Assembly: GCA_019059635.1 (NCBI GenBank)
Contig: JAGVRJ010000005.1
Location: forward strand, 2,294,001-2,358,000
Length of the DNA: 64,000 nucleotides
Origin: Proales similis
Taxonomy: Eukaryota > Rotifera > Eurotatoria > Ploima > Proalidae
Direction of reading: 5' to 3'
Positions 1 to 64,000 of the stretch are shown in pieces. The notes below the pieces were generated by a model. The model was given only the letters and a program-made list of their open reading frames with translations. It was not told where the DNA came from and did no database searches. How positions within the stretch are numbered: position 1 is the stretch's first letter; each line of letters opens with the position of its first letter. The translations under genes and the position numbers were made by a program.

Positions 1-101
1 GCTTGAACTTGCAATTTTAATTTAATTATGGAATGAAATTAACGAAACGAAAACTTATTTAAATTCAAATTGAAACGAACTGAACTAGTGGAACGTGAAT
101 T

Positions 102-3100
102 TCACGATCTCTGCTGAGTGGTTTGTGAACAACTTAGGTAAATGAGATCCCGAAGCTGGTTCTCCGAAATGATCCGCTTAATCGGAATAGTTTTAGCTCC
201 ATTCTCCTCCTGAAGGTTCTCGCTCCACGAGACATCAAGGTTAATCTGAAAAGCACGAGTTAGGCGGCGGCCAGAATTCGGCGATAAAGAGGCAAACTGC
301 TTACGTATCGGTTCCTTTCATTCAGGCCCTTCAAAGAAAGCTTGAATGTTTGGATTAGCTCCATAGTGCGGGAAGCAAATGCATTCCGGTCGATCAGCTA
401 TTCTCTCAAAGTTAAAGGTGGCTGCGGACAAAGAGGGCGGAATTCGGATGAACAAACCTCGACAAATTTGCTTCCGCTTGTTCCCTGACTGTATATGGAC
501 TCTTCTTCCAACATAATATTGCGGAAGCGCTTATATTGGTCGAAAAACACCGGAACCAGTTTAGTGGACACTTCGGTGACGATTTGCTTGAGAACGAAAA
601 CAGACTTTTGATCCAGGCCATCGGTGAAAGTGGAGCATTCCTGCCAAAGAAGACGAATTAGGAAAAAGGTGATGGAATAGAGCAAAAACGACTTCCTACC
701 TCACTTGTGAGCCAAACAAGAAATTCGAACTGCTTCTGGAGAAAAGCGTCCACGTAAAGAATAGACGAGTCCTTATAGATGCTCCCGAGCAAGTAAACAA
801 CACAAAGAACGATGCGGCTCGAGAGCTCTTTGAGGACATGCAGGTACTGAACAACATCAATGGCGACGTTTGACTGCATCAGCCACTTGAGGTGGTCGAT
901 TTGCTTGGAAATTTCGGCTGTGAAGAGCTGGATGAAATAGGACTCGCTCTTGTCTGACCAGCATTTACCGCTCGAATTGGGTTCGATGATAAATCTACTG
1001 TGAATCTTGAAAACAATCGACTTGAGCATTTCTGAATTGAACATGACAAATGTTTAACACTTACCGCAGCGAAATCCTTGTTCCAAAACACAAACGTGAA
1101 ATAGGCATAAGACAAGTCGAGCAGGAAAAATGTGCTCGAGCTAATCTTGTTACACACTCTAATTAACATGTTCAATATGGGTCGGCCACACTTTTCGCCT
1201 TCTTTAGACGTGAATTAAGAGAAGATGAATGGTTGGCCAGTAAAGATAAATGGACAAATCGCGTCACTTACTTGTATAGCCGCTGTAAACCAAAGTTGAG
1301 AGCCAAAGCTTTAAATGTTCACAATAAGGAAACACACGAGTGTCGAGCATTTCGTCCATTAGAGAAAACATGTTGGCGCAGAGATCTTCGCAGTTGAAAC
1401 GGCTCTTGCTCGGATTGATCAATTCGATAATATTTGAAGTTTTGAGTATGAACTTGGCCGCACACTGGATCGGGTTTGTAGGTGTTTTCGCCTCTTTTCC
1501 GTTTTTCAAGTTGAGCACATGAACAGAGTGAAGAAGCAGCTCACACCGGCCAGTTGGCGGAAAATCGCTCTGGCCAGTGAGAGCCCAGATGATGCGTGCA
1601 AGTCGAGCCAGTCTGTCCATGTTCTGCCAGTAGTTCTTCTCAAACGACGTCAACGAGTTGGCCTCGTTGTTTGTTACTCCGTTCGCAGGGGTGAACGATA
1701 AATGCTGCCAAATCAGGGTCCAGAAAGTGGTCAAATGCTTGTTAATCTGCGAACGAGTCAAATTTTCCGGATTATACAGGACGCTCGCCTTTTTAAATCC
1801 GAAGCGGTGCAGGTTTTCGCTCGACAAAAGACTCACAAACTTTTGCTCAGCGACCTGAAGAACAAAGTCAAACAGCTTGCCATCCATGATCAGAGAAAGC
1901 ATCATCATTCCGTCTTCTTTCATCTCAGTGCTAAGGTAAGCGTCCACTCCGGTGGTTAGAAGTTGAAACGCCGATACCAAAGCGCTGAACGAAATGCGGT
2001 AAATGCTTTCAAATTTAAAATTGGCAATATTCTGATTGAGAAAGAGCCTTTTCGAAGGCCTGTTTGTTATGTCCATCAATGCATTCGCTTGGGCCCGTCT
2101 CTTTGTCGGAGGCTGACTCGCATCAATATTTTCTTGATTCTGAGTTGATGTTCGCTTTAATCCTTTTCCCATCGGCGTGGCGCTGGTATTAGTGGCCGCA
2201 GAGTTTGCCAATACTTGGCGCCGAGTCTGAGTAGTCGGATTGGCCCGAGAAGAGATAACAATTCGCTCTATTTCGGCGCTATTCAGCCGCCCGACTTGGT
2301 AGTAGTCGTCGAGAAATTTTTCGAGCTCAATTGTTTTGCCCTTGATGACGCAGTGCTCGATTAGGAACTCGTAGATTCCGTTCTGAATTTGATGCGACTT
2401 TTTGACGGCCGCTACTCGGTCAACTCTCCACAATTCGGTTGACTCGATCTGATGCTGGTAGACTTCGTGTATGTGTAAACTCGTACTTTCATAGTAATAC
2501 TTTAACACTTGTTGAATGAACAGACAGTCAGAGGAGTTGTGTCGAACAAACGTGTCAACGCTACTAAGGAGCACATCGACTGGAATGTCGTGGGCCAAGC
2601 ACAGTTCAAGGTTAATTGCGAATTTCTCGCTCACTTTGGAGAGCTGATCGTTCAGTAAGGAATAAGCGAATAGGGAAACTCGCGAGTTGGCCAAGGTGGG
2701 CAAGCTCATGTAAACTTGTGCTTTGCACTCAAAGCTCAGATCCTCCATGTTTTTGTTTAAGACCACAAGGAGTTTTTCGACCAAGGGTTTGTTCCGCTTC
2801 CAAATGACGTCGGAACTTTTGTGAGAGCCCTTTGCCAACAGTTTGATGAGCAGAATCAACAGACGAATAGACGACTGACTCTGTTGATTGGCTCTTTTGC
2901 TTACCGCGTCCATTAGCTTTTGAACAACATCTGACTTGGGCCACTTGAAGTCGAATATTGGAGCAAACGTGTGCAAAATGTCACCACAAAGCTGTACGCT
3001 TTCGTAGCTCTGGTTCTGGTCTCGATCGAGCAGTTGTCTAGCTTTTCTAAATACGGGCTCAACCAGCCGATGGCCCCATTCAGTCCATTCGCGGGGTGGA

Positions 3101-4546
3101 GGCAAGCTCCGTTGGAAATGAACAAGGCTGGTGCGTTGTTGGTCACTATTCGGCTCATTGATGACAAAGTCCAGAATGGAGCAGATCAAATGATCTTTGT
3201 GTTGCTGGAAGGCGGTGGTGACAATCGACTTCATGATGCTCTGTTCGAGCTCATCTCTTTGCTTGGCTATCTCGCTAGGAGCGGGTCTCTCCCTAATGAA
3301 CTCATAAGCGCTGATTAGACATTTCAATGCGCAATCGGACTCTATCACTTGTGCTAAACATTCAAAGTCCAATCGGGCCCTGATCGTGAAGGGCGTTGGA
3401 CTCTTAGAGACACAGCTGTCGGTCCAGCTGTACTCTTCCTTGAGGCTGCTTAGATTCAGCGCAGTGTCAATGAGATCGCAAAACGTGGCTTTTAAATTGG
3501 CAAATTCTTCGAACTTCTTGATCAGCTCGAGAACGAGAGCGCAAAGAAATCTAGAGTCAAACAGGCCAATCGAGATCTGTGCCAGTTTGCTTTTCAGCAC
3601 GTTTTTCAATGCTTGCTGGTTTTTCTCTCTGCCATCGAGGTTTTTCATGAACTTTTCGAGACACTGTTCCTCGATGCTGAGGACGGTCCCGCGCTCTGAT
3701 GGGCCACTGTGCGCGTTTTTCATAACCAATTCCAATATGTGCGCGTAGATCTGCTCTTCATTCAAAAACGCAAAGGTTGAGCAGGCAAGAAAAAGTTGGT
3801 GAACGCTCTTCTCCACCAGGTCGCATGGTACGATATCAATTTTGAGAACGCGCTGAACCAGTTTGTCGACTGTGTTGGTGCAGTTTGTAGCCCTCATGTT
3901 GTTGAGAAGTTCGAGAAGACTGATGGTCTCCTTCACGCTGAGCACTTGAGCGTCAAAGATCTGCTCAAAAAATAGCTGGATCTCGCGAGTTTGTCTCATT
4001 CTGTTCAGATGGCAGCCGATCGATGCTAACAAGCCGTGCATTGCCGGCTGAAGCGCGTTCTCCCCGACCACCCTCCTCGAGTACTCTTTCAATATGGGCC
4101 CGAGCCTGTAAGTCGGGATTTTGTCTATTCGAACTTGGCTCAGTATTTTCACCATGCTCTCAAGCTCTGCAGTTTGGTCAAACTGCCATTGCTTGATTAT
4201 GAGAACGCAAGTCTCGGAGAACAAAATCGCCGCCAAAAAAGTCTCGTTTCGCTTGTCGCTTGATTGACACTCGTCCATCAACTGTTTGATCGCGACCGAT
4301 CCTTGAGCAAACGCATGACGAGCTTGCACGATCATCTGGAATCGAACCGTTTTAACTTGTTTGGACTATCAAAGGATAAAGTAGACAACTTACGTGGTTC
4401 TCTTGCGCCTGGGATGCAGTGGCTGTGGTACGCCTACGGAATGGAATGACATACAAGCAGCAGCAGTAGAGGAAGCAAGGTTCCTGGTAAACTTACCTCT
4501 TGGCGGCAGGCTTTTCAATCGGATCGTTCGATTTGCGCTTTGACAT
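102..4546 (-). CDS. FANCD2: FANCD2-like Fanconi anaemia DNA-repair scaffold, 8 exons, ~1343 aa
   Basis: FANCD2 is a nuclear helical-repeat scaffold that pairs with FANCI and is monoubiquitinated during interstrand-crosslink repair. My exons (minus strand) are 4546-4497, 4433-4394, 4335-1272, 1201-1065, 1020-700, 640-458, 397-305 and 245-102; all phases agree. The start gives a Lys/Arg-rich N-terminus (MSKRKSNDP). The 3-kb third exon encodes an all-helical protein. Landmarks I align to FANCD2 rather than FANCI are the stretch around LLLHSVHVL, the preceding SQINKHLTTFW helix, and the C-terminal helices around VDAFLQKQFEFLVW. The middle holds a low-complexity basic insert (near TQTRRQ, PPTKRR). 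Overall similarity is low, and the segment where the ubiquitin-acceptor lysine should lie is not recognisably conserved. The main alternative is FANCI. The gene is divergent from OTUB1. Confidence 0.6.
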
Positions 4547-5694
4547 TTCGACGCAACTAAATTAACGCAAAAACGCGTGTAACGCGAGAAACGGCCGGAC
4601 GATGAATGGATTCAAGATACGCGTTCTAATGTTCTAACACGCGAGTCAGCCGCCATTATTTATAGTTTGCTCGCTCTTTTGGAGAGAGTGCGTCGAGAGT
4701 TAAATTGGAACTCCGCCTCGCGACTCGATTGAATTGTTCGTTTGCGGTCTAAGGCACCGGCCCAGTCTGGTCACTCACTGCTCTCATAAGCAGCAGTAAC
4801 CGAACCAATCGGCTTGCGATTGGCTATTCCAAGTCAATGGCCAATAACTGACACATTGCTACTTTCACAGCTTCATCGGGTCAGCCGTTCCCAATTTGAA
4901 ATCTCTTGCTCCCTTTCGTGAACTTTCCGCTAAACTTCAAGTCGGTTGAGCAAACTGCTATTTTCGCCAATTATATTCAAACGTCCTTGAGCTCTTAACG
5001 AAACCTTTCAATTGGCTTTGAATTAAATTCACCAATACCAACGAAATCTATGATTTAATTATTAAAAAATGTTCCGGACTCGGACTGAGAACCTTCTAGA
5101 TCTGCAATTAAACGGGCCCGCTTAAGAAATAATAAACTACAACGAAGTCCAAGGCCATTCTCGAGCGAATAAACTCAACAGAAGAGGCCGCCTGTCCCCT
5201 GCCCGCTGAGCTCAAGTCCGGTCTCGATCAGACTCTCGACAATTTTCTCGCCAGTCTGTTTGGATCGCACTCGAGTGGCTCAATTTCCTACAATAGTCAT
5301 TCTTTATTAGTAAGCCGTTTTTGACCAGCTATCTTTTTCACTACAACGCATTAGTTTTTCAATGAAATAAGTTTGAACATTCGGTAATTAGTTGCTTTCC
5401 TTGATGAGTTCGACTTGTTTATTAAGCATTAGATGCAATTTAGGACAAAATCACCTGTTGAACAAAGTGCAATTGGTCTTGGCTTCTGATCTATAAGCAG
5501 CCTGAATGCTTGCTGCTACCACCAGCTCGGTCAACGAGCAGAAACAAATCGGACAATAAGACCGTGCGGAGGGCACTCGCATAATTAGCTCACATCTGAA
5601 TGAGATGAAGGGTACACAGGAATGAGAAACATGATTGCTTGACACTCGTCAAATTTGAAATCAATCTCTCAAGAAACAGAACAATTTGAAGGCA
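4547..5694. other. Intergenic region between two divergent genes
   Basis: This spacer separates the FANCD2-like start from the OTUB1 start and must hold both promoters. The only structure I recognise is the decayed gene fragment at 5095-5265. Short minus-strand ORFs here (for example 5451-5645) show no family features. Confidence 0.6.
5095..5265 (+). pseudogene. Decayed fragment of the 10.2-12.4 kb secreted-protein gene
   Basis: On the plus strand, about 5153-5250 translates to a stretch containing ERINSTEEAACPLPAELKS. It is nearly identical to residues encoded around 11925-12030 on the minus strand, where the parent reads ERINSTEEAGCPLPAQLKS. Nucleotide identity over the core looks close to 90%. 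Weaker similarity extends upstream to about 5095 (LDLQLN against LDLTLN), followed by in-frame stops and a deletion. Beyond about 5255 the sequence leaves the parent. It has no start, splice site or continuing frame, so it is a dead, inverted partial duplicate, not an exon of OTUB1. Confidence 0.8.
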
Positions 5695-6953
5695 ATGAAT
5701 TCCAAAGAGCTCGTGCTTTCTCCACCCAAAGACGTTTGTCTCGGTAGGAATTCGCATCATATTTGTCACTGCAGCATTCGTCTCTTCAACATAGAAACAA
5801 ATTCAAGTGGAAAATGTCCAAAGGGTCGAGAACATTGACGAAAAAATCATGGCACAGCAGAATGCGATTGAAAAAGAGGTATCTGCTCCCTGGAACTGAG
5901 TTTCATTTCTCGACCTTTTTTTAACTTTACATTGGTCAAGGTCGCATCTGATCAGCCGCTGCTTGGTCTGCGTGACCAGTTTTCCGTTCTTCTCAATGAA
6001 TACAATGAAGACGCCACCTATCGATCGAAAGTTCAAGTAAATTGTTCCAGTTCATGTGTCTGCTCCAAACGGCCCATCTTAACATTCGCTGCTAGCAACT
6101 GAGTCACGAGTTCAATTACTTGAGGCGAACCCGCGGAGATGGAAATTGCTTCTTTCGAGCGTACGCCTTCAGGCTCTTTGAGATCGTGAACGGCGATGAA
6201 AAACAGATCGCTCGGTTAGTGTCATTCCGATTAGCGAGCTTATTGCAAAATTAAACAAAAGTCTGTCTCTCAGACTCAAAGACTTGGCTAACGAACATGC
6301 TGCCAATCTGGTCACTCTCGGCTACAACTCTCTCACTGTGGACGATTTCAAGGACGTGGTTAGAATCGCCTTTGCCGACTCAAATCGCAGACCCACGTTC
6401 ACTTTGCCATTCCAAAGTTCATTGAAAAGCTCGACGAAATATATAAGAAAGTGGCCACCGTCAACTTGGAAAAGATTTTCAACGACTCGGGAGCCTCAGA
6501 TTACATTGTTGTCTTCTTGCGGTAAATAGAATGCTCCCTCACCACAGGCTGATTGCTCACTCAGTCAACGGCGAAATTTGCCTCACTTTGTTCAGACTCA
6601 TCGTGTCCAGCTACTTGCAGATGAACGCCGATTTCTACTCCGCTTTTATCGAAGGCCATAACACCATGAAAGAGTTTTGTTCGCACGTAAGTAGGCCGCA
6701 TTACGCAATTCGACTTTCAAATCAACTGATTTATCAATAGGAGGTTGAGCCCATGTATCGTGAGTCAGACCACATTCACATAATCGCGCTAACCAATGCA
6801 CTCAGCATTCCAGTCTGCATTGTCTACGTGGACAGAGGCGAGAAGGTGATGAAGCACCACTTTCCGGAGGAGAGTCAGCCACAGATTCATCTCCTCTACC
6901 GTCCTGGCCACTATGACATCATTTATCACAAACACTCTGACAACTCGGACTGA
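5695..6953 (+). CDS. OTUB1: Otubain-1 ubiquitin thioesterase (OTU cysteine protease), 8 exons, ~289 aa
   Basis: OTUB1 cleaves Lys48-linked ubiquitin chains and also blocks E2 enzymes; it is cytosolic and nuclear. Exons: 5695-5733, 5795-5878, 5941-6036, 6096-6214, 6235-6358, 6418-6521, 6596-6686 and 6741-6953. The N-terminal DEKIMAQQ motif matches the family. The catalytic Asp/Cys lie in GDGNCFFRAY (about 6135-6165), and the catalytic His in the C-terminal YRPGHYDIIY. SDHIHIIAL and EFCSHEVEPM are also OTUB1 signatures. An alternative acceptor at 6547/6548 would add 16 residues that break the family alignment, so I used 6595/6596. The first exon is the least certain part because it uses a weak GTTTGT donor. 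The gene ends about 90 bp from the convergent rhomboid gene. Confidence 0.93.
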
Positions 6954-7039
6954 CTCAAACTTTCTAGATTCTCCTCGAATTTCAGCTGCTCACGTTCTTG
7001 ACTTTTTTGAATTAATTCAAAGAAAACTAGTCTCTCGAC

Positions 7040-7831
7040 TCAAACGCGTTTTTTATTCAGCCAGAAGTAAGCGCCTCTGGCTAATAAGCCAGCCAGCAGA
7101 GGCAGTACATGCACCGAAGCATTTTGTTCAGTCAGAAGAAACAAAAGCCCAATTATGATCAACGAAATTAGCCAGGAATTGAATTTTGACAGACTTGTCA
7201 TCAGCTAGAGCCAAGTCGTTTAGCCTCTCCAAGACCGGTGTCGATCAAAATGTTACCTGAGCTAATATGGCTCCAAAGAGACAACAAATACCCGAACTCG
7301 CTCCGACTACTTTAACAGAGCCAGTGGACACCTTGAAAGCCACACTTCCTAGTCGGAATTGTTAATGTCGCTTTGTCCCGTTAATGTCCCGTTGCCGTTC
7401 AGCTGATCGGTTCACTTACCTAGAAATGCGCCCATCAGGTAGTAGACCGACGGCTGTATTTGGCCGTCTAGCAAAGCGAATGCAAAGAGCATGTACTGAA
7501 GCACCAGATTGCTTGTAAGGTGAAGAGCACTTTTGCAGCATTTAGTTTCGATCGCCTGTTCGATTTCCGGAATGACTCGCACTTACTCGTAATGAAAGAG
7601 CCAGTAGACCAGCAGCCATGTTGTGCTTGTCGAGTTGGAACTGAGCAGCTCGTTGCGAAGCTTGAATCCTACTACACCGGTCGTCTCGATTAAATAGATG
7701 AAATACTGAACAATGCATGCGGTTGTGAGGAAAAACAAATTCAAAAATCTTCCGATTCCTCCACTTGCCGCCTTAAATCAGCGAATGAGATTGAATGGCA
7801 GTGATTGGTATGAATAACCACTTACACTCAT
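7040..7831 (-). CDS. Small rhomboid-type intramembrane serine protease, 5 exons, 179 aa
   Basis: Rhomboids cut substrates inside the membrane with a Ser-His dyad. Exons (minus): 7831-7826, 7771-7587, 7511-7420, 7348-7257 and 7204-7040; phases agree throughout. The first coding exon is only 6 nt (Met-Ser). Visible features are a hydrophobic N-terminal helix, LFHYDNLVLQYML (the family's histidine-containing TM2 region), GASSGICCLFGA (catalytic Ser in GxS) and VHVLPLLAGLL (the His that pairs with the Ser in TM6). At 179 aa it is short, near a minimal six-helix core with no cytosolic domain. It could be a catalytically altered or derlin-like relative, but both dyad residues are in place. It overlaps no neighbour; its start faces the 3' end of the WD40 gene. 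Confidence 0.7.
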
Positions 7832-8173
7832 TTTTAGTCATCAGCGCTCTTGGTTTGCTATCTGCTCTTTAAACTCAGAGACAAAAAAAGAAACACAAGC
7901 AAAGAACAGAAGCTGAGGTCTAATGACAACCCTAGCTCTTTAATTCATTTATCTCTTGAGACTGGTTGCTCTCTAGTGCCGAGAAACGGCCGCTTTTTTA
8001 TCAGTTTCATAAGCATAGTCACCTTGTTTTGGATTCGACTTGGCGATAACACTTGGAAGTTTTGATTCACGTTAGACAATTTCAATTTATTGAGCAATTT
8101 GTCTATTAATTAAGAAGAACAAACACTATCGTTGGGCCAACTCGATCGGGCCTATTTGATTCGTAGTATACAT

Positions 8174-9776
8174 TCAAGGACAAGTCATGCGGATGGCTTC
8201 GATTTCGCGTCTAATCTCCGTCTCTTGAATGGTTCGGAGTTGTTCCCGGCAAAACACGCACAGAAGCAATTTTTCATCCACTCGTCTTATTTTTGAGGGC
8301 GCGAACGAGCGCTGGCAATTCGAGCACTTGCAAAACCGAATGACTAAGCAGATCTCTGCGCATCATTTTAGGGCGAATGCTCTTACCTGAATGAGCTTGG
8401 CGTTCCAGGCTCGGTTCTGCTCGGCAACTTGCTTGATGTTGTCACAATTCGAAATGTCCCACTGCCTTATTTGACAGTCACGACCGACCGAGACGAGCCA
8501 CCTTTGATCGTTTGTGATGCACACATCGTTTATCCAGTCACGGTGACCCTTTAGAGCACTAGTTTGAATTGCCGACTCGAAGTCAACTGAAGGATTCTTA
8601 CTTGCAAAACGAGTTTAGGTGAAGCGCGTTCAATCTCCCACAACACCAAGCGGCAGTCGTATCCACCTGAGACACACATCGACTGATCGGAGCTGAATTT
8701 ACAGCATGAAACTGATCCTTCATGCACGCTGCCGAGTAAAACCGGTCCTTTGGCTCGGTAAGCGCCTGTGGCCACATCCCAAATGAGAACAGTCTTATCG
8801 TAAGAGCATGTGGCCAGTCTTCTCTCGTCCGAGCCAAAAGCGCAGTTGGAGACCACGCTCTTGTGACCTTCGAGGCAAAGAGTTGAGTGCCGGGCTCTCA
8901 GGTCAAACAGACGAGTGGTTTTATCGATCGATGCGGTTGCAATGCGATCATCTCCGGGAGAAAATCGACAGCACGTCACCGAGCTCTTGTGCTTGGCTTT
9001 TTCACATCCAACTTGAATTTAGAACCCGGAATGAGGAAAAACACAAATCAGACCTTTGAATTTGTCGACCAGTTTGCCGCTCTTTGTCTCCCATAGTCTG
9101 ACCTCGAAGTCAACGTCCGACACACTGACAACCAACGAGGAGTCAAGAGTGGAAAACGAGCAGCCGGTCACCAAGTATTCGTGTGAATTGCTCCACTTTG
9201 ATCAGCTTTAAAAGCACCATCTAATCCGCAGATAAGGGCCGCAGATAACTCACCAGCAGCTGGCCAGTAGTCAAGTCCCAGCACCTTACACTGCGGTCCC
9301 AACTTGGCGAGTGACAAGCCAAAGTTCCATTAATTATGGCTTAACCGATAAGACATGGCCATTTAGGCCACTTACCTGCAAGTGATGAATCTGCATTAAA
9401 GAATGAAATGAGTCAGTTAAGGTAATGAAAGGCCGCTCAGTCAAGGCTCACTTGTTGTTCGCTCGGTTCACTTGGGCGTTGGATATGTGCGATCGGGAAT
9501 GAAGGTTTTTATAAGAAGCCAGCTCTTGGCCTGAATCAAAGTCCCAGAGTCGAGCGGTGTCGTCGTCGCCACATGTGAATATGATTCGATCATCGCTTAA
9601 GAGCTGGCAACTGTTTATCGATGCTAGATGCCCGTCTATCTGCTTAATGCGGACCTTGAGTAAACAAGCCGAGCCAAGCACAGAATGACAGAAAGTGACC
9701 AAGTGCAAATGGGCTCCGAACCCACCTGGGCTGATGATTCATGGACCCAACGTGCATTTACCGCCAGTTCCCCCAT
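8174..9776 (-). CDS. Seven-repeat WD40 protein with C-terminal Cys4 motif (WDR88-like), 394 aa
   Basis: This is a beta-propeller scaffold of unknown partner. Exons (minus): 9776-9726, 9654-9452, 9390-9376, 9302-9254, 9195-9054, 9011-8602, 8548-8387 and 8326-8174; phases agree. Seven WD repeats are visible, for example ARLWDFDSG, VRCWDLTTG, VRLWETKSG, TRLFDLRA, VLIWDVATG, LVLWEIE and IRQWDISN. The 15-nt exon at 9376-9390 completes the FITCSWDRS strand of repeat 2, which supports it. After the propeller the last exon encodes CSNCQRSF, then CVFCRE about 20 residues on, a likely zinc-binding Cys4 knuckle. I associate this arrangement with WDR88, but only from memory. Confidence 0.85.
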
Positions 9777-10228
9777 GTCTAGGCGTTGTTTGTGATTCGC
9801 ATATTTTCTCACTTAATTAATGTTTACCTGAGCTGGATCGCAATAGCTCGCAATCGCGCTGCTTGTTTAAAATGTGACTTGTTGTCAGGGCGACAGCTCG
9901 TCTCAATCAGACGCCAAATGAGAAAAAAAAATAAATTCAACCTCCGTTCTTAATTTGTTTAGGATACTTTTTTGTTAATTATTACGCAATTCGTTCGATC
10001 GCTTTTTTCCATCAACAGCGCAACCTTTTCCACCCTTTTAAGCTCGCATTTTTGCGCTTGTTGTTTTCGTGATCGTCGTTTCGTTGTCGTTTAAATAACT
10101 CTCTCAGGTTTTATTCTTATTCTTCAAATATTATAAAATTTTGCGCAATTGAATCAAAAACTGTTAAAAACAAATCTAGCCGCGTTCAGAGCTGCAACAA
10201 CAGCTATTGATGGCAGTGGAAAGAGTTC
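9777..10228. other. Intergenic, AT-rich, no gene seen
   Basis: The spacer lies between the start of the WD40 gene and the 3' end of the secreted orphan. It is rich in A and T runs (about 9920-10140) and has no ORF with family features. It probably holds the WD40 promoter and the orphan's 3' UTR. Confidence 0.5.
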
Positions 10229-12355
10229 TCAGTCGAAAAGGACAAATGGGATCTCATCGACCTTGTCCGAGTCTTCGAACGCAGACGCCAGCCAGGTCTG
10301 GTCCATTCTTAGCCTGTACTGTTGAGTGGTCATCCATTGACGAAATGAATGCAGCTGATGGTTCTGTGAGATGCGGAGCACGTTCACCAATTCGATATTC
10401 TCACTGGCCACCTGAAACAAGCGCTGAGTTTCGTCCGATACTTGGTCCGAGTTTCGAATTATGTCGTCGTCGAGGACCTTGCGGTTTTTCATTTGCACCA
10501 AATAAATGGCCTGGTTGCCTTGGGCGAATATGTCGTGCCGAATGAAATTCTCCCACCAGTCGAGTTTGGCCGCCAAATGATTCAGGTCGTATCGAGTGAT
10601 GTTCGCACCGGCGATCTGCACCATCCTGTACTGGTTCAAAGTTGTAAATTTAAAATTCCTGTAGTCATACAAGAACTGGTTGTGAGTAACAATGACCTCA
10701 TAAATTACTCTGTTCAGATGGTTGTTGAGCTCAACCAGCAGAAAATGCCGATTTATGACGACCGTGTTGTTCGCCTGAGTCATGTTAAGGTTGACGGCGA
10801 GCAGATCGCGATTTTGCTGCTCTCGAAACTGAAGCTGGGAAAAGGCGAGCGCATTGCGCACATACAGCTGCTCGTTGTTCTGCTCAAGTTGAGTCAAATA
10901 AATAAAGGCTTGGACGTATCCAGGTGGAATGTCAGGAATAAGATTGAGATTGGAAACGAGCAGGTAAAGTTCAAGGATTTGCCTTTGTTTCATCCAATAA
11001 ATAACAACATTTGAATATTGCATCACATGCTCCTCATCGTCGTCTTGTCTTTGGCGGAAATCAAATAGCTCTTTGTTTGGCTTCGGATTGGCGTTGAGCG
11101 CTCTCAAGTTGAGCTCGTGCCGAAAGTTGACCGAATCTCGTAGATGCTTTGCAATCAATGTGTGCTCCCAGTCGAACAGGCGACTGGTCAGTTTGTAGAG
11201 CTCGAGATCTTGACGTTGCTTGATGAAATATGCTCCGCGGGCACGATTCACCGCTTGCTCGTGGTGTCCTAGAGGCGAAGCCAGAGTGAGTGAGCAGTCG
11301 ACCCAGTGTGAGCCTGGATGAGTCAGAGCGACTTACGCATGTCGATCCAGCGTCTGCACTTGTCCATTCCGACGAGCACACAGAAGCGCGGATACTTTTC
11401 AAATGCCTCTGTGTCGAGCAGCTCGGACCAAGCGACGAGGTCGTTGCCGAACTCGTCGATGCGGAGCGTGTTGCCCCTGGTCACTTGCGCCTTCCACTTC
11501 TGCAGACCAGTCTGGAGGAGGCCATCGCTCAGACGAGACATTTGATGAGCGAGATGACTGAGCTGCTTCCGCAGGTCGGAGGCCAACTCACTACAATGGG
11601 CGGAATCTGAGTAGAGATCATCGTATTCGGACAACCAAGAGGCGTGGAGATCGATCCGAGCGCGAACAGATTCCAGGCGGCCTTTCACTGAGCTCGAGAT
11701 TAGGGTGGCCAGTTTGTGAATGCTCTGCTCGAGCTGGTCTCGGTGGGAGCTGATGCTTGTCAATGTCTCGTGCACGAATTGGAGCAGAGCGAACGAGCCT
11801 TTCATGTCCGCGAGAGCCTTGGAGGCCTCGCCTCCCAGCTGCTCGAACAGAGGTCTGACAAACTCGAGACGGGCGGAGATGGCCACCGAGAGAAAGTCGA
11901 GAAAAGAGGCGCGACTGGCGAGAAACTCGTCGAGAGTCTGATCGAGACCGGACTTGAGCTGAGCGGGCAGGGGACAGCCGGCCTCTTCTGTTGAGTTGAT
12001 TCGCTCGAGAGTGGCGACGACTTGTTTGGCGACCAGTGAGTCGACATTGTGGATCTGGTCAAGCAACTTGTGCTCGTACCGGGCCAAGTTGAGAGTGAGG
12101 TCGAGCACGAGCTGATCGAGCGAAGCGTTGAAGTTGGATCGAACCCGTTTGATGGACGCTTGGAGCCTTCTTTCCTCTTCGAGCTCCTCTGATTGGGCAA
12201 ACGAAGAGACAAATAGTCAGAGGGGAGACCAGACAGAGAGGGAGGTGATCGGGTTTACTTTGTCGAAAGTTGACCGGCTCTAATGCGCTTTCTATCTGTT
12301 GGGCTAGTTGAGAAACGACGAGAATGAATAGAACCAGAGAATTCATGACTCGCAT
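10229..12355 (-). CDS. Secreted helical orphan protein, 3 exons, ~662 aa
   Basis: I do not recognise this family. Exons (minus): 12355-12259, 12188-11337 and 11268-10229; phases agree. The N-terminus (MNSLVLFILVVSQLA after a second Met) is a clear signal peptide followed by polar sequence, so the product should enter the secretory pathway. There is no other obvious membrane segment. The rest is strongly helical with long polar heptad-like runs, for example RRLQASIKRV and SSHRDQLEQSIHKL. The second half is rich in Asn, Gln, Arg and Tyr, with possible N-glycosylation sites (NMTQ, NNTV, NITR). Cysteines are few. A decayed copy of its middle part lies at 5.1 kb. Two Met codons (12355 and 12346) could start it; both keep the signal peptide. 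Confidence 0.75.
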
Positions 12356-12642
12356 AAACAAATGATTCGCATAAAAGCAATGCGTTGAATAGGCTGAGTG
12401 ATTGCTGTTCACTGAATTGTATGCGCATTGCTTTATCAATAAATCGATGCTAAATTAAAAATCGTTCAATTCCCTTCTTTAATACAGTTGTTTAAATCTG
12501 CAACCAGAATAAGGCGATACAGCTCAGGCCAATGTTGATTAGTAGACATTTAAAAAAAAAAATTTTTAAAAGCAATTCTTGGTTTATTTTATGCCATAAG
12601 TGGCCATTTATTTCTGCCCAGGAATCTATTTTTCACTGGAAA

Positions 12643-15600
12643 TCAGAGAAATCTATTTTCCAGCTTTCCAACCCTCAGAGTGTGCTCGGCTAGTTTCTGC
12701 TTCATTTCGTTTATGGGCTGTTTGACCAGCTGGATTTCTTGATCGCTTTTATCCATGCGCGAGTTGATCAGATCGGAAAGTTTTTGAATGCTTTCATTCA
12801 GAGAATCCAAGCTGACCTCTTGCTTGCGTTGCTGGTCAAGGACATTTTGCTTTCGGTCTACGGCGGCTAGATCCAGAGCAATATTGCGACTTAGGCGCCA
12901 CAAACGAAATGCTCCTCTTAATGTTCGGTTTGAAATTTCTGATTTCTCGTTTCGCTTTCTTAGGCCTTTCCTCAAATACAAACTATAGTCAGTGATGAAA
13001 AACCGATGGGCACCGGTCAAGACGAGTAAGGCTCGCAGCCAACCCAGACTCCATCGATTTAATTGATCCCACAGTGCTCGCGAGTAGTAAATGTATTCCA
13101 GCTTGAGCTCAATGATCTTTACCTCAGCCTCTTGAAGCACCTGCTGCACTTCGTTAATAGCGATACCCACAAAAAGATTTAGCATGAAGATGGGCATTGT
13201 ATAAACAAATGCAAGCAGGAGCAAAAAGTTGCTCAAATTTGTCAAAGTCAGCTCGATGGCGTATAGGTTCGCATATGAAATGTCACCGATCATCATTGTG
13301 GATGCCTGCAATAGACTGAGCGGTGCAGAGAGAACAATGTTGAAAAAGTTCTCTTCACGGATAAGCTCATCTCTTGCTTGCACTCTAAAAGCAAACACAA
13401 AGCCCAGCAGAACAATGATCAGGATGGGCACCACCCTAACCGAGTTGCGCAGCACATTCTTGAACGCGTGAACGTAGAGGCCAAGCTTCCACACTGATAC
13501 CTTGTCAAGCATGACAAGGAAAAGAACATATGCGGCAAGAAGACAAATCGAGTAGAGCTGCACTGCCACATTTCGGTTCGAGCTTTTTTCAATCAGATAG
13601 ACGACAGTGATCATCAGCGGCAAATTAATCAGTTCGATTATATTCTTCCACGATCCGAAGTATTCGAGCGGTTTAAGCAGCATCTGAAATATCTCCAGGA
13701 TCCAGAACAAAAGAGCCAGTACGGTGATTACTGCGCCCAAGTTGTAGCTTAGAATGGGGCTTGTGCCAGAGAATGCAAACTGACTATTGACTGTGAACAG
13801 GATTAACAGTAAAAGGTAGAGGCTAAGCTTGATGTAATAAGCCAAGGCCAGATATTTCCACCTTTCTTTCACATAATGTTGAACTAATGCGCTTTGAATT
13901 ATATTGCCATTCTCAAGGTCAATCAGACGCTGAACATTAGAGGTAACAACCTTGGGCTCTCGTTTTTGTTGCTCTTGTTTGTGAAATTCATCCTCCTTGG
14001 GCCTTTCTTCCTTCGTTTGCTTTTCCATAAGAATAACGGTGGCAGATTGCAACTTGTTCAGTAGACTGCTGGGTTCCGCTTCTTTCTTATGTCCAGAACT
14101 CGCCTTTGCCCGATTTCGACTTTTCTCAAATAAGGGCTCGATGGCGTGAAAGAGATAAAATTGCTTCGAACCGACCTGAACGAACGCACGTTGAATTATT
14201 TGAAGAGTAGTCTCAACTGCTTGGTTTTGCTCTTCTGCTAGCTCGATGCACTCGGCCAACAAGCTACTCAAATTTAGATGATGAGAAAAGGCCCAGAGAA
14301 GTTGCTTGTTAAGATAGAATACGCGTTGATTGGCTCGTTTTTTCAATTTGTGCCTCCCGGTCGGCTCTGATTCGAGCTCAGCCTCTGATATTTTAACTTG
14401 ATCTAACCACCAGAGGCGAATTGCTCTTGGCACGTTTTGATTTTCATTAACCAAGGACGTGACGATTTCACAATATTTTTCAAACAGCACCACAAAATGC
14501 AGAAACTTTCCGTGCTGGAGAGCTCGAAGACAAAAGTCTTGGAAAAGAGAAAACTCGTCTGCGAAGCCTTGCTTCTGCTGCCTTCTCTTTTCTCCCAACA
14601 AAGCCTGCCCTCTTGCTTGATGGTCGTTTAAGTAGAAATCAAAGTTGAGTCGCAGTAACTTTTCCAGAATCGACGGCGACCGCATCTCGATTGCTTTGAA
14701 TATGGTGTCGACCGAAAAGTAAAAGCGTTCTTGGCCCCTCTCATCCTGGCCTTCTTGGATAGCCCATTCGTAAGCTTCAAATAGCTTGTTAAGCACTGCG
14801 TCTGAAATTAGTCTGTTTGGGACAATCAAGTCGAAGATTGATCGAAAGACCACAACATCCACCCAAGACTGGGTCTTTTTGACAAATTTCCTCTCAATAT
14901 GCTTTTCAAACTCGGCGACGAGCTCGTACTGGCTCTTAGCTTTCGTCCGGCTCTGTTCGCGGTTGGCTGCATGCTCGTTGAGCATAAAGAAAAAGAAAGC
15001 TACATCACAGGAATCGTGCGAGTCCACATTCAGATGCAGATGGTCCAAAGTGAACACCGATGCCACAACCAAGTCCGAGCTTATCTGATTGCCGAATGTT
15101 ATCTCTAGCTGTTGATGCTCTCGAAGTAGATTTCGGTCGACCGCACGCACAGGATTTAAATCCAAATTCAGTTGTCGGGTGGTTTTGCTTAGCGAACCGA
15201 ACGTGGACAAATCGACTCTTTCAATCTTGTTCGCACTGAGGTCGAGGTGCGACAGGCTGGTTAGCTTGGAGAAGGCACCCATGGAAAAGCGTTCGAACTG
15301 GTTGTGACTGAGAACGAGAGAGCCAAGACCCGTGAGGCCGTCGAATTGCACATTTGATAGCCGATTGTGCGATAGAACCAAAGTCTCCAAGTTAAAATTG
15401 TGCACAAATGTTTTCTCTTCCAAGTAGTTAATCGAATTGTGCGCCAAATTCAATTTTTCGAGCTGAACCAGTTTGCAAAATGCTTTCGGGTCGATCGAGC
15501 TGATCTCGTTCTTTTCCAAGCTGAGGAATTCGAGTCGAGTCAGTTTGTCTAGCGGCAGCGTTTCTTCGTCCACTGATTCAATCTGATTGAAATCCGCAAG

Positions 15601-17418
15601 CAGAATCCTCAAGTTCTTTAGATGAAAATTATCCAGTAACTTGCTCAGATGGTTTTGACTCAGTTCTAGCTCTTCAAGCGATTCGGGCAGATTGCCTACC
15701 GACAGTTCGCCGCTCAGATAATTGGAGCCCAGCGAGAGCCTTTTCAGACTAGGAGGCAAAGCAAACGGCAAACGCTTGTAATCTTGGCTTGGCAGGGAAC
15801 TTCCAAGGTTATTGCGGTTCAGATTGAGAACTTGAAGTGCCAGGCAAACACTGAATAGATCCGGCGCTATTCGAGACAATTTGTTGGACGAGAGATCCAA
15901 GGCAACCAAATGGCTCAAATGATCCAAGTTCGTGATATTGGCGAGCTGATTTCCACTCAGGTCGAGTTGCTCCAGTGAGCTGGGAAGATGAAATAACGCA
16001 TCTTCGCTCAAGTTGTTCATTGAGGCGTTGAGTACACGAAGCCGATTCAGTTTCGCCAGGCCGTTGAGAGCTTCGAGTTTGTTCCGGGCGATATTTAGCT
16101 CTGCTATTGACGAGGGAATTGAATAAAAAAGATTTTCAGATTGCTCGATTTGATTAGAAGACAAATCGAGTAGCTCAAGTCCGACAAGATGGTGAAGTGA
16201 GTCGACTTTTGAAAGCAGGTTGTCGGCGAGATTGAGCTTCTTTAGACTTGCCGGCAGTTGAGAGATAAGCTCGGCCACTCTGGCGCCTAGGCGGTTTGCC
16301 GAGAGATCGAGCACTTTCAAATTAGTAAACTTCTTTATGAGCCTTGTCTGGACCAGTTCGTTGCCATTTAAACAAAGCTCTCTGAGCTCAAAAGGAAGCT
16401 GAGGAAGAGGATTGTCGTCGATCGAACTCATTTGATTCGAACCGATGTCAATCTTCCTAAGCCTAATCAGATGTGCAATGTTCGCAAGAGCGCTGAGCTC
16501 GTTGTCGCTCAAGCAGAGTTCTTTGAGACTTGACGGCAGGTTAGCAAACGATATCTGTCCAGTGAATTCATTAGATGAAAGGTCTAAGCGCTCGAGATTG
16601 TTTGGAAATTCGAGTCCAACGTATTTCTCACTAACGGCTGCGCGGCCCCTTCCAATCTGGTTATTGGCAAGATTTAAATGGCCAAGTTTGGCTAGGTACA
16701 GAAACGCTCGCTTATCAATGTCACGCAGTAAATTGTTTGACAAATCCAACATCTGTAAATTGTCAAGTCTAGACAGACTGTACAATTCTGTGAACTGATT
16801 ACCATCCAAGTAGAGGCAAGTAAGCGATTTGGGAAGGTGAAAGAATAACTTGTCTTGGCAGATGCTGAGCTGATTTGAACCGAGGTCAAGTGATTGCAGG
16901 CTCACGTTGTCTGATATTCGCTCGACGTGAGTCAGTCCGCATTTGCGCAGCTTAAGCTCGGTCAAAGTCGAAGGCAATGAAGAGAATATTGCTGGCTGGA
17001 TGGGATTATGAGATAAGTCAAGTTGACGCAGATGAGGCAAACTTGACAAGCCGTCAATTTGAAAGAGGCGATTTCGGCTCAGAATTAAGCAAACTAGGGA
17101 GCCAGGCAGCCGATCGAAATTGACTTGTCCGTCGAGATGATTTCGAGCCAGTGAGAGCTTTTTAAGCTGAGTGGGAAGGCGAAAACTAAACGAGTTCTCC
17201 TTCAAAACTCGTCTAGACCTTCCAAGGAAATTCTTGTCGAGACACAGCTCGACCCAATCATCGCTCTCATTGTAGTCTTCAGGCCCAACATCCTCGAGGT
17301 GTCGACCGGACAAGTCTAGCTTGCGTTCGTACTCCTCTCCTGAGAACTTTGAACCAGAATCAGGTTCTTTGCTCGCTTCTATCGCTTTCGCTCTAATAAC
17401 GCTCTCTTTGAGATCCAT
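12643..17418 (-). CDS. Leucine-rich-repeat protein fused to a TRPA-like cation channel, single exon, 1591 aa
   Basis: The first Met is at 17418; an acceptor-like TTGATTGCAG just upstream suggests a 5' UTR intron. Residues ~35-765 form about 31 leucine-rich repeats of 22-26 aa (for example LQSLDLGSNQLS, LVALDLSSNKLSRI, LEKLNLAHNSIN). Residues ~770-1170 are helical without clear repeats. A six-helix channel follows: S1 (LSLYLLLLILF, ~1190), S2 (VLALLFWILEIF), S3, S4-S5, a pore with TMMIGDISY (~1370) and S6 ending MPIFMLNLFVGIAINEV. Pore and S6 match TRPA channels (family MMLGDINY and LMNLLIGLAVGD). The C-terminus (~1500-1591) is a predicted coiled coil, as expected for tetramer assembly. TRPA channels normally carry ankyrin repeats; I see none. 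No signal peptide precedes the LRRs, so they should be cytosolic. The gene lacks coding introns although its neighbours are split. Confidence 0.85.
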   Translation of the reverse strand: MDLKESVIRAKAIEASKEPDSGSKFSGEEYERKLDLSGRHLEDVGPEDYNESDDWVELCLDKNFLGRSRRVLKENSFSFRLPTQLKKLSLARNHLDGQVNFDRLPGSLVCLILSRNRLFQIDGLSSLPHLRQLDLSHNPIQPAIFSSLPSTLTELKLRKCGLTHVERISDNVSLQSLDLGSNQLSICQDKLFFHLPKSLTCLYLDGNQFTELYSLSRLDNLQMLDLSNNLLRDIDKRAFLYLAKLGHLNLANNQIGRGRAAVSEKYVGLEFPNNLERLDLSSNEFTGQISFANLPSSLKELCLSDNELSALANIAHLIRLRKIDIGSNQMSSIDDNPLPQLPFELRELCLNGNELVQTRLIKKFTNLKVLDLSANRLGARVAELISQLPASLKKLNLADNLLSKVDSLHHLVGLELLDLSSNQIEQSENLFYSIPSSIAELNIARNKLEALNGLAKLNRLRVLNASMNNLSEDALFHLPSSLEQLDLSGNQLANITNLDHLSHLVALDLSSNKLSRIAPDLFSVCLALQVLNLNRNNLGSSLPSQDYKRLPFALPPSLKRLSLGSNYLSGELSVGNLPESLEELELSQNHLSKLLDNFHLKNLRILLADFNQIESVDEETLPLDKLTRLEFLSLEKNEISSIDPKAFCKLVQLEKLNLAHNSINYLEEKTFVHNFNLETLVLSHNRLSNVQFDGLTGLGSLVLSHNQFERFSMGAFSKLTSLSHLDLSANKIERVDLSTFGSLSKTTRQLNLDLNPVRAVDRNLLREHQQLEITFGNQISSDLVVASVFTLDHLHLNVDSHDSCDVAFFFFMLNEHAANREQSRTKAKSQYELVAEFEKHIERKFVKKTQSWVDVVVFRSIFDLIVPNRLISDAVLNKLFEAYEWAIQEGQDERGQERFYFSVDTIFKAIEMRSPSILEKLLRLNFDFYLNDHQARGQALLGEKRRQQKQGFADEFSLFQDFCLRALQHGKFLHFVVLFEKYCEIVTSLVNENQNVPRAIRLWWLDQVKISEAELESEPTGRHKLKKRANQRVFYLNKQLLWAFSHHLNLSSLLAECIELAEEQNQAVETTLQIIQRAFVQVGSKQFYLFHAIEPLFEKSRNRAKASSGHKKEAEPSSLLNKLQSATVILMEKQTKEERPKEDEFHKQEQQKREPKVVTSNVQRLIDLENGNIIQSALVQHYVKERWKYLALAYYIKLSLYLLLLILFTVNSQFAFSGTSPILSYNLGAVITVLALLFWILEIFQMLLKPLEYFGSWKNIIELINLPLMITVVYLIEKSSNRNVAVQLYSICLLAAYVLFLVMLDKVSVWKLGLYVHAFKNVLRNSVRVVPILIIVLLGFVFAFRVQARDELIREENFFNIVLSAPLSLLQASTMMIGDISYANLYAIELTLTNLSNFLLLLAFVYTMPIFMLNLFVGIAINEVQQVLQEAEVKIIELKLEYIYYSRALWDQLNRWSLGWLRALLVLTGAHRFFITDYSLYLRKGLRKRNEKSEISNRTLRGAFRLWRLSRNIALDLAAVDRKQNVLDQQRKQEVSLDSLNESIQKLSDLINSRMDKSDQEIQLVKQPINEMKQKLAEHTLRVGKLENRFL

Positions 17419-17858
17419 TGCTGTCTGCAATCAACATGTCAGCTCGGTTCTAGACTATATTCACAAGAGAGTATATCATCATACCATATTCTCAATCAAA
17501 TTATTAATCACAATGCGAACATTCGTCCCTCAAACTTGTCAGAAATTGCACAACCATTATCGCACTCAATACGGACTTGACAATTAATTGCGTTCTAGAC
17601 GAGGCAAGCTATCGACGAAAACAAGAAAAATTCTTGAGCGTGTCGTCGTTCTATTTAAATTGAAAAATTGAAAGAGTTCCTCCCATTAACGAAATAGACA
17701 CAGGCGCTGATGCCACTCGACACTTTAATTAATTCACATGCAATGAGATCAAAATTAAAAGATACAGAGAGAGAGCAAAATATTCAAGAATTGAGCAAAT
17801 TTATTTCTAAGTAGAACTAAGTTTTATAGAAAGAATGTTGTTCGATTCATGCGTTAAG
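17419..17858. other. Intergenic upstream of the LRR-TRPA gene
   Basis: AT-rich spacer that should hold the promoter and a probable 5' UTR exon of the channel gene. No coding signal was found on either strand. Confidence 0.45.
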
Positions 17859-18266
17859 CTATTGAAAGGATCTGTAGAAAACGTGGTTGCCGATCCTTCT
17901 CACAACTTGGCAATTTTGAGTCCACGGTGGATAGCCTTCTTTGTCCGGGTTGTTGTAATGGTCACATCCTTCAGTAGGGTCGCGATTATTGGCCAGCTCT
18001 TGGCTAACGATATTTTTCGCCCTGTTGAATGCCGCTTAATCATCGATTTCAATCGTATGGCGCCCGTTCCAGCATTCAAACTGTCCTTGATGAAGACAGA
18101 CACTTTTGCGGCTCCTTCCGCCCCAATATTCACGGTTGAGTGCTGCTCGGTTCTTAATCACCCAGACCACCCATTTTTGGCCTATTTCAGGCTCACCGCG
18201 AGCTTCTGCGTACAATGTAGCCGCCAAAACAAGCTGCTCTGAATCGTTCCTCGATACAGAAGTCAT
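17859..18266 (-). pseudogene. SleB-type (Hydrolase_2) cell-wall hydrolase, interrupted by one in-frame stop
   Basis: Bacterial SleB-family enzymes cleave peptidoglycan. The first half (18266-18039) contains LYAEARGEPEIGQ, the family's catalytic-Glu motif, then NRAALN and HQGQFECWN, also typical. A TAA stop at 18036-18038 follows. The same frame then stays open to a TAG at 17859-17861 and encodes the rest of the family: DPTEGCDHYNNP, PPWTQNC and IGNHVFYR. No GT donor between the conserved FECWN and the stop allows it to be spliced out. There is no signal peptide. A recent nonsense mutation, a stop readthrough or a base error would each explain this. The family is bacterial and phage in the main, so transfer is likely. 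I give no restored sequence. Confidence 0.75.
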
Positions 18267-18741
18267 TATTGTTCTTTCTCTTCTTTTCGCTTTTCCTCAG
18301 CTCAGACTGATCAACTCGAGTTTCGCATCTTCGCCTTTTAAAGCGAAGCATGAGCTCATCACTCAACGTTCAGATGAGTCATTAAATTGCTCAATAAGGA
18401 CGCCAGAAAATTCTCGAGTAGCCTCTTCATCTGCGCAATTCTTCCTAACCTATGCGCGAGGTAAACATAATCGCTTGCGCTTGGCCTTAGAACGAGCATC
18501 AGAACCAAGTCGAACGTAAATTCGATTGCTTACATGAACGAGGTTGACCGATTTCCAAGATCACAATTCGGATCTGAGTCACCCGTCTTCGCTTGAAGTG
18601 ATAAGCAATGCATTATGTTTCTTCAAAATTTATGTTAAGGAAATATTCCACAGGCCTTTTGATGAACTTGGATGTTGTTAAAAACGAACTGGATGAAAGA
18701 ATTAGGAGCGAACTTCACTTAATCTTTAGCTTATTGTTTGT
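18267..18741. other. Intergenic, no gene seen
   Basis: The spacer lies between the SleB-like gene start and the CDK5RAP1 stop. Plus-strand ORFs here (for example 18106-18519) run antisense to, or past, the SleB-like gene and have no family features. Confidence 0.45.
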
Positions 18742-20547
18742 TCATTTTAAGAGGTGCTTTATTCTTGCAAAAGTTTGGAGCCTGGTGGAGAACAACGGCT
18801 CTGCTTTGAAGCTTTGCGATGTGGCACTCAAAAGTCGACACGCAACGTAATCGCCGATTTGCGGCATTTGGTGGTTGCTGCTGAGCTCTTTCCCTTGCGA
18901 CCACAGCAAGAAGTCTGATTCGCTTTGAATGCAGGGCAACTCTTTCTTGGGAAAGACCACAATTGTGTTGTTGTCGTTGCGTCCTGAATAGTCCAGTTGC
19001 GATCTTTTGCTGGTTGTGTCAATCAAGACCAGATGAGTTTGCCCTAGTTTGCCTTGGTTCAGCTCATGAGCCGTGCTTCTGAATGCTTCGACCATTTCGA
19101 GATATCGTCGGTTTTTCACCTCTTCGGCTACATTGTCTTCGAATCGGTGATAGGCCCGTGTCTTTTCTCTCATGCTGTATGCATACAGAAAGCAGAACGA
19201 GTATTTTACTTGGCGAATGAGACTTAGAGTGTCCTCATGCTCAGATTCGGTCTCTCCGCAAAAGCCGGCGATGAAATCACTGGTTAGCGCCACCTCGGGA
19301 AGAATAGATCGAATTTGCCCGACCAGATCCAAGTAAGCCTCTCGAGTGTATCCTCGTCTCATTCGCTCGAGGCAAGTTGAGCTACCCGATTGCGCTGGTA
19401 AGTGAATTGTCTTGCAGATGTTGTCGCGCTCACGCATCAGGTAGAGCAGATCGTCGGGAAAGTCTTTCGGGTGCGGTGAAGTGAACCTCACTCTCATCTC
19501 CGGATTGACCAGAGAGACGGCGTCCAGCAGGTCGACGAACCGCTCTCCGCCCGACTTGCGTTTGAAGTTACTTCGAAATCCGCGACTCAGGTTCGGATCG
19601 TGTGCGTCCTCTCGTCGAGCAGCCTTGACCTGACTCAAGTCTTGATAGCTGTTAACGTTCTGCCCGAGGAGAGTCACTTCGCGGATGCCTTGTTCCGACA
19701 GTTGGCGCACTTCGTCCACAATCGACTCGATCGCACGACTCCTCTCCCTGCCTCGTACGAACGGAACAATGCACTAATGGGGATTTGAAGCGATTTCAAT
19801 TCAGCTCGCTCAGATTAGCGTAGTTAGATTGACGATACTTACGAAACTGCACATGTTATCGCACCCACGCTGAATGGACACGAATGCGGTTTTTTTGTTG
19901 GCATTCATGCGAGCCGGTCGAATCTCGGCGTAGGTTTCCTCCAACGAAAGCTGCACATTCATTGCTGTGTTGGCACTGCTCAACGAGCTCTGTAGCAAGT
20001 CGGGAAGAGATCTGTATGCGTCGGGGCCGCATACCACATCGACCAGCTTTTCCTTTTCAACGATTTTCTCTTTCAGTCTCTCGGCCATACAGCCCAAGAT
20101 GCCGATTTGCAAATCGCCTTTCTCCTTCTTCAAATGAGTAAAATCTTTCAGCCGGTTCCAGATCTTTTGTTCGGCGTTGTCTCTTATGCTGCAAGTAACC
20201 ACCAGAATCACGTCTGCCTCTCCGACGCTGCTGCAACGTTCGTAGCGGCCTGTTTTGCTCAGGATCGAGTTGGCTATTTCGGCGTCGTTCGTGTTCATTT
20301 GACAGCCGTGAATCTCGAAGAAAACCCGCCGAACGCCGCCGAATTCACTCAAATCTTCTTCAAGATTGCGGCGCAATTCTGGCTCTGCGAGAACTTGCGT
20401 TCGGCTTGAACTTTCTAAGCCAGACGCAATAAACTCCTTCAGACCAGGTCCTGATCCAGGAAGAGTGTGCTTGATTGTCTTGTGGCTGCTGGCAGCCCTC
20501 TTGCCCAGAGCCGACTGCACAGAGAAGCGTATCAAGGCTGGCAACAT
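18742..20547 (-). CDS. CDK5RAP1: CDK5RAP1 mitochondrial tRNA methylthiotransferase, 2 exons, ~578 aa
   Basis: The enzyme is a radical-SAM methylthiotransferase that adds a 2-methylthio group to isopentenyl-A37 of mitochondrial tRNAs. Exons (minus): 20547-19843 and 19773-18742. The N-terminus (MLPALIRFSVQSALGKRAAS) looks like a mitochondrial presequence. The N-terminal UPF0004 domain has its three iron-sulfur cysteines in EIHGCQMNTNDAE, VTCSIRDNAEQK and ILGCMAER. The radical-SAM CxxxCxxC (GCDNMCSFCIVP) spans the single intron, which confirms the splice. VTLLGQNVNSY, SDFIAGFCGETE and RRGYTREAYL follow as in the family, then a C-terminal TRAM-like region. Length is close to that of animal orthologues. 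CDKAL1 is excluded by the QNVNSY motif. Confidence 0.95.
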
Positions 20548-20932
20548 GGATCAGAGTTCCCGAGCGTCGATTTACAACTTAAACCATCACTTCTGGTCAT
20601 GTTTGTTCTCTCGTGGCCTCATTTTCCATAATTCATGCCCAAACCGACTTTGCACTCGTCTTCTAGACCAGTGCGATTCAACTCAACTTTCTGTCCCGTT
20701 GTTTCTTCTTTTAGAGCATTGAAGCCGAAAATGGCTGAAAACTTTATCCCACAACATTGATAGCTCGATTTGGTGCACATTTTTCAAATTAATTACAAGA
20801 TTGAACGCAGAAAAGAACTGAATCTACTCAGCGCGAGCTGAAAAAGAAGAAGACAAAGAAGTATTAATTCGCTTGATGCTTAAACGGCCAACATGAAAGT
20901 TAAATTCAATAAACAAAATACAGAAATCAAAC
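20548..20932. other. Intergenic, no gene seen
   Basis: The spacer holds the CDK5RAP1 promoter and the 3' end of the next minus-strand gene. Nothing else is recognisable. Confidence 0.45.
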
Positions 20933-22216
20933 TCAAGGCCCGACGCTCAAGTTGTCGTAAAAGTCCGACTGATACGATAGGAATAGCTGCTTCAGCTCGT
21001 TTGATGTCGCGTTCATTGTCGAGTGACTGCAGAATTTGTAGTCATCTGGATTGGACTTGCCAAGTCGATGAGGCGATTCAACCCGTTCGAAGTAGTCGGA
21101 GCCGTTGAATTTGCTCTCCGTACGCTCCAGGCTTTTTATCGGCTTTTTTTTTTCCTTCCGCACCACTTCGACCTTGGTCGCAGAGGTCGATGGGCCGCTG
21201 TCCGAGCTCGCTACTCTCTCCTCAGTTTTGTTGGGCGGTTTCGGCTTGCTTTCGTGTCGAACAACTGGCTCCAGTTTCTTCGCCTGTCTAAGCTTGCTCT
21301 TTTTTTCCGACTCACTCGATTCTGCGCTTGAGAGGGGAGGATTTCTGTCCTTGAGGAAAACGCTGGTGGGAAAGTACTCTGCTTCGTGTCGTTCCTGTTT
21401 TAACGGCTTTAGACGAAAATCGACTCTAAACTGCTTTGCGGCAAATTTAGATGGCTCGCTGGGCCCGTTTGTGCCGAAGCTCCATTTCGACGGAGATGGA
21501 GAGTGCAGACTTTCAGTTCGCTGAGGCAAACGTCTCAACTCCTCTCCAGCACTGCCGACGCCGACGAAATTTATTTTTGAGCCCTCGACCAAATCCAAGC
21601 CTCGTTCAACTCGGTTCATTTTTCTCAATGAAGAAGAAGAGTTCGACGACGAAGACGAGTACCACTCACTCGAGCCGAGCTTCTTTCCCATCAAGTACTT
21701 GTGGAAGTTACGTTGCGGCGTGGGCGTGTCGCTCCAGGCGGGCATGAACGTTTCAAGAGACTGCTTGTTCAAATCTACGAGGCCTGTAGGTACTTTGGCT
21801 GCATCCGAAAGCTCCTCTGACTGTGCCTTGTTCTCGTTCGCTCGCTTGAGTTCGTTTGGCGATTTTTTCACCAGCTGCGGAAGAACAAAGTCGTGGCCAG
21901 TGTTCTTTTTACGATTTCCGCCGCTCGTTTGCTCGTTGTTCGCACGGGCTTGACTCAACGTCAAAAAGTACAATTGGGTTCGTTTCTCTGCCTCGTTGGC
22001 TTGCTCGTGGCCGTAATTAAATCTCAGTAATTGTGAGGTGAGCCGTTGAGCTTCGAAAGGCGTCAGCGCTTTTAGCCTGGTCTGTTTTTTCTTTCTCTCT
22101 CGCCCATAATCGTTCGCATTCAAAAGGCTTGTGGAATTATTGCCGCGTGGCAGACACAGAATTTCACTCGAATGATTAAACGGGTCCATGTAAAGCTCGC
22201 CTCGATTCGCATTCAT
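20933..22216 (-). CDS. Orphan Ser/Lys/Glu-rich protein, single exon, 427 aa
   Basis: I do not recognise this family. The reading frame is open for 427 codons with a natural Met start (MNANRGELYMDPF). Composition is low-complexity and charged: a Ser run near 21635-21665, many KK and SES stretches, and Pro/Lys-rich segments near KPKPPNKTEE. There is no signal peptide or membrane helix. A short helix-prone segment (LTPFEAQRLTSQLLRFNYG, near 22040-22100) and a C-terminal one (NELKQLFLSYQSDF) are the only ordered-looking parts and could be binding motifs. It is probably a disordered nuclear or cytoplasmic protein. The length of the frame against the short chance ORFs around it is the main support for coding. 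Confidence 0.6.
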   Translation of the reverse strand: MNANRGELYMDPFNHSSEILCLPRGNNSTSLLNANDYGRERKKKQTRLKALTPFEAQRLTSQLLRFNYGHEQANEAEKRTQLYFLTLSQARANNEQTSGGNRKKNTGHDFVLPQLVKKSPNELKRANENKAQSEELSDAAKVPTGLVDLNKQSLETFMPAWSDTPTPQRNFHKYLMGKKLGSSEWYSSSSSNSSSSLRKMNRVERGLDLVEGSKINFVGVGSAGEELRRLPQRTESLHSPSPSKWSFGTNGPSEPSKFAAKQFRVDFRLKPLKQERHEAEYFPTSVFLKDRNPPLSSAESSESEKKSKLRQAKKLEPVVRHESKPKPPNKTEERVASSDSGPSTSATKVEVVRKEKKKPIKSLERTESKFNGSDYFERVESPHRLGKSNPDDYKFCSHSTMNATSNELKQLFLSYQSDFYDNLSVGP

Positions 22217-24289
22217 TAGTTCATTCGAATTGATTAGTCGCTTTCAGTTAATGGCATGGCTCTGCCGGACCGGTCTATCCTGAATAATAATTTGAATCTA
22301 AAATGCAATCGAGGCCACTTGGGGATGCTGCCCCATTTACTTGAGAAAAGCAAGCAGCACAAAGAGTGGATTTGTAAAAACAAAGTCTTGCCAATTTAAA
22401 TCGCCCCGGAGAAAGAAGCAAAGTGTTTCTGTAACCTGCCTCTTCTCTCTCTCACTTTTCTGCGGCGCTCGATTTTCTCGATCACCACTAGTTCAAGTTG
22501 TTGCCCTCTCTTTGAAAAAAAACCGTTTCTTAAACGTAATTGAAGAGAATTTCGAAGAGAAACAAAGAACCAAAGAAAATTACTGGGCTGCCAATTGGTT
22601 TGCATTGGTGCTCAAGCAAACATTAAAGCAAATATTGATTCAGCAAAAAACTGGAATAACAAGAGAATGGCCAAAATGTGGGGTTTGGAAACAACGGCTG
22701 AAAAAGGTGAACAAACAACTCCAGAGCCAGTGAAGCTCTGGCTGACGAGCCAAACCACTACTGAATCGATCTGAGTCGATCGTTTAGGATGAAGCTGTTT
22801 TTTCATCGCTAAGCGATATTGTGTAGAAAGCCGGGCCAAGTTGACGGCTTGAATTGTTGCAATGTTCAACACAAATTCAAGACACTGGCAATAAAATGAA
22901 AAATTGACGAGTACCGAGATGCTCGGCTGCTTGAGCACACAACTCACTTTTGAATCGATTCCAAATCGAATAAAAATTTGGGAAGGAAAGATTGTGGTTG
23001 TGAGGCTTAAAAAGGCTTCGAATTAGGAGCATGAACAAGTAGAAAACTCGCTAGGAACGGTTTGATGGCAAAGCCCGTTTGTGCGGAAGGCGTTCGGTGA
23101 ATAAAGTTCAAGCCAAGCCCTCTCTATCGAGTGTTTCTGTGAATGACGCTCGTTTCGGGTCGTTTCATGGCTAAGCGAAATAAAGGAAAATTAGAGGAAG
23201 TGGTAAGCACAAGTCAATTTGCTCAAACAAGAAAAGAAAAAAAGTGAGTTGAATTGATTTTTGCTTGCGGAGCGAAAAGAAACAATCAGAAAGTTATTTT
23301 CGTTCTCTAGCTGCTCGTTAATTCCTAGACGGCCAGGGCGGTTGTTTTTAATTGTTGTTGTTGTTCTCGTTGCTGTTATTCAGCTGGTGATGACTTGCCT
23401 CTTCAGCCCGTCATGTTGATGCTTGCTTGGCTAGTATGAACATTTTCTAGCTTTGCAAGTAGGCGTAAGCGGCAATATTAAATTGAAAATTCATGAGCTC
23501 GATGGTTAAGGGCAATTAAACGCAATTGAAGAAAACTCCGAGTGAACTAGAGTGAGACAGAGAGCAAGAAAGAAAGAGCGCGAGAGAGAAAGAGAAGGAG
23601 GAGAGGAAAATGTGAAGGCAATTGTGCTCGCACAGGCTGGGCAATTTGAGTGGCTTTGAATAGTATTTCGCTTTCGTTTATTTTATTGTTTCATCAAGAA
23701 CTTCAATAAAATACAAGCGGCGCGACTGTCGAGCGAATGCATGCAGAAGCTATTTGTTTCTATTTTGATGTTTAGTTTACTGACGCCAAAAGCCCTTAAA
23801 TGATTTCAAGTTGTTCGGCTTCTGAAACTGAGACTGTTTACTGGCTCAATGGTGAAAGTTGATACACAAGCATTTTCAATTAATCACAAAACAACAAACC
23901 AGAGTGAGGCCTATCAAACACAACGGCTCATTCGAAAAGAATAGAATTGATGGCGAAGTGGTGATAAAGCGCTTTAAGACAGCAGAGAAGACAATAGGCC
24001 ACGAATACCTGAATGTATGGTGAATGCATAACATTGAAGAGCATCTTGGTCGATTGCTCACTCAAGCCGAGATCTCATTGGTTGAGTTGAGAATGGTAGA
24101 AATTTTATTCTAAAACTAGTTTTGCTCATTACCGGGTCACCGTCTCCCTTATCTGGCACGAGTAAACGAGATAAACTTGACGAGCTAATATTTGATGAGA
24201 GAGTCATTTGATCTCCATCCACTTGGCTGCGTAGTTTTCTTCTCTCCAAACAATTCACGACCCAACAGACACCAGAGCCAGACAAGGAC
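22217..24289. other. 2-kb intergenic region
   Basis: The region separates the 427-aa orphan (-) from VAMP (+), so both promoters should lie here. It has purine-rich tracts (about 23560-23610, AGAGAGAAAGAG-type) and a TTG/TTGTTG run near 23345-23370. No ORF resembles a longin domain or another known protein. Confidence 0.45.
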
Positions 24290-24779
24290 ATGGTAATTTT
24301 AAGCCTTCCAGCCAAACTGCTTGATCATTTCTTTCATTATACAAAGGCCAAGAACTACAACACAAATTCCTTCTCCCAGCTTCAGGGTCAAGTAGATGAG
24401 GTGCGAGGCGTGATGACCGAAAACATCGACAAAATTCTTCAACGTGGTGACCGCCTGGACGACTTGATGGACAAGACCAACACTCTGGAGAGCTCGGTAA
24501 TGAGATTTTCCAGCCGAATAACTTGTGAAAAAATGAAAAAACTACGACTAGGCTGTTCAATTCAATGTAACCTCAAAACGAGTCAGACGCAAAATGTGGT
24601 GGAAGAACACCAAAATGATGATTATCCTGATCATCGTGATTCTGATTGTGATCGGCGCGATCGCTCTGGCACTCGTGTTAAAGTTCGGCACTCCCGGTGG
24701 CCATGACGAACCGACACCTGTCCCTACTCCTAGTCCTCAGCCTTCTTCTGTGTCAGTCAAATCGGTCCGCTTCAACTAA
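24290..24779 (+). CDS. VAMP/synaptobrevin R-SNARE (VAMP8-like), 3 exons
   Basis: R-SNAREs anchor in vesicle membranes and drive fusion. The SNARE helix runs from LQGQVDEVRGVM through ILQRGDRLDDL (central Arg of the zero layer in this segment) to TSKRVRRKMWWKN, then a single transmembrane helix (MMIILIIVILIVIGAIA). KMWWKN resembles VAMP8 and neuronal VAMPs; I found no longin domain upstream, so VAMP7/YKT6 are unlikely. Exons: 24290-24292 (Met only), 24380-24496 and 24552-24779. The first intron (24293-24379) is 87 nt, in frame and stop-free, so retention would add 29 residues (VILSLPAK...). The luminal tail after the membrane helix is unusually long and Pro/Thr-rich (EPTPVPTPSPQPSS). Confidence 0.88.
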
Positions 24780-24946
24780 CAGACCTATCACTTCCAAACT
24801 CGCATAAACCTTTTTTTGTTTCTTTCTTCCTCAATGTTGACTTGTTGCACACAAACGCAAATGACTCATTTTAAGCTTCAAGTTAAAATGGATTCACTTC
24901 TGCTAATTGACTTCTTAGCTCGCCTATTTTTATGATTCATACATAA

Positions 24947-24952
24947 AATAAA
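24947..24952 (+). terminator. Poly(A) signal AATAAA for VAMP
   Basis: Canonical hexamer 168 nt after the VAMP stop, in an AT-rich 3' UTR and about 50 bp before the end of the convergent DBT gene. Confidence 0.55.
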
Positions 24953-25001
24953 ATTGAATCTTAAAAACTAAAACGAGCCGCTCAGTAGCTAAGTTGGACT
25001 T

Positions 25002-26966
25002 TTATCTCATGTCCATTAAAAGGGTGTTCAAGTTTTCCAGATAGCCTTTGACCTGGTTCGAGAATCGGGCCATTGTTGCTCCGTCAATCACACGGTGGTC
25101 AGCTGACCAGCTCACTTGCATCAGGCTCACAGGCACTACGTTGTTCTGAGCGTCGAATCGTGGTAGCTTCTGAAATTCAACTCTCAAATTAGGCCTCGTT
25201 TCTGAACTCACTCAAAGCATTCACCGACCTGAATGGCTCCGAGAGCTCCGATTGCTACCTCAGGAGGTAGAATCACCGGCTTCATGTAAGTGCCACCGAT
25301 CTTGGCGTTTGTTAGTTATCATCATTGTGGGTTGAGAAGAAGGAGGGGATCGCGAAATGAGCTACCGATCCTATGTTGGACAAAGTGAACGTTCCACCGG
25401 TCAATTCATTCTGGCTAAGCTTCGAGTTTGACGCTAGTGACTGCAATCTGTTCAATTCGGCCGCGATATCGAATATGCTTCGAGATTCCACATTTTTGAT
25501 ATTCGGCACAATCAGCCCCTCGGGCGAGTCTATCGCTACGCCAATGTTGTGTGCCGCCTATTCAATTGAGCTGAATCGGATTAAGCTCTTGAGAGAGGAT
25601 AAGTCGCTTACTCTGTAAGTTATCCTTTCACAGTTGTCGTCAACATGAGCGTTGAGCATCGGGTAAGAGTGAAGAGCAAGCGAACATGCCTTAATGGAAG
25701 TGGTGTTTGATTGCCGATCGACCAGACAACATCAACACCTTGACTTACTTTGATTATGATCGGCAAGTAAGAGATCTTTACTCCTCTTTCGGCGCCGACT
25801 TTTTTCAATTGAGATCTGAGCTCGACCAGCGCGCTCATGTTGTACTCGTCACAGTAGCTGAAGTGAGGAATCGCATTGGCTTTGGTCATACTTTTCACCA
25901 TGGCCTTTTTCATTCCCTTGATTTCTTCGGTCCGGTCACTGCCTTGAATGACAACTGGAGGCACAAAAGTTCTCTTGGGTGCGCTGGTCACATCCAATTG
26001 CTCACTAGCAAGAGGACAGCTCGCTCTAGAAGGCGGTGGAGGAGGAGGGGTGCTCGCTTCAAGGAACGATTTTTACGACCAAAATCGCCGAGATTGAAAT
26101 AAATCGTACTTACATCGCGCAGATTTTCCGTCCTGTCCCTCTTCTAGGTGTCTGACAATGTCGTCCTTGAGAATGCGTCCGTCTTTGCCAGAGCCAACCA
26201 CTTCCTTGATATCTACTTTCTTCTCGATGGCGAATCGCCTGACAGCCGGAGTTGCGAGCACGTTGCCGCTGCTTTTCCCTGAACTTTTACTTGACGAGTC
26301 AGACGGCACAGGCTCAGTGCGCTCAAGCGAATCGGCAATTGTTTCTGTGTGCGAAGCTGATATTTCAAGTTTTAAACTTGGAAACCCAGTCGCAAATAGA
26401 ACTTGATTTTACTTGGCGTCTTTTCGCTGCCTTCCACCTCAATATCGACCAAAGGTTTGCCAACGTAGGCGGTGTCGTCCACGTTGTAGTGAACCTTTTT
26501 AATCACACCGTCGTATCGACTGGTGATTGTCACAGTCGCCTTGTCGCTCTGAACCTCGCAAATCTGATCAAATTGCTTGACCACGTCGCCCTCCTTAACG
26601 TACCATTCCTTGATCGATACCTCAGCTATGCCTTCGCCGATGTCGGCCAGTTTAAACGGAATGACATCACTGAGCCCTTTTCAAATAATTCATCGATTTT
26701 TTGAGCCGCAAAAATGAAAAAGGCCTTTGAATGTAATTTACGAGCTGAGGAATGAAAGCATTGAGCGCAAGCCGGAAACTCAATCCTGTTAAACTGAGAT
26801 CTGAGAAGAGGGACCTTGAGAAATTAATTATTTTGACTGTCTTCTGCTTTGATGGCTCTTTGTTTATCAGATAAATACAAACATTTTTGGGAACGAATGC
26901 ACGAATGGGCAAACGTCGAGGGGCAGCGCGAATCAGCAGAGCGGCCAAGTGCCTGTATGAACTCAT
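25002..26966 (-). CDS. DBT: DBT, lipoamide acyltransferase (E2) of the branched-chain alpha-keto acid dehydrogenase
   Basis: DBT forms the core of the mitochondrial complex that oxidises branched-chain keto acids. In order: a presequence ([19 protein letters not shown]), the lipoyl domain with [10 protein letters not shown] and the lipoylated Lys in VQSDKATV, the E1/E3-binding domain ([25 protein letters not shown]), and the catalytic domain ([22 protein letters not shown], then the HxxxDG active site in [12 protein letters not shown]). The gene is split by several short introns; internal stops in unspliced frames (for example near 25620 and 26072) lie in these introns. I did not fix every junction. 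It is convergent with VAMP and divergent from the first annexin. Confidence 0.95.
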
Positions 26967-27924
26967 GATTGCCTTGTCTAGTAAGAATCGCTTGTAAAAC
27001 TAACTAAAGTTTTGAATGCAAACTCATGAGAGCAACATGAGATCGATGGGGTGTGTGTGTGTGCTGGGAAGCATGTTCGCAAAGCTTACATAATTTTTCG
27101 CTTCTCAATATCGGATCGCATTTGCTCCTGTTTGTTATGCTCGTGTGCATGTGTGAACACATTAAGCCTAGTCGCTCGCCATCTGATCGATTGATACTTT
27201 GAAATGACTTGCTTCTCAACCGACCGCAGATAACAGCAAACGTGCGCATATTTCAAATCCAAGTCCGATTGCAATCCGTTCAGTCTTCTCTTTTCCCAAC
27301 TCAATTTCTCAAAATTTTTTCGAATGAGAAAAGTCCAGGCCCAACCAATCCATTGGCGCTTCTCATTCCCATCACAATACCTTAAATTTCCTAATTTGAG
27401 GACAATTTATCTTAACGCGTTTGAAGCTTGACTCAAGCGGGTGGTTGTCAATTTATGAAAAGTTATGAATTTGGGACATTTGAGATTTAAATTCCTCACG
27501 TGATTGTACTCCTAAACCGCTTCCCTTTTTAAGACGAGATGAGCTTGGTGTAAAAACGCAAAAACCAACACACTTGAATCTTATCTATGTTGTGCGTTAT
27601 TTCGTGCTTCTATTTGGCCTAATGCTCAAGAGTGCTTTAATTCCAAAATCAGACGGGCCTGTGGGTGGTGATTCAATCAGATTTCTATTATGTTCGCTGC
27701 GTTTGCTGTTTTTAGGTAAATTTCGAAATTAGACGAAGCTTGCCATTATGCGCGTTCGTTGCACTGACGTTGTAGCCTTGGCTGCATGAATCATAAAACG
27801 CTTAAATTTGGAACCCATAAAAGAAACTTCGAAATTCATCTTCGCCTGATTCAATTCAATATTTGTTTGATCTAACTCATACTCTTCGTCTGTAAAACTA
27901 GAGCCGATAAAAATCAACCAAAGC
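26967..27924. other. Intergenic between divergent DBT and annexin
   Basis: About 960 bp with the promoters of both neighbours. It holds a short GT repeat at about 27050-27062. ORFs here (for example 27004-27249 and 27729-27926, both minus) have no family features. Confidence 0.45.
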
Positions 27925-29855
27925 ATGAACCCTTACAATCAAAATCCTGGTACCGACTAGCAAGCTCGTCGACTCCTTTCTCTCCTTTTCATCTTGTTCC
28001 CAAATAGGTTACCCCATGAACCAGCCTGGCTACCCGCCTTCCAATTTCCCTGGCATGCCGTATCCTTCATCTGGACCAATTGGATTTCCTGAACCGCAGC
28101 CTTTCAATGCGCCTGGAATCAATGTATTTAGCAACACAGCTGCCTCGTCTGGCCTTTTCGATGCACCTCAAGGCGGCAGCTTCCCTCCTTACGGAGGCTA
28201 CGGACAAATGCCACCTCAGCCGGGCTACTCTTACCCAACTCCCCCGCAAGCCATGAATATGCCTTACAATAATGCCCAAGCAATTCCGGCGTTCGGCCAG
28301 TCACCGTATCAACCATACGGCTCGTCGCCGGGAATGAACTTCATGGCGCCGACTCCGACTGTTGCTGCGCCTTATCAACCCATACCCGACCAGACCAATG
28401 TCTTTAATCCGACCCTGAAGCCATTTCAACCTTTCAACCCAAGCGACGATGTGGCTAGGCTTTACAAAGCCATGAAGGGCTTTGGCACAGGTTTCTTTTT
28501 GTTTTATTTTGCGTTTTGATTTGATAGGTAATCGATGCGCTGTATCGTTTAGATGAGACCACACTCATCGATGTGTTGTGTCGGAGAACAACTGAACAAC
28601 GCCAAGAGATTATAAAATTATACAAAGCCAGTTACGGAAAGGTACTAATCGACTCATTCGAATCAAGCGGCTGCTGTTTAAATCGAATCGAATCTTGAAA
28701 AGGATTTGCTGAAAAACATCGAGTCAGAGACAAGCGGCAACTTCCGGGCAGTTCTCACAGCCTTGCTGATGACTCCTTCGCAGTTGGAGGCAAAGCATTT
28801 GCAAGAGGCCATTGACGTAAGAGCATTCTCTTGATCTTGTTTGTTCGTCATTATAAGAGTTGCAAACAGGGCTGGGGCACAGACGAGGAGACCGTGATTG
28901 ACATATTATGCAGCAAAAACAACTCGGAAATGATGAATCTGAAACAGGCTTTTTCAATGAGTAATGATCTCTCTTTCTCTCTTTTTACCGGCAGGCAGTA
29001 ATGGCAATCGCTGAATATGAAATCAGTGTTCAGAAAGAACTTGGAAAATGAAGTAAAGGATGACGTATCCGGATATTTCAAACGCTTCCTGATTTCTCTG
29101 ATCGCGGTTAGTTTCGCTATATGGCTCTAAGCAACATCAACTAAATGAATGCTTTAAAAGGCACATCGATCAGAGGGTCCTGCAGATCATCAAAGAGCGG
29201 TTCAGCTCGCCAGAGAGATCTACTATGCTGGTGAGAGACGGCTGGGCACTGACGAAGTTGTATTCAACAAAATATTCTCAACTGAGAGCTTCGCTCAGCT
29301 CAGGCTCATGTTCGATGAATACCAAAAGTTAAAAAATCATCCGATCGAGACCGCAATCAAGTCAGAGATGAGCACAAGTGTGGAGAAAGCTTTCCTTGCC
29401 GTGGGTAGGTCCATTCTACTTCCCTTTGGCTTTGCCTTTTAATTGCAGAATGGCTAACCATCTCAATTTTAATTGTCAAGTTCAATTTACTCGGTCACCG
29501 ACTGTCTATTACGCTCAGCGTTTATATTACGCAATGAAGGCAGGCTTTCAAATAGTCCGTTTGTGTCTTTCCAGTAGCACATTCTGACCGCGTTTGTTTA
29601 GGGAGCTGGTACCCGAGATCGAAGTTTGATTCGAATTTTGGTTCTGAGAAGCGAACGCGACTTGGCTCAGATTAAGCTGGATTTCAGCCGAATGTTCAAA
29701 AATTCACTTGAATCGTTCATCAAGGTAAAAAATTGCCTCCGATCATGAACTGAGTTGACGCTTTTTATTTTTTTATTTATCTCCCAGGCGGACACCTCTG
29801 GTGACTACAAGCGAGCTCTTCTTTGCCTGGCTGGTGATCCCAACTGGAAGTGATA
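27925..29855 (+). CDS. Annexin with long Pro/Tyr/Gly-rich N-terminus (annexin A7/A11-like), copy 1
   Basis: Annexins bind acidic phospholipids in a calcium-dependent way. The first exon (from 27925) encodes MNPYNQNPG and the second a Pro/Tyr/Gly-rich tail of about 150 residues (GYPMNQPGYPPS, GQMPPQPGYSYP). Four annexin repeats follow. Repeat 1 has MKGFGTDETTLIDVLCRRT, repeat 2 GWGTDEETVIDILCS, repeat 3 RLGTDEVVFNKIF and repeat 4 GAGTRDRSLIRILVLRS; the GxGT loops are type-II calcium sites. Coding ends with SGDYKRALLCLAG. The gene has many short introns. The one before repeat 4 (29540-29601) appears to use a GC donor. Similar tails in A7 and A11 mediate phase separation and RNA-granule binding; the same role here is inference. 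Confidence 0.93.
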
Positions 29856-29979
29856 AGGCCGCTCGGTCACATGAACTTAAAAACATTTATGCTTGCTTTT
29901 TTGTTGTATGATTCAGTGTTCATGTCGATGACGCAGTCAGTCGGGCAGCAATCATGGTCGGAGCAGCGACGTAATGATG

Positions 29980-29985
29980 AATAAA
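29980..29985 (+). terminator. Poly(A) signal AATAAA for annexin copy 1
   Basis: Canonical hexamer 125 nt after the stop codon and about 120 nt before the next annexin start. Confidence 0.55.
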
Positions 29986-30107
29986 CTTGATCAAATGTAG
30001 AGCTTATCTAATCACTGCGTCAGTGTGTGTGTGTAGGGGGCTGAGGCAACCATTTAAATTCGTGATTTTTCATTTCGTTCAAAATACACTTTCGACGCTC
30101 CTCAAAA

Positions 30108-32017
30108 ATGTACCCGAACTACCCGCATTCAAATCAACCAGGTAACGCGGCGTGGGAGTAGCGCTATTCACAGATTTAACCAACCAATGCATGACTTAGG
30201 TGCCCCCAACTATTCTTACGGACAAGTCCCTCCTTACCCTAGCGTGAGACTTTATCCCTAATTTATTGCCCAAAAAACCTAATCAAGTCTCACTCTTAAG
30301 TATCCGACCGGGTCTAACTTTCCCAACCAGGCGGTGTATCCTAGCGGACCCTCTGGCAGTTTTCCTCCACAACCAGTTCCATCCTATTCAGGTCTATCAG
30401 CTCAGGCACCGTTTCCGAGTCAATATGCGCCAAGCAGCGCATATCCAGCTCCTAGCTATCCTCAATCAAATCCGAGTTATCCTCCTCCAGCCTCTTACGG
30501 CGGTGGTTCCAACTATCCATCTTCATCTTACTCGAGTCCACTGTCATCTAACCCCAATCTCCCACCACACATTGCAAACAACCCAAGTTTCCAGCCATCA
30601 GGTACCAGCATTTATCCGTCAGTGAGTGCGTACTCGGCTCCAGTTGGTATAGCCTATCCACCTCAATTCACTCCACCGCAATTCCAACCGGCGACAGTTT
30701 TGCCAGTAAGCTCTGCTAACACACACAGGACTGCATTTCTCATTGGGAATGCTTAGCCTCAGCCTACACTTGTTCCTTTCCAACCATTCAACCCGGATCA
30801 AGACTCTGAGCGTCTTTACAAAGCCATGAAAGGCTTCGGAACAGGCAAGTTTACAAATCGGCAACCAGATGAAGCGACAGCTCTAACCGGTGTAAATTCA
30901 ATCTGAAAAGATGAGAAAACACTTGTCGACGTTTTGTGCCGACGATCAAGCCAACAGCGCCAAGAGATTATACGCAGCTTCAAGGCTGGCTATGGCAAGG
31001 TAAAGTGCGACTTAGCTATGCCTCAATCTCGTCTTTCTATCGTTCCTCACGAACAGGACTTGGTCAAAAATATAAAAAATGAGACAAGCGGCAAACTGGA
31101 ACGAGTTCTCAAAGCCCTGCTGATGACCAAAGCCCAGCTGAATGCGCACAATTTGCGAAAAGCAATCGAAGGCGCTGGGACCAAAGAGAAGGTTCTCATC
31201 GACATTCTTTGCAGCCAGGAGAACTACGAAATGACCGAATTGAAAGCTGAATATCAAAAGAGTAAGAAACTGCCATCACCTTAATTCGGTGAACGCCTCA
31301 CGTTAAATTCACTTGCAGTGTTTGGCCGTGATATGGAAAGCGACGTCAAAAATGATGTTTCTGGCTACTTCAAGCGATTCTTGGTTTCACTAATGGCGGT
31401 AGAAATCATGAAAATCATTTTGCCCTTTATGACCTGTTCTAAGAAGAGGAAATTAGGCGAACAGATCGAATGCTCCGGCAGATCAGGCCAAAGCAGTCGA
31501 CCAAGCGAAGGCGCTTTACGAAGCTGGTGAAGGTCGAGTCGGAACTAACGAAGTCACTTTCAACCGCATATTTGCAGTTGAGAGTTATGAGCATCTCAGA
31601 GCCGTGTTCGCCGAGTATCAGAAAATAAGTGGAAACGATATCGAACACGCGATTAAAAAGGAAATGTCCGGCTCAGTCGAGGATGCGTTCATTGCTATCG
31701 GTAATGGTCAATGCTTTTGTTTTGCCTTCTACCGAGCTTGTCATTGAGTAAAACTTGCTCTTTTATTAACTCAAGCTCGAATTGCCAAGAATCCGGCTAC
31801 CTACTGGGCCAATCGACTTCACGACGCACTTGCTTGCATGGGAACAGAGGACCGCACTCTAATTCGCATATTGGTCTTGCGCAGTGAGATTGACTTGAAC
31901 ACAGTCGCGCAAGAATATCAGAGGCTTTTCGGACGATCACTCATCGATGCAATCAAATCGGACACGAGTGGCCATTATGAGCGAGCGCTCAGATATCTGG
32001 CTGGAGAACAAGTCTGA
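30108..32017 (+). CDS. Annexin with long Pro/Tyr-rich N-terminus, copy 2
   Basis: This tandem paralogue is in the same orientation as copy 1. The short first exon encodes MYPNYPHSNQPG; a second short exon (NYSYGQVPPYPS) and a long one (YPTGSNFPNQ, then many SYP and PPY units) follow. The four repeats contain MKGFGTDEKTLVDVLCRRS, GAGTKEKVLIDILCS, RVGTNEVTFNRIF and CMGTEDRTLIRILVLRS, ending SGHYERALRYLAGEQV. Intron positions and phases match copy 1 where I could compare them, for example the phase-1 intron before MFGRDMESDV. It lacks the intron that copy 1 has before repeat 4. The loop of repeat 2 has Lys-Glu-Lys after GT, which may weaken calcium binding there. Confidence 0.93.
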
Positions 32018-32133
32018 TTTCATCTCTTCAACCCTAATACCCAAACAAACGTCATCAAGCAGCCCATGAATGATTCAAGTTTCGTTTTCTTTTTTTATTT
32101 CACAGTACGACTCGATTATGATATCTGAATTCA

Positions 32134-32139
32134 AATAAA
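32134..32139 (+). terminator. Poly(A) signal AATAAA for annexin copy 2
   Basis: Canonical hexamer 117 nt after the stop codon, in AT-rich sequence. Confidence 0.55.
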
Positions 32140-32268
32140 ATTCAACCATTCACTTTGCGTTTTTCTTATCAGCAGAATTCAATGGTTAATCATTCTTATG
32201 ACTTAATTTCGCCATTTGCTTGCATTTAAAGGCGCTCGCTGGGTTCAACACGCTCAATTTCATTCACG

Positions 32269-32806
32269 ATGAATCCGAATTATCCCGGCCGACCAGGTGA
32301 GGCATTCTCCTCTCTTTGATTCGAAAACCATTTCACCTTATTCAAAACGAATCTAGGAAACCCAACTTTCAATTCGAGCGTAAGTCATTTACACCTCATA
32401 ACACTGACTTAGTTAGACCCAGTTCATAATTTGCGCCCGTTTTCGATTTAAGTATCCCACCGGCCAACAGCCGTATCCGGGAGCAGGAATCTTCCCGAGT
32501 GTGGGAGGCCATCCCAGTGCTCCATTCCCACCGTCAGTGTCACCAGCTCTGCCGGGGCCTTTTCCAGGATCAAGCATCTATCAACCGGTCCCGAATCCAG
32601 GATGGAACCCACACCCGTCATATCCTGCCACAAGACCGACTTACCCAGGAAGTTCGACGAGTTATCCCTCGCCATTTAGCCCGCCACCTCCGCCACCATC
32701 ATCGTCTATTCGCCCCACTTACCCTGGTGCACCAAGCGCCCACTCGGGTCAATTTGTTCCTTCGTCCAATCCTCGCTATCCGAGCTATCCCCCTCCGCGT
32801 TACTGA
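32269..32806 (+). CDS. Pro/Tyr-rich protein: annexin N-terminal tail without an annexin core
   Basis: Three exons: MNPNYPGRPG (32269 on), NPTFNSS, and a long one starting YPTGQQPYPGAG and ending NPRYPSYPPPRY. Exon sizes, phases and openings mirror the tail exons of annexin copy 2 (YPTGSNFPN). The frame then ends in a stop. No annexin repeat follows: the next 100 bp lead into the convergent KAT8 gene. A poly(A) signal lies 26 nt after the stop, so this looks like a complete short gene, not a gene cut by assembly. About 120-130 aa, almost entirely Pro, Ser, Tyr and Gly, with a PPPPPP run. It is most simply a partial tandem duplicate that kept the low-complexity tail. Whether it is expressed is unknown. 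Confidence 0.7.
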
Positions 32807-32831
32807 ACGCGTGAGCTTATTTCATGTCTAA

Positions 32832-32837
32832 AATAAA
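32832..32837 (+). terminator. Poly(A) signal AATAAA for the Pro/Tyr-rich gene
   Basis: Canonical hexamer 26 nt after the stop. It lies about 75 bp from the stop of the convergent KAT8 gene, so the two 3' ends probably overlap or abut. Confidence 0.6.
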
Positions 32838-32913
32838 GACTCAAACTTGTTTTATTAGACAATGAGATGAGTTGGCGAGGGAGAAAAAGTGTGTCTGAGA
32901 CAAATGCTGGAGG

Positions 32914-34246
<1,333 letters not shown>

Positions 34247-34558
34247 TCTCACAGCGTTTGAGATTTAACACGCCGCTTGAACGACTTTGCACTGGCCACT
34301 CACTCGGGCTATTAGAAGAAAAACAAACAAGCAATCGCTGAAAATGCATAAGAATTTCTCGACCCAGAGCAGACAAAGACTTCTCAAAGAGCCGTTTTAA
34401 ATCGGTCACATTGGCCTGATTTAATGAGCGAACAAATATTTTCAATTTGTTTTGGACGATGATTTTTGTTTATTACAAATCCGAGCCAGAATGTCTTGAA
34501 GAGGATGAAAAGTGATTCTTATGTGCTTAAATTAGATCTACAACCAGTGGTAGTCATT
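34247..34558. other. Short intergenic region between KAT8 and PSMB2
   Basis: About 310 bp that must hold the KAT8 promoter and the PSMB2 3' UTR. No other signal seen. Confidence 0.45.
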
Positions 34559-35463
34559 TCAGTGGGTGTCCATGGTCTCCATGCGCGCGCTCGCTATTTC
34601 TTGACTAATTTGATTCGACTTGGAGATTATTGGCGGCAGATCTCGGATGCCTTTCGCGTCCACAACTCTGACCAGGAACGACGGTAGACTGACCAAGAAG
34701 CGCTTTTGAATCTATTCGAACATGAACAGTGAAAGCATGAGGTCAGTTTTGAAGGCTACAATGAGCCGAGTGCTGCCTTGTACAAACCTCGTTGACAATT
34801 TTATGCAAAAGCTCAACAGCCTCGTCGACGCTCATGTCTTTTTTGTAATACTTGTCGCAGATACTGAGGCCGAAAAATGAACCATAGCCGTGGATGGCGA
34901 ATGGAACTCTCACACAAGACGCCAAATAGTCCATGTAATAAAGCGAAGCGCCGTCGTCTTTGTCGTAACCGGCAACGAGCAAATTGACGTTGTATGGCTC
35001 CTAGAGGAGCAGATTTGACGAGGACTCTTTTAATGCACTGAACAAAGAAATGCTCTTACTCTGCTTCGGAGGCTCTGGGCCAACTCGCGACGAGTAAAGT
35101 TCACTGCGGCGTGGGTGGACAGATCAAAGCCTTGATTGGAAATCAGAAATGATCTTCTTCAATCCCTCCCCCCTTTCCTCATTCTAATTACCGTTTATCA
35201 TTCGATAAAGCTGAACGTTTCTTTGAATATATTCGGCGAATTGCACCTTGTCGCCAGGCTCGCCAGTCACCAACATCACGTTTTGCTCGTTGAGCTTGAA
35301 TAGTTTGTCCTCGTCTGTGTTCAATAGTAAAGCATCTGGCTTTCAGACTGCGTAGAATGGTCTAATGATTACCATGCTTCATAACCACAATGCTGTGGGC
35401 TTGGTTGGTGTCGGCCGCCACCAGCACAAAGTCTTTTCCCGTGATGCCAATCAAGCACTCCAT
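34559..35463 (-). CDS. PSMB2: Proteasome subunit beta type-2 (20S core beta4)
   Basis: This is a non-catalytic ring subunit of the 20S proteasome. It starts [18 protein letters not shown] at 35463, with no propeptide or N-terminal catalytic Thr, as expected for beta4. [51 protein letters not shown] and [11 protein letters not shown] are close to animal PSMB2. A last exon joined after HKIVNE (intron about 34711-34787) gives [12 protein letters not shown] and [12 protein letters not shown], matching the family C-terminus, and ends at 34559. Without that splice a short read-through stop would truncate it. At least four short introns are present. It shares a 77-bp divergent spacer with the thioesterase gene. 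Confidence 0.95.
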
Positions 35464-35540
35464 TTCTGTTCTCAAATAAAGTTGTCTGAATAAAAAGCAA
35501 GCGAATGAGCGAACGGGAGTGGGAGAGCGAGGATTAGAAG
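35464..35540. promoter_or_regulatory. 77-bp divergent spacer, probable bidirectional promoter
   Basis: Only 77 bp separate the PSMB2 start (-) from the upstream thioesterase start (+). Both promoters and 5' UTRs must fit here or overlap. I see no clear TATA box. If the thioesterase starts at the later Met (35720), the spacer grows to about 256 bp. Confidence 0.5.
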
Positions 35541-36688
35541 ATGCATGTTGTTAAAAAGAAGCTCAATTTCAAATTTAACAAAATCATCGCTGCCGACGTC
35601 TACTCGCTTGGCAATCAAGTTTTGCAGCGAGTCATGCGACCTGTAGACAAATGTAAAGATTAAACTGCGCGGCAGACTGAAACTGAAAAATTGTCAAGTT
35701 CACCTTCAGCTGATGAGGAATGTTTCAGGTGCCCAGACACGCATTTGTTGAGCTCAATAATCCGAGGGCAAATGATCAGCTCCTGATTATGATCGCCGGC
35801 ATTGAGGGCGTGTGCGATCCTTTCAGAGAGATCGCCAAAAGCATGGAGGCGTCCAATGTAAAAGTAATTGGCCTTGAGTTTTCAACTCAGACTCCAACGC
35901 AATCAATAGAGTTGATGGCTCGTTTCTACAAAGATCTCATCGACTTTCACTTCGATGAGAAGCAATTCAAACGCCTCTCAATTCTGGGATATTCGTTCGG
36001 GGGCTTGATTGCGATCGAGCTGGCACACTTGTACTCCGATCGAGTATCAGCGTTGATTTTAGTCGAGTCTTCGCATACTTTCCTCCAAGTCGGAGCATTT
36101 GCAAACGCCAAACAACTTGGCAAAGTAATTGAGAAGGGAAAAGACATATTCGCGGACAAACAAGTGTTCACTGGCACTCTGGCCGTGCTCATAAAGGCCG
36201 TGCTTTCAATATCTGAATCTAACTTCAAGCAGCAAATTTACGAGCACCTGAGGAATCAACAGTGCGACCAGTTGGACCAAGTCATTCGGACGGCATTCGA
36301 TTACATCAAAAGCAAAGACTTGTTTGAGTTTGAAAGCGACGAGCAACGTAGACAGCTGGAGGAGTACATCAAGGTGCTCATACTCAAATCGAACGCCGCC
36401 TACAAGTACGCGTCGGACAAACAACTCAAACAAGCGACCTATTTGATTCGAGTCCAAAACTTTCTGTACTCTAAACATCTTGAAAATTTATTTTTCATGA
36501 AAGATGGTAAAATGCACAAAGCTCATTTCGATTCGACCGATTTCGATCTAAAGCTCATATGTGCCAAGCCAGTTGTCTATCCTCTCTCCAAAGGAAGCCA
36601 TTTTACTCTGTTCTACGAGGCTCAAAATGAGCTTTTGCACATTCTTCTTTCAATAATCAAACGAAATCAACAAACCAGTAAACTCTAA
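35541..36688 (+). CDS. Stand-alone fatty-acid-synthase-type thioesterase (alpha/beta hydrolase)
   Basis: The family hydrolyses acyl groups from the acyl carrier protein of fatty acid synthase. Residues match the FAS thioesterase domain: IAGIEGVCDPFREIA (family PIEG loop), then the nucleophile Ser in ILGYSFGGLIAIEL, and a C-terminal GSHFTLF that carries the catalytic His. Exons 35541-35642 and 35729-36688 join in phase; the first gives MHVVKKKLNFKF... The alternative is a single exon from Met 35720. PSMB2 begins 77 bp upstream on the other strand, so this cannot be the last exon of a full FAS gene. It is therefore a free-standing enzyme comparable to OLAH, or a duplicate of the FAS domain. Cytosolic, no signal peptide. 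Confidence 0.8.
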
Positions 36689-36879
36689 TTACGCCGGATC
36701 GGTGGCTTTTCGTCAAAAAAATTCAACTTTATCTAAATTTAAATTAATTAAATATTAACCCAACTGAAATGAAGACGCTCATCGATTGTTCAGCTTACCC
36801 TATCGGCTGGCTCGTTACTTAATTTCAAACTTTAAAATCAGCCCAAGATTTGATGAGGAGAATGAACTGCTGTTACTTA

Positions 36880-39029
36880 CTAAGGATAGAAAAGACGAAA
36901 GCAAAAGGCCAAATCAGATGAGAGATCACGACCCAATTCGTAGACAATCAAATAGAGGCCAGGGTCAAGTCTTAGACTCAGACACCATTGAAGTGACTCG
37001 TCGTACCATTTCGAATGCTCTTGCTGCCATTTCTAGGTTAAAAACCATCAGAGTTGTGTCATAATGGCTTGAATCGCCTGCTTATTTAATAAGCGAGGCA
37101 AAGTTTTACTTCATTTTGTTGCGAATATTTAAATATTCTCAAGCTGATAAGCTCATTCTGTTTGGATCTAAATCTTCGCCTTATCCACTCTTGAACAAAT
37201 GAAAGGACCAGTTCTATTGGTTCGGAGCCGGAGACGAATAATTTGAATTTTTTAAAATAAGAATCATCTTCAGATTCAAGGACAATCGTGAGCAAGGTCA
37301 AAGAAGTTGAGTATTAAGCACCTTACCCCATGAGAGCTTTCTCACGGCAGCTGGCAGTGTGCTGTTAAGAGTCTTACTCCTCCATGAACCCACTAGTCTC
37401 TTTGCGTTCAATTTTAAGCTTACATCTCGTGAGCTAGGTCTCTTGAGCTTACAGTGAACTTCTTCAGCCTATCCAAGTCCCAGTTGTTCCTCATCTCGAT
37501 CTTTTTACTCGGTTCTAAGTTGCAAACTGTGACCTTGGAAAAGCATTTTAGAAAATTCTCTGACGGCATCCTTAATTTAGTCAGGTTTGAGCAGGCGGAG
37601 TTAAATGTCATTAACAAGCTAAAATACCAAAATTCTCCAACGCTTGACTCTGGAGCCCCACTCTGCTTCAGCTTTGTTTCTAAAATCTGATACTCTTTGG
37701 TCCTGGTCAGAATTGAACTAAGGAAAATACGATGCTTTTCTTTTCAAATCCCGTCTTACTTCTTCAGACTTTCGGGTGTGTTGAATGGATTGTGAACTCG
37801 CAGGAAACGCTGATTTTCACATTGAAACGTCTGGGTCACCAGATAGAAGTGAACTTTGTACAAGCCAAATTTACGCGCCATGTTCTCCTTTATGGCCAGG
37901 GTAGACAGTGTCAACTCAGCAGCCAAAGTCGAGGTTAGCTTACGTCTTCTAGAATGCATCCAACCATGTCGCTTCGTTCAACTGCAAGTTCAATAATGTC
38001 AAGCAAATCTTTTGATTGAAGCTTCTCAGGGTCGTCTGAGTTCTCGAGCATCTTTGCCACTTCATATTGCTCGTGAAGGCCACCGGACATGAACAGAGCA
38101 GCGTCCTCGAATAGACATCTCTCTAGCTCGTCGTAATTACCAATGAACCTTCAAACACGCTCTTTTATGATTTGATTTACTTGCATGCCTTCTCTTGTCG
38201 AGTTACTTTGCCAATGCCTTCTCAACCAACGGAACCCAGAACTCGTTTGGATAAACAGCGTTCTGTGAGAAGAGCAGCTTGTAGCTGCTATCCGTCGGCA
38301 AATAGTCGTCAATTACAACCTCTTGCCATGCTCCTAATTTCCAGAATCTGAAACGATAAGCTCCTGTCTGCGAGTTGCTTTTGAGCACGTTGTCAGCAGG
38401 CACAACTGTCTCAAGTAAGAAACAATTGCGAGTCAGGCCCATTATCGCGCCAACGTAGAAGCAACTGCTTATCCACGACTGATGGATGTCGCTCACGTTG
38501 AAATATCGAGCATACTTATCGCCATTGATCAACTCGAGCGGAGCCTTGCCTCTCTCGTCGAGCACAAACTCCGCTACTTGACCGCCTCGAATTCGGCTCT
38601 TTTTGGCGATATCCTGGAGCTCATATTCAAAAACTGGACAGGATTAAAATCGAACTTAACTGATACCTGAATTCGATTCCAGCGAATTGCTGAATTCATC
38701 TCTTTCCGATCCCTGGCCCTTAATCGTGTTTTTAACGAAAGGTACAGAGGAGAATGCTCATCCTCGACTATCGAGGAGATAACTCTGACAAAATAAGGGT
38801 CCTCGAATTGGTTTTGGCTGCTGCGAATTGTAGATATGCACTGGGAGAGAAATAGCTGAACAGAGTCGACCGATATCAGGCCATCGTCGGCACAGCTCTC
38901 GAAATTATCGAGACGAATCGCCTTCTTTTTTAACTTGGGACTTTGGCTCTTGCCGATTGCACTCTGCTCTTCTTTGCTTGGCTCACAGCTTTTGACTAGC
39001 CCGCAGAGTCCGCAGCAGCTTTTGGGCAT
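36880..39029 (-). CDS. Divergent calpain cysteine protease: protease core plus C2-like domain III, no EF-hand domain
   Basis: Calpains are calcium-regulated intracellular proteases. Early exons (minus) are 39029-38667, 38613-38207, 38148-37944 and 37887-37760; several more follow. The core reads SSCFYVGAIMGLTRN for the family's GDCWFLAALASLT (Cys kept, Trp replaced by Phe), FRFWKLGAWQEVVIDDYLP, NEFWVPLVEKALAK, KVHFYLVTQ for KGHAYSVTG (His kept) and HNPFN for RNPWG (Asn kept). GEFW joins MPSENFLKCF across a ~66-nt intron. Domain III shows LVGSWRSKT, then a last exon with RLDPGLYLIVYEL matching PPGEYVIVPSTF. It stops right after that domain. The N-terminal 120 residues are unrecognised. Triad residues remain, but the surrounding positions are unusual, so activity is uncertain. 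Confidence 0.8.
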
Positions 39030-42000
39030 TTTTCTCACTAAAATATTTTTATTCCTTCAAATCTCTTTTTCGCCCACTTTTCTCTGTTCTCCCAAATTCG
39101 ATTACGCTCTTGCTTTTCTAGTTTTATTTGATTATAGACTCGAGCGCTGGTTGAAATTTGAAAGCGAGGTGAAAAGAAACTAAAATTTCAAGAAGGAAAG
39201 CAAAACTAGGATAGACAAGGCAAATAGTTTCGATTTGAGGCTGAGTTAAAGTCCAATTAGGTGACTCTTGTGATTTGAATTAAAATAAATTTCATACGTC
39301 AGTGAAACACATTTACGCGCTTGACATGGCGTCTAGAGTCTGTGAGACACCATGCGCGACAAATTCAGCTCACCTGAAACATGCGAGCTGAGAAATGAGA
39401 TGACGGATGCATCGATCATGATTTGGTGTTTAGATGAAAAACCTGAATGTGCGCTTGTGTCGCTGCGCCTGCTTTTGTCTAATTCAACAAGTTGGGTGGC
39501 AAACACGAGTTGCTCATGCATGCTTTCGCTTTATGTTTGTGTCTTTTTGCTCTCGTTCAAAAAGCTCACTCGCGACTCGAATGAGTGTCTAGAAGCACAC
39601 ACTGCAACTCAAGCTCGCCGTGTCCCATTTATTCAAGTACAGCTCTTTCATGGGCTTGTCAGACCATTCTAACGTTATCATTATCGTCATTTGCTGTGAG
39701 TGCTTTGTGACATTGTCACAACTCTAAAGAGTCACAAATCAAGCTCACTTGCAAACGCGAGCCCAACGAGAGGTGCTTCAAACTTTACGTTATATAATTC
39801 AAGTGCGCTGGAGTCAAATCCTTATCGTGTGCTAGTCCTCGCCGAGACCTATTTTTATCGTCACACGGCTTTCGTGTCCGAGAATGGCGTGAACTGTCCT
39901 TTCGAGCCAGGCCATGCTCAGATCTCTCTGCTTTTCAACCCAAATCGGCGACTCTCAGCCCCTATTATTTGTCGTCCTCGTTCTCTCTCCTTCTTTTTAT
40001 TCATTTTGTCAACAACTCGTCTTTCTGAAATTCTCGGGAGACCACCGAGGCGCCGGGTTTCTCTAAAGTAATTTTTGTGTGCTTACGTGCCGTTTTGTAA
40101 ACGAATGCATGAGTAATGAATTGATTCGAATGGTTTCATTCACTAGTATTCAAAGCTCAGGAAGTAAATGAGTTTGCGAGATTGACTTAATAAGAGCGAG
40201 TGTTTCACTACGACTAGGGCGAATTACGGCTAGGACGGCATTGCTGATGGCGTACTGTAGATAGAGCAAGACGAAATGTCGATTAAATCATCGGATAAAC
40301 GTTGTTCAGGAATCAAGTCGATGCCGCCTCGAGCTATTTATTATCTCATTGTCTGACTGAATTCAGAGCTAGCTCAGTCTGCTCAGCCAAGACAGGATGT
40401 GCCAGTTCCATGAGGCCAAAATAGTTTAGATAAGCAAAAGATAGTAATTGTCGAACGAGGCAAGATATTTGGATAATGATCACCGCTAAGCGATTCTATC
40501 GCCTATTTGGCAGTGAATCAATCCAAAATTCAATTAACCAGAGCATGAGCGAACCGGCAGGCTTAACTGTGTCTTGATCGCTCGTTCAGTACACCTGGTC
40601 GCTGCCTCTCTGAGCAGCTTGCTAAGATCCGTCAGCGATCTGTTTGCTGGCGCTCATCCGCGCACCGAGAAACGCCCGTGCAAGCGCTCGTCCTCATCAA
40701 GCTTTGTGATGATCAGGATTACTAGCGATCCGTTTCAAGTTATCGACGCGAACGCAATTGCAATAACTATCGTCGATGCTGCCTCTGCTACGGCTGCTTT
40801 TGTTTCTTTTACTTCGACTGAAAGCGATCACTGCATATGAGCGGTTGATAATTTTCAGATAATTCAGGAGGCCGCGAGATAAAGCCGCGCGTCGATGATC
40901 GGCTCCAATCGACTAGCGGCATGATGATGATGATGATGATGATTTCAAAATTGTGAGGAATTTCCATTTGCCTTTGATAAGAAGCATATGAAGACGAGTT
41001 TGGCGAGAGTGCGAGAATAGTCGAAGATAATTGAAGTGGCATAGTTTTGTCGAGCGCCTGGGTTCGTTAATGCGTCATCGACGATATATTAGGCTTAGCA
41101 AGGCAGCGGCTACCATTGGGCGCGTACAATATACCCTCAAAGCTTCTTCTCTCTCTCTCCTTTCTCTTCCATCTCTGACTTGATCTCTCGATCTCTTTTC
41201 TGCATTCGCTCTCATCGAGCCGTCTCTCTTTCTCCGCCATCCATGCGTGTGTCAGAGAAGCGCATTGATAAGCAACTCTGCCTGCAACTTTCTCAATCTA
41301 TTTCTTTCTCTCTCTCCCCCTCTTTCTTTATATTTAATTACTCGATGATTTTTGCGGAACGATGCGCGCAATCACTTTTCGACGAGCCTGAATTGCCAAC
41401 TTTACACGGCAGAAGCTTTATAATTTACAACTCGCAGCCATTTTCAGCCCAGTTTCTCTTTTTTGGCCTCTATTCAATTTTTAAATTTCTTTCGCCTCAT
41501 AAGGAACGATTCGCGGTCCGATTTTGAGCCATATTTGTCTACACCCTTTAGAACCACGGCACTGCGATATTAGCTCGGGAAGATATTGAGCTTGTTTTTT
41601 TTCACAATCCTCCGGAGTGTGAGCTTATGAGGAAGTGGGCCCGAATAGCGAGTAAATAGAGAACGCTTTATGTTTGGACTGAATGCGATTCGCTGCTTGC
41701 ACGCGTCGGAACCCGCTTGACTGCGACTTATGTCGACTGTGTGTGCACAAATGGCGGCGTTTGATTGGTTCTGCGAAGTTGCAAACGCGAATCAGAACGC
41801 GCGATAGAAGCCAAGACGGCATCGTCGAGAGCGACTTAATTCGCCTCATCGATGTGACGCCAGACCCCCGTGCCCGCGCATTAATGCGAGCTGACTCGGC
41901 AGCCTGCGGAGTAGTATGCCTACTGAATGAAGAGTGATGAGTTTTGGCCGCCTTGTGTTCGATTATCATCATCGTCAGCTCATCGACATTCGGTCGGTTT

Positions 42001-45000
42001 TGCGAGCAGTAGCAGCAGCGGATTGTAGTAAAAGAAGCAGAAGCGGCAGAACAGCAGCGGAGCAAAGGCACAAAATCAATCATTTGAACAAATATCAACC
42101 ACGCTCGGCAGCACGTCGTCGACGAGCCCATAAAATATGCTGCATCTGGATGCGTGTCCTAACCGGAGCCGACCTAACCGGCAGTCTAATTGCAAGCGGT
42201 GATAAAAACGAGGCGAATTATGAACGAAAACGATCGCTTTAAGTAATTATCTCTTCGCCACTGCAGATTCAGCCTTCTTCTCCTGCTTCTTGTTGGTTAG
42301 CGCTGCCGCCGCCGCCGCTTAACTCGACTCTACTTGTTGCTCGACACAAGCCCGTCTTGCACTTAATCACATTTTTGCTGCTTCTTCACCCCTGAAACAC
42401 TAATGACTCGACCTGAAAACGGTTTTAAGCAATGGGATGCCGGCGCGCGTTCGCACCATTCTGCCGGCAATCACGCTCGCAGCGCTCAAGCATCGCAAAT
42501 CAAATTTGAATTAATTCTTTAGATTTATCTGTTTTAAAGCGCCCGTGGTCGCCCATTTATCATGCTTGACTACGTATCGACTAGCATTGCGATCACTCAG
42601 CAAAGCCACGAATAAACGCCATCATTCAAGACGAGATGAGCGAGTTCGTCTGTAGCGGCGTATATGCGAGTGAGTGTGTGTGCCTGCTTGGTGCCATTAA
42701 GCGTGGCTTGTCCTAATTTTGCCAACCAGGCCCAAGTCAGCGCCCGGCCCCGAGTCACAATAGGCCAAGTGGGTGGCGCTGTACTGAGTGCTCGGCCGTC
42801 TCGTAAAGTAACGCGGTTGGGATCTGTTTTGATTCGGGCTCATTCAGATTAGGAGAAGGCGTAGAATAGATCGTCTCAATGGTATAGTTAGTTGGTGTGC
42901 TGTCGAGCTCGCCGCAAAGTGAGCACCGGGGAGCTATCAGATCCCGTTCGTGGTGCGCGCGACGATGCCATGCCAGCCAATCAATAATGATTCTGAATGC
43001 ATTAAATGTCAAGAATCAAATGTTGTGATGATAACGCCGCCTTTCTTCTCGCGTAATCGGCCAAGCAATTCTTGTGCGAGGCTCGAGCTATCATGGCTGC
43101 TCAACTCATCAACTGAGATACTAGCCCGCGCGCCCGACTCGCGGTGCCAGTGCCGCTTTTATTCGCAGCTGAATGTTTTCCTTCGGATTACGCGTAAATA
43201 AATAAAGTGGCGTCGAAGCGACCTAGCTCGATTGTGCCGCCACCGCCGCCGCGTTGGGTATGCGCGCATTTTCTTTGCCTCTGCATTTAAGACTCGTCTC
43301 GTACGGGACCGATGCCTCAGAGTATTTGTGTATTTGTGCCTTTTGTTGGCCTATGTGGCACTGAGCGCGTTGATAATTGGTTTGACTTTCAGAGGAGACC
43401 CAAGTGATTAGGGGATGCCTTATGCCAAGCTATTCTCTTTTCGGCTAAATTCAATCTATCTTCGAGCGGCACTGGCAGTTCCAATATTGTTCTGGTGCCA
43501 ACGCCAAGCGTCTATATGTGAGCGTGTGTTGGGTGTGCGCGGGTGCCAGCGCTCAGGTTGCAAGCGCACTAAACGCAGATCGCCTTGCAAGCAAGCAAGC
43601 GGGCCGCTCTTAACGAGCATCGCTTTCATTCGGTGATTGATTTTTGGTGCTCTGCCATCGAGATCGCTCTGGCGGCATCTCGACTGCTGCTGCGGCTAAT
43701 TGCGGCAATTAATTAGGCCAAGACAACTGTTGAGATGAGCGATGAAGAAAAGTCAAACGTTCACTTTGATTGAAAGCTCAGTAATGGAGACGCTCGGCAA
43801 GTCCTCGTCTCTTATTCGCTCTTTCCTTTCCAATTTGCTCGCATTCTATTCATCGCTCACCAAAGCGGCAGTCAGCTAAGGAATTCTCTTTCGGTTATCA
43901 GCGACAGTCGGGCCACCCACAAGTGACGCTCGGTGGCTTTTTTTCTACTTTTGATATTTTTAATGAATCCAACCTAGTTCCCATTTCAAGCTCTAGCAAG
44001 AGATAGTAGCTGTTAGGGACGATGAATTGACGCTTTCGAAAGCGGGCAGAGCTTGAGTGGCAAAGAGACCAAAAGCTATTTCTCTTATCACTTCTCTCAT
44101 GCGTCACTTGGCTCGTCGCGATTCAAAGTTTGAGTGAACCAAAGAGGGAGCGAAAGAGAGAGAGACAATAAATCGGGTCCAATGTGAAGACTCGCCAGGT
44201 CATATTCCAGTGTGCGAGCCAGAAATTTTTATGAACGGTCGGGTTTGGTGTGTCGAGCCGCACGAGCAGTGAAAGTATTTCGGCGAATCGGCGCAATGTA
44301 TCTTGGAGTCGCAAAGAAAGCGAGAGCGTGCGAGAGTTCCACATTATGATGATGGCGCGCGCGCTGCCTGAATAAACAAACGGCATCCAGTTGACCTTAG
44401 GTCTAAGTGGGCCAAGAATGGCATCGTCGCTAACATCTGGCCGCTGCCATCCTATCTTATCTGCTAATGCTTCTATTCTATCGTTGCTGAGGCGGCAGTG
44501 GCAGGCCAACCTTAGAGCGACTCGAACAAGCGGTAATTAATCGATGCTGCTTCATAAACAAACGCCGAGTCTGTTTTATTTCATGTGCGTCCTGCAGAAG
44601 CGCTTTGAATTCCTTCTACTTTATTTATCTTGGTCGTCCTGCTTGGCATTAATTACTTTCGGAGGCGAGCAGCGACGTCAGAGAACGCGCCGCAGTTATT
44701 TATTTGAACTAGATAAAGCCGCTCGTCCTCAACGGGCCGCGAGCTCAACAACAAAAATGCTTCAAGACTTCGTCTCCTAGTTTAAATGCCAATTCGGCTG
44801 GTCGGAATCCTCAAGCTACGGCGCTCCGATAAGTCAGCTTCGTTCTCAGATTTACTAGCGTCGTCGTTTGCTTCGCTTTTCCTTAATTGGCTGTCGACCG
44901 GCTTTAATTTGATTTTATGTCGTCAACTGCACCAATGTCGCTCGCTTTTCACTCATCTCAACTTGGCTCATTCATCGCATTTCCGAGCCGAGATTGATAA

Positions 45001-47392
45001 AACACGCAGCAAAAATTCAAACTCAACCGAGTAAAAGTCAAGTGAATGGGACGCCCTTATCATTTTGTCATGCTTCTATCTTGCCGCTGGTAGGCTCTCG
45101 ATTTCTCTGATTGCTGCTCGCTGGTCCACATTTACCGCTTTCGTTCACGTCCGGCCTCATGCTTCGCTAGCAGTAAATTAAAAGCGAGCGGCGTTTGAAG
45201 TTGAATGGCAAAACAAGCCTGCAAAGAGAGTCAAAATGTTTGCGACGAATTCACGACGATTCGGTTCAGAGATAAACGTCGGTCGTTGATCGCTTTGAGC
45301 GGTTGATTCTCCTACGGGGAATTGTGAGCTGAGTGACACGACGACGCTTGTCAGATGCCGTATAGCGCGCGAGATTTGGACGCTCATTCTCAACCCGTGC
45401 CGCTTTCTCAATTCAACGCTTTATTCACCGTCCCCAATCCCAGTTCGGTCTCATTTATGCATTCATTTACTTACTCGTCGGATTTTATTCATCTCATATT
45501 CGAATATTGAACGATGCGAATTTGCATCTAGAGCGACAAATCTAGCCATTTCGACTGACGGGATGGCGAGTGAATCTGGTTGCAAGTGACAGGCGCTAGT
45601 CACAGCCACCTTGTCATCAAAAGCCTGTTTCTTTCTATCTTTCTTTTTTTCTGCGATTTTGTTCTTGTTCGGTTTGTCAGTCGGAGTGCGCATGACGCAT
45701 TTATCCGTTCGTTTCGCATTTGTCGCGTTAACTCGCTCATTCTTCGACCGGGCACGCAATCTGCTATTCTTCTATTGCTTTTCATTTCTATTCTTATTTA
45801 TCATCTCAGCCATGACTCGATTTGTTTACTCGGCACAAGCGACTCACCAAGAGGCCGATCTGCGAGCAATAAACGCTCCCAATGCCTCATGTCCTCGCAT
45901 TGGTCGGTGTTTATATGCAATCTCCACCACGTGACGCTCGAGCGAGTCTTGTTTGGGCCCGTTTTAATAAAATCACTGCCGGTCGAGTCTGGAGTTGATG
46001 CCTGATCAACAGCAGCGTGATCATGTCGAAGAGGAGATATGATCGATGGCCAGATAAACAACGGTCGACCTGGCCTATCTCTCTCTTTTCTGCTCTCTCT
46101 TAATTAGATTTGCATGATTTTCTCGTCTTTGCCCGATGAATTATTTGCCTAATTAAGTGGATAAATGCGGATAAGACGAAGAGTCAAGCGGCCACACGCC
46201 CTCAAGCGCCGCCAGAACCGCCACCGCTGCCATCGTTCACTCGCGAGCCGCTCCGTTCGTCATTAATTCGTCGAATCTTCTCTCACTCGCGCCTTTCTCC
46301 ATCCATTATTTATCTTATCAATTTGTTTCAGGTCACCAGCAAGCGTGCGCCAAACAAACAACGAACGCAGAGGCCAAGTAGGCGGGCGGTTGGGGCCACA
46401 GGCCTAGCGGTGATGAGTCGCTCAGCGGACCGTCTCAGAGCGCGGTCGTGATTCGACAAGCGGCTGCGGCATTCGTGTGGCACCACTCATAAATTGACGT
46501 CGATGATTGATCCCCCCCCCTACTTGGCCGTTTCATCTGCCCATCTTCGCCTTTTCTATCTCTTTCACATCACTTTCATTTTTATGGCCACTTAAGATGG
46601 TAACCGCTCAAAAGCGCCGTGTGAATCAGATTGACACGGCCTTTAAAGCGGAACGTGTAATGTAATTCTAGACGGATCGGACGCGCGCTTTGCTGGTTGG
46701 CCCGGTCCTCACTGTGCGCAAAAACAACCAGTTTCCCCACGAGTGCAGTGCAGTGACCACATGCTATCGAATTACCACATTATCATGATCTGAAAAAACA
46801 GCAGTGAAATCAGAATTTGCGGCACAGGAAGCTCTTCTGCCTTTATTATCTTAGGCGCAGGTGGCGGGTTATCACTGACCCTTGTGACTGCCTCGCTCGA
46901 TCAGGCACTAATAAACTCCGCCTAGCGCCAACATTGGTGGACAGCGAACTCCCTTCTTCAACTTCCTGCTGCCGTGTTCCGATGAATGTGTGTGTGGGCC
47001 GGTCCGTGACGCTTATTAGTGGCCAGAATTGGAATCAGACCGAGCCACACGAGCTCGATAAGTGAATCCGCATGTGGTCTACTGTTGACGCGACATTTGA
47101 TTGGACGCGCAGGGCACACGCGCGTCATTGGTCGCAGCCGCTCTCGACGGTCCAATGACACGATCGCATTCTTCTCGCCGCTCATTTCTTTTTTCACATC
47201 TGTCCACTAATTAAAAGCAAGCCAATCTAATCTCATTCGATTTCGTTTAGCATTGAACAGCCATAAGGAAGCTCTCATAACATGGACTGCTATTCGATCT
47301 AAAAAAGACAGCGGGAAAGCGTTATAGTGACAAGCCACACCGAAACCGAGCAAAATCCTACAATCTCTAAATCGGATATTGATCTAACACGC
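39030..47392. other. 8.4-kb gene-free region upstream of disco
   Basis: No convincing gene in 8.4 kb, in a window where spacers are usually under 1 kb. The longest chance ORF is 168 aa (41625-42131, minus), with no family features. The DNA has many ATTA/TAATTA-type motifs, pyrimidine tracts (about 41140-41320), a GCC-repeat patch (about 42303-42318) and an ATG trinucleotide run. I read it as the probable cis-regulatory domain of the developmental gene disco; 5' UTR exons could also hide here. Confidence 0.55.
40921..40943. repeat. (ATG)n trinucleotide microsatellite
   Basis: Seven uninterrupted ATG units plus a partial one. Simple-sequence repeat in the gene-free region; not in a supported reading frame. 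Confidence 0.9.
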
Positions 47393-49528
47393 ATGATAGC
47401 ACAGCCCATGCTTAATACGTTCGATTCAGCTGAGCTCATGTCCAACCTGAGTGAAAATTCGCCATTCGGTTCCATATTTAGTGCTCTGTTAAAAAACCAG
47501 GCCAGTTTCGCCGGACAATCAGCTCCCAGCACCAAAGGAAAGGCAAAGGCATCAAGTGCCAACGTCAATCCGCTCGTCAACCAGCAGAGCAACGCCAATA
47601 GCAACATGTCAAGCCAAGCGCTGATGGCCGCAGCAGCCGCAGCAGCAGCCGCCTCTGTAGGATATCCAGCCGGATACCCGCTCATGTTTGGCGGTGGAAA
47701 CCGGCCTTCTCCACTATTTAACGATAATTCTGCGTCACAGACCAACTCGGCTCAGATGAACTTGCAAAACCAATTGACAGCCAGCTTGGCTTCCAGATCT
47801 GGCAATGTCGATCTAAATCAATTGTATCTGCCTTTTTTGGCCGCAATCAACAATAGGCCAGGGTCGCAGCAGACTAACGCAAACCCGCTGGCCGCAGCAG
47901 CTGCCGCCTTCTACAACCAGAGTCAAATGATGATGCGCAATCAAGGACAATCGAATGACTCTTGGAATCAGCAACAACAGCTCGCTGCCGCCATGCTGGC
48001 CAATCTTAACGGGGCCCAGCCCATTTCTAAGAACAGCTCTCGACCATCAGCTTCGCCCGCCTCGAGCAAAGACGAAGGCAGTGTCTCTAAAAGTGACTCT
48101 GTTCGCAGTGACAAGGACGGAAAAGCTCAGTTTAATCCGCTCAACGTATCTATGCTTATAAATAGCAACAAAAACAACAACGATGAGAATGGAAAGCAAC
48201 AAGCTGCAATGGCCAACCAGTTTGCCGACACATTGGCTGCTTTGTTCAAGTGCGGATCCATGACAGGAAGACCGATGGTGCCAAACGATTTGTCGCCAAA
48301 TAGCTTTCCATTCTTTGGCTGTCAGTCGCCGGCTGGATCGACCGATTCAAGTGTTCGGCTAGAAGCAGGCGAAAGCAAGAAGCGATCATCTGTGGCCGGC
48401 AAGGGCGACAATCGTGTTGAACCCACGGACACTGGCCTCCCTCTGATGAGCTACATAAAGAATTTCGGCAACAGCCAACTGCCCAACAACGGTGTTGTGG
48501 ATAAGCTCGAATCAAAAATGCTTACTCCGGACACGTTCAAGCAGTACAGCATGAAGAAGACAGGCAAAAAGCGCAAGCAACGAGAAGAAAAAGTCGACGC
48601 CGTAGACGAGAACAGCAGTCACAATAACAGCCTTGCACCAAACGAGCCTGATTTGATGGATGACGAATCGAACAATAGCATGACGACACCCACAAATGGT
48701 GGATTACCGGCCAAACGACGCCGACCTGATCTAAGCCAACAGGGCGTATTGGTCAGCCCAAGTGGCAAGAAGCGAGTGCAGTGCCATGTTTGCTTGAAGA
48801 CCTTCTGTGACAAAGGCGCTTTAAAGATCCACTTTAGCGCCGTGCATTTGCGTGAAATGCACAAGTGCACGGTCGAAGGCTGCAACATGGTGTTCAGCTC
48901 CAGACGCTCAAGAAACCGACACAGTGCCAATCCAAATCCCAAACTTCACATGGCTCGACCCCATCCTGTGTCGCACAGATACCAGAATACCGGACCAATT
49001 ATAAGCGAAGATCAACCGTCCATGGCGGGCGTCATCCTTGCTGAAGTCGAAAAGACCGTCAGCCATTCGTATACCGAACTCGACGATGAAGGCAATATGG
49101 ATGAAAGCGGCGAGGTGGAGAGCTCATTGAGTAACGACGCACGTGCAGAACATCAGACCGAGGAGACTAACAGCATCAATGGAGACAATGGAGATGTGAG
49201 AGAGCATGAATTTGACGAGTCAAGCATGGTGTCTGAAGAGGGCGAGGTAAAGGAAGGAAGAGATTATTACGATGATAAAGAAATGGCCAACTGTGATGAA
49301 GAGGCGGGCGAGATGCGCGAACTCGATGCCGATGAAGCAGACGGGGCCGAATCAGATGGAGAAGATAAGCCAAGCCCTCAGAGCCAAACGCATGGCTCGC
49401 GTATGCTGATCACTTCAAGCAAGCGAAAGTCCGCTCAGCCTATGCGCATACCTTCGTCACAACAGATAAACGCCGAAAACTCTGACGCTCAACAAGGGAA
49501 CAGCACCAGCCTCATAGGAGTTATTTAA
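47393..49528 (+). CDS. disco: Disco/basonuclin-type paired C2H2 zinc-finger transcription factor, ~711 aa
   Basis: Disco (insects) and basonuclin (vertebrates) share an adjacent pair of C2H2 fingers and act as nuclear developmental regulators. Residues ~461-520 contain [22 protein letters not shown] and, immediately after, [19 protein letters not shown] followed by NPNPKLHM, the family signature. N-terminal to the fingers is a low-complexity region with poly-Ala (near 47625-47650), Gln/Asn runs and a basic patch KKTGKKRKQ. The C-terminus is very acidic. The frame is open upstream to 47327; I start at Met 47393 ([10 protein letters not shown]). An upstream exon spliced near 47320-47330 is possible. 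Only one finger pair is present in this exon, whereas basonuclins have three pairs. Confidence 0.92.
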
Positions 49529-50322
49529 ATCGCTCCCCTCGTTGACGCATCTTGATCTGAACTCACTCTGAGCTGCAACTCAACACAGCTTCTGAATTAC
49601 TTTCGACTCTCTTGCTAGTTATCTAATTTAAGAAATGCAAATATTTGCCTTGTGAAGCACTGGCCAGCAGCACCAGCCCTTCCCTTCACACTTGCTTTAG
49701 CGGGCCTTTCCTTTTTGAGTGACTTTAATTTTCGATCTTACATCTCTTGTGTGCAAATTTGACTGATCTGGTTATTTAAACGACCTTAGTCCTCTGTTTT
49801 ATTCAAATCAAATCCGCCTTGTTTTTCTCATCCGCTCTTCTAACTCAACAGCTCTACGCTTTCCTATTTCCCACTCTATCTTTTTCTCTCTCTCCTCTCA
49901 CTTCCTCTCATTTCGGTTTTTCTTAATTCTTCACTTTTTGTGTTCTATCGGCGCTTACGCTTTTTCTCTGAACGATTTTTTCAAGTCAATATTATCAATA
50001 TTTTCCTCTAGTCTTCGATTTATTACAGTTTCTTTGACTATTTATGAAAAATGTTTGAAAGAAAAGTTTGGAAAAAAGTTAAAATTTCTGATTTGGCGCG
50101 AATTAAAAAAGGAAAAAAGGAAAGACGAGATGGAAAATGCCCAATTCCTCGTATCCCATGAGTTCAAAAATGCATATGGGAAATAGAGCCGGTTCAGCGA
50201 GTCTCTGGTAAAATCTCAGAAATCGAAATGCTCTTTCAATTTATCGTACAATATTGGAGGATTTGGACCATCCGAGTCCGAGCCCGACTCATCCAGAGAA
50301 AGCAGAGTCCTCGGGTGTGCTA
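49529..50322. other. Convergent 3' region between disco and CREB3-like
   Basis: About 790 bp of T-rich sequence with no gene; probably the long 3' UTR of disco (for example the pyrimidine tracts at 49850-49930) and the end of the CREB3-like transcript. Confidence 0.5.
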
Positions 50323-51489
50323 TCAAAATTTTATCAAGCTATTATTCTTGCTCAATGACCAGACGACATTCATCTCACTTCGGTATGACGGTTGGCCTAC
50401 ACTAGAGGTGACCAAAATCTCCCCATCCGACTCGCTTCCGACCGGGTAAAAACAAAATGTTATCAAGAATGAGACGAACAACACGGCAGTTGAGGCTCTC
50501 TTATGTCGGCGTAGCAGGGTCGATAAGCATGTCTGCAGATTTTGAACCTGACTTATCAATTTGCTAGGAAAGTTTAAAAGATCAACCAGCGTCCATTTTG
50601 ACACCATTCGTCTAGTGCTTACTTGTTCTGATTGCGCAGCAGACGAATCTGGTCTTGCAGCTCTTCGTTTTCTTTGGTGCATAAATCCACCCTTTTTTCA
50701 AGGCCGTCCACGTATTTCTTTTTCCTCTCGCGGCTCACGTGCGCTGATTTCTAACACGGGCAAAATATCAACATTTGATAGCTTTAAATAAGTCTTGCCT
50801 TTGAGAATAAAATCAATCAACTCACTTTGTTTCTTATTTTGCGCCTCACCAATCTCAGAACCTTTTCCTCGCTCTTCAAGACTCTTGATTAGCGCTAATA
50901 TATGAGAAGTCGACAATATAGCTCTTACTTTGGTCAACGGCCACCGAGTAGGAACCCGATGTCCTTCTTTGACGAACATTTCCCGTTCTTCTTCTGTTAG
51001 CTTGATTTCATTCGAGCCGTGGATCTCATTGTCAACGTAGACCAAAGTTTGTTGGGACTGATTTGAATTCGAACCCGGCGAGTCGTCCCAATGATCGTCG
51101 CTGGGTGAAGAATGTTCGACCGAAAGTTGATTGGAATCAAAATCAATCACTACTTCATTTCGGAAGTTTGAATCAAGTCCATGACCAATCAGGGATTGAT
51201 CAATATCGGATAAGTGGCTCTGAGAATTTCCATCCAAGTCAAACTGTATCATCCATTCTGACGGCAGAGCTCCACTCTGTGATAGGACTTGAAGCTGATT
51301 TTGAAGATCGATTTCTTCCTCAAGATCAAGTGGTGCTGAGAGGCTGGTCGTCATGGACTGGACTTGGAGAAAACAGCCCAGGTCCGAAGAGGATTTACAA
51401 GTCTGATGAAATTCAGCTGAGTCGTTAGTCAGGCCTGAAAAATCGATGCCTTGGATAAGTTCATCGAACAGCTCAGGCTGATTTTGCAT
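50323..51489 (-). CDS. CREB3-family membrane-bound bZIP transcription factor, 4 exons, ~325 aa
   Basis: CREB3/OASIS-type factors sit in the ER membrane and are released by S1P/S2P cleavage to enter the nucleus. Exons (minus): 51489-50929, 50873-50826, 50750-50623 and 50563-50323; phases agree. The acidic N-terminus is followed by LTEEEREMFVKEG and PLTK, then a 16-residue exon (SEEKVLRLVRRKIRNK) joined to KSAHVSRERKKKYVDGLE, together the bZIP basic region of this family. A leucine zipper follows (VDLCTKENEELQDQIRLL), then a membrane helix (ASTAVLFVSFLITFCFY) and a short luminal tail. The basic region is only visible after splicing. Which CREB3 member this is cannot be decided. Confidence 0.9.
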
Positions 51490-51943
51490 TGTGTGAAGCT
51501 CATATACTGTATTTCCCAGTTCAGCTCAGTCTTGGTTTTGTGATTTCTATTCACCTTGAAGAGTGACTCATTTTAAAATGCTTTGAGTGAATGCATTCGT
51601 TAAACTGGTTACCAAATATTATATTTGATTGCTCAATTACCTCAAACACGATGTGCGTACCCAGCTTCACAATAAGGCGCTGGATAAGCCAAAAAGCTAG
51701 TGTATCAGCTAGTTGTTGAAAATACTCTTGATGAAGTTTTAAACTATTTTTAATAATATTCAAGTAATTAAATAAATTGACACGGATTCCCTACGACCCT
51801 ATCCATAACCATGGTATATTTGAAACTTGAAAATCAGAGGCTGGAAGAAATTAACTCTTGAGATACTTTATTTCTTTAGATCTTATTCTCAAATTTCAGA
51901 ATAAAAACGTCGAAATTGAAAGGAAAATTTAAGCTTTACTAGT
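51490..51943. other. Intergenic, no gene seen
   Basis: AT-rich spacer upstream of the CREB3-like start and downstream of the first GST. No coding signal. Confidence 0.45.
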
Positions 51944-52684
51944 TTAAAAAGAAGTTTTCGGTCGCTTCTTTAACCATTCAGCTATTTTGGGCTCATTTTT
52001 AACTCTTTGTTCTAGTTCTCTGATCTTTGAGAATTTGCTTACAACCGCTTCGCGTTTATCCCCCAGATATTCTAGCACAAGGAATAGATAAATATCCACG
52101 TATGAGAGCCTCTTTCCGACCAAAAACCCAGTTCCATTTTTGTTCAGTTTTTCCTCAATTATTCCCATCTTGCTTGGAATGATCTCGGTGGCAAGCTTCA
52201 AGTTAAGCTGCTGTTTCGCTGCCTCATCCTGGGTCGAAAAAGCATTTATAATGTGGGTTAGAACATCCGTCAGCTCCTCAGCATATCTAAACATTAAAAT
52301 ATAAACCCACTATTTTTCAAATCAGGTTGTTAATAATTTTCGATTACGATTCTATTTCGGCTGCTTCAATATCATTATCCCCACAAAGTTTCAATCTTCG
52401 GGCCACGAAACGAGCTTTTTAAAACAGAATTTATTAACTGGCAAATATTCATGCCAAAAATTTGACTTACCGATCGCTTGAGATTGCCCGATTTTAATGG
52501 TTTTCGTTCCTTCCTTTACTTCCAGGACTGGCACTGTGCCAAAAGGTGTGGTGCTTTTGTACTTTGGCCATTGGTCGCTTTCGAAGCGGAAGTCCTCATA
52601 AGGCTGACCGGCAGCAGCGAATATAAGCCGAATCAACTCAGCTCGACCTCGGCCGTTGAAATACCAAAGCTTGTACTGGGCCAT
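51944..52684 (-). CDS. Sigma-class glutathione S-transferase, copy A
   Basis: Sigma GSTs conjugate glutathione to electrophiles or isomerise prostaglandin-like compounds in the cytosol. Met at 52684 begins [19 protein letters not shown]; the Tyr of WYF is the catalytic tyrosine and [14 protein letters not shown] is the class signature. [18 protein letters not shown] and IGQSQAI form the glutathione site. Short introns split the gene after QSQAI and before YAEELTDVL; an exon with [15 protein letters not shown] lies between. The C-terminal helical domain ends [14 protein letters not shown]. It is a tandem paralogue of copy B with the same intron positions. Confidence 0.93.
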
Positions 52685-53198
52685 TTTAAATCTCTCTTCT
52701 TTTAAATTAGGTGGTTCTGTTGCTTGAATATGCTGACACTTAAATAGTGTGCCTGTTGCTCTAAATGCTTCGTCATGAACGACACTGCATTTTCCAGTTG
52801 GAATTATCCGCGTCGATCTGGTAATTATGATTGCCAGTACCAATGGTTTAGTGTTGATTACTGCATACCGTCTTTCAACCACCTTTATTTGATATCTTCC
52901 TTGAAAGGCAAATAAACCCGATAATTATGCGTAGAATGACGATGCAGTCCGTTTAAAGTATGACTGTTTCTGTAATTGAAGGTGTCGATTCTAACTCCGG
53001 ATGACAAGTCTTGGAAATTAGATTTAAAGACCGCGGCGCTTTTAAGAAAGCCAAGCAACTCATGAAGCATCGGTCCCAATTCAATTAGCCAGCCCTAATA
53101 AACCAGAGTGGTGACATAAATGCTTTATTAATTAATCAAGTGTTGCATTAGACTAAAGTAATCTTGAGAGCTATTCTGGATCACTTTTCTAGATTAAG
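52685..53198. other. Spacer between tandem GST genes
   Basis: About 510 bp holding the copy A promoter and the copy B 3' UTR. Two minus-strand ORFs (52885-53079 and the one running into copy A) show no family features outside the GST. Confidence 0.45.
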
Positions 53199-53961
53199 CT
53201 ACATTTGAGTGACAGGTCGCTTCTGAAGCCATTCGCTGATCTTCGGATTGCTTCTCACTTTTTCGTCGAGCTCCTTTATTTTGGTGAATTTGCTAAATAT
53301 CATCTCACGCTTATCGCCTAGCATCTCCAGCACAGCAAAGAGATAAAGATCAGCGTATGAAACGTCGGCGCCGACCAAGAATCCACTTCCATTTTTGGAA
53401 AGTCTCTCTTCGAATATTCCCATTTTGCTCGGAATAACTTCGTTGCTAAATTTCAAGTTTAGCTCTTGTTTCTTTGCCTCGTTCTGTTCCATCATTCCTT
53501 TAACCATTTCGTTTAGAAAGTCGGTAACCTCCTCTGCATATCTTGATGTATGATAAAGGCGTTGATCCACTTGGATCAAAAAAGCCATCAAATTATCTTA
53601 CGATTCAATTTCTGCGGTTTCAAAGTCATTTGTTCCACAAAGTTTAAATCTTCTGGCCAAGAAACGTGCTAAATACAGAAACATTTGATTGCGTTTATAT
53701 CAGACAGACACCTTGTTAGTAATTATTAAAGTAATATGGACGCTTACCGATCGCTTGAGATTGTCCGATCTTCAAATGAGTTGATCCTTCCTTAATTTCT
53801 AAGAAAGGAACTTGGCCAAATGGCGATTGAGGCTTCAAATTTGGCCACTGATCGCGTTCGATTCGATAATCCTCGTAAGTCTGGCCGGCAGCAGCAAAGA
53901 TGAGGCGGATGATCTCTCCTTTTCCTCTCATGTTAAAGTACCACAGCTTGTACTGAGCCAT
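53199..53961 (-). CDS. Sigma-class glutathione S-transferase, copy B
   Basis: Close tandem paralogue of copy A. It starts [19 protein letters not shown] at 53961 with the catalytic Tyr in WYF. Family motifs QWPNLKPQSPFGQVPFLE and IGQSQAI are followed by a short exon (ARFLARRFKLCGTND) and a last exon (YAEEVTDFLNEMV, then SGFLVGADVSYADLYLFAVLEMLG, ending SEWLQKRPVTQM). The Met in place of Gly in WYFNMRGKGE lies next to the active site and differs from copy A. Introns match copy A in place. Confidence 0.93.
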
Positions 53962-54337
53962 GTTTTCTAATTCGTGTTTCTTTTTGTTTCTAATATTCTT
54001 TACTCGAAATGAATGAGTGAATTTCTGAAACTTTTCTGACAATATTTCAAGCACCTAACAACCCCAAGGGCTCGAGCGCAATACACGATGCAAACGCCTT
54101 GACTACCTCGCGTGCTTTGACTTTTTTTCTGCTCAAATTATTCCCCACTAGCCATCTCAATTATGATTTATTCCCACCCTTGTGAGATTGCAACTCTTGT
54201 TTTCAAAAAAAGTCGTCAAGCATTTTATTAGTGCGATTGCACAAAGCAACACGCTCTTAGTTATGTACATTATGGTTTCATTTCGACAGAAATCCAACAA
54301 GGACACTTCAATTAGCTCGATGTGTTTCTTTCTCTTT
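53962..54337. other. Intergenic, no gene seen
   Basis: The spacer holds the copy B promoter and the CDC6 3' end. ORFs here on both strands are short and featureless. Confidence 0.45.
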
Positions 54338-55966
54338 TCACTTGTACTGCTTGTTGGTAAGAATATCAGACATGAAAGTCTCATCCTGCAGCTTGTCTCG
54401 TAGTTCTTGCTCATCGATGCTTAAGGATATCTTATCAAAAAAACGCCAGCAAACGTCAATTCTTGTCTTTTTAACAATTCCGCTAGGGTTTTACCTTGAA
54501 ATTCCTCACTTCCTTGGCTTTTTTTATTGCGACCAACGATAGGTCTTGAACCAATGTGCATAGATGCAAAAACTCTGACTCGTTTCCCATCTCAGTTGAG
54601 TACGCTTTGCAAATTTTGTTGAATTTGTCGTATAACTTGAGCAGAAAGGCAAATACCCTTTTGAGATTGGCATACCGATAAAAGTTGATTTGGGTCTTAC
54701 TTTTGAGAGAACGACCTCTTTGACTTTCATTTCTTTGTTGCAAAGTAGCACGGTGCACAAAAGTATCTTTTGCATGAGTGGCATCGAAGTCTTTTCCATA
54801 TTGGAGTTGGTCATTGGGTTGACCAAATTGAATACTCTCATCATATGAGAGATGTTCACTGGCTTAAAATCAATTTCCTCCTCGCTTTGCTCTGATTTAG
54901 ATCGATACTCTTGCTGGGCGATCTCGATCGCTCGCCTTTGTGAGTTTAAACTTCTTTTCACAGCCTCGTCAAATTTAACCCATTCAATAATGCACATTTA
55001 CCGGCAGATGTCCAGCACTTTTCTTATATCACCGCTGGTTGAGGCGATCTTGGATGCACACAGCACCAAGGCTCTTTCTTCAATAACTTGTTTGTTATTG
55101 TTTATCTCTTGGACGCAATTAAGTCGTTCCTTCACGATCTTGATTATATCCTCTTTTGAGTATGGCATGAACTTTAAAATCTTTGGCTTGTGCTCAGGCT
55201 TTAGCTCCAGACGGGGCAAGAGGCGATCTGTAAAGTCGAGCGAGTTTGCAATTCCTTTTTAAATTGAATAATTTGAATAATTGGCTGTTAAATCAGAAAG
55301 TTGAGCGTCGCAAAATTTCTAGTCACCAATTAGAATAAGTCTTGAGCCAGGCATGAACGGCCAGCTAAAAATTCGATAAAGATCATTCGTGTTTTTGATG
55401 CTTGATTCAATCTGGTCTATTTCATCGATGACAAGAACACTTTAATTGAAACGTTAAGGCCATTTATATTGAACAAAGTCGGGGCCCCTTTAGCTTACAC
55501 CGGAGTTGGATACGACACAATACATGACTCTGCGTTTTTGGCCAATGTTTCTTTGGTCGCTCGCTTAACTGCATTTGAAGAATTATCTAGCGAGTCAATA
55601 AACAGCTCCTGAACCATAATTTTGTAAAAAGACTGAATATTCTTAATTGCCATGCAGTTCAAGCTAATTTGCTTGAATTTATATTTTGTCTGATTAAGAA
55701 AAGATTAATAACAGACCACCAAAGAACGAACGAATAATTCAAATTGGAATACTGACTCGAAGACGGTCCAAAAGATGATTGACCGAAAGGGTTTTCCCTG
55801 TACCCGGCTGCCCATTCACATACAAACTGATCATTTGGCTGGTTTGAAAGCATTCGCACAAAAAGCCTTCAAGCTCATCAATCTCTTTGCTCCTGCTGAT
55901 CACGCGATCAGAATGCGAGGCATTAAGAACTTTTTTTGCCTCCGAATAAACTTCATCCGCTTTCAT
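54338..55966 (-). CDS. CDC6: CDC6 replication-licensing AAA+ ATPase with a very short N-terminus
   Basis: CDC6 helps ORC load the MCM helicase at replication origins. The AAA+ core is visible across several short exons: VISRSKEIDELEGFL, Walker A GQPGTGKTL, Walker B VLVIDEIDQIE, sensor-1 region SRLILIG plus ANSLDFTDRLLPRL, FMPYSKEDIIKIVKERL, and sensor 2 SGDIRKVLDICR followed by RAIEIAQQEY. The C-terminal winged helix has LMQKILLCTVLL and MKVKEVVLSK; a last exon ends FMSDILTNKQYK, matching the family end. CDC6 and not ORC1 is indicated by the DFTDRLLPRL and RRAIEI segments. An in-frame TGA lies just upstream of Met 55966, so unless an upstream exon exists, the regulatory N-terminal region (about 170 aa in human) is absent. 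Confidence 0.92.
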
Positions 55967-56138
55967 ATTTGCTTTTCATCGATTGTTTCAAATTTCAACT
56001 GAATATTTAAAGCAATGTCCTGGCGACCACTTTTCATTAACTCTGTATCAAATAGAGCTTGCAACAGGCAGCAAAACAACATTTAAAATATCTTAGCTAA
56101 TCTAAAAAGCTGATTCAAGAAGAGTAAGAAAAAACTAT

Positions 56139-56210
56139 TGGAGCTGAGGGGGATCGATCCCCTGACCTTCCGCATGCAAAGCGGACGCTCTACCACTGAG
56201 CTACAACCCC
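56139..56210 (-). tRNA. tRNA-Ala (anticodon UGC)
   Basis: A 72-nt cloverleaf without an intron. The acceptor stem (GGGGTTG with CAGCTCC) includes the G3-U70 wobble pair that marks alanine tRNAs. The D arm is GCTC/GAGC, the anticodon stem TCCGC/GCGGA with loop TTTGCAT (TGC), and the T arm AGGGG/CCCCT with loop ATCGATC (box-B-like). The discriminator base is A. CCA is not encoded, as expected in eukaryotes. It lies between CDC6 and dystrophin. Confidence 0.96.
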
Positions 56211-59200
56211 TTAGGTGGCCAATCGACTAGAATGCCTGCACTTGGCGACCAATGGCCGCTTATCTTCTTGCTCATTCAGCTCTCTTTATTAAAAACTACT
56301 CCACTGTCTACTTACCAATTACTCATTCAGTCTCTGGAGGCTGCTTAAAGTACATTTTCTTAATTTGTCATTTGTAAAATTGAAAGTCTACTATTTGTTG
56401 TTTGCAGTTGCGCTGTTCGCTTGATTGCTTTGGGCAATTTTTAAAATTGACAGAACATAATAATCGGCCCAAACAAAGTTGTATGTATTTAATTTATGCG
56501 TAATGGCCAGTTCAAATTAAATGGCTTCAGAATTTAGTCCAGACCCTCACTGACTCCTTCTTTGGGTCCGCTCTTGGGCCTTTTGTATGAGCCTATAATG
56601 AAGGGCGTGAGAGAGGGTGCATGATGGAATGCAACTCGTCGAATGAGAGCTTTTCACGAAATTATCTCACTGGCATGCTTCTTTCTCGGGCGATGTCAAA
56701 GAAGTTAAATCTATGCGAACATGAACTAAAGTATGGCGTGGCATTCGGCCCACAGACTGCTTCCGTCCTTCTCCTTGATAGCGCCGAGAATAGTTGACGG
56801 CTTAATCTAAAATGTGCATGCCTAAAATACATGCGCTAGCGCACGATGATGACGATGACGACAATGATAAGACGTTGAAATTTGATTTGGACACGAGCCT
56901 TCTTATTTACTCAACGAATGAATCGAATTTAGTCGAGCATGCGAGAAAGGCGGCCTCATTTTGAACCGTGTGTGTGTGCCCTATTTCATGAGGATTCGTT
57001 TGCTGCTTCAATTATTTAATGGCTCCCGCTTGCTTACTTGCTTTCAGAGTTAATCAGTTCACAACCGGCGGCTAATAATAAAGGCTCGAATCAGGCTTTG
57101 AATTGCATCGCAGATCAGGTCAGTAAGCATATTTGACTCATTTTTCAAGAGATTGATTCAAAGAGCAACCTTTTTCCAGCAGGCCGAATAGGCGACAAGA
57201 TAAATACTCAATCGGCTGCGAATAATCACCGACTCAAAAAGGGCATATAGGGCTTAATGTCTCGTTGGATTGGTACCAAATCCGAGAACGCCTGGCTCGG
57301 TCACGAATCAATCGAACAGTTTCAACAGCTTGTTCAAGATCTCAAGTGTAAGTAGGCAATTTTACTTAATGGTCAATCTGCTGCCCTATCAACCTCTCGA
57401 CAATCACAATCTAGCATTTGCTCTTCTGATCACTGAGTCACTGCTTCTTAAATTTTCGCATTTCAATACAAATAACCAAACAGCTCGACTGTTAGTGTTT
57501 GGGATTGGCTGTAATTCCATTCCAAACCGCTTGATTAAGTAACTGCAGCCGACAGCATTTCTTAATTTGATAGCAAAGACTCCAAACCATCACCAACTCG
57601 CTGATTTTTTTACTTCACAATAAAATTGAGCTGAGTTTCGTTTTTATATGCTTGCATTAAATTTCTTATGCTATGCATGATTGTGCAAGTGAATTCGCGT
57701 TTCGAACAGTAGACTCTTGCAGACTGGAAGCTAATCGAGAAAACAAATGAAGGAAATTAGATTTTCGCTCCAAAATCTAGCTGCTCTGAATTCATTCATT
57801 TATTAATTCATTCCGATTGAGTTAGCGATGATAATGGACTTGCGATTTGTCCGTCAATATCTATTTTGCCATTGCTCAGCCAATTTAAATTTTTCTCAAA
57901 TGTGACTGCCCACCATCACCTTAGAGTTGGACCCGTTTTTAGGCAATAATCTTGACAATGCTAGGTCAAAATAAATATCAAACTTAATTAGCCTCTGTGA
58001 GCTAGAACGTGCAAACCTGCTCTAATAGATTTTTACAATCTAAAAGCCCTGCAGACGACACTCAAGTTGAATTAGAGCTGAGAAAGATGCCCAGAGGCGT
58101 CTCCTAGAGCCCGGTCCTATTCTAAGAGCAGATGGAGGTCATTTGCTTGTTGGACTGAGAAGCTGGAGCTAAAATATTGCCGGTTAGCTACACGGTCGGC
58201 ACGAGACCACTCTACTTGGCTTAGCAATTTTGCACGTTCTTCACTCTTTGTGTCGCTCTCCTAGAAACTAATCAATTGGGATTGCTTCTGATAAATATGA
58301 ATTTGTCTACGTTCTAGATAATAACAAACAAACCAGCGTGTTGATAAACAAGGATTTATTTAATATTTGCGCAAGTTCCTCGTGCATCCTCATTCCCTTA
58401 TTAATAATTTTTTCATACTGAGCGCATATAACTCGCTGTGAAATCGAAGCGAGTTGTCAATTATATTAGTAAGACGAGCCACGGTCTCCAATCGACCAGA
58501 TCGAGCTCTTTGGTTGTTCTTGTCTATGTATGTGTGTGTGTGCTTGTTTATGAGATGCGGTGATCGTTTGCGCTCAAACACGTACTTCCTCTTCTTCCTC
58601 TTGTGCCCGCATATTTTTTATTTCTTTTCGCCTGGTCTGAGAGTTGTTCAGCCATTGTTCATTCAGCCAACGAATTGCGCCGGAAGAGAACATGACTGGG
58701 CCGCAGTTCTTGGTGCCTTTGCAACTGACGTGTTGCCTTTCTGACCATATGTCACCATCAGACGAAAAAAATCTAACTGGCTTCATTTATCAATTTGGTC
58801 GTCAAATTTGCCGGAGCTGCATCTTCTACTTCATTTTCTGATTTCATTAGATTAGATTGAGTGCATGCTTTCTGTGAGTTGGTTCTAATTATGTGTCGCA
58901 TTGGCCAACACGACCGAATTACGCTCTTAACGAGACTATTCTTCTTTTGGCGTATTTGAGTTATCGAGAGCCACTGTCAAGACAAGAGGCCCTGTGGCCC
59001 AAACGCGCTAACCAACAAGCGCATCAAGAAAAAATGAAAGCTAAAGAAGCAGAGTCTTGGTCTTGCTGCACTATTCACGTGATAAGTCATGTTCCGACCT
59101 TATTAGGGACATCGACGATTAGACCTCCCCTGTTTGTTCTCTTTGATTCCTGTCCCATTATATACTCGATTTATTTTGACAGAAAACCAAGCGCGACTGG

Positions 59201-59679
59201 TTGCTGCGGCGTTTCAAATTACCAAATTTCATTTCTTTTTTTAAACTCTTCCCTTTCCGCCTCATAATTTATTTTAATTTTTGAGTTCTAATCAAGATAA
59301 TTTGTTGATTTTCGACCTAAACACTGGCCGTCCAATTTTCAAATACCGGCCGAGTGAAATAAAGACGCGCCTTAATTTACAACGAGCGTCCATAACTTTA
59401 CCTAGTGCTTGCACTCGAGTCGGCTAATTCATTTCAATTCCAATGAGTAGGTCATCGTGAATAGAGTTGATAAGCGTTTGAAATGTTTATCTCAATCACC
59501 AACATGCCGCACATAATTTTTCCGACTTTTGCATGAATAGGCTTAAAAATTTAGCCTCTTTAAAGTGCAATGACCGAAATTGAGCCCAATTCTATTTTTG
59601 CTTTTTTTCTTTGTTCTTTTTGAACGCTTTAGACAGGCGCATGAGCTAAAGCGTTGTTTGTCTGAGACTAGTAGTTGTC
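56211..59679. other. 3.5-kb region upstream of the first dystrophin coding exon
   Basis: No convincing gene. It is AT-rich with a short GT repeat (about 58528-58540). The longest ORF (58893-59267, plus, 124 aa) has no family features. It probably contains dystrophin promoter sequence and perhaps 5' UTR exons. Confidence 0.5.
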
Positions 59680-62600
59680 ATGCAGCTAGAAGAACAAACG
59701 AACGGTTCGTCTGTCTCAGTAGATGTTCGTCAGGCGGACAAAATTAACCAGCGTTTGGCTAATTTCGAGTGTGAAAATCATCTATCATTTGCCTCATTTT
59801 ATTACAATTTAAAAGTGTCGAAGGCCAAGGGTAATTTGTCTGATTGCGCCCTCAATCTGCCCATTCGTTACATTTTCCCTTTCATCTAATCTTTTGATTT
59901 TATAAAGACGAACGAGAAGATGTTCAAAAGAAAACATTTGCCAAATGGATCAACTCACAGCTTTCCAAGGTAAATCTTAAAAAATTCAGAATTGAATACG
60001 GAAAAACCTCATCACTTGGTAAAGACTCCAACTGAGCCAGTGCACGATCTCTTCATTGACTTGAGGGACGGAGCTATTCTGCTCCGGCTTCTTGAACTGC
60101 TCACCGGCAAAAAACTTGTACGCCCATTTTATTTCATCAAACGTCTCATCTGCTTCTTATTTGGCAAAATAGAAAAAAGAGACCGGAAAAATGAAAGTGC
60201 ATCAACTGCAAAATTTAAACAAAGTGCTGGGAACACTCAAAGAGTATAAGGTAAGATTGAATCAAATGCTTGCCAATCGAAAGAGTTTTGTATTTCGACT
60301 TGATCTGTTCAGATAAGACTCATAAACATAAGCGCAAACGACATATTGGAAGGCAATCCGAAGCTTACTCTCGGCCTTGTTTGGTACATTATTCAGCATT
60401 GGCAAGTCAGAGATGTTCTACGCAATGTGGTCTACGACATACACGCAACCAATCTGGAGAAGACCCTTCTCTCCTGGTGTCGCAACTCCACATTAGAGTA
60501 AATTGATCAAATTTATCATGGTGATTTTTTGCCCCTAAAAACACTCACTTCTCAAAGGTATGCCGAAGTCGACATTAAAGACTTCACCAAGAGCTGGAAA
60601 GACGGCCTTGCTTTTAACGCTCTTATCCATAAATACCGACCTGAGCTGCTCGACTACAGCGCGCTGCTTGAAAGCAAGAGGAAAATGAGCGCCAAGCATT
60701 TCGCCGAGAAATGTCTCGAGCAAGCATTTAGCATCGCTCATCGACGACTTGAGATCGATAGACTCCTTGATATTGAAGGTAAATACCCAAATTTAAGCAA
60801 AGAATACTCTAAGCTCTATTAAAAACATCGACCCGACAAGACGTTTTGACTGAATATCCTGACAAGAAATCCATAATGATGTACGTCATGTGCTTTTTCC
60901 AAGTGCTTTCCAAGCAGCGCACCATGCTTGTGGAGGCCAGGTCGAGTGAAAAGCTGACTTGCGAGGTTTGTTTCATTCAGATTCATACAAGACAAGGCAT
61001 CCTCTTTGAATAATCTCCGAAACCCGAACTAATTGCGTCAAATCACTGAGAGGAGAAGTTGGAGATGTTGTAAATAGTTCTAGCCATGGGATGGCCAAAA
61101 AGGGATTAAGGCAGTTTACTCTCAATTTTGTTGTTTTCATATATTCACATTCCATTTTGTTCGATTCTCATCCTTCAAAATCTATCTGTTCAGACGGAAG
61201 TGAACGCTTTTTTAAAGCTCTCATAAACGCAAATCGTTGAGTGACTACTAAACAACTCACGTTAAGATATGCTCTTACGAGCGAAATTGTTTTGCCCCGA
61301 AAGACTTCCTCCGATTGCTTAATCACCGCTGCGTGAGACCGAGCGTTTGTTTAGCTCTCCTAAGTTAGGCAGAGGCTTAAAACGGATTTAGGGCCGTATG
61401 ATGACATCAAAGCGTTTCCATGCCAGTCGGCACGATGCTCGAACTCAAATTAACGCTCCACAAGCCCTCTTGGCCTACAATATCAAACCTACTCAAGCAT
61501 TAATTGAATAGATTGCCGTCAACTTAGGGGTGTTGTTTCAAATTTATTCACTCGGAGCTTGAGATTCTCATTTTACTCATCAAAGTTGTTTAAATTCGCA
61601 ATTTCGCCGGTGGCTCATATGTATTGCGAGACGAGACGCTAATTCATTTGTGTGATCGATATGTCTATAGGCAAGCTGCGCGTGGCGCTTCGAATTTCCG
61701 CTGCACGCCACTCCCGTCTCTGGCTCAGTAGGAGCGATACAATAGCGATTCTTTTATTCTTCGAGCATGAATATCGTGCTTGTGAAATAAGAATCGACGT
61801 TGCGTGTTTGGACGCTTAGACCATTTTATATATGTTCAATTACTTTCTTAGGGCTGCTTGATAATGGTAAAGAGCAGCGTTTCGGGCCGCTAGATAACCA
61901 TTGTAAACATTTTTTTTTCAATTTACTCGACAACCTCAACAAATGCAGATGGCTATTAAGTAATGCAGCACAATAGCGCTCGGGTTTGAACTGAATGAAT
62001 CTAGCTTTATACTCGAATCCACTCTGCCAGGATAGAGCAGCAATCGAAATCGTCGAGTGGAACTAATTATCTTTGCTTCTGGGTCATCTGGAAGAAAAGC
62101 AGCTCTTGAGAGAATAGTTGCTCGAACGAACTGCAAAGGTCAGCTAGTGACCTCAGTTTCCCACTCTGCTCAGCCGAGTGCGGTTAGTCCATGTGCGTCC
62201 ATTGAGAATTAAGTCAGAAAGTAATTTGATAAACAGTTTCTGATGATAAGCAAACAAATTAAACAATGCCGAGCACAAGCTGCGTGTTAGCGGCATGTTT
62301 ATCTTAGACAAGCTCAGGCAGCAGTCTTAGACAAGATTCGATCGGCATCGACCATGGCTAAGAGGAAAGATAAGCGCTTTTTCCGTTTAGAAAGTAGCAG
62401 CTCAGAAGCTGAAGAGCAGAGTGGGGCAGTTGAAATGCGGAAGGGTCGATTAGCATAAGCCCAATCATTTCGAATCACCACCATCTCTCCTCTGGCGTTT
62501 AATGCCGCACATAACAGTCTCAAGTCAAAGCAAGGCAAAGATAGCAATCTTCATTGCCTTAGCCTAATGGCTTCGGCCTCATAAACCAACGTTAGGTGGA

Positions 62601-64000
62601 ATAATATTGATATCAAGCGCCATCCTCTGATGATTAATTCGATGCCTGTCTAATTGGGTCAGAGATCGTCCATCAGCCGATAGTTAGAGGCATCAACAAC
62701 ATCAGTGAATGAATGAAGCTCGATTCCACTCGCCTCAGGTCTTAAGGCCATATGAAGCCCTGTCGACTATCTTTAAGCAAATATATGCCTTTTTTCACGT
62801 GTCATTTTTATGTCATAAAGTTTCCAAAGAGAGAAGAGTGTTCGTTAAGAGTTAGACCTGGTTTGAGAATGTGACGACAAGTCGAGCATGACTGTGCTAA
62901 TTTTTTTCAAATTATTTGTTCTACAAGATAAAGCTAAATCGCTGCATATATTGAAAAGTTCAAATTTTCATCGACCAGCCGCAGTCTAATTGAAGGCGTT
63001 TAAAGAATGCAGGGATGCACACCAGAACAATGGTTGCCGGAGTGAAATGAGATCGCCATGCAAACTTTAAGTTTATTATTCATTCTCAGCACTCTCTCAG
63101 AACTGGTTTCTCACTGAGAGGCGTCCAATAATGAGCTTTTAGTTTGAATTTTCATTCTGACAGCTATTTGCCTGTTCGTTCTAATGAGCTCGACCTAGTC
63201 AATATCCTCGACCAGTTTTATTTACTTTGGCGCTGTCCGACTGGTGCCAATAAGCGGCCATGAAAATTGTTTTCCTTATGGCTTCGGCCATTTTCATCAA
63301 CGCATTAGAAAGCCTTTAGAATAGAGCATCATTGTTATTGATAGAGCATGGCCTCTCCATCCATCAATTCTGTTTTTCATGGCCTCTTGGCTTTATTTGA
63401 CGCCTATTCATCGTTTGTACCACATGTTTTATTCAACTGAATGCTGGCCGCCTGTTGTTGATCGGAGCATTGCTTGTTGTTAAAGAATCTGCCATACACT
63501 TCTCCACTTGAGTCGATTTTCGTTCAAGCATTTAAAGGTTCACATCTAAATTAATAATTTTGTGTTTAGCCGCTGAAATTAAGCCGATCGCGGAGTGACA
63601 AGGCAACTTTAACATCCACACTATCCCTGAACGAATCGGACCACAGCAATGACGAGCATCAGCCAGTAGAAAAAATGGAGCAGAAGATTGTCGGAAACGT
63701 AGATATGCGCGCCAAAGTTGATACTTTCCTGGCTGAATTGGATCGAGTCTATAAGTGGCTGGTTGACGCTGACGCTTTGCTTAGCAAGCAAGGTGAAATC
63801 CTCGATGATGTTGTTGGCGTCAAGGACCAGTTTCAGACGCACGAAGACTTTATGTTGGAGCTTACTCAGCACCAAAACAGTGTGGGCACTGTTCTCCAAC
63901 AAGGAAGCCAATTAATCAGTTCGAGTGGCTTGCATCAGTCGGAAGCTTCTAATGTTCGTCTTAAAATGCGAAGTTTGAACGAAATGTGGGAAAAACTTCG
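59680..64000 (+). CDS. Dystrophin/utrophin family, N-terminal part (continues beyond the window)
   Basis: Dystrophin links cortical actin to the dystroglycan complex in muscle membrane. Exons: 59680-59830, 59908-59969, 60025-60117, 60173-60250, 60313-60497, 60558-60778, 60841-60965 and 63570 onward; phases agree. Two calponin-homology domains form the actin-binding region. CH1 has DEREDVQKKTFAKWINSQ, LFIDLRDGAILLRLLELLTG and LTLGLVWYIIQHWQV. CH2 has FTKSWKDGLAFNALIHKYRP and TEYPDKKSIMMYVMCFFQVL. The last exon, after a basic linker, begins the first spectrin repeat: WLVDADALLSKQGEI then VKDQFQTHEDFMLELTQHQ, matching dystrophin repeat 1 rather than spectrin or alpha-actinin. The first ~50 residues, before DEREDV, are not conserved. 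About 450 residues are in view; the gene is cut by the window edge. Confidence 0.93.
60966..63569 (+). other. 2.6-kb dystrophin intron, no nested gene seen
   Basis: This is by far the longest intron placed in the window; all other placed introns are under about 100 nt. It separates the actin-binding domain from the first spectrin repeat. I find no ORF with family features on either strand. It may contain enhancers or an internal promoter. Confidence 0.7.

Follow-up and report, generated by a model that had tools for sequence, protein, structure and literature searches.

A TRPA-derived channel gene with a leucine-rich repeat arm in the rotifer Proales similis

The reading frame in the window and its parts

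The window considered here is a stretch of 64,000 nucleotides from the genome of the monogonont rotifer Proales similis. On its reverse strand, at positions 12643-17418, lies an uninterrupted open frame of 1591 codons that runs from ATG to stop; the first-pass annotation of this DNA had described a single unbroken frame, and both its extent and its start at 17418, the first ATG, are as given there. The same frame can be extended to a TTG (12643..17430, reverse strand, 1595 codons), immediately 5' of which stands an in-frame TGA; the residue numbers of the window protein used below are counted from the TTG at 17430. Each of the five remaining frames across 12643-17418 contains 70 to 93 stops, and the codon-position composition of the open frame is similar across its leucine-rich repeat (LRR), linker, channel and tail parts. 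Upstream of it, all three forms of the reading frame are rich in stops, but a short exon, even one encoding a signal peptide, may be located there. On the 3' side, an AATAAA (12607..12612) is found about 30 bases after the stop. Just upstream of the gene, at 17874-18197 on the same strand, there is a match to Hydrolase_2 (PF07486, SleB type; 65 bits, 2.2e-16), a cell-wall hydrolase-like sequence that is the sole one of its kind found in the genome and contains one in-frame TAA; perhaps, this is a gene of bacterial type that was transferred and has since been broken.

The first half of the protein is an LRR array that occupies residues ~37-775 (15106..17322) and is matched by the Pfam families LRR_8 (1.5e-59) and LRR_4 (1.3e-55). 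A motif scan for the LxxLxLxxN core yielded 28 matches between residues 89 and 726, spaced by 21 to 30 residues, and degenerate copies can be discerned by eye at both ends of the array. The array thus has at least 28 repeats, and the degenerate end copies make the originally counted ~31 plausible. The array is composed of similar multi-repeat blocks, with three block comparisons at 4e-26, 2e-25 and 5e-17, values that are inflated by the repeats themselves; judging from this sequence pattern, it appears to have grown through block duplication. The individual repeat units of the array show an average identity of 25%. The matches to internalins and bacterial effectors reported by NCBIfam were far below the curated cut-offs and were set aside as generic LRR similarity.

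The array is followed by a linker of ~390 residues (13951..15105) that is common to the other gene copies described below, as determined by pairwise matches, and then by a channel. The latter opens with a pre-S1 segment, VQHYVKERW (13858..13884), which aligns with the pre-S1 segment of TRPA1 that ends in W. The hydropathy profile shows six main peaks, at residues 1194, 1234, 1263, 1288, 1330 and 1403, the first four of which represent S1-S4 (13513..13851), as well as a weaker peak at residue 1363, where the pore helix is expected. Thus, the six hydrophobic segments reported initially are indeed present, together with the pore filter TMMIGDISY (13273..13299), which aligns with SMMLGDINY and SMMLGELDF of TRPA1, and with MLNLFVGIAINEV. 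By hydropathy, S5 maps to 13387..13443, and S6 with the helix after it (NLFVGIAINEVQQVLQEAEVKI) maps, by hydropathy and alignment, to 13114..13224. The cytosolic tail (12646..13023) contains a possible coiled coil that is not significant, given that 59 of 300 shuffled sequences score as high; for the tails of the C5, C7 and C4 copies introduced below, the corresponding counts are 39, 30 and 22 of 300.

Kinship with TRPA channels and the gene family in the genome

When the channel part of the window protein alone (350 aa) was compared with the PDB, with matches listed up to E = 1, all nine matches were to TRPA1, the best at 5.6e-12. A profile built from the channels of the four LRR-bearing copies gave 27 matches, of which the first nine were to TRPA1 (6.1e-19 to 3.6e-9), followed by 17 of the TRPV type and one to polycystin-2; TRPN structures were found neither among the nine nor among the 27. 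The initial description of the channel as TRPA-like is thereby borne out. In the alignment with TRPA1, the W before S1 is shared, the filter MMIGD stands beside MMLGD or MMLGE, and NLFVGIA is found in S6. At the acidic position of the filter, which is D or E in TRPA1, the window copy has D and the C7 copy has E, and the C5 and C4 copies have N; the presence of N in two of the four counts against a uniform function. The domain search of the full protein that had been proposed along with the first-pass annotation gave a divided outcome: the LRR families were recovered with Pfam, whereas no Ion_trans was reported by hmmscan, and the channel was found in a genome search with PF00520, where the window locus scored 33.9 bits (E 2.4e-7), above the cut-off of 25.

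The 15 contigs (32,716,893 bases) of the P. similis genome contain the combination of LRRs, linker and TRPA-type channel at four loci, namely, the window and single loci on C5, C7 and C4; the first-pass annotation had not recognised the gene as one of four. A search of the genome for the arthropod cuticle family Chitin_bind_4 gave no match, in agreement with a non-arthropod source, a weak result in that the control genomes gave no match either. The C5 copy (969.8-973.9 kb; L022 3268-7380) is an uninterrupted frame of 1370 codons, and the C7 copy (1958.1-1963.8 kb) is an uninterrupted frame of 1897 codons. In the C4 copy (1817.5-1821.0 kb; L024 2451-6005), the LRR part is interrupted by a single in-frame TAA, with a 302-codon LRR frame on one side and, on the other, a frame of 881 codons with the last LRRs, the linker and the channel; this copy may be decaying or may hold an unseen intron. 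Its tail consists of tandem repeats of the SRPSSEV type. In addition, there are four ankyrin-bearing TRPA genes, arranged in tandem at C2:2732.9-2753.4 kb. Genome searches with the four post-LRR parts and with one ankyrin-TRPA channel all returned the same eight channel loci and, apart from these, LRR parts, low-complexity tails and one fragment of 27 residues; the search works exon by exon, so that intron-rich family members could be missed. The fragment, at C13:68553-68633 (+), lies in a frame of 29 codons and matches the end of the C5 channel with 67% identity; it may be what is left of a further copy.

In a tree of 12 sequences (the four LRR channels, the four ankyrin TRPAs, two TRPA1 and two polycystin channels, that is, without TRPV, TRPN or TRPC), the LRR channels form one clade (100/100), and this clade joins the ankyrin TRPAs of P. 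similis itself (91/95); the ankyrin group is recovered at 80/89 and the two TRPA1 sequences pair at 88/83. The program flagged long branches in this tree, that of the C4 copy above all. A placement outside the TRP families, which would have spoken against the initial assignment, was looked for and not found, either in the PDB matches or in this tree. According to Pfam, the window protein and the other LRR copies carry LRR and no Ank, and the three ankyrin copies scanned, of the four, carry Ank without LRR. Together with the LRR clade, this mutual exclusivity supports the original proposal that the ankyrin repeats had been replaced by LRRs, and, as an ankyrin array was looked for and not found, we refer to these channels as TRPA-derived rather than as canonical TRPA.

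The linker of the window copy has no Pfam match up to E 10 and no match in the PDB, and it could not be aligned with TRPA1. Among the copies, linker comparisons gave 6e-17 for C5 with C7, 1.6e-9 for the window with C5, 4e-4 for the window with C7 and 0.006 for C5 with C4, and were not significant for the window with C4 (0.26) and for C7 with C4 (1.3); the junction at the end of the array, L..NP, is aligned in all four. Degenerate ankyrin hairpins, which seemed likely in the linker by eye, were rejected: an ankyrin profile from the same genome scored no higher against the linkers of the copies than against shuffled sequences, and hhalign, as well as Pfam up to E 10, came back empty. Three loci besides the window show the parts in the same order, and therefore the joining of LRRs to a channel is not a product of chance. 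A two-residue insertion near S4 is common to three of the four LRR copies. From the sequences, a single fusion followed by duplication would be the simplest account of the four LRR copies.

Several other features of these genes and of their relatives in the genome deserve mention. The LRR units of the C5 copy are very alike (19 units with a mean identity of 49%, up to 83%, and a strict 24-residue spacing), and this high likeness suggests recent turnover of the repeats. Recent gene conversion is suggested by two neighbouring ankyrin-TRPA genes on C2 (L025 920-4318 and 5764-9357): a block of 177 residues (529 identical bases) in their ankyrin parts is the same in both, while the identity of their channels is 59%. 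A region of C4 at ~1.93-2.21 Mb (L031, L032) contains ~15 near-full-length Ion_trans matches; one of these was examined and proved to be a polycystin, next to which lie two LRR genes whose starts are signal-peptide-like. On C3 (949.0-958.5 kb; L035), two places match PF00520 with an identical score in frames of 1104 codons; in the frame examined, which adjoins a REJ frame, GPS, PLAT, polycystin and PKD-channel domains were found, so that this is apparently a duplicated PKD1-like gene. Finally, an array of LRR genes is located on C1 at ~385-415 kb (L028-L030), mostly of 540-800 codons in one exon, with a shared C-terminal domain and, in most of those read, a signal-peptide-like start. An origin of the LRR arm from such secreted LRR genes (frames on C1, C4 and C15) was considered and rejected, the profile of their C-terminal domain (11 frames) having scored no higher against the linkers of the LRR-TRPA copies than against shuffles.

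The LRR arm: position, gating and alternative readings

Whether LRR and channel parts make up one protein, and on which side of the membrane the LRRs lie, bears on any functional interpretation. That an LRR gene and a channel gene just abut in one frame, or are expressed as separate transcripts, is scarcely credible: three loci keep all the parts in one uninterrupted frame and the fourth, on C4, keeps the last LRRs with the linker and the channel; moreover, the linker and the junction are conserved among the copies, and the codon-position composition is alike along the window frame. An extracellular position of the LRRs, as in polycystin-1, would involve an undetected signal peptide or an extra membrane span. 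Such a position would fit the pure 24-residue LRRs of the C5 and C7 copies, as repeats of this length are mostly extracellular in animals, and it could draw on the short upstream exon considered above and on the short hydrophobic stretches located after the LRRs, such as FSIFLFYLSSI in C7. Against it, the N-termini of the four LRR copies, as read from single frames, reach hydropathy values of 0.46, 0.95, 0.78 and 0.15, and none of the four starts is judged signal-peptide-like by this measure; for comparison, 13 frames were taken from LRR gene arrays elsewhere in the genome, and 10 of these have values of 2.25 to 3.28, the other three being one that lacks a Met within the first 80 residues and two without a hydrophobic start. 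Likewise, the 19-residue stretch of highest hydropathy in each linker scores 1.41, 1.26, 1.19 and 0.82 (window, C5, C7 and C4, respectively), as against 1.35 to 2.77 for the peaks taken as S1-S6 in the same four copies, so that no extra span is evident in the linker sequences. The domains polycystin, PLAT, GPS and REJ, as well as PKD_channel, are also absent from the LRR copies, and the same library finds them in the polycystin frames of this genome. We consider the extracellular arrangement very improbable. With six spans, a cytosolic N-terminus pairs with a cytosolic tail and, since neither a signal peptide nor an extra span is evident, the LRRs are most likely, as predicted from hydropathy, cytosolic like the ankyrin arm of TRPA1.

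The account that we consider probable is that these genes encode a TRPA-derived cation channel whose cytosolic solenoid of ankyrin repeats was swapped once for one of LRRs. A new linker of ~390 residues would connect the LRR solenoid with the channel, and the fused gene would then have been duplicated, giving rise to the four dispersed copies. Four subunits would form a non-selective, calcium-permeable pore with the LRR arms lying in the cytosol; a protein partner would bind the LRR arm, and the signal would be passed through the linker to the gate, in the same way as the ankyrin arm and the coupling region of TRPA1 pass signals to the gate. By this analogy, the arm and the linker should bear on both gating and assembly. 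A more specific version, in which these are lineage-specific cation channels opened by a cytosolic, NLR-like LRR arm, such that the recognition of a protein or a danger signal is wired in one polypeptide to calcium entry, with the array length free to evolve, appears unlikely. Alternatively, with molecule and topology unchanged, the LRR arm could act mechanically, as a tether or spacer that connects the channel to the cytoskeleton or a cilium and through which force would open the pore; such a role has been proposed for the long array of ankyrin repeats in TRPN/NOMPC. The array length indeed differs strongly between the copies (24, 17 and 33 strict cores in the window, C5 and C7, respectively), and growth by block duplication suits a spring or a spacer more than a fixed binding site. 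Nevertheless, LRR arrays are usually binding surfaces, and for this reason we slightly favour partner-dependent gating over a force tether, which we regard as rather unlikely.

The contribution of the long N-terminal solenoids of TRP channels to gating is an open question, and it is this question that the LRR-bearing TRPAs address. Here, an LRR arm appears to have taken the place of the unrelated ankyrin arm, while four ankyrin TRPAs persist in the same animal, and a whole sensory solenoid has apparently been exchanged in an animal channel family. This suggests that the sensing arm of a TRPA-type channel can be exchanged for one of another kind. With such a swap, it becomes possible to ask which contributions of the arm are required, be it coupling, assembly or the binding of partners, and which are dispensable, and the existence of copies with different numbers of repeats makes the length of the arm testable.

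Comparison with known channels

In the literature searched, we found no description of an LRR-bearing TRPA channel, nor a published protein with the same order of domains, in line with the earlier statement that no described animal TRP channel was known to have this architecture; any subscription surveys of rotifer TRP channels and the P. similis genome paper (10.1016/j.cbd.2021.100861) lay outside that search. In the main texts of four papers on TRP evolution (PMC4494053, PMC13402157, PMC2753570, PMC13143021), the terms leucine or leucine-rich and LRR are absent. Relatives outside this genome were found neither in protein collections nor in viral or bacterial and archaeal contigs, the animal content of these collections being uncontrolled. 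The claim of novelty thus rests on limited searching, because the outside searches lacked a control for animals and the scope of the literature was limited.

Among channels with an N-terminal solenoid or with LRRs, the closest in channel sequence are TRPA1 and the ankyrin TRPAs, including the four in the same genome. The LRR copies share with them the pre-S1 segment with its W, the filter region, S6 and the following helix, the layout of six spans with a pore loop between S5 and S6 (by hydropathy and the aligned filter), and a solenoid ahead of S1, the cytosolic position of which is a prediction in the present case; they differ in having an LRR solenoid instead of an ankyrin one, a long new linker and, in two copies, N in the filter. 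Polycystin-1 (TRPP/PKD1), as portrayed in PMC12799467, has LRRs N-terminal to a TRP-superfamily membrane part. The order of parts is alike in the LRR-TRPA proteins, but these show no signal peptide by hydropathy, and their channel is closest to TRPA. TRPN/NOMPC resembles the LRR-TRPA proteins in combining a very long N-terminal solenoid with a TRP channel, although that solenoid is made of ankyrin repeats and not of LRRs. The LRRC8 volume-regulated channels, which are anion channels, also have a cytosolic LRR domain; in LRRC8, however, the LRRs are C-terminal to four spans, whereas in the LRR-TRPA proteins they are N-terminal to six.
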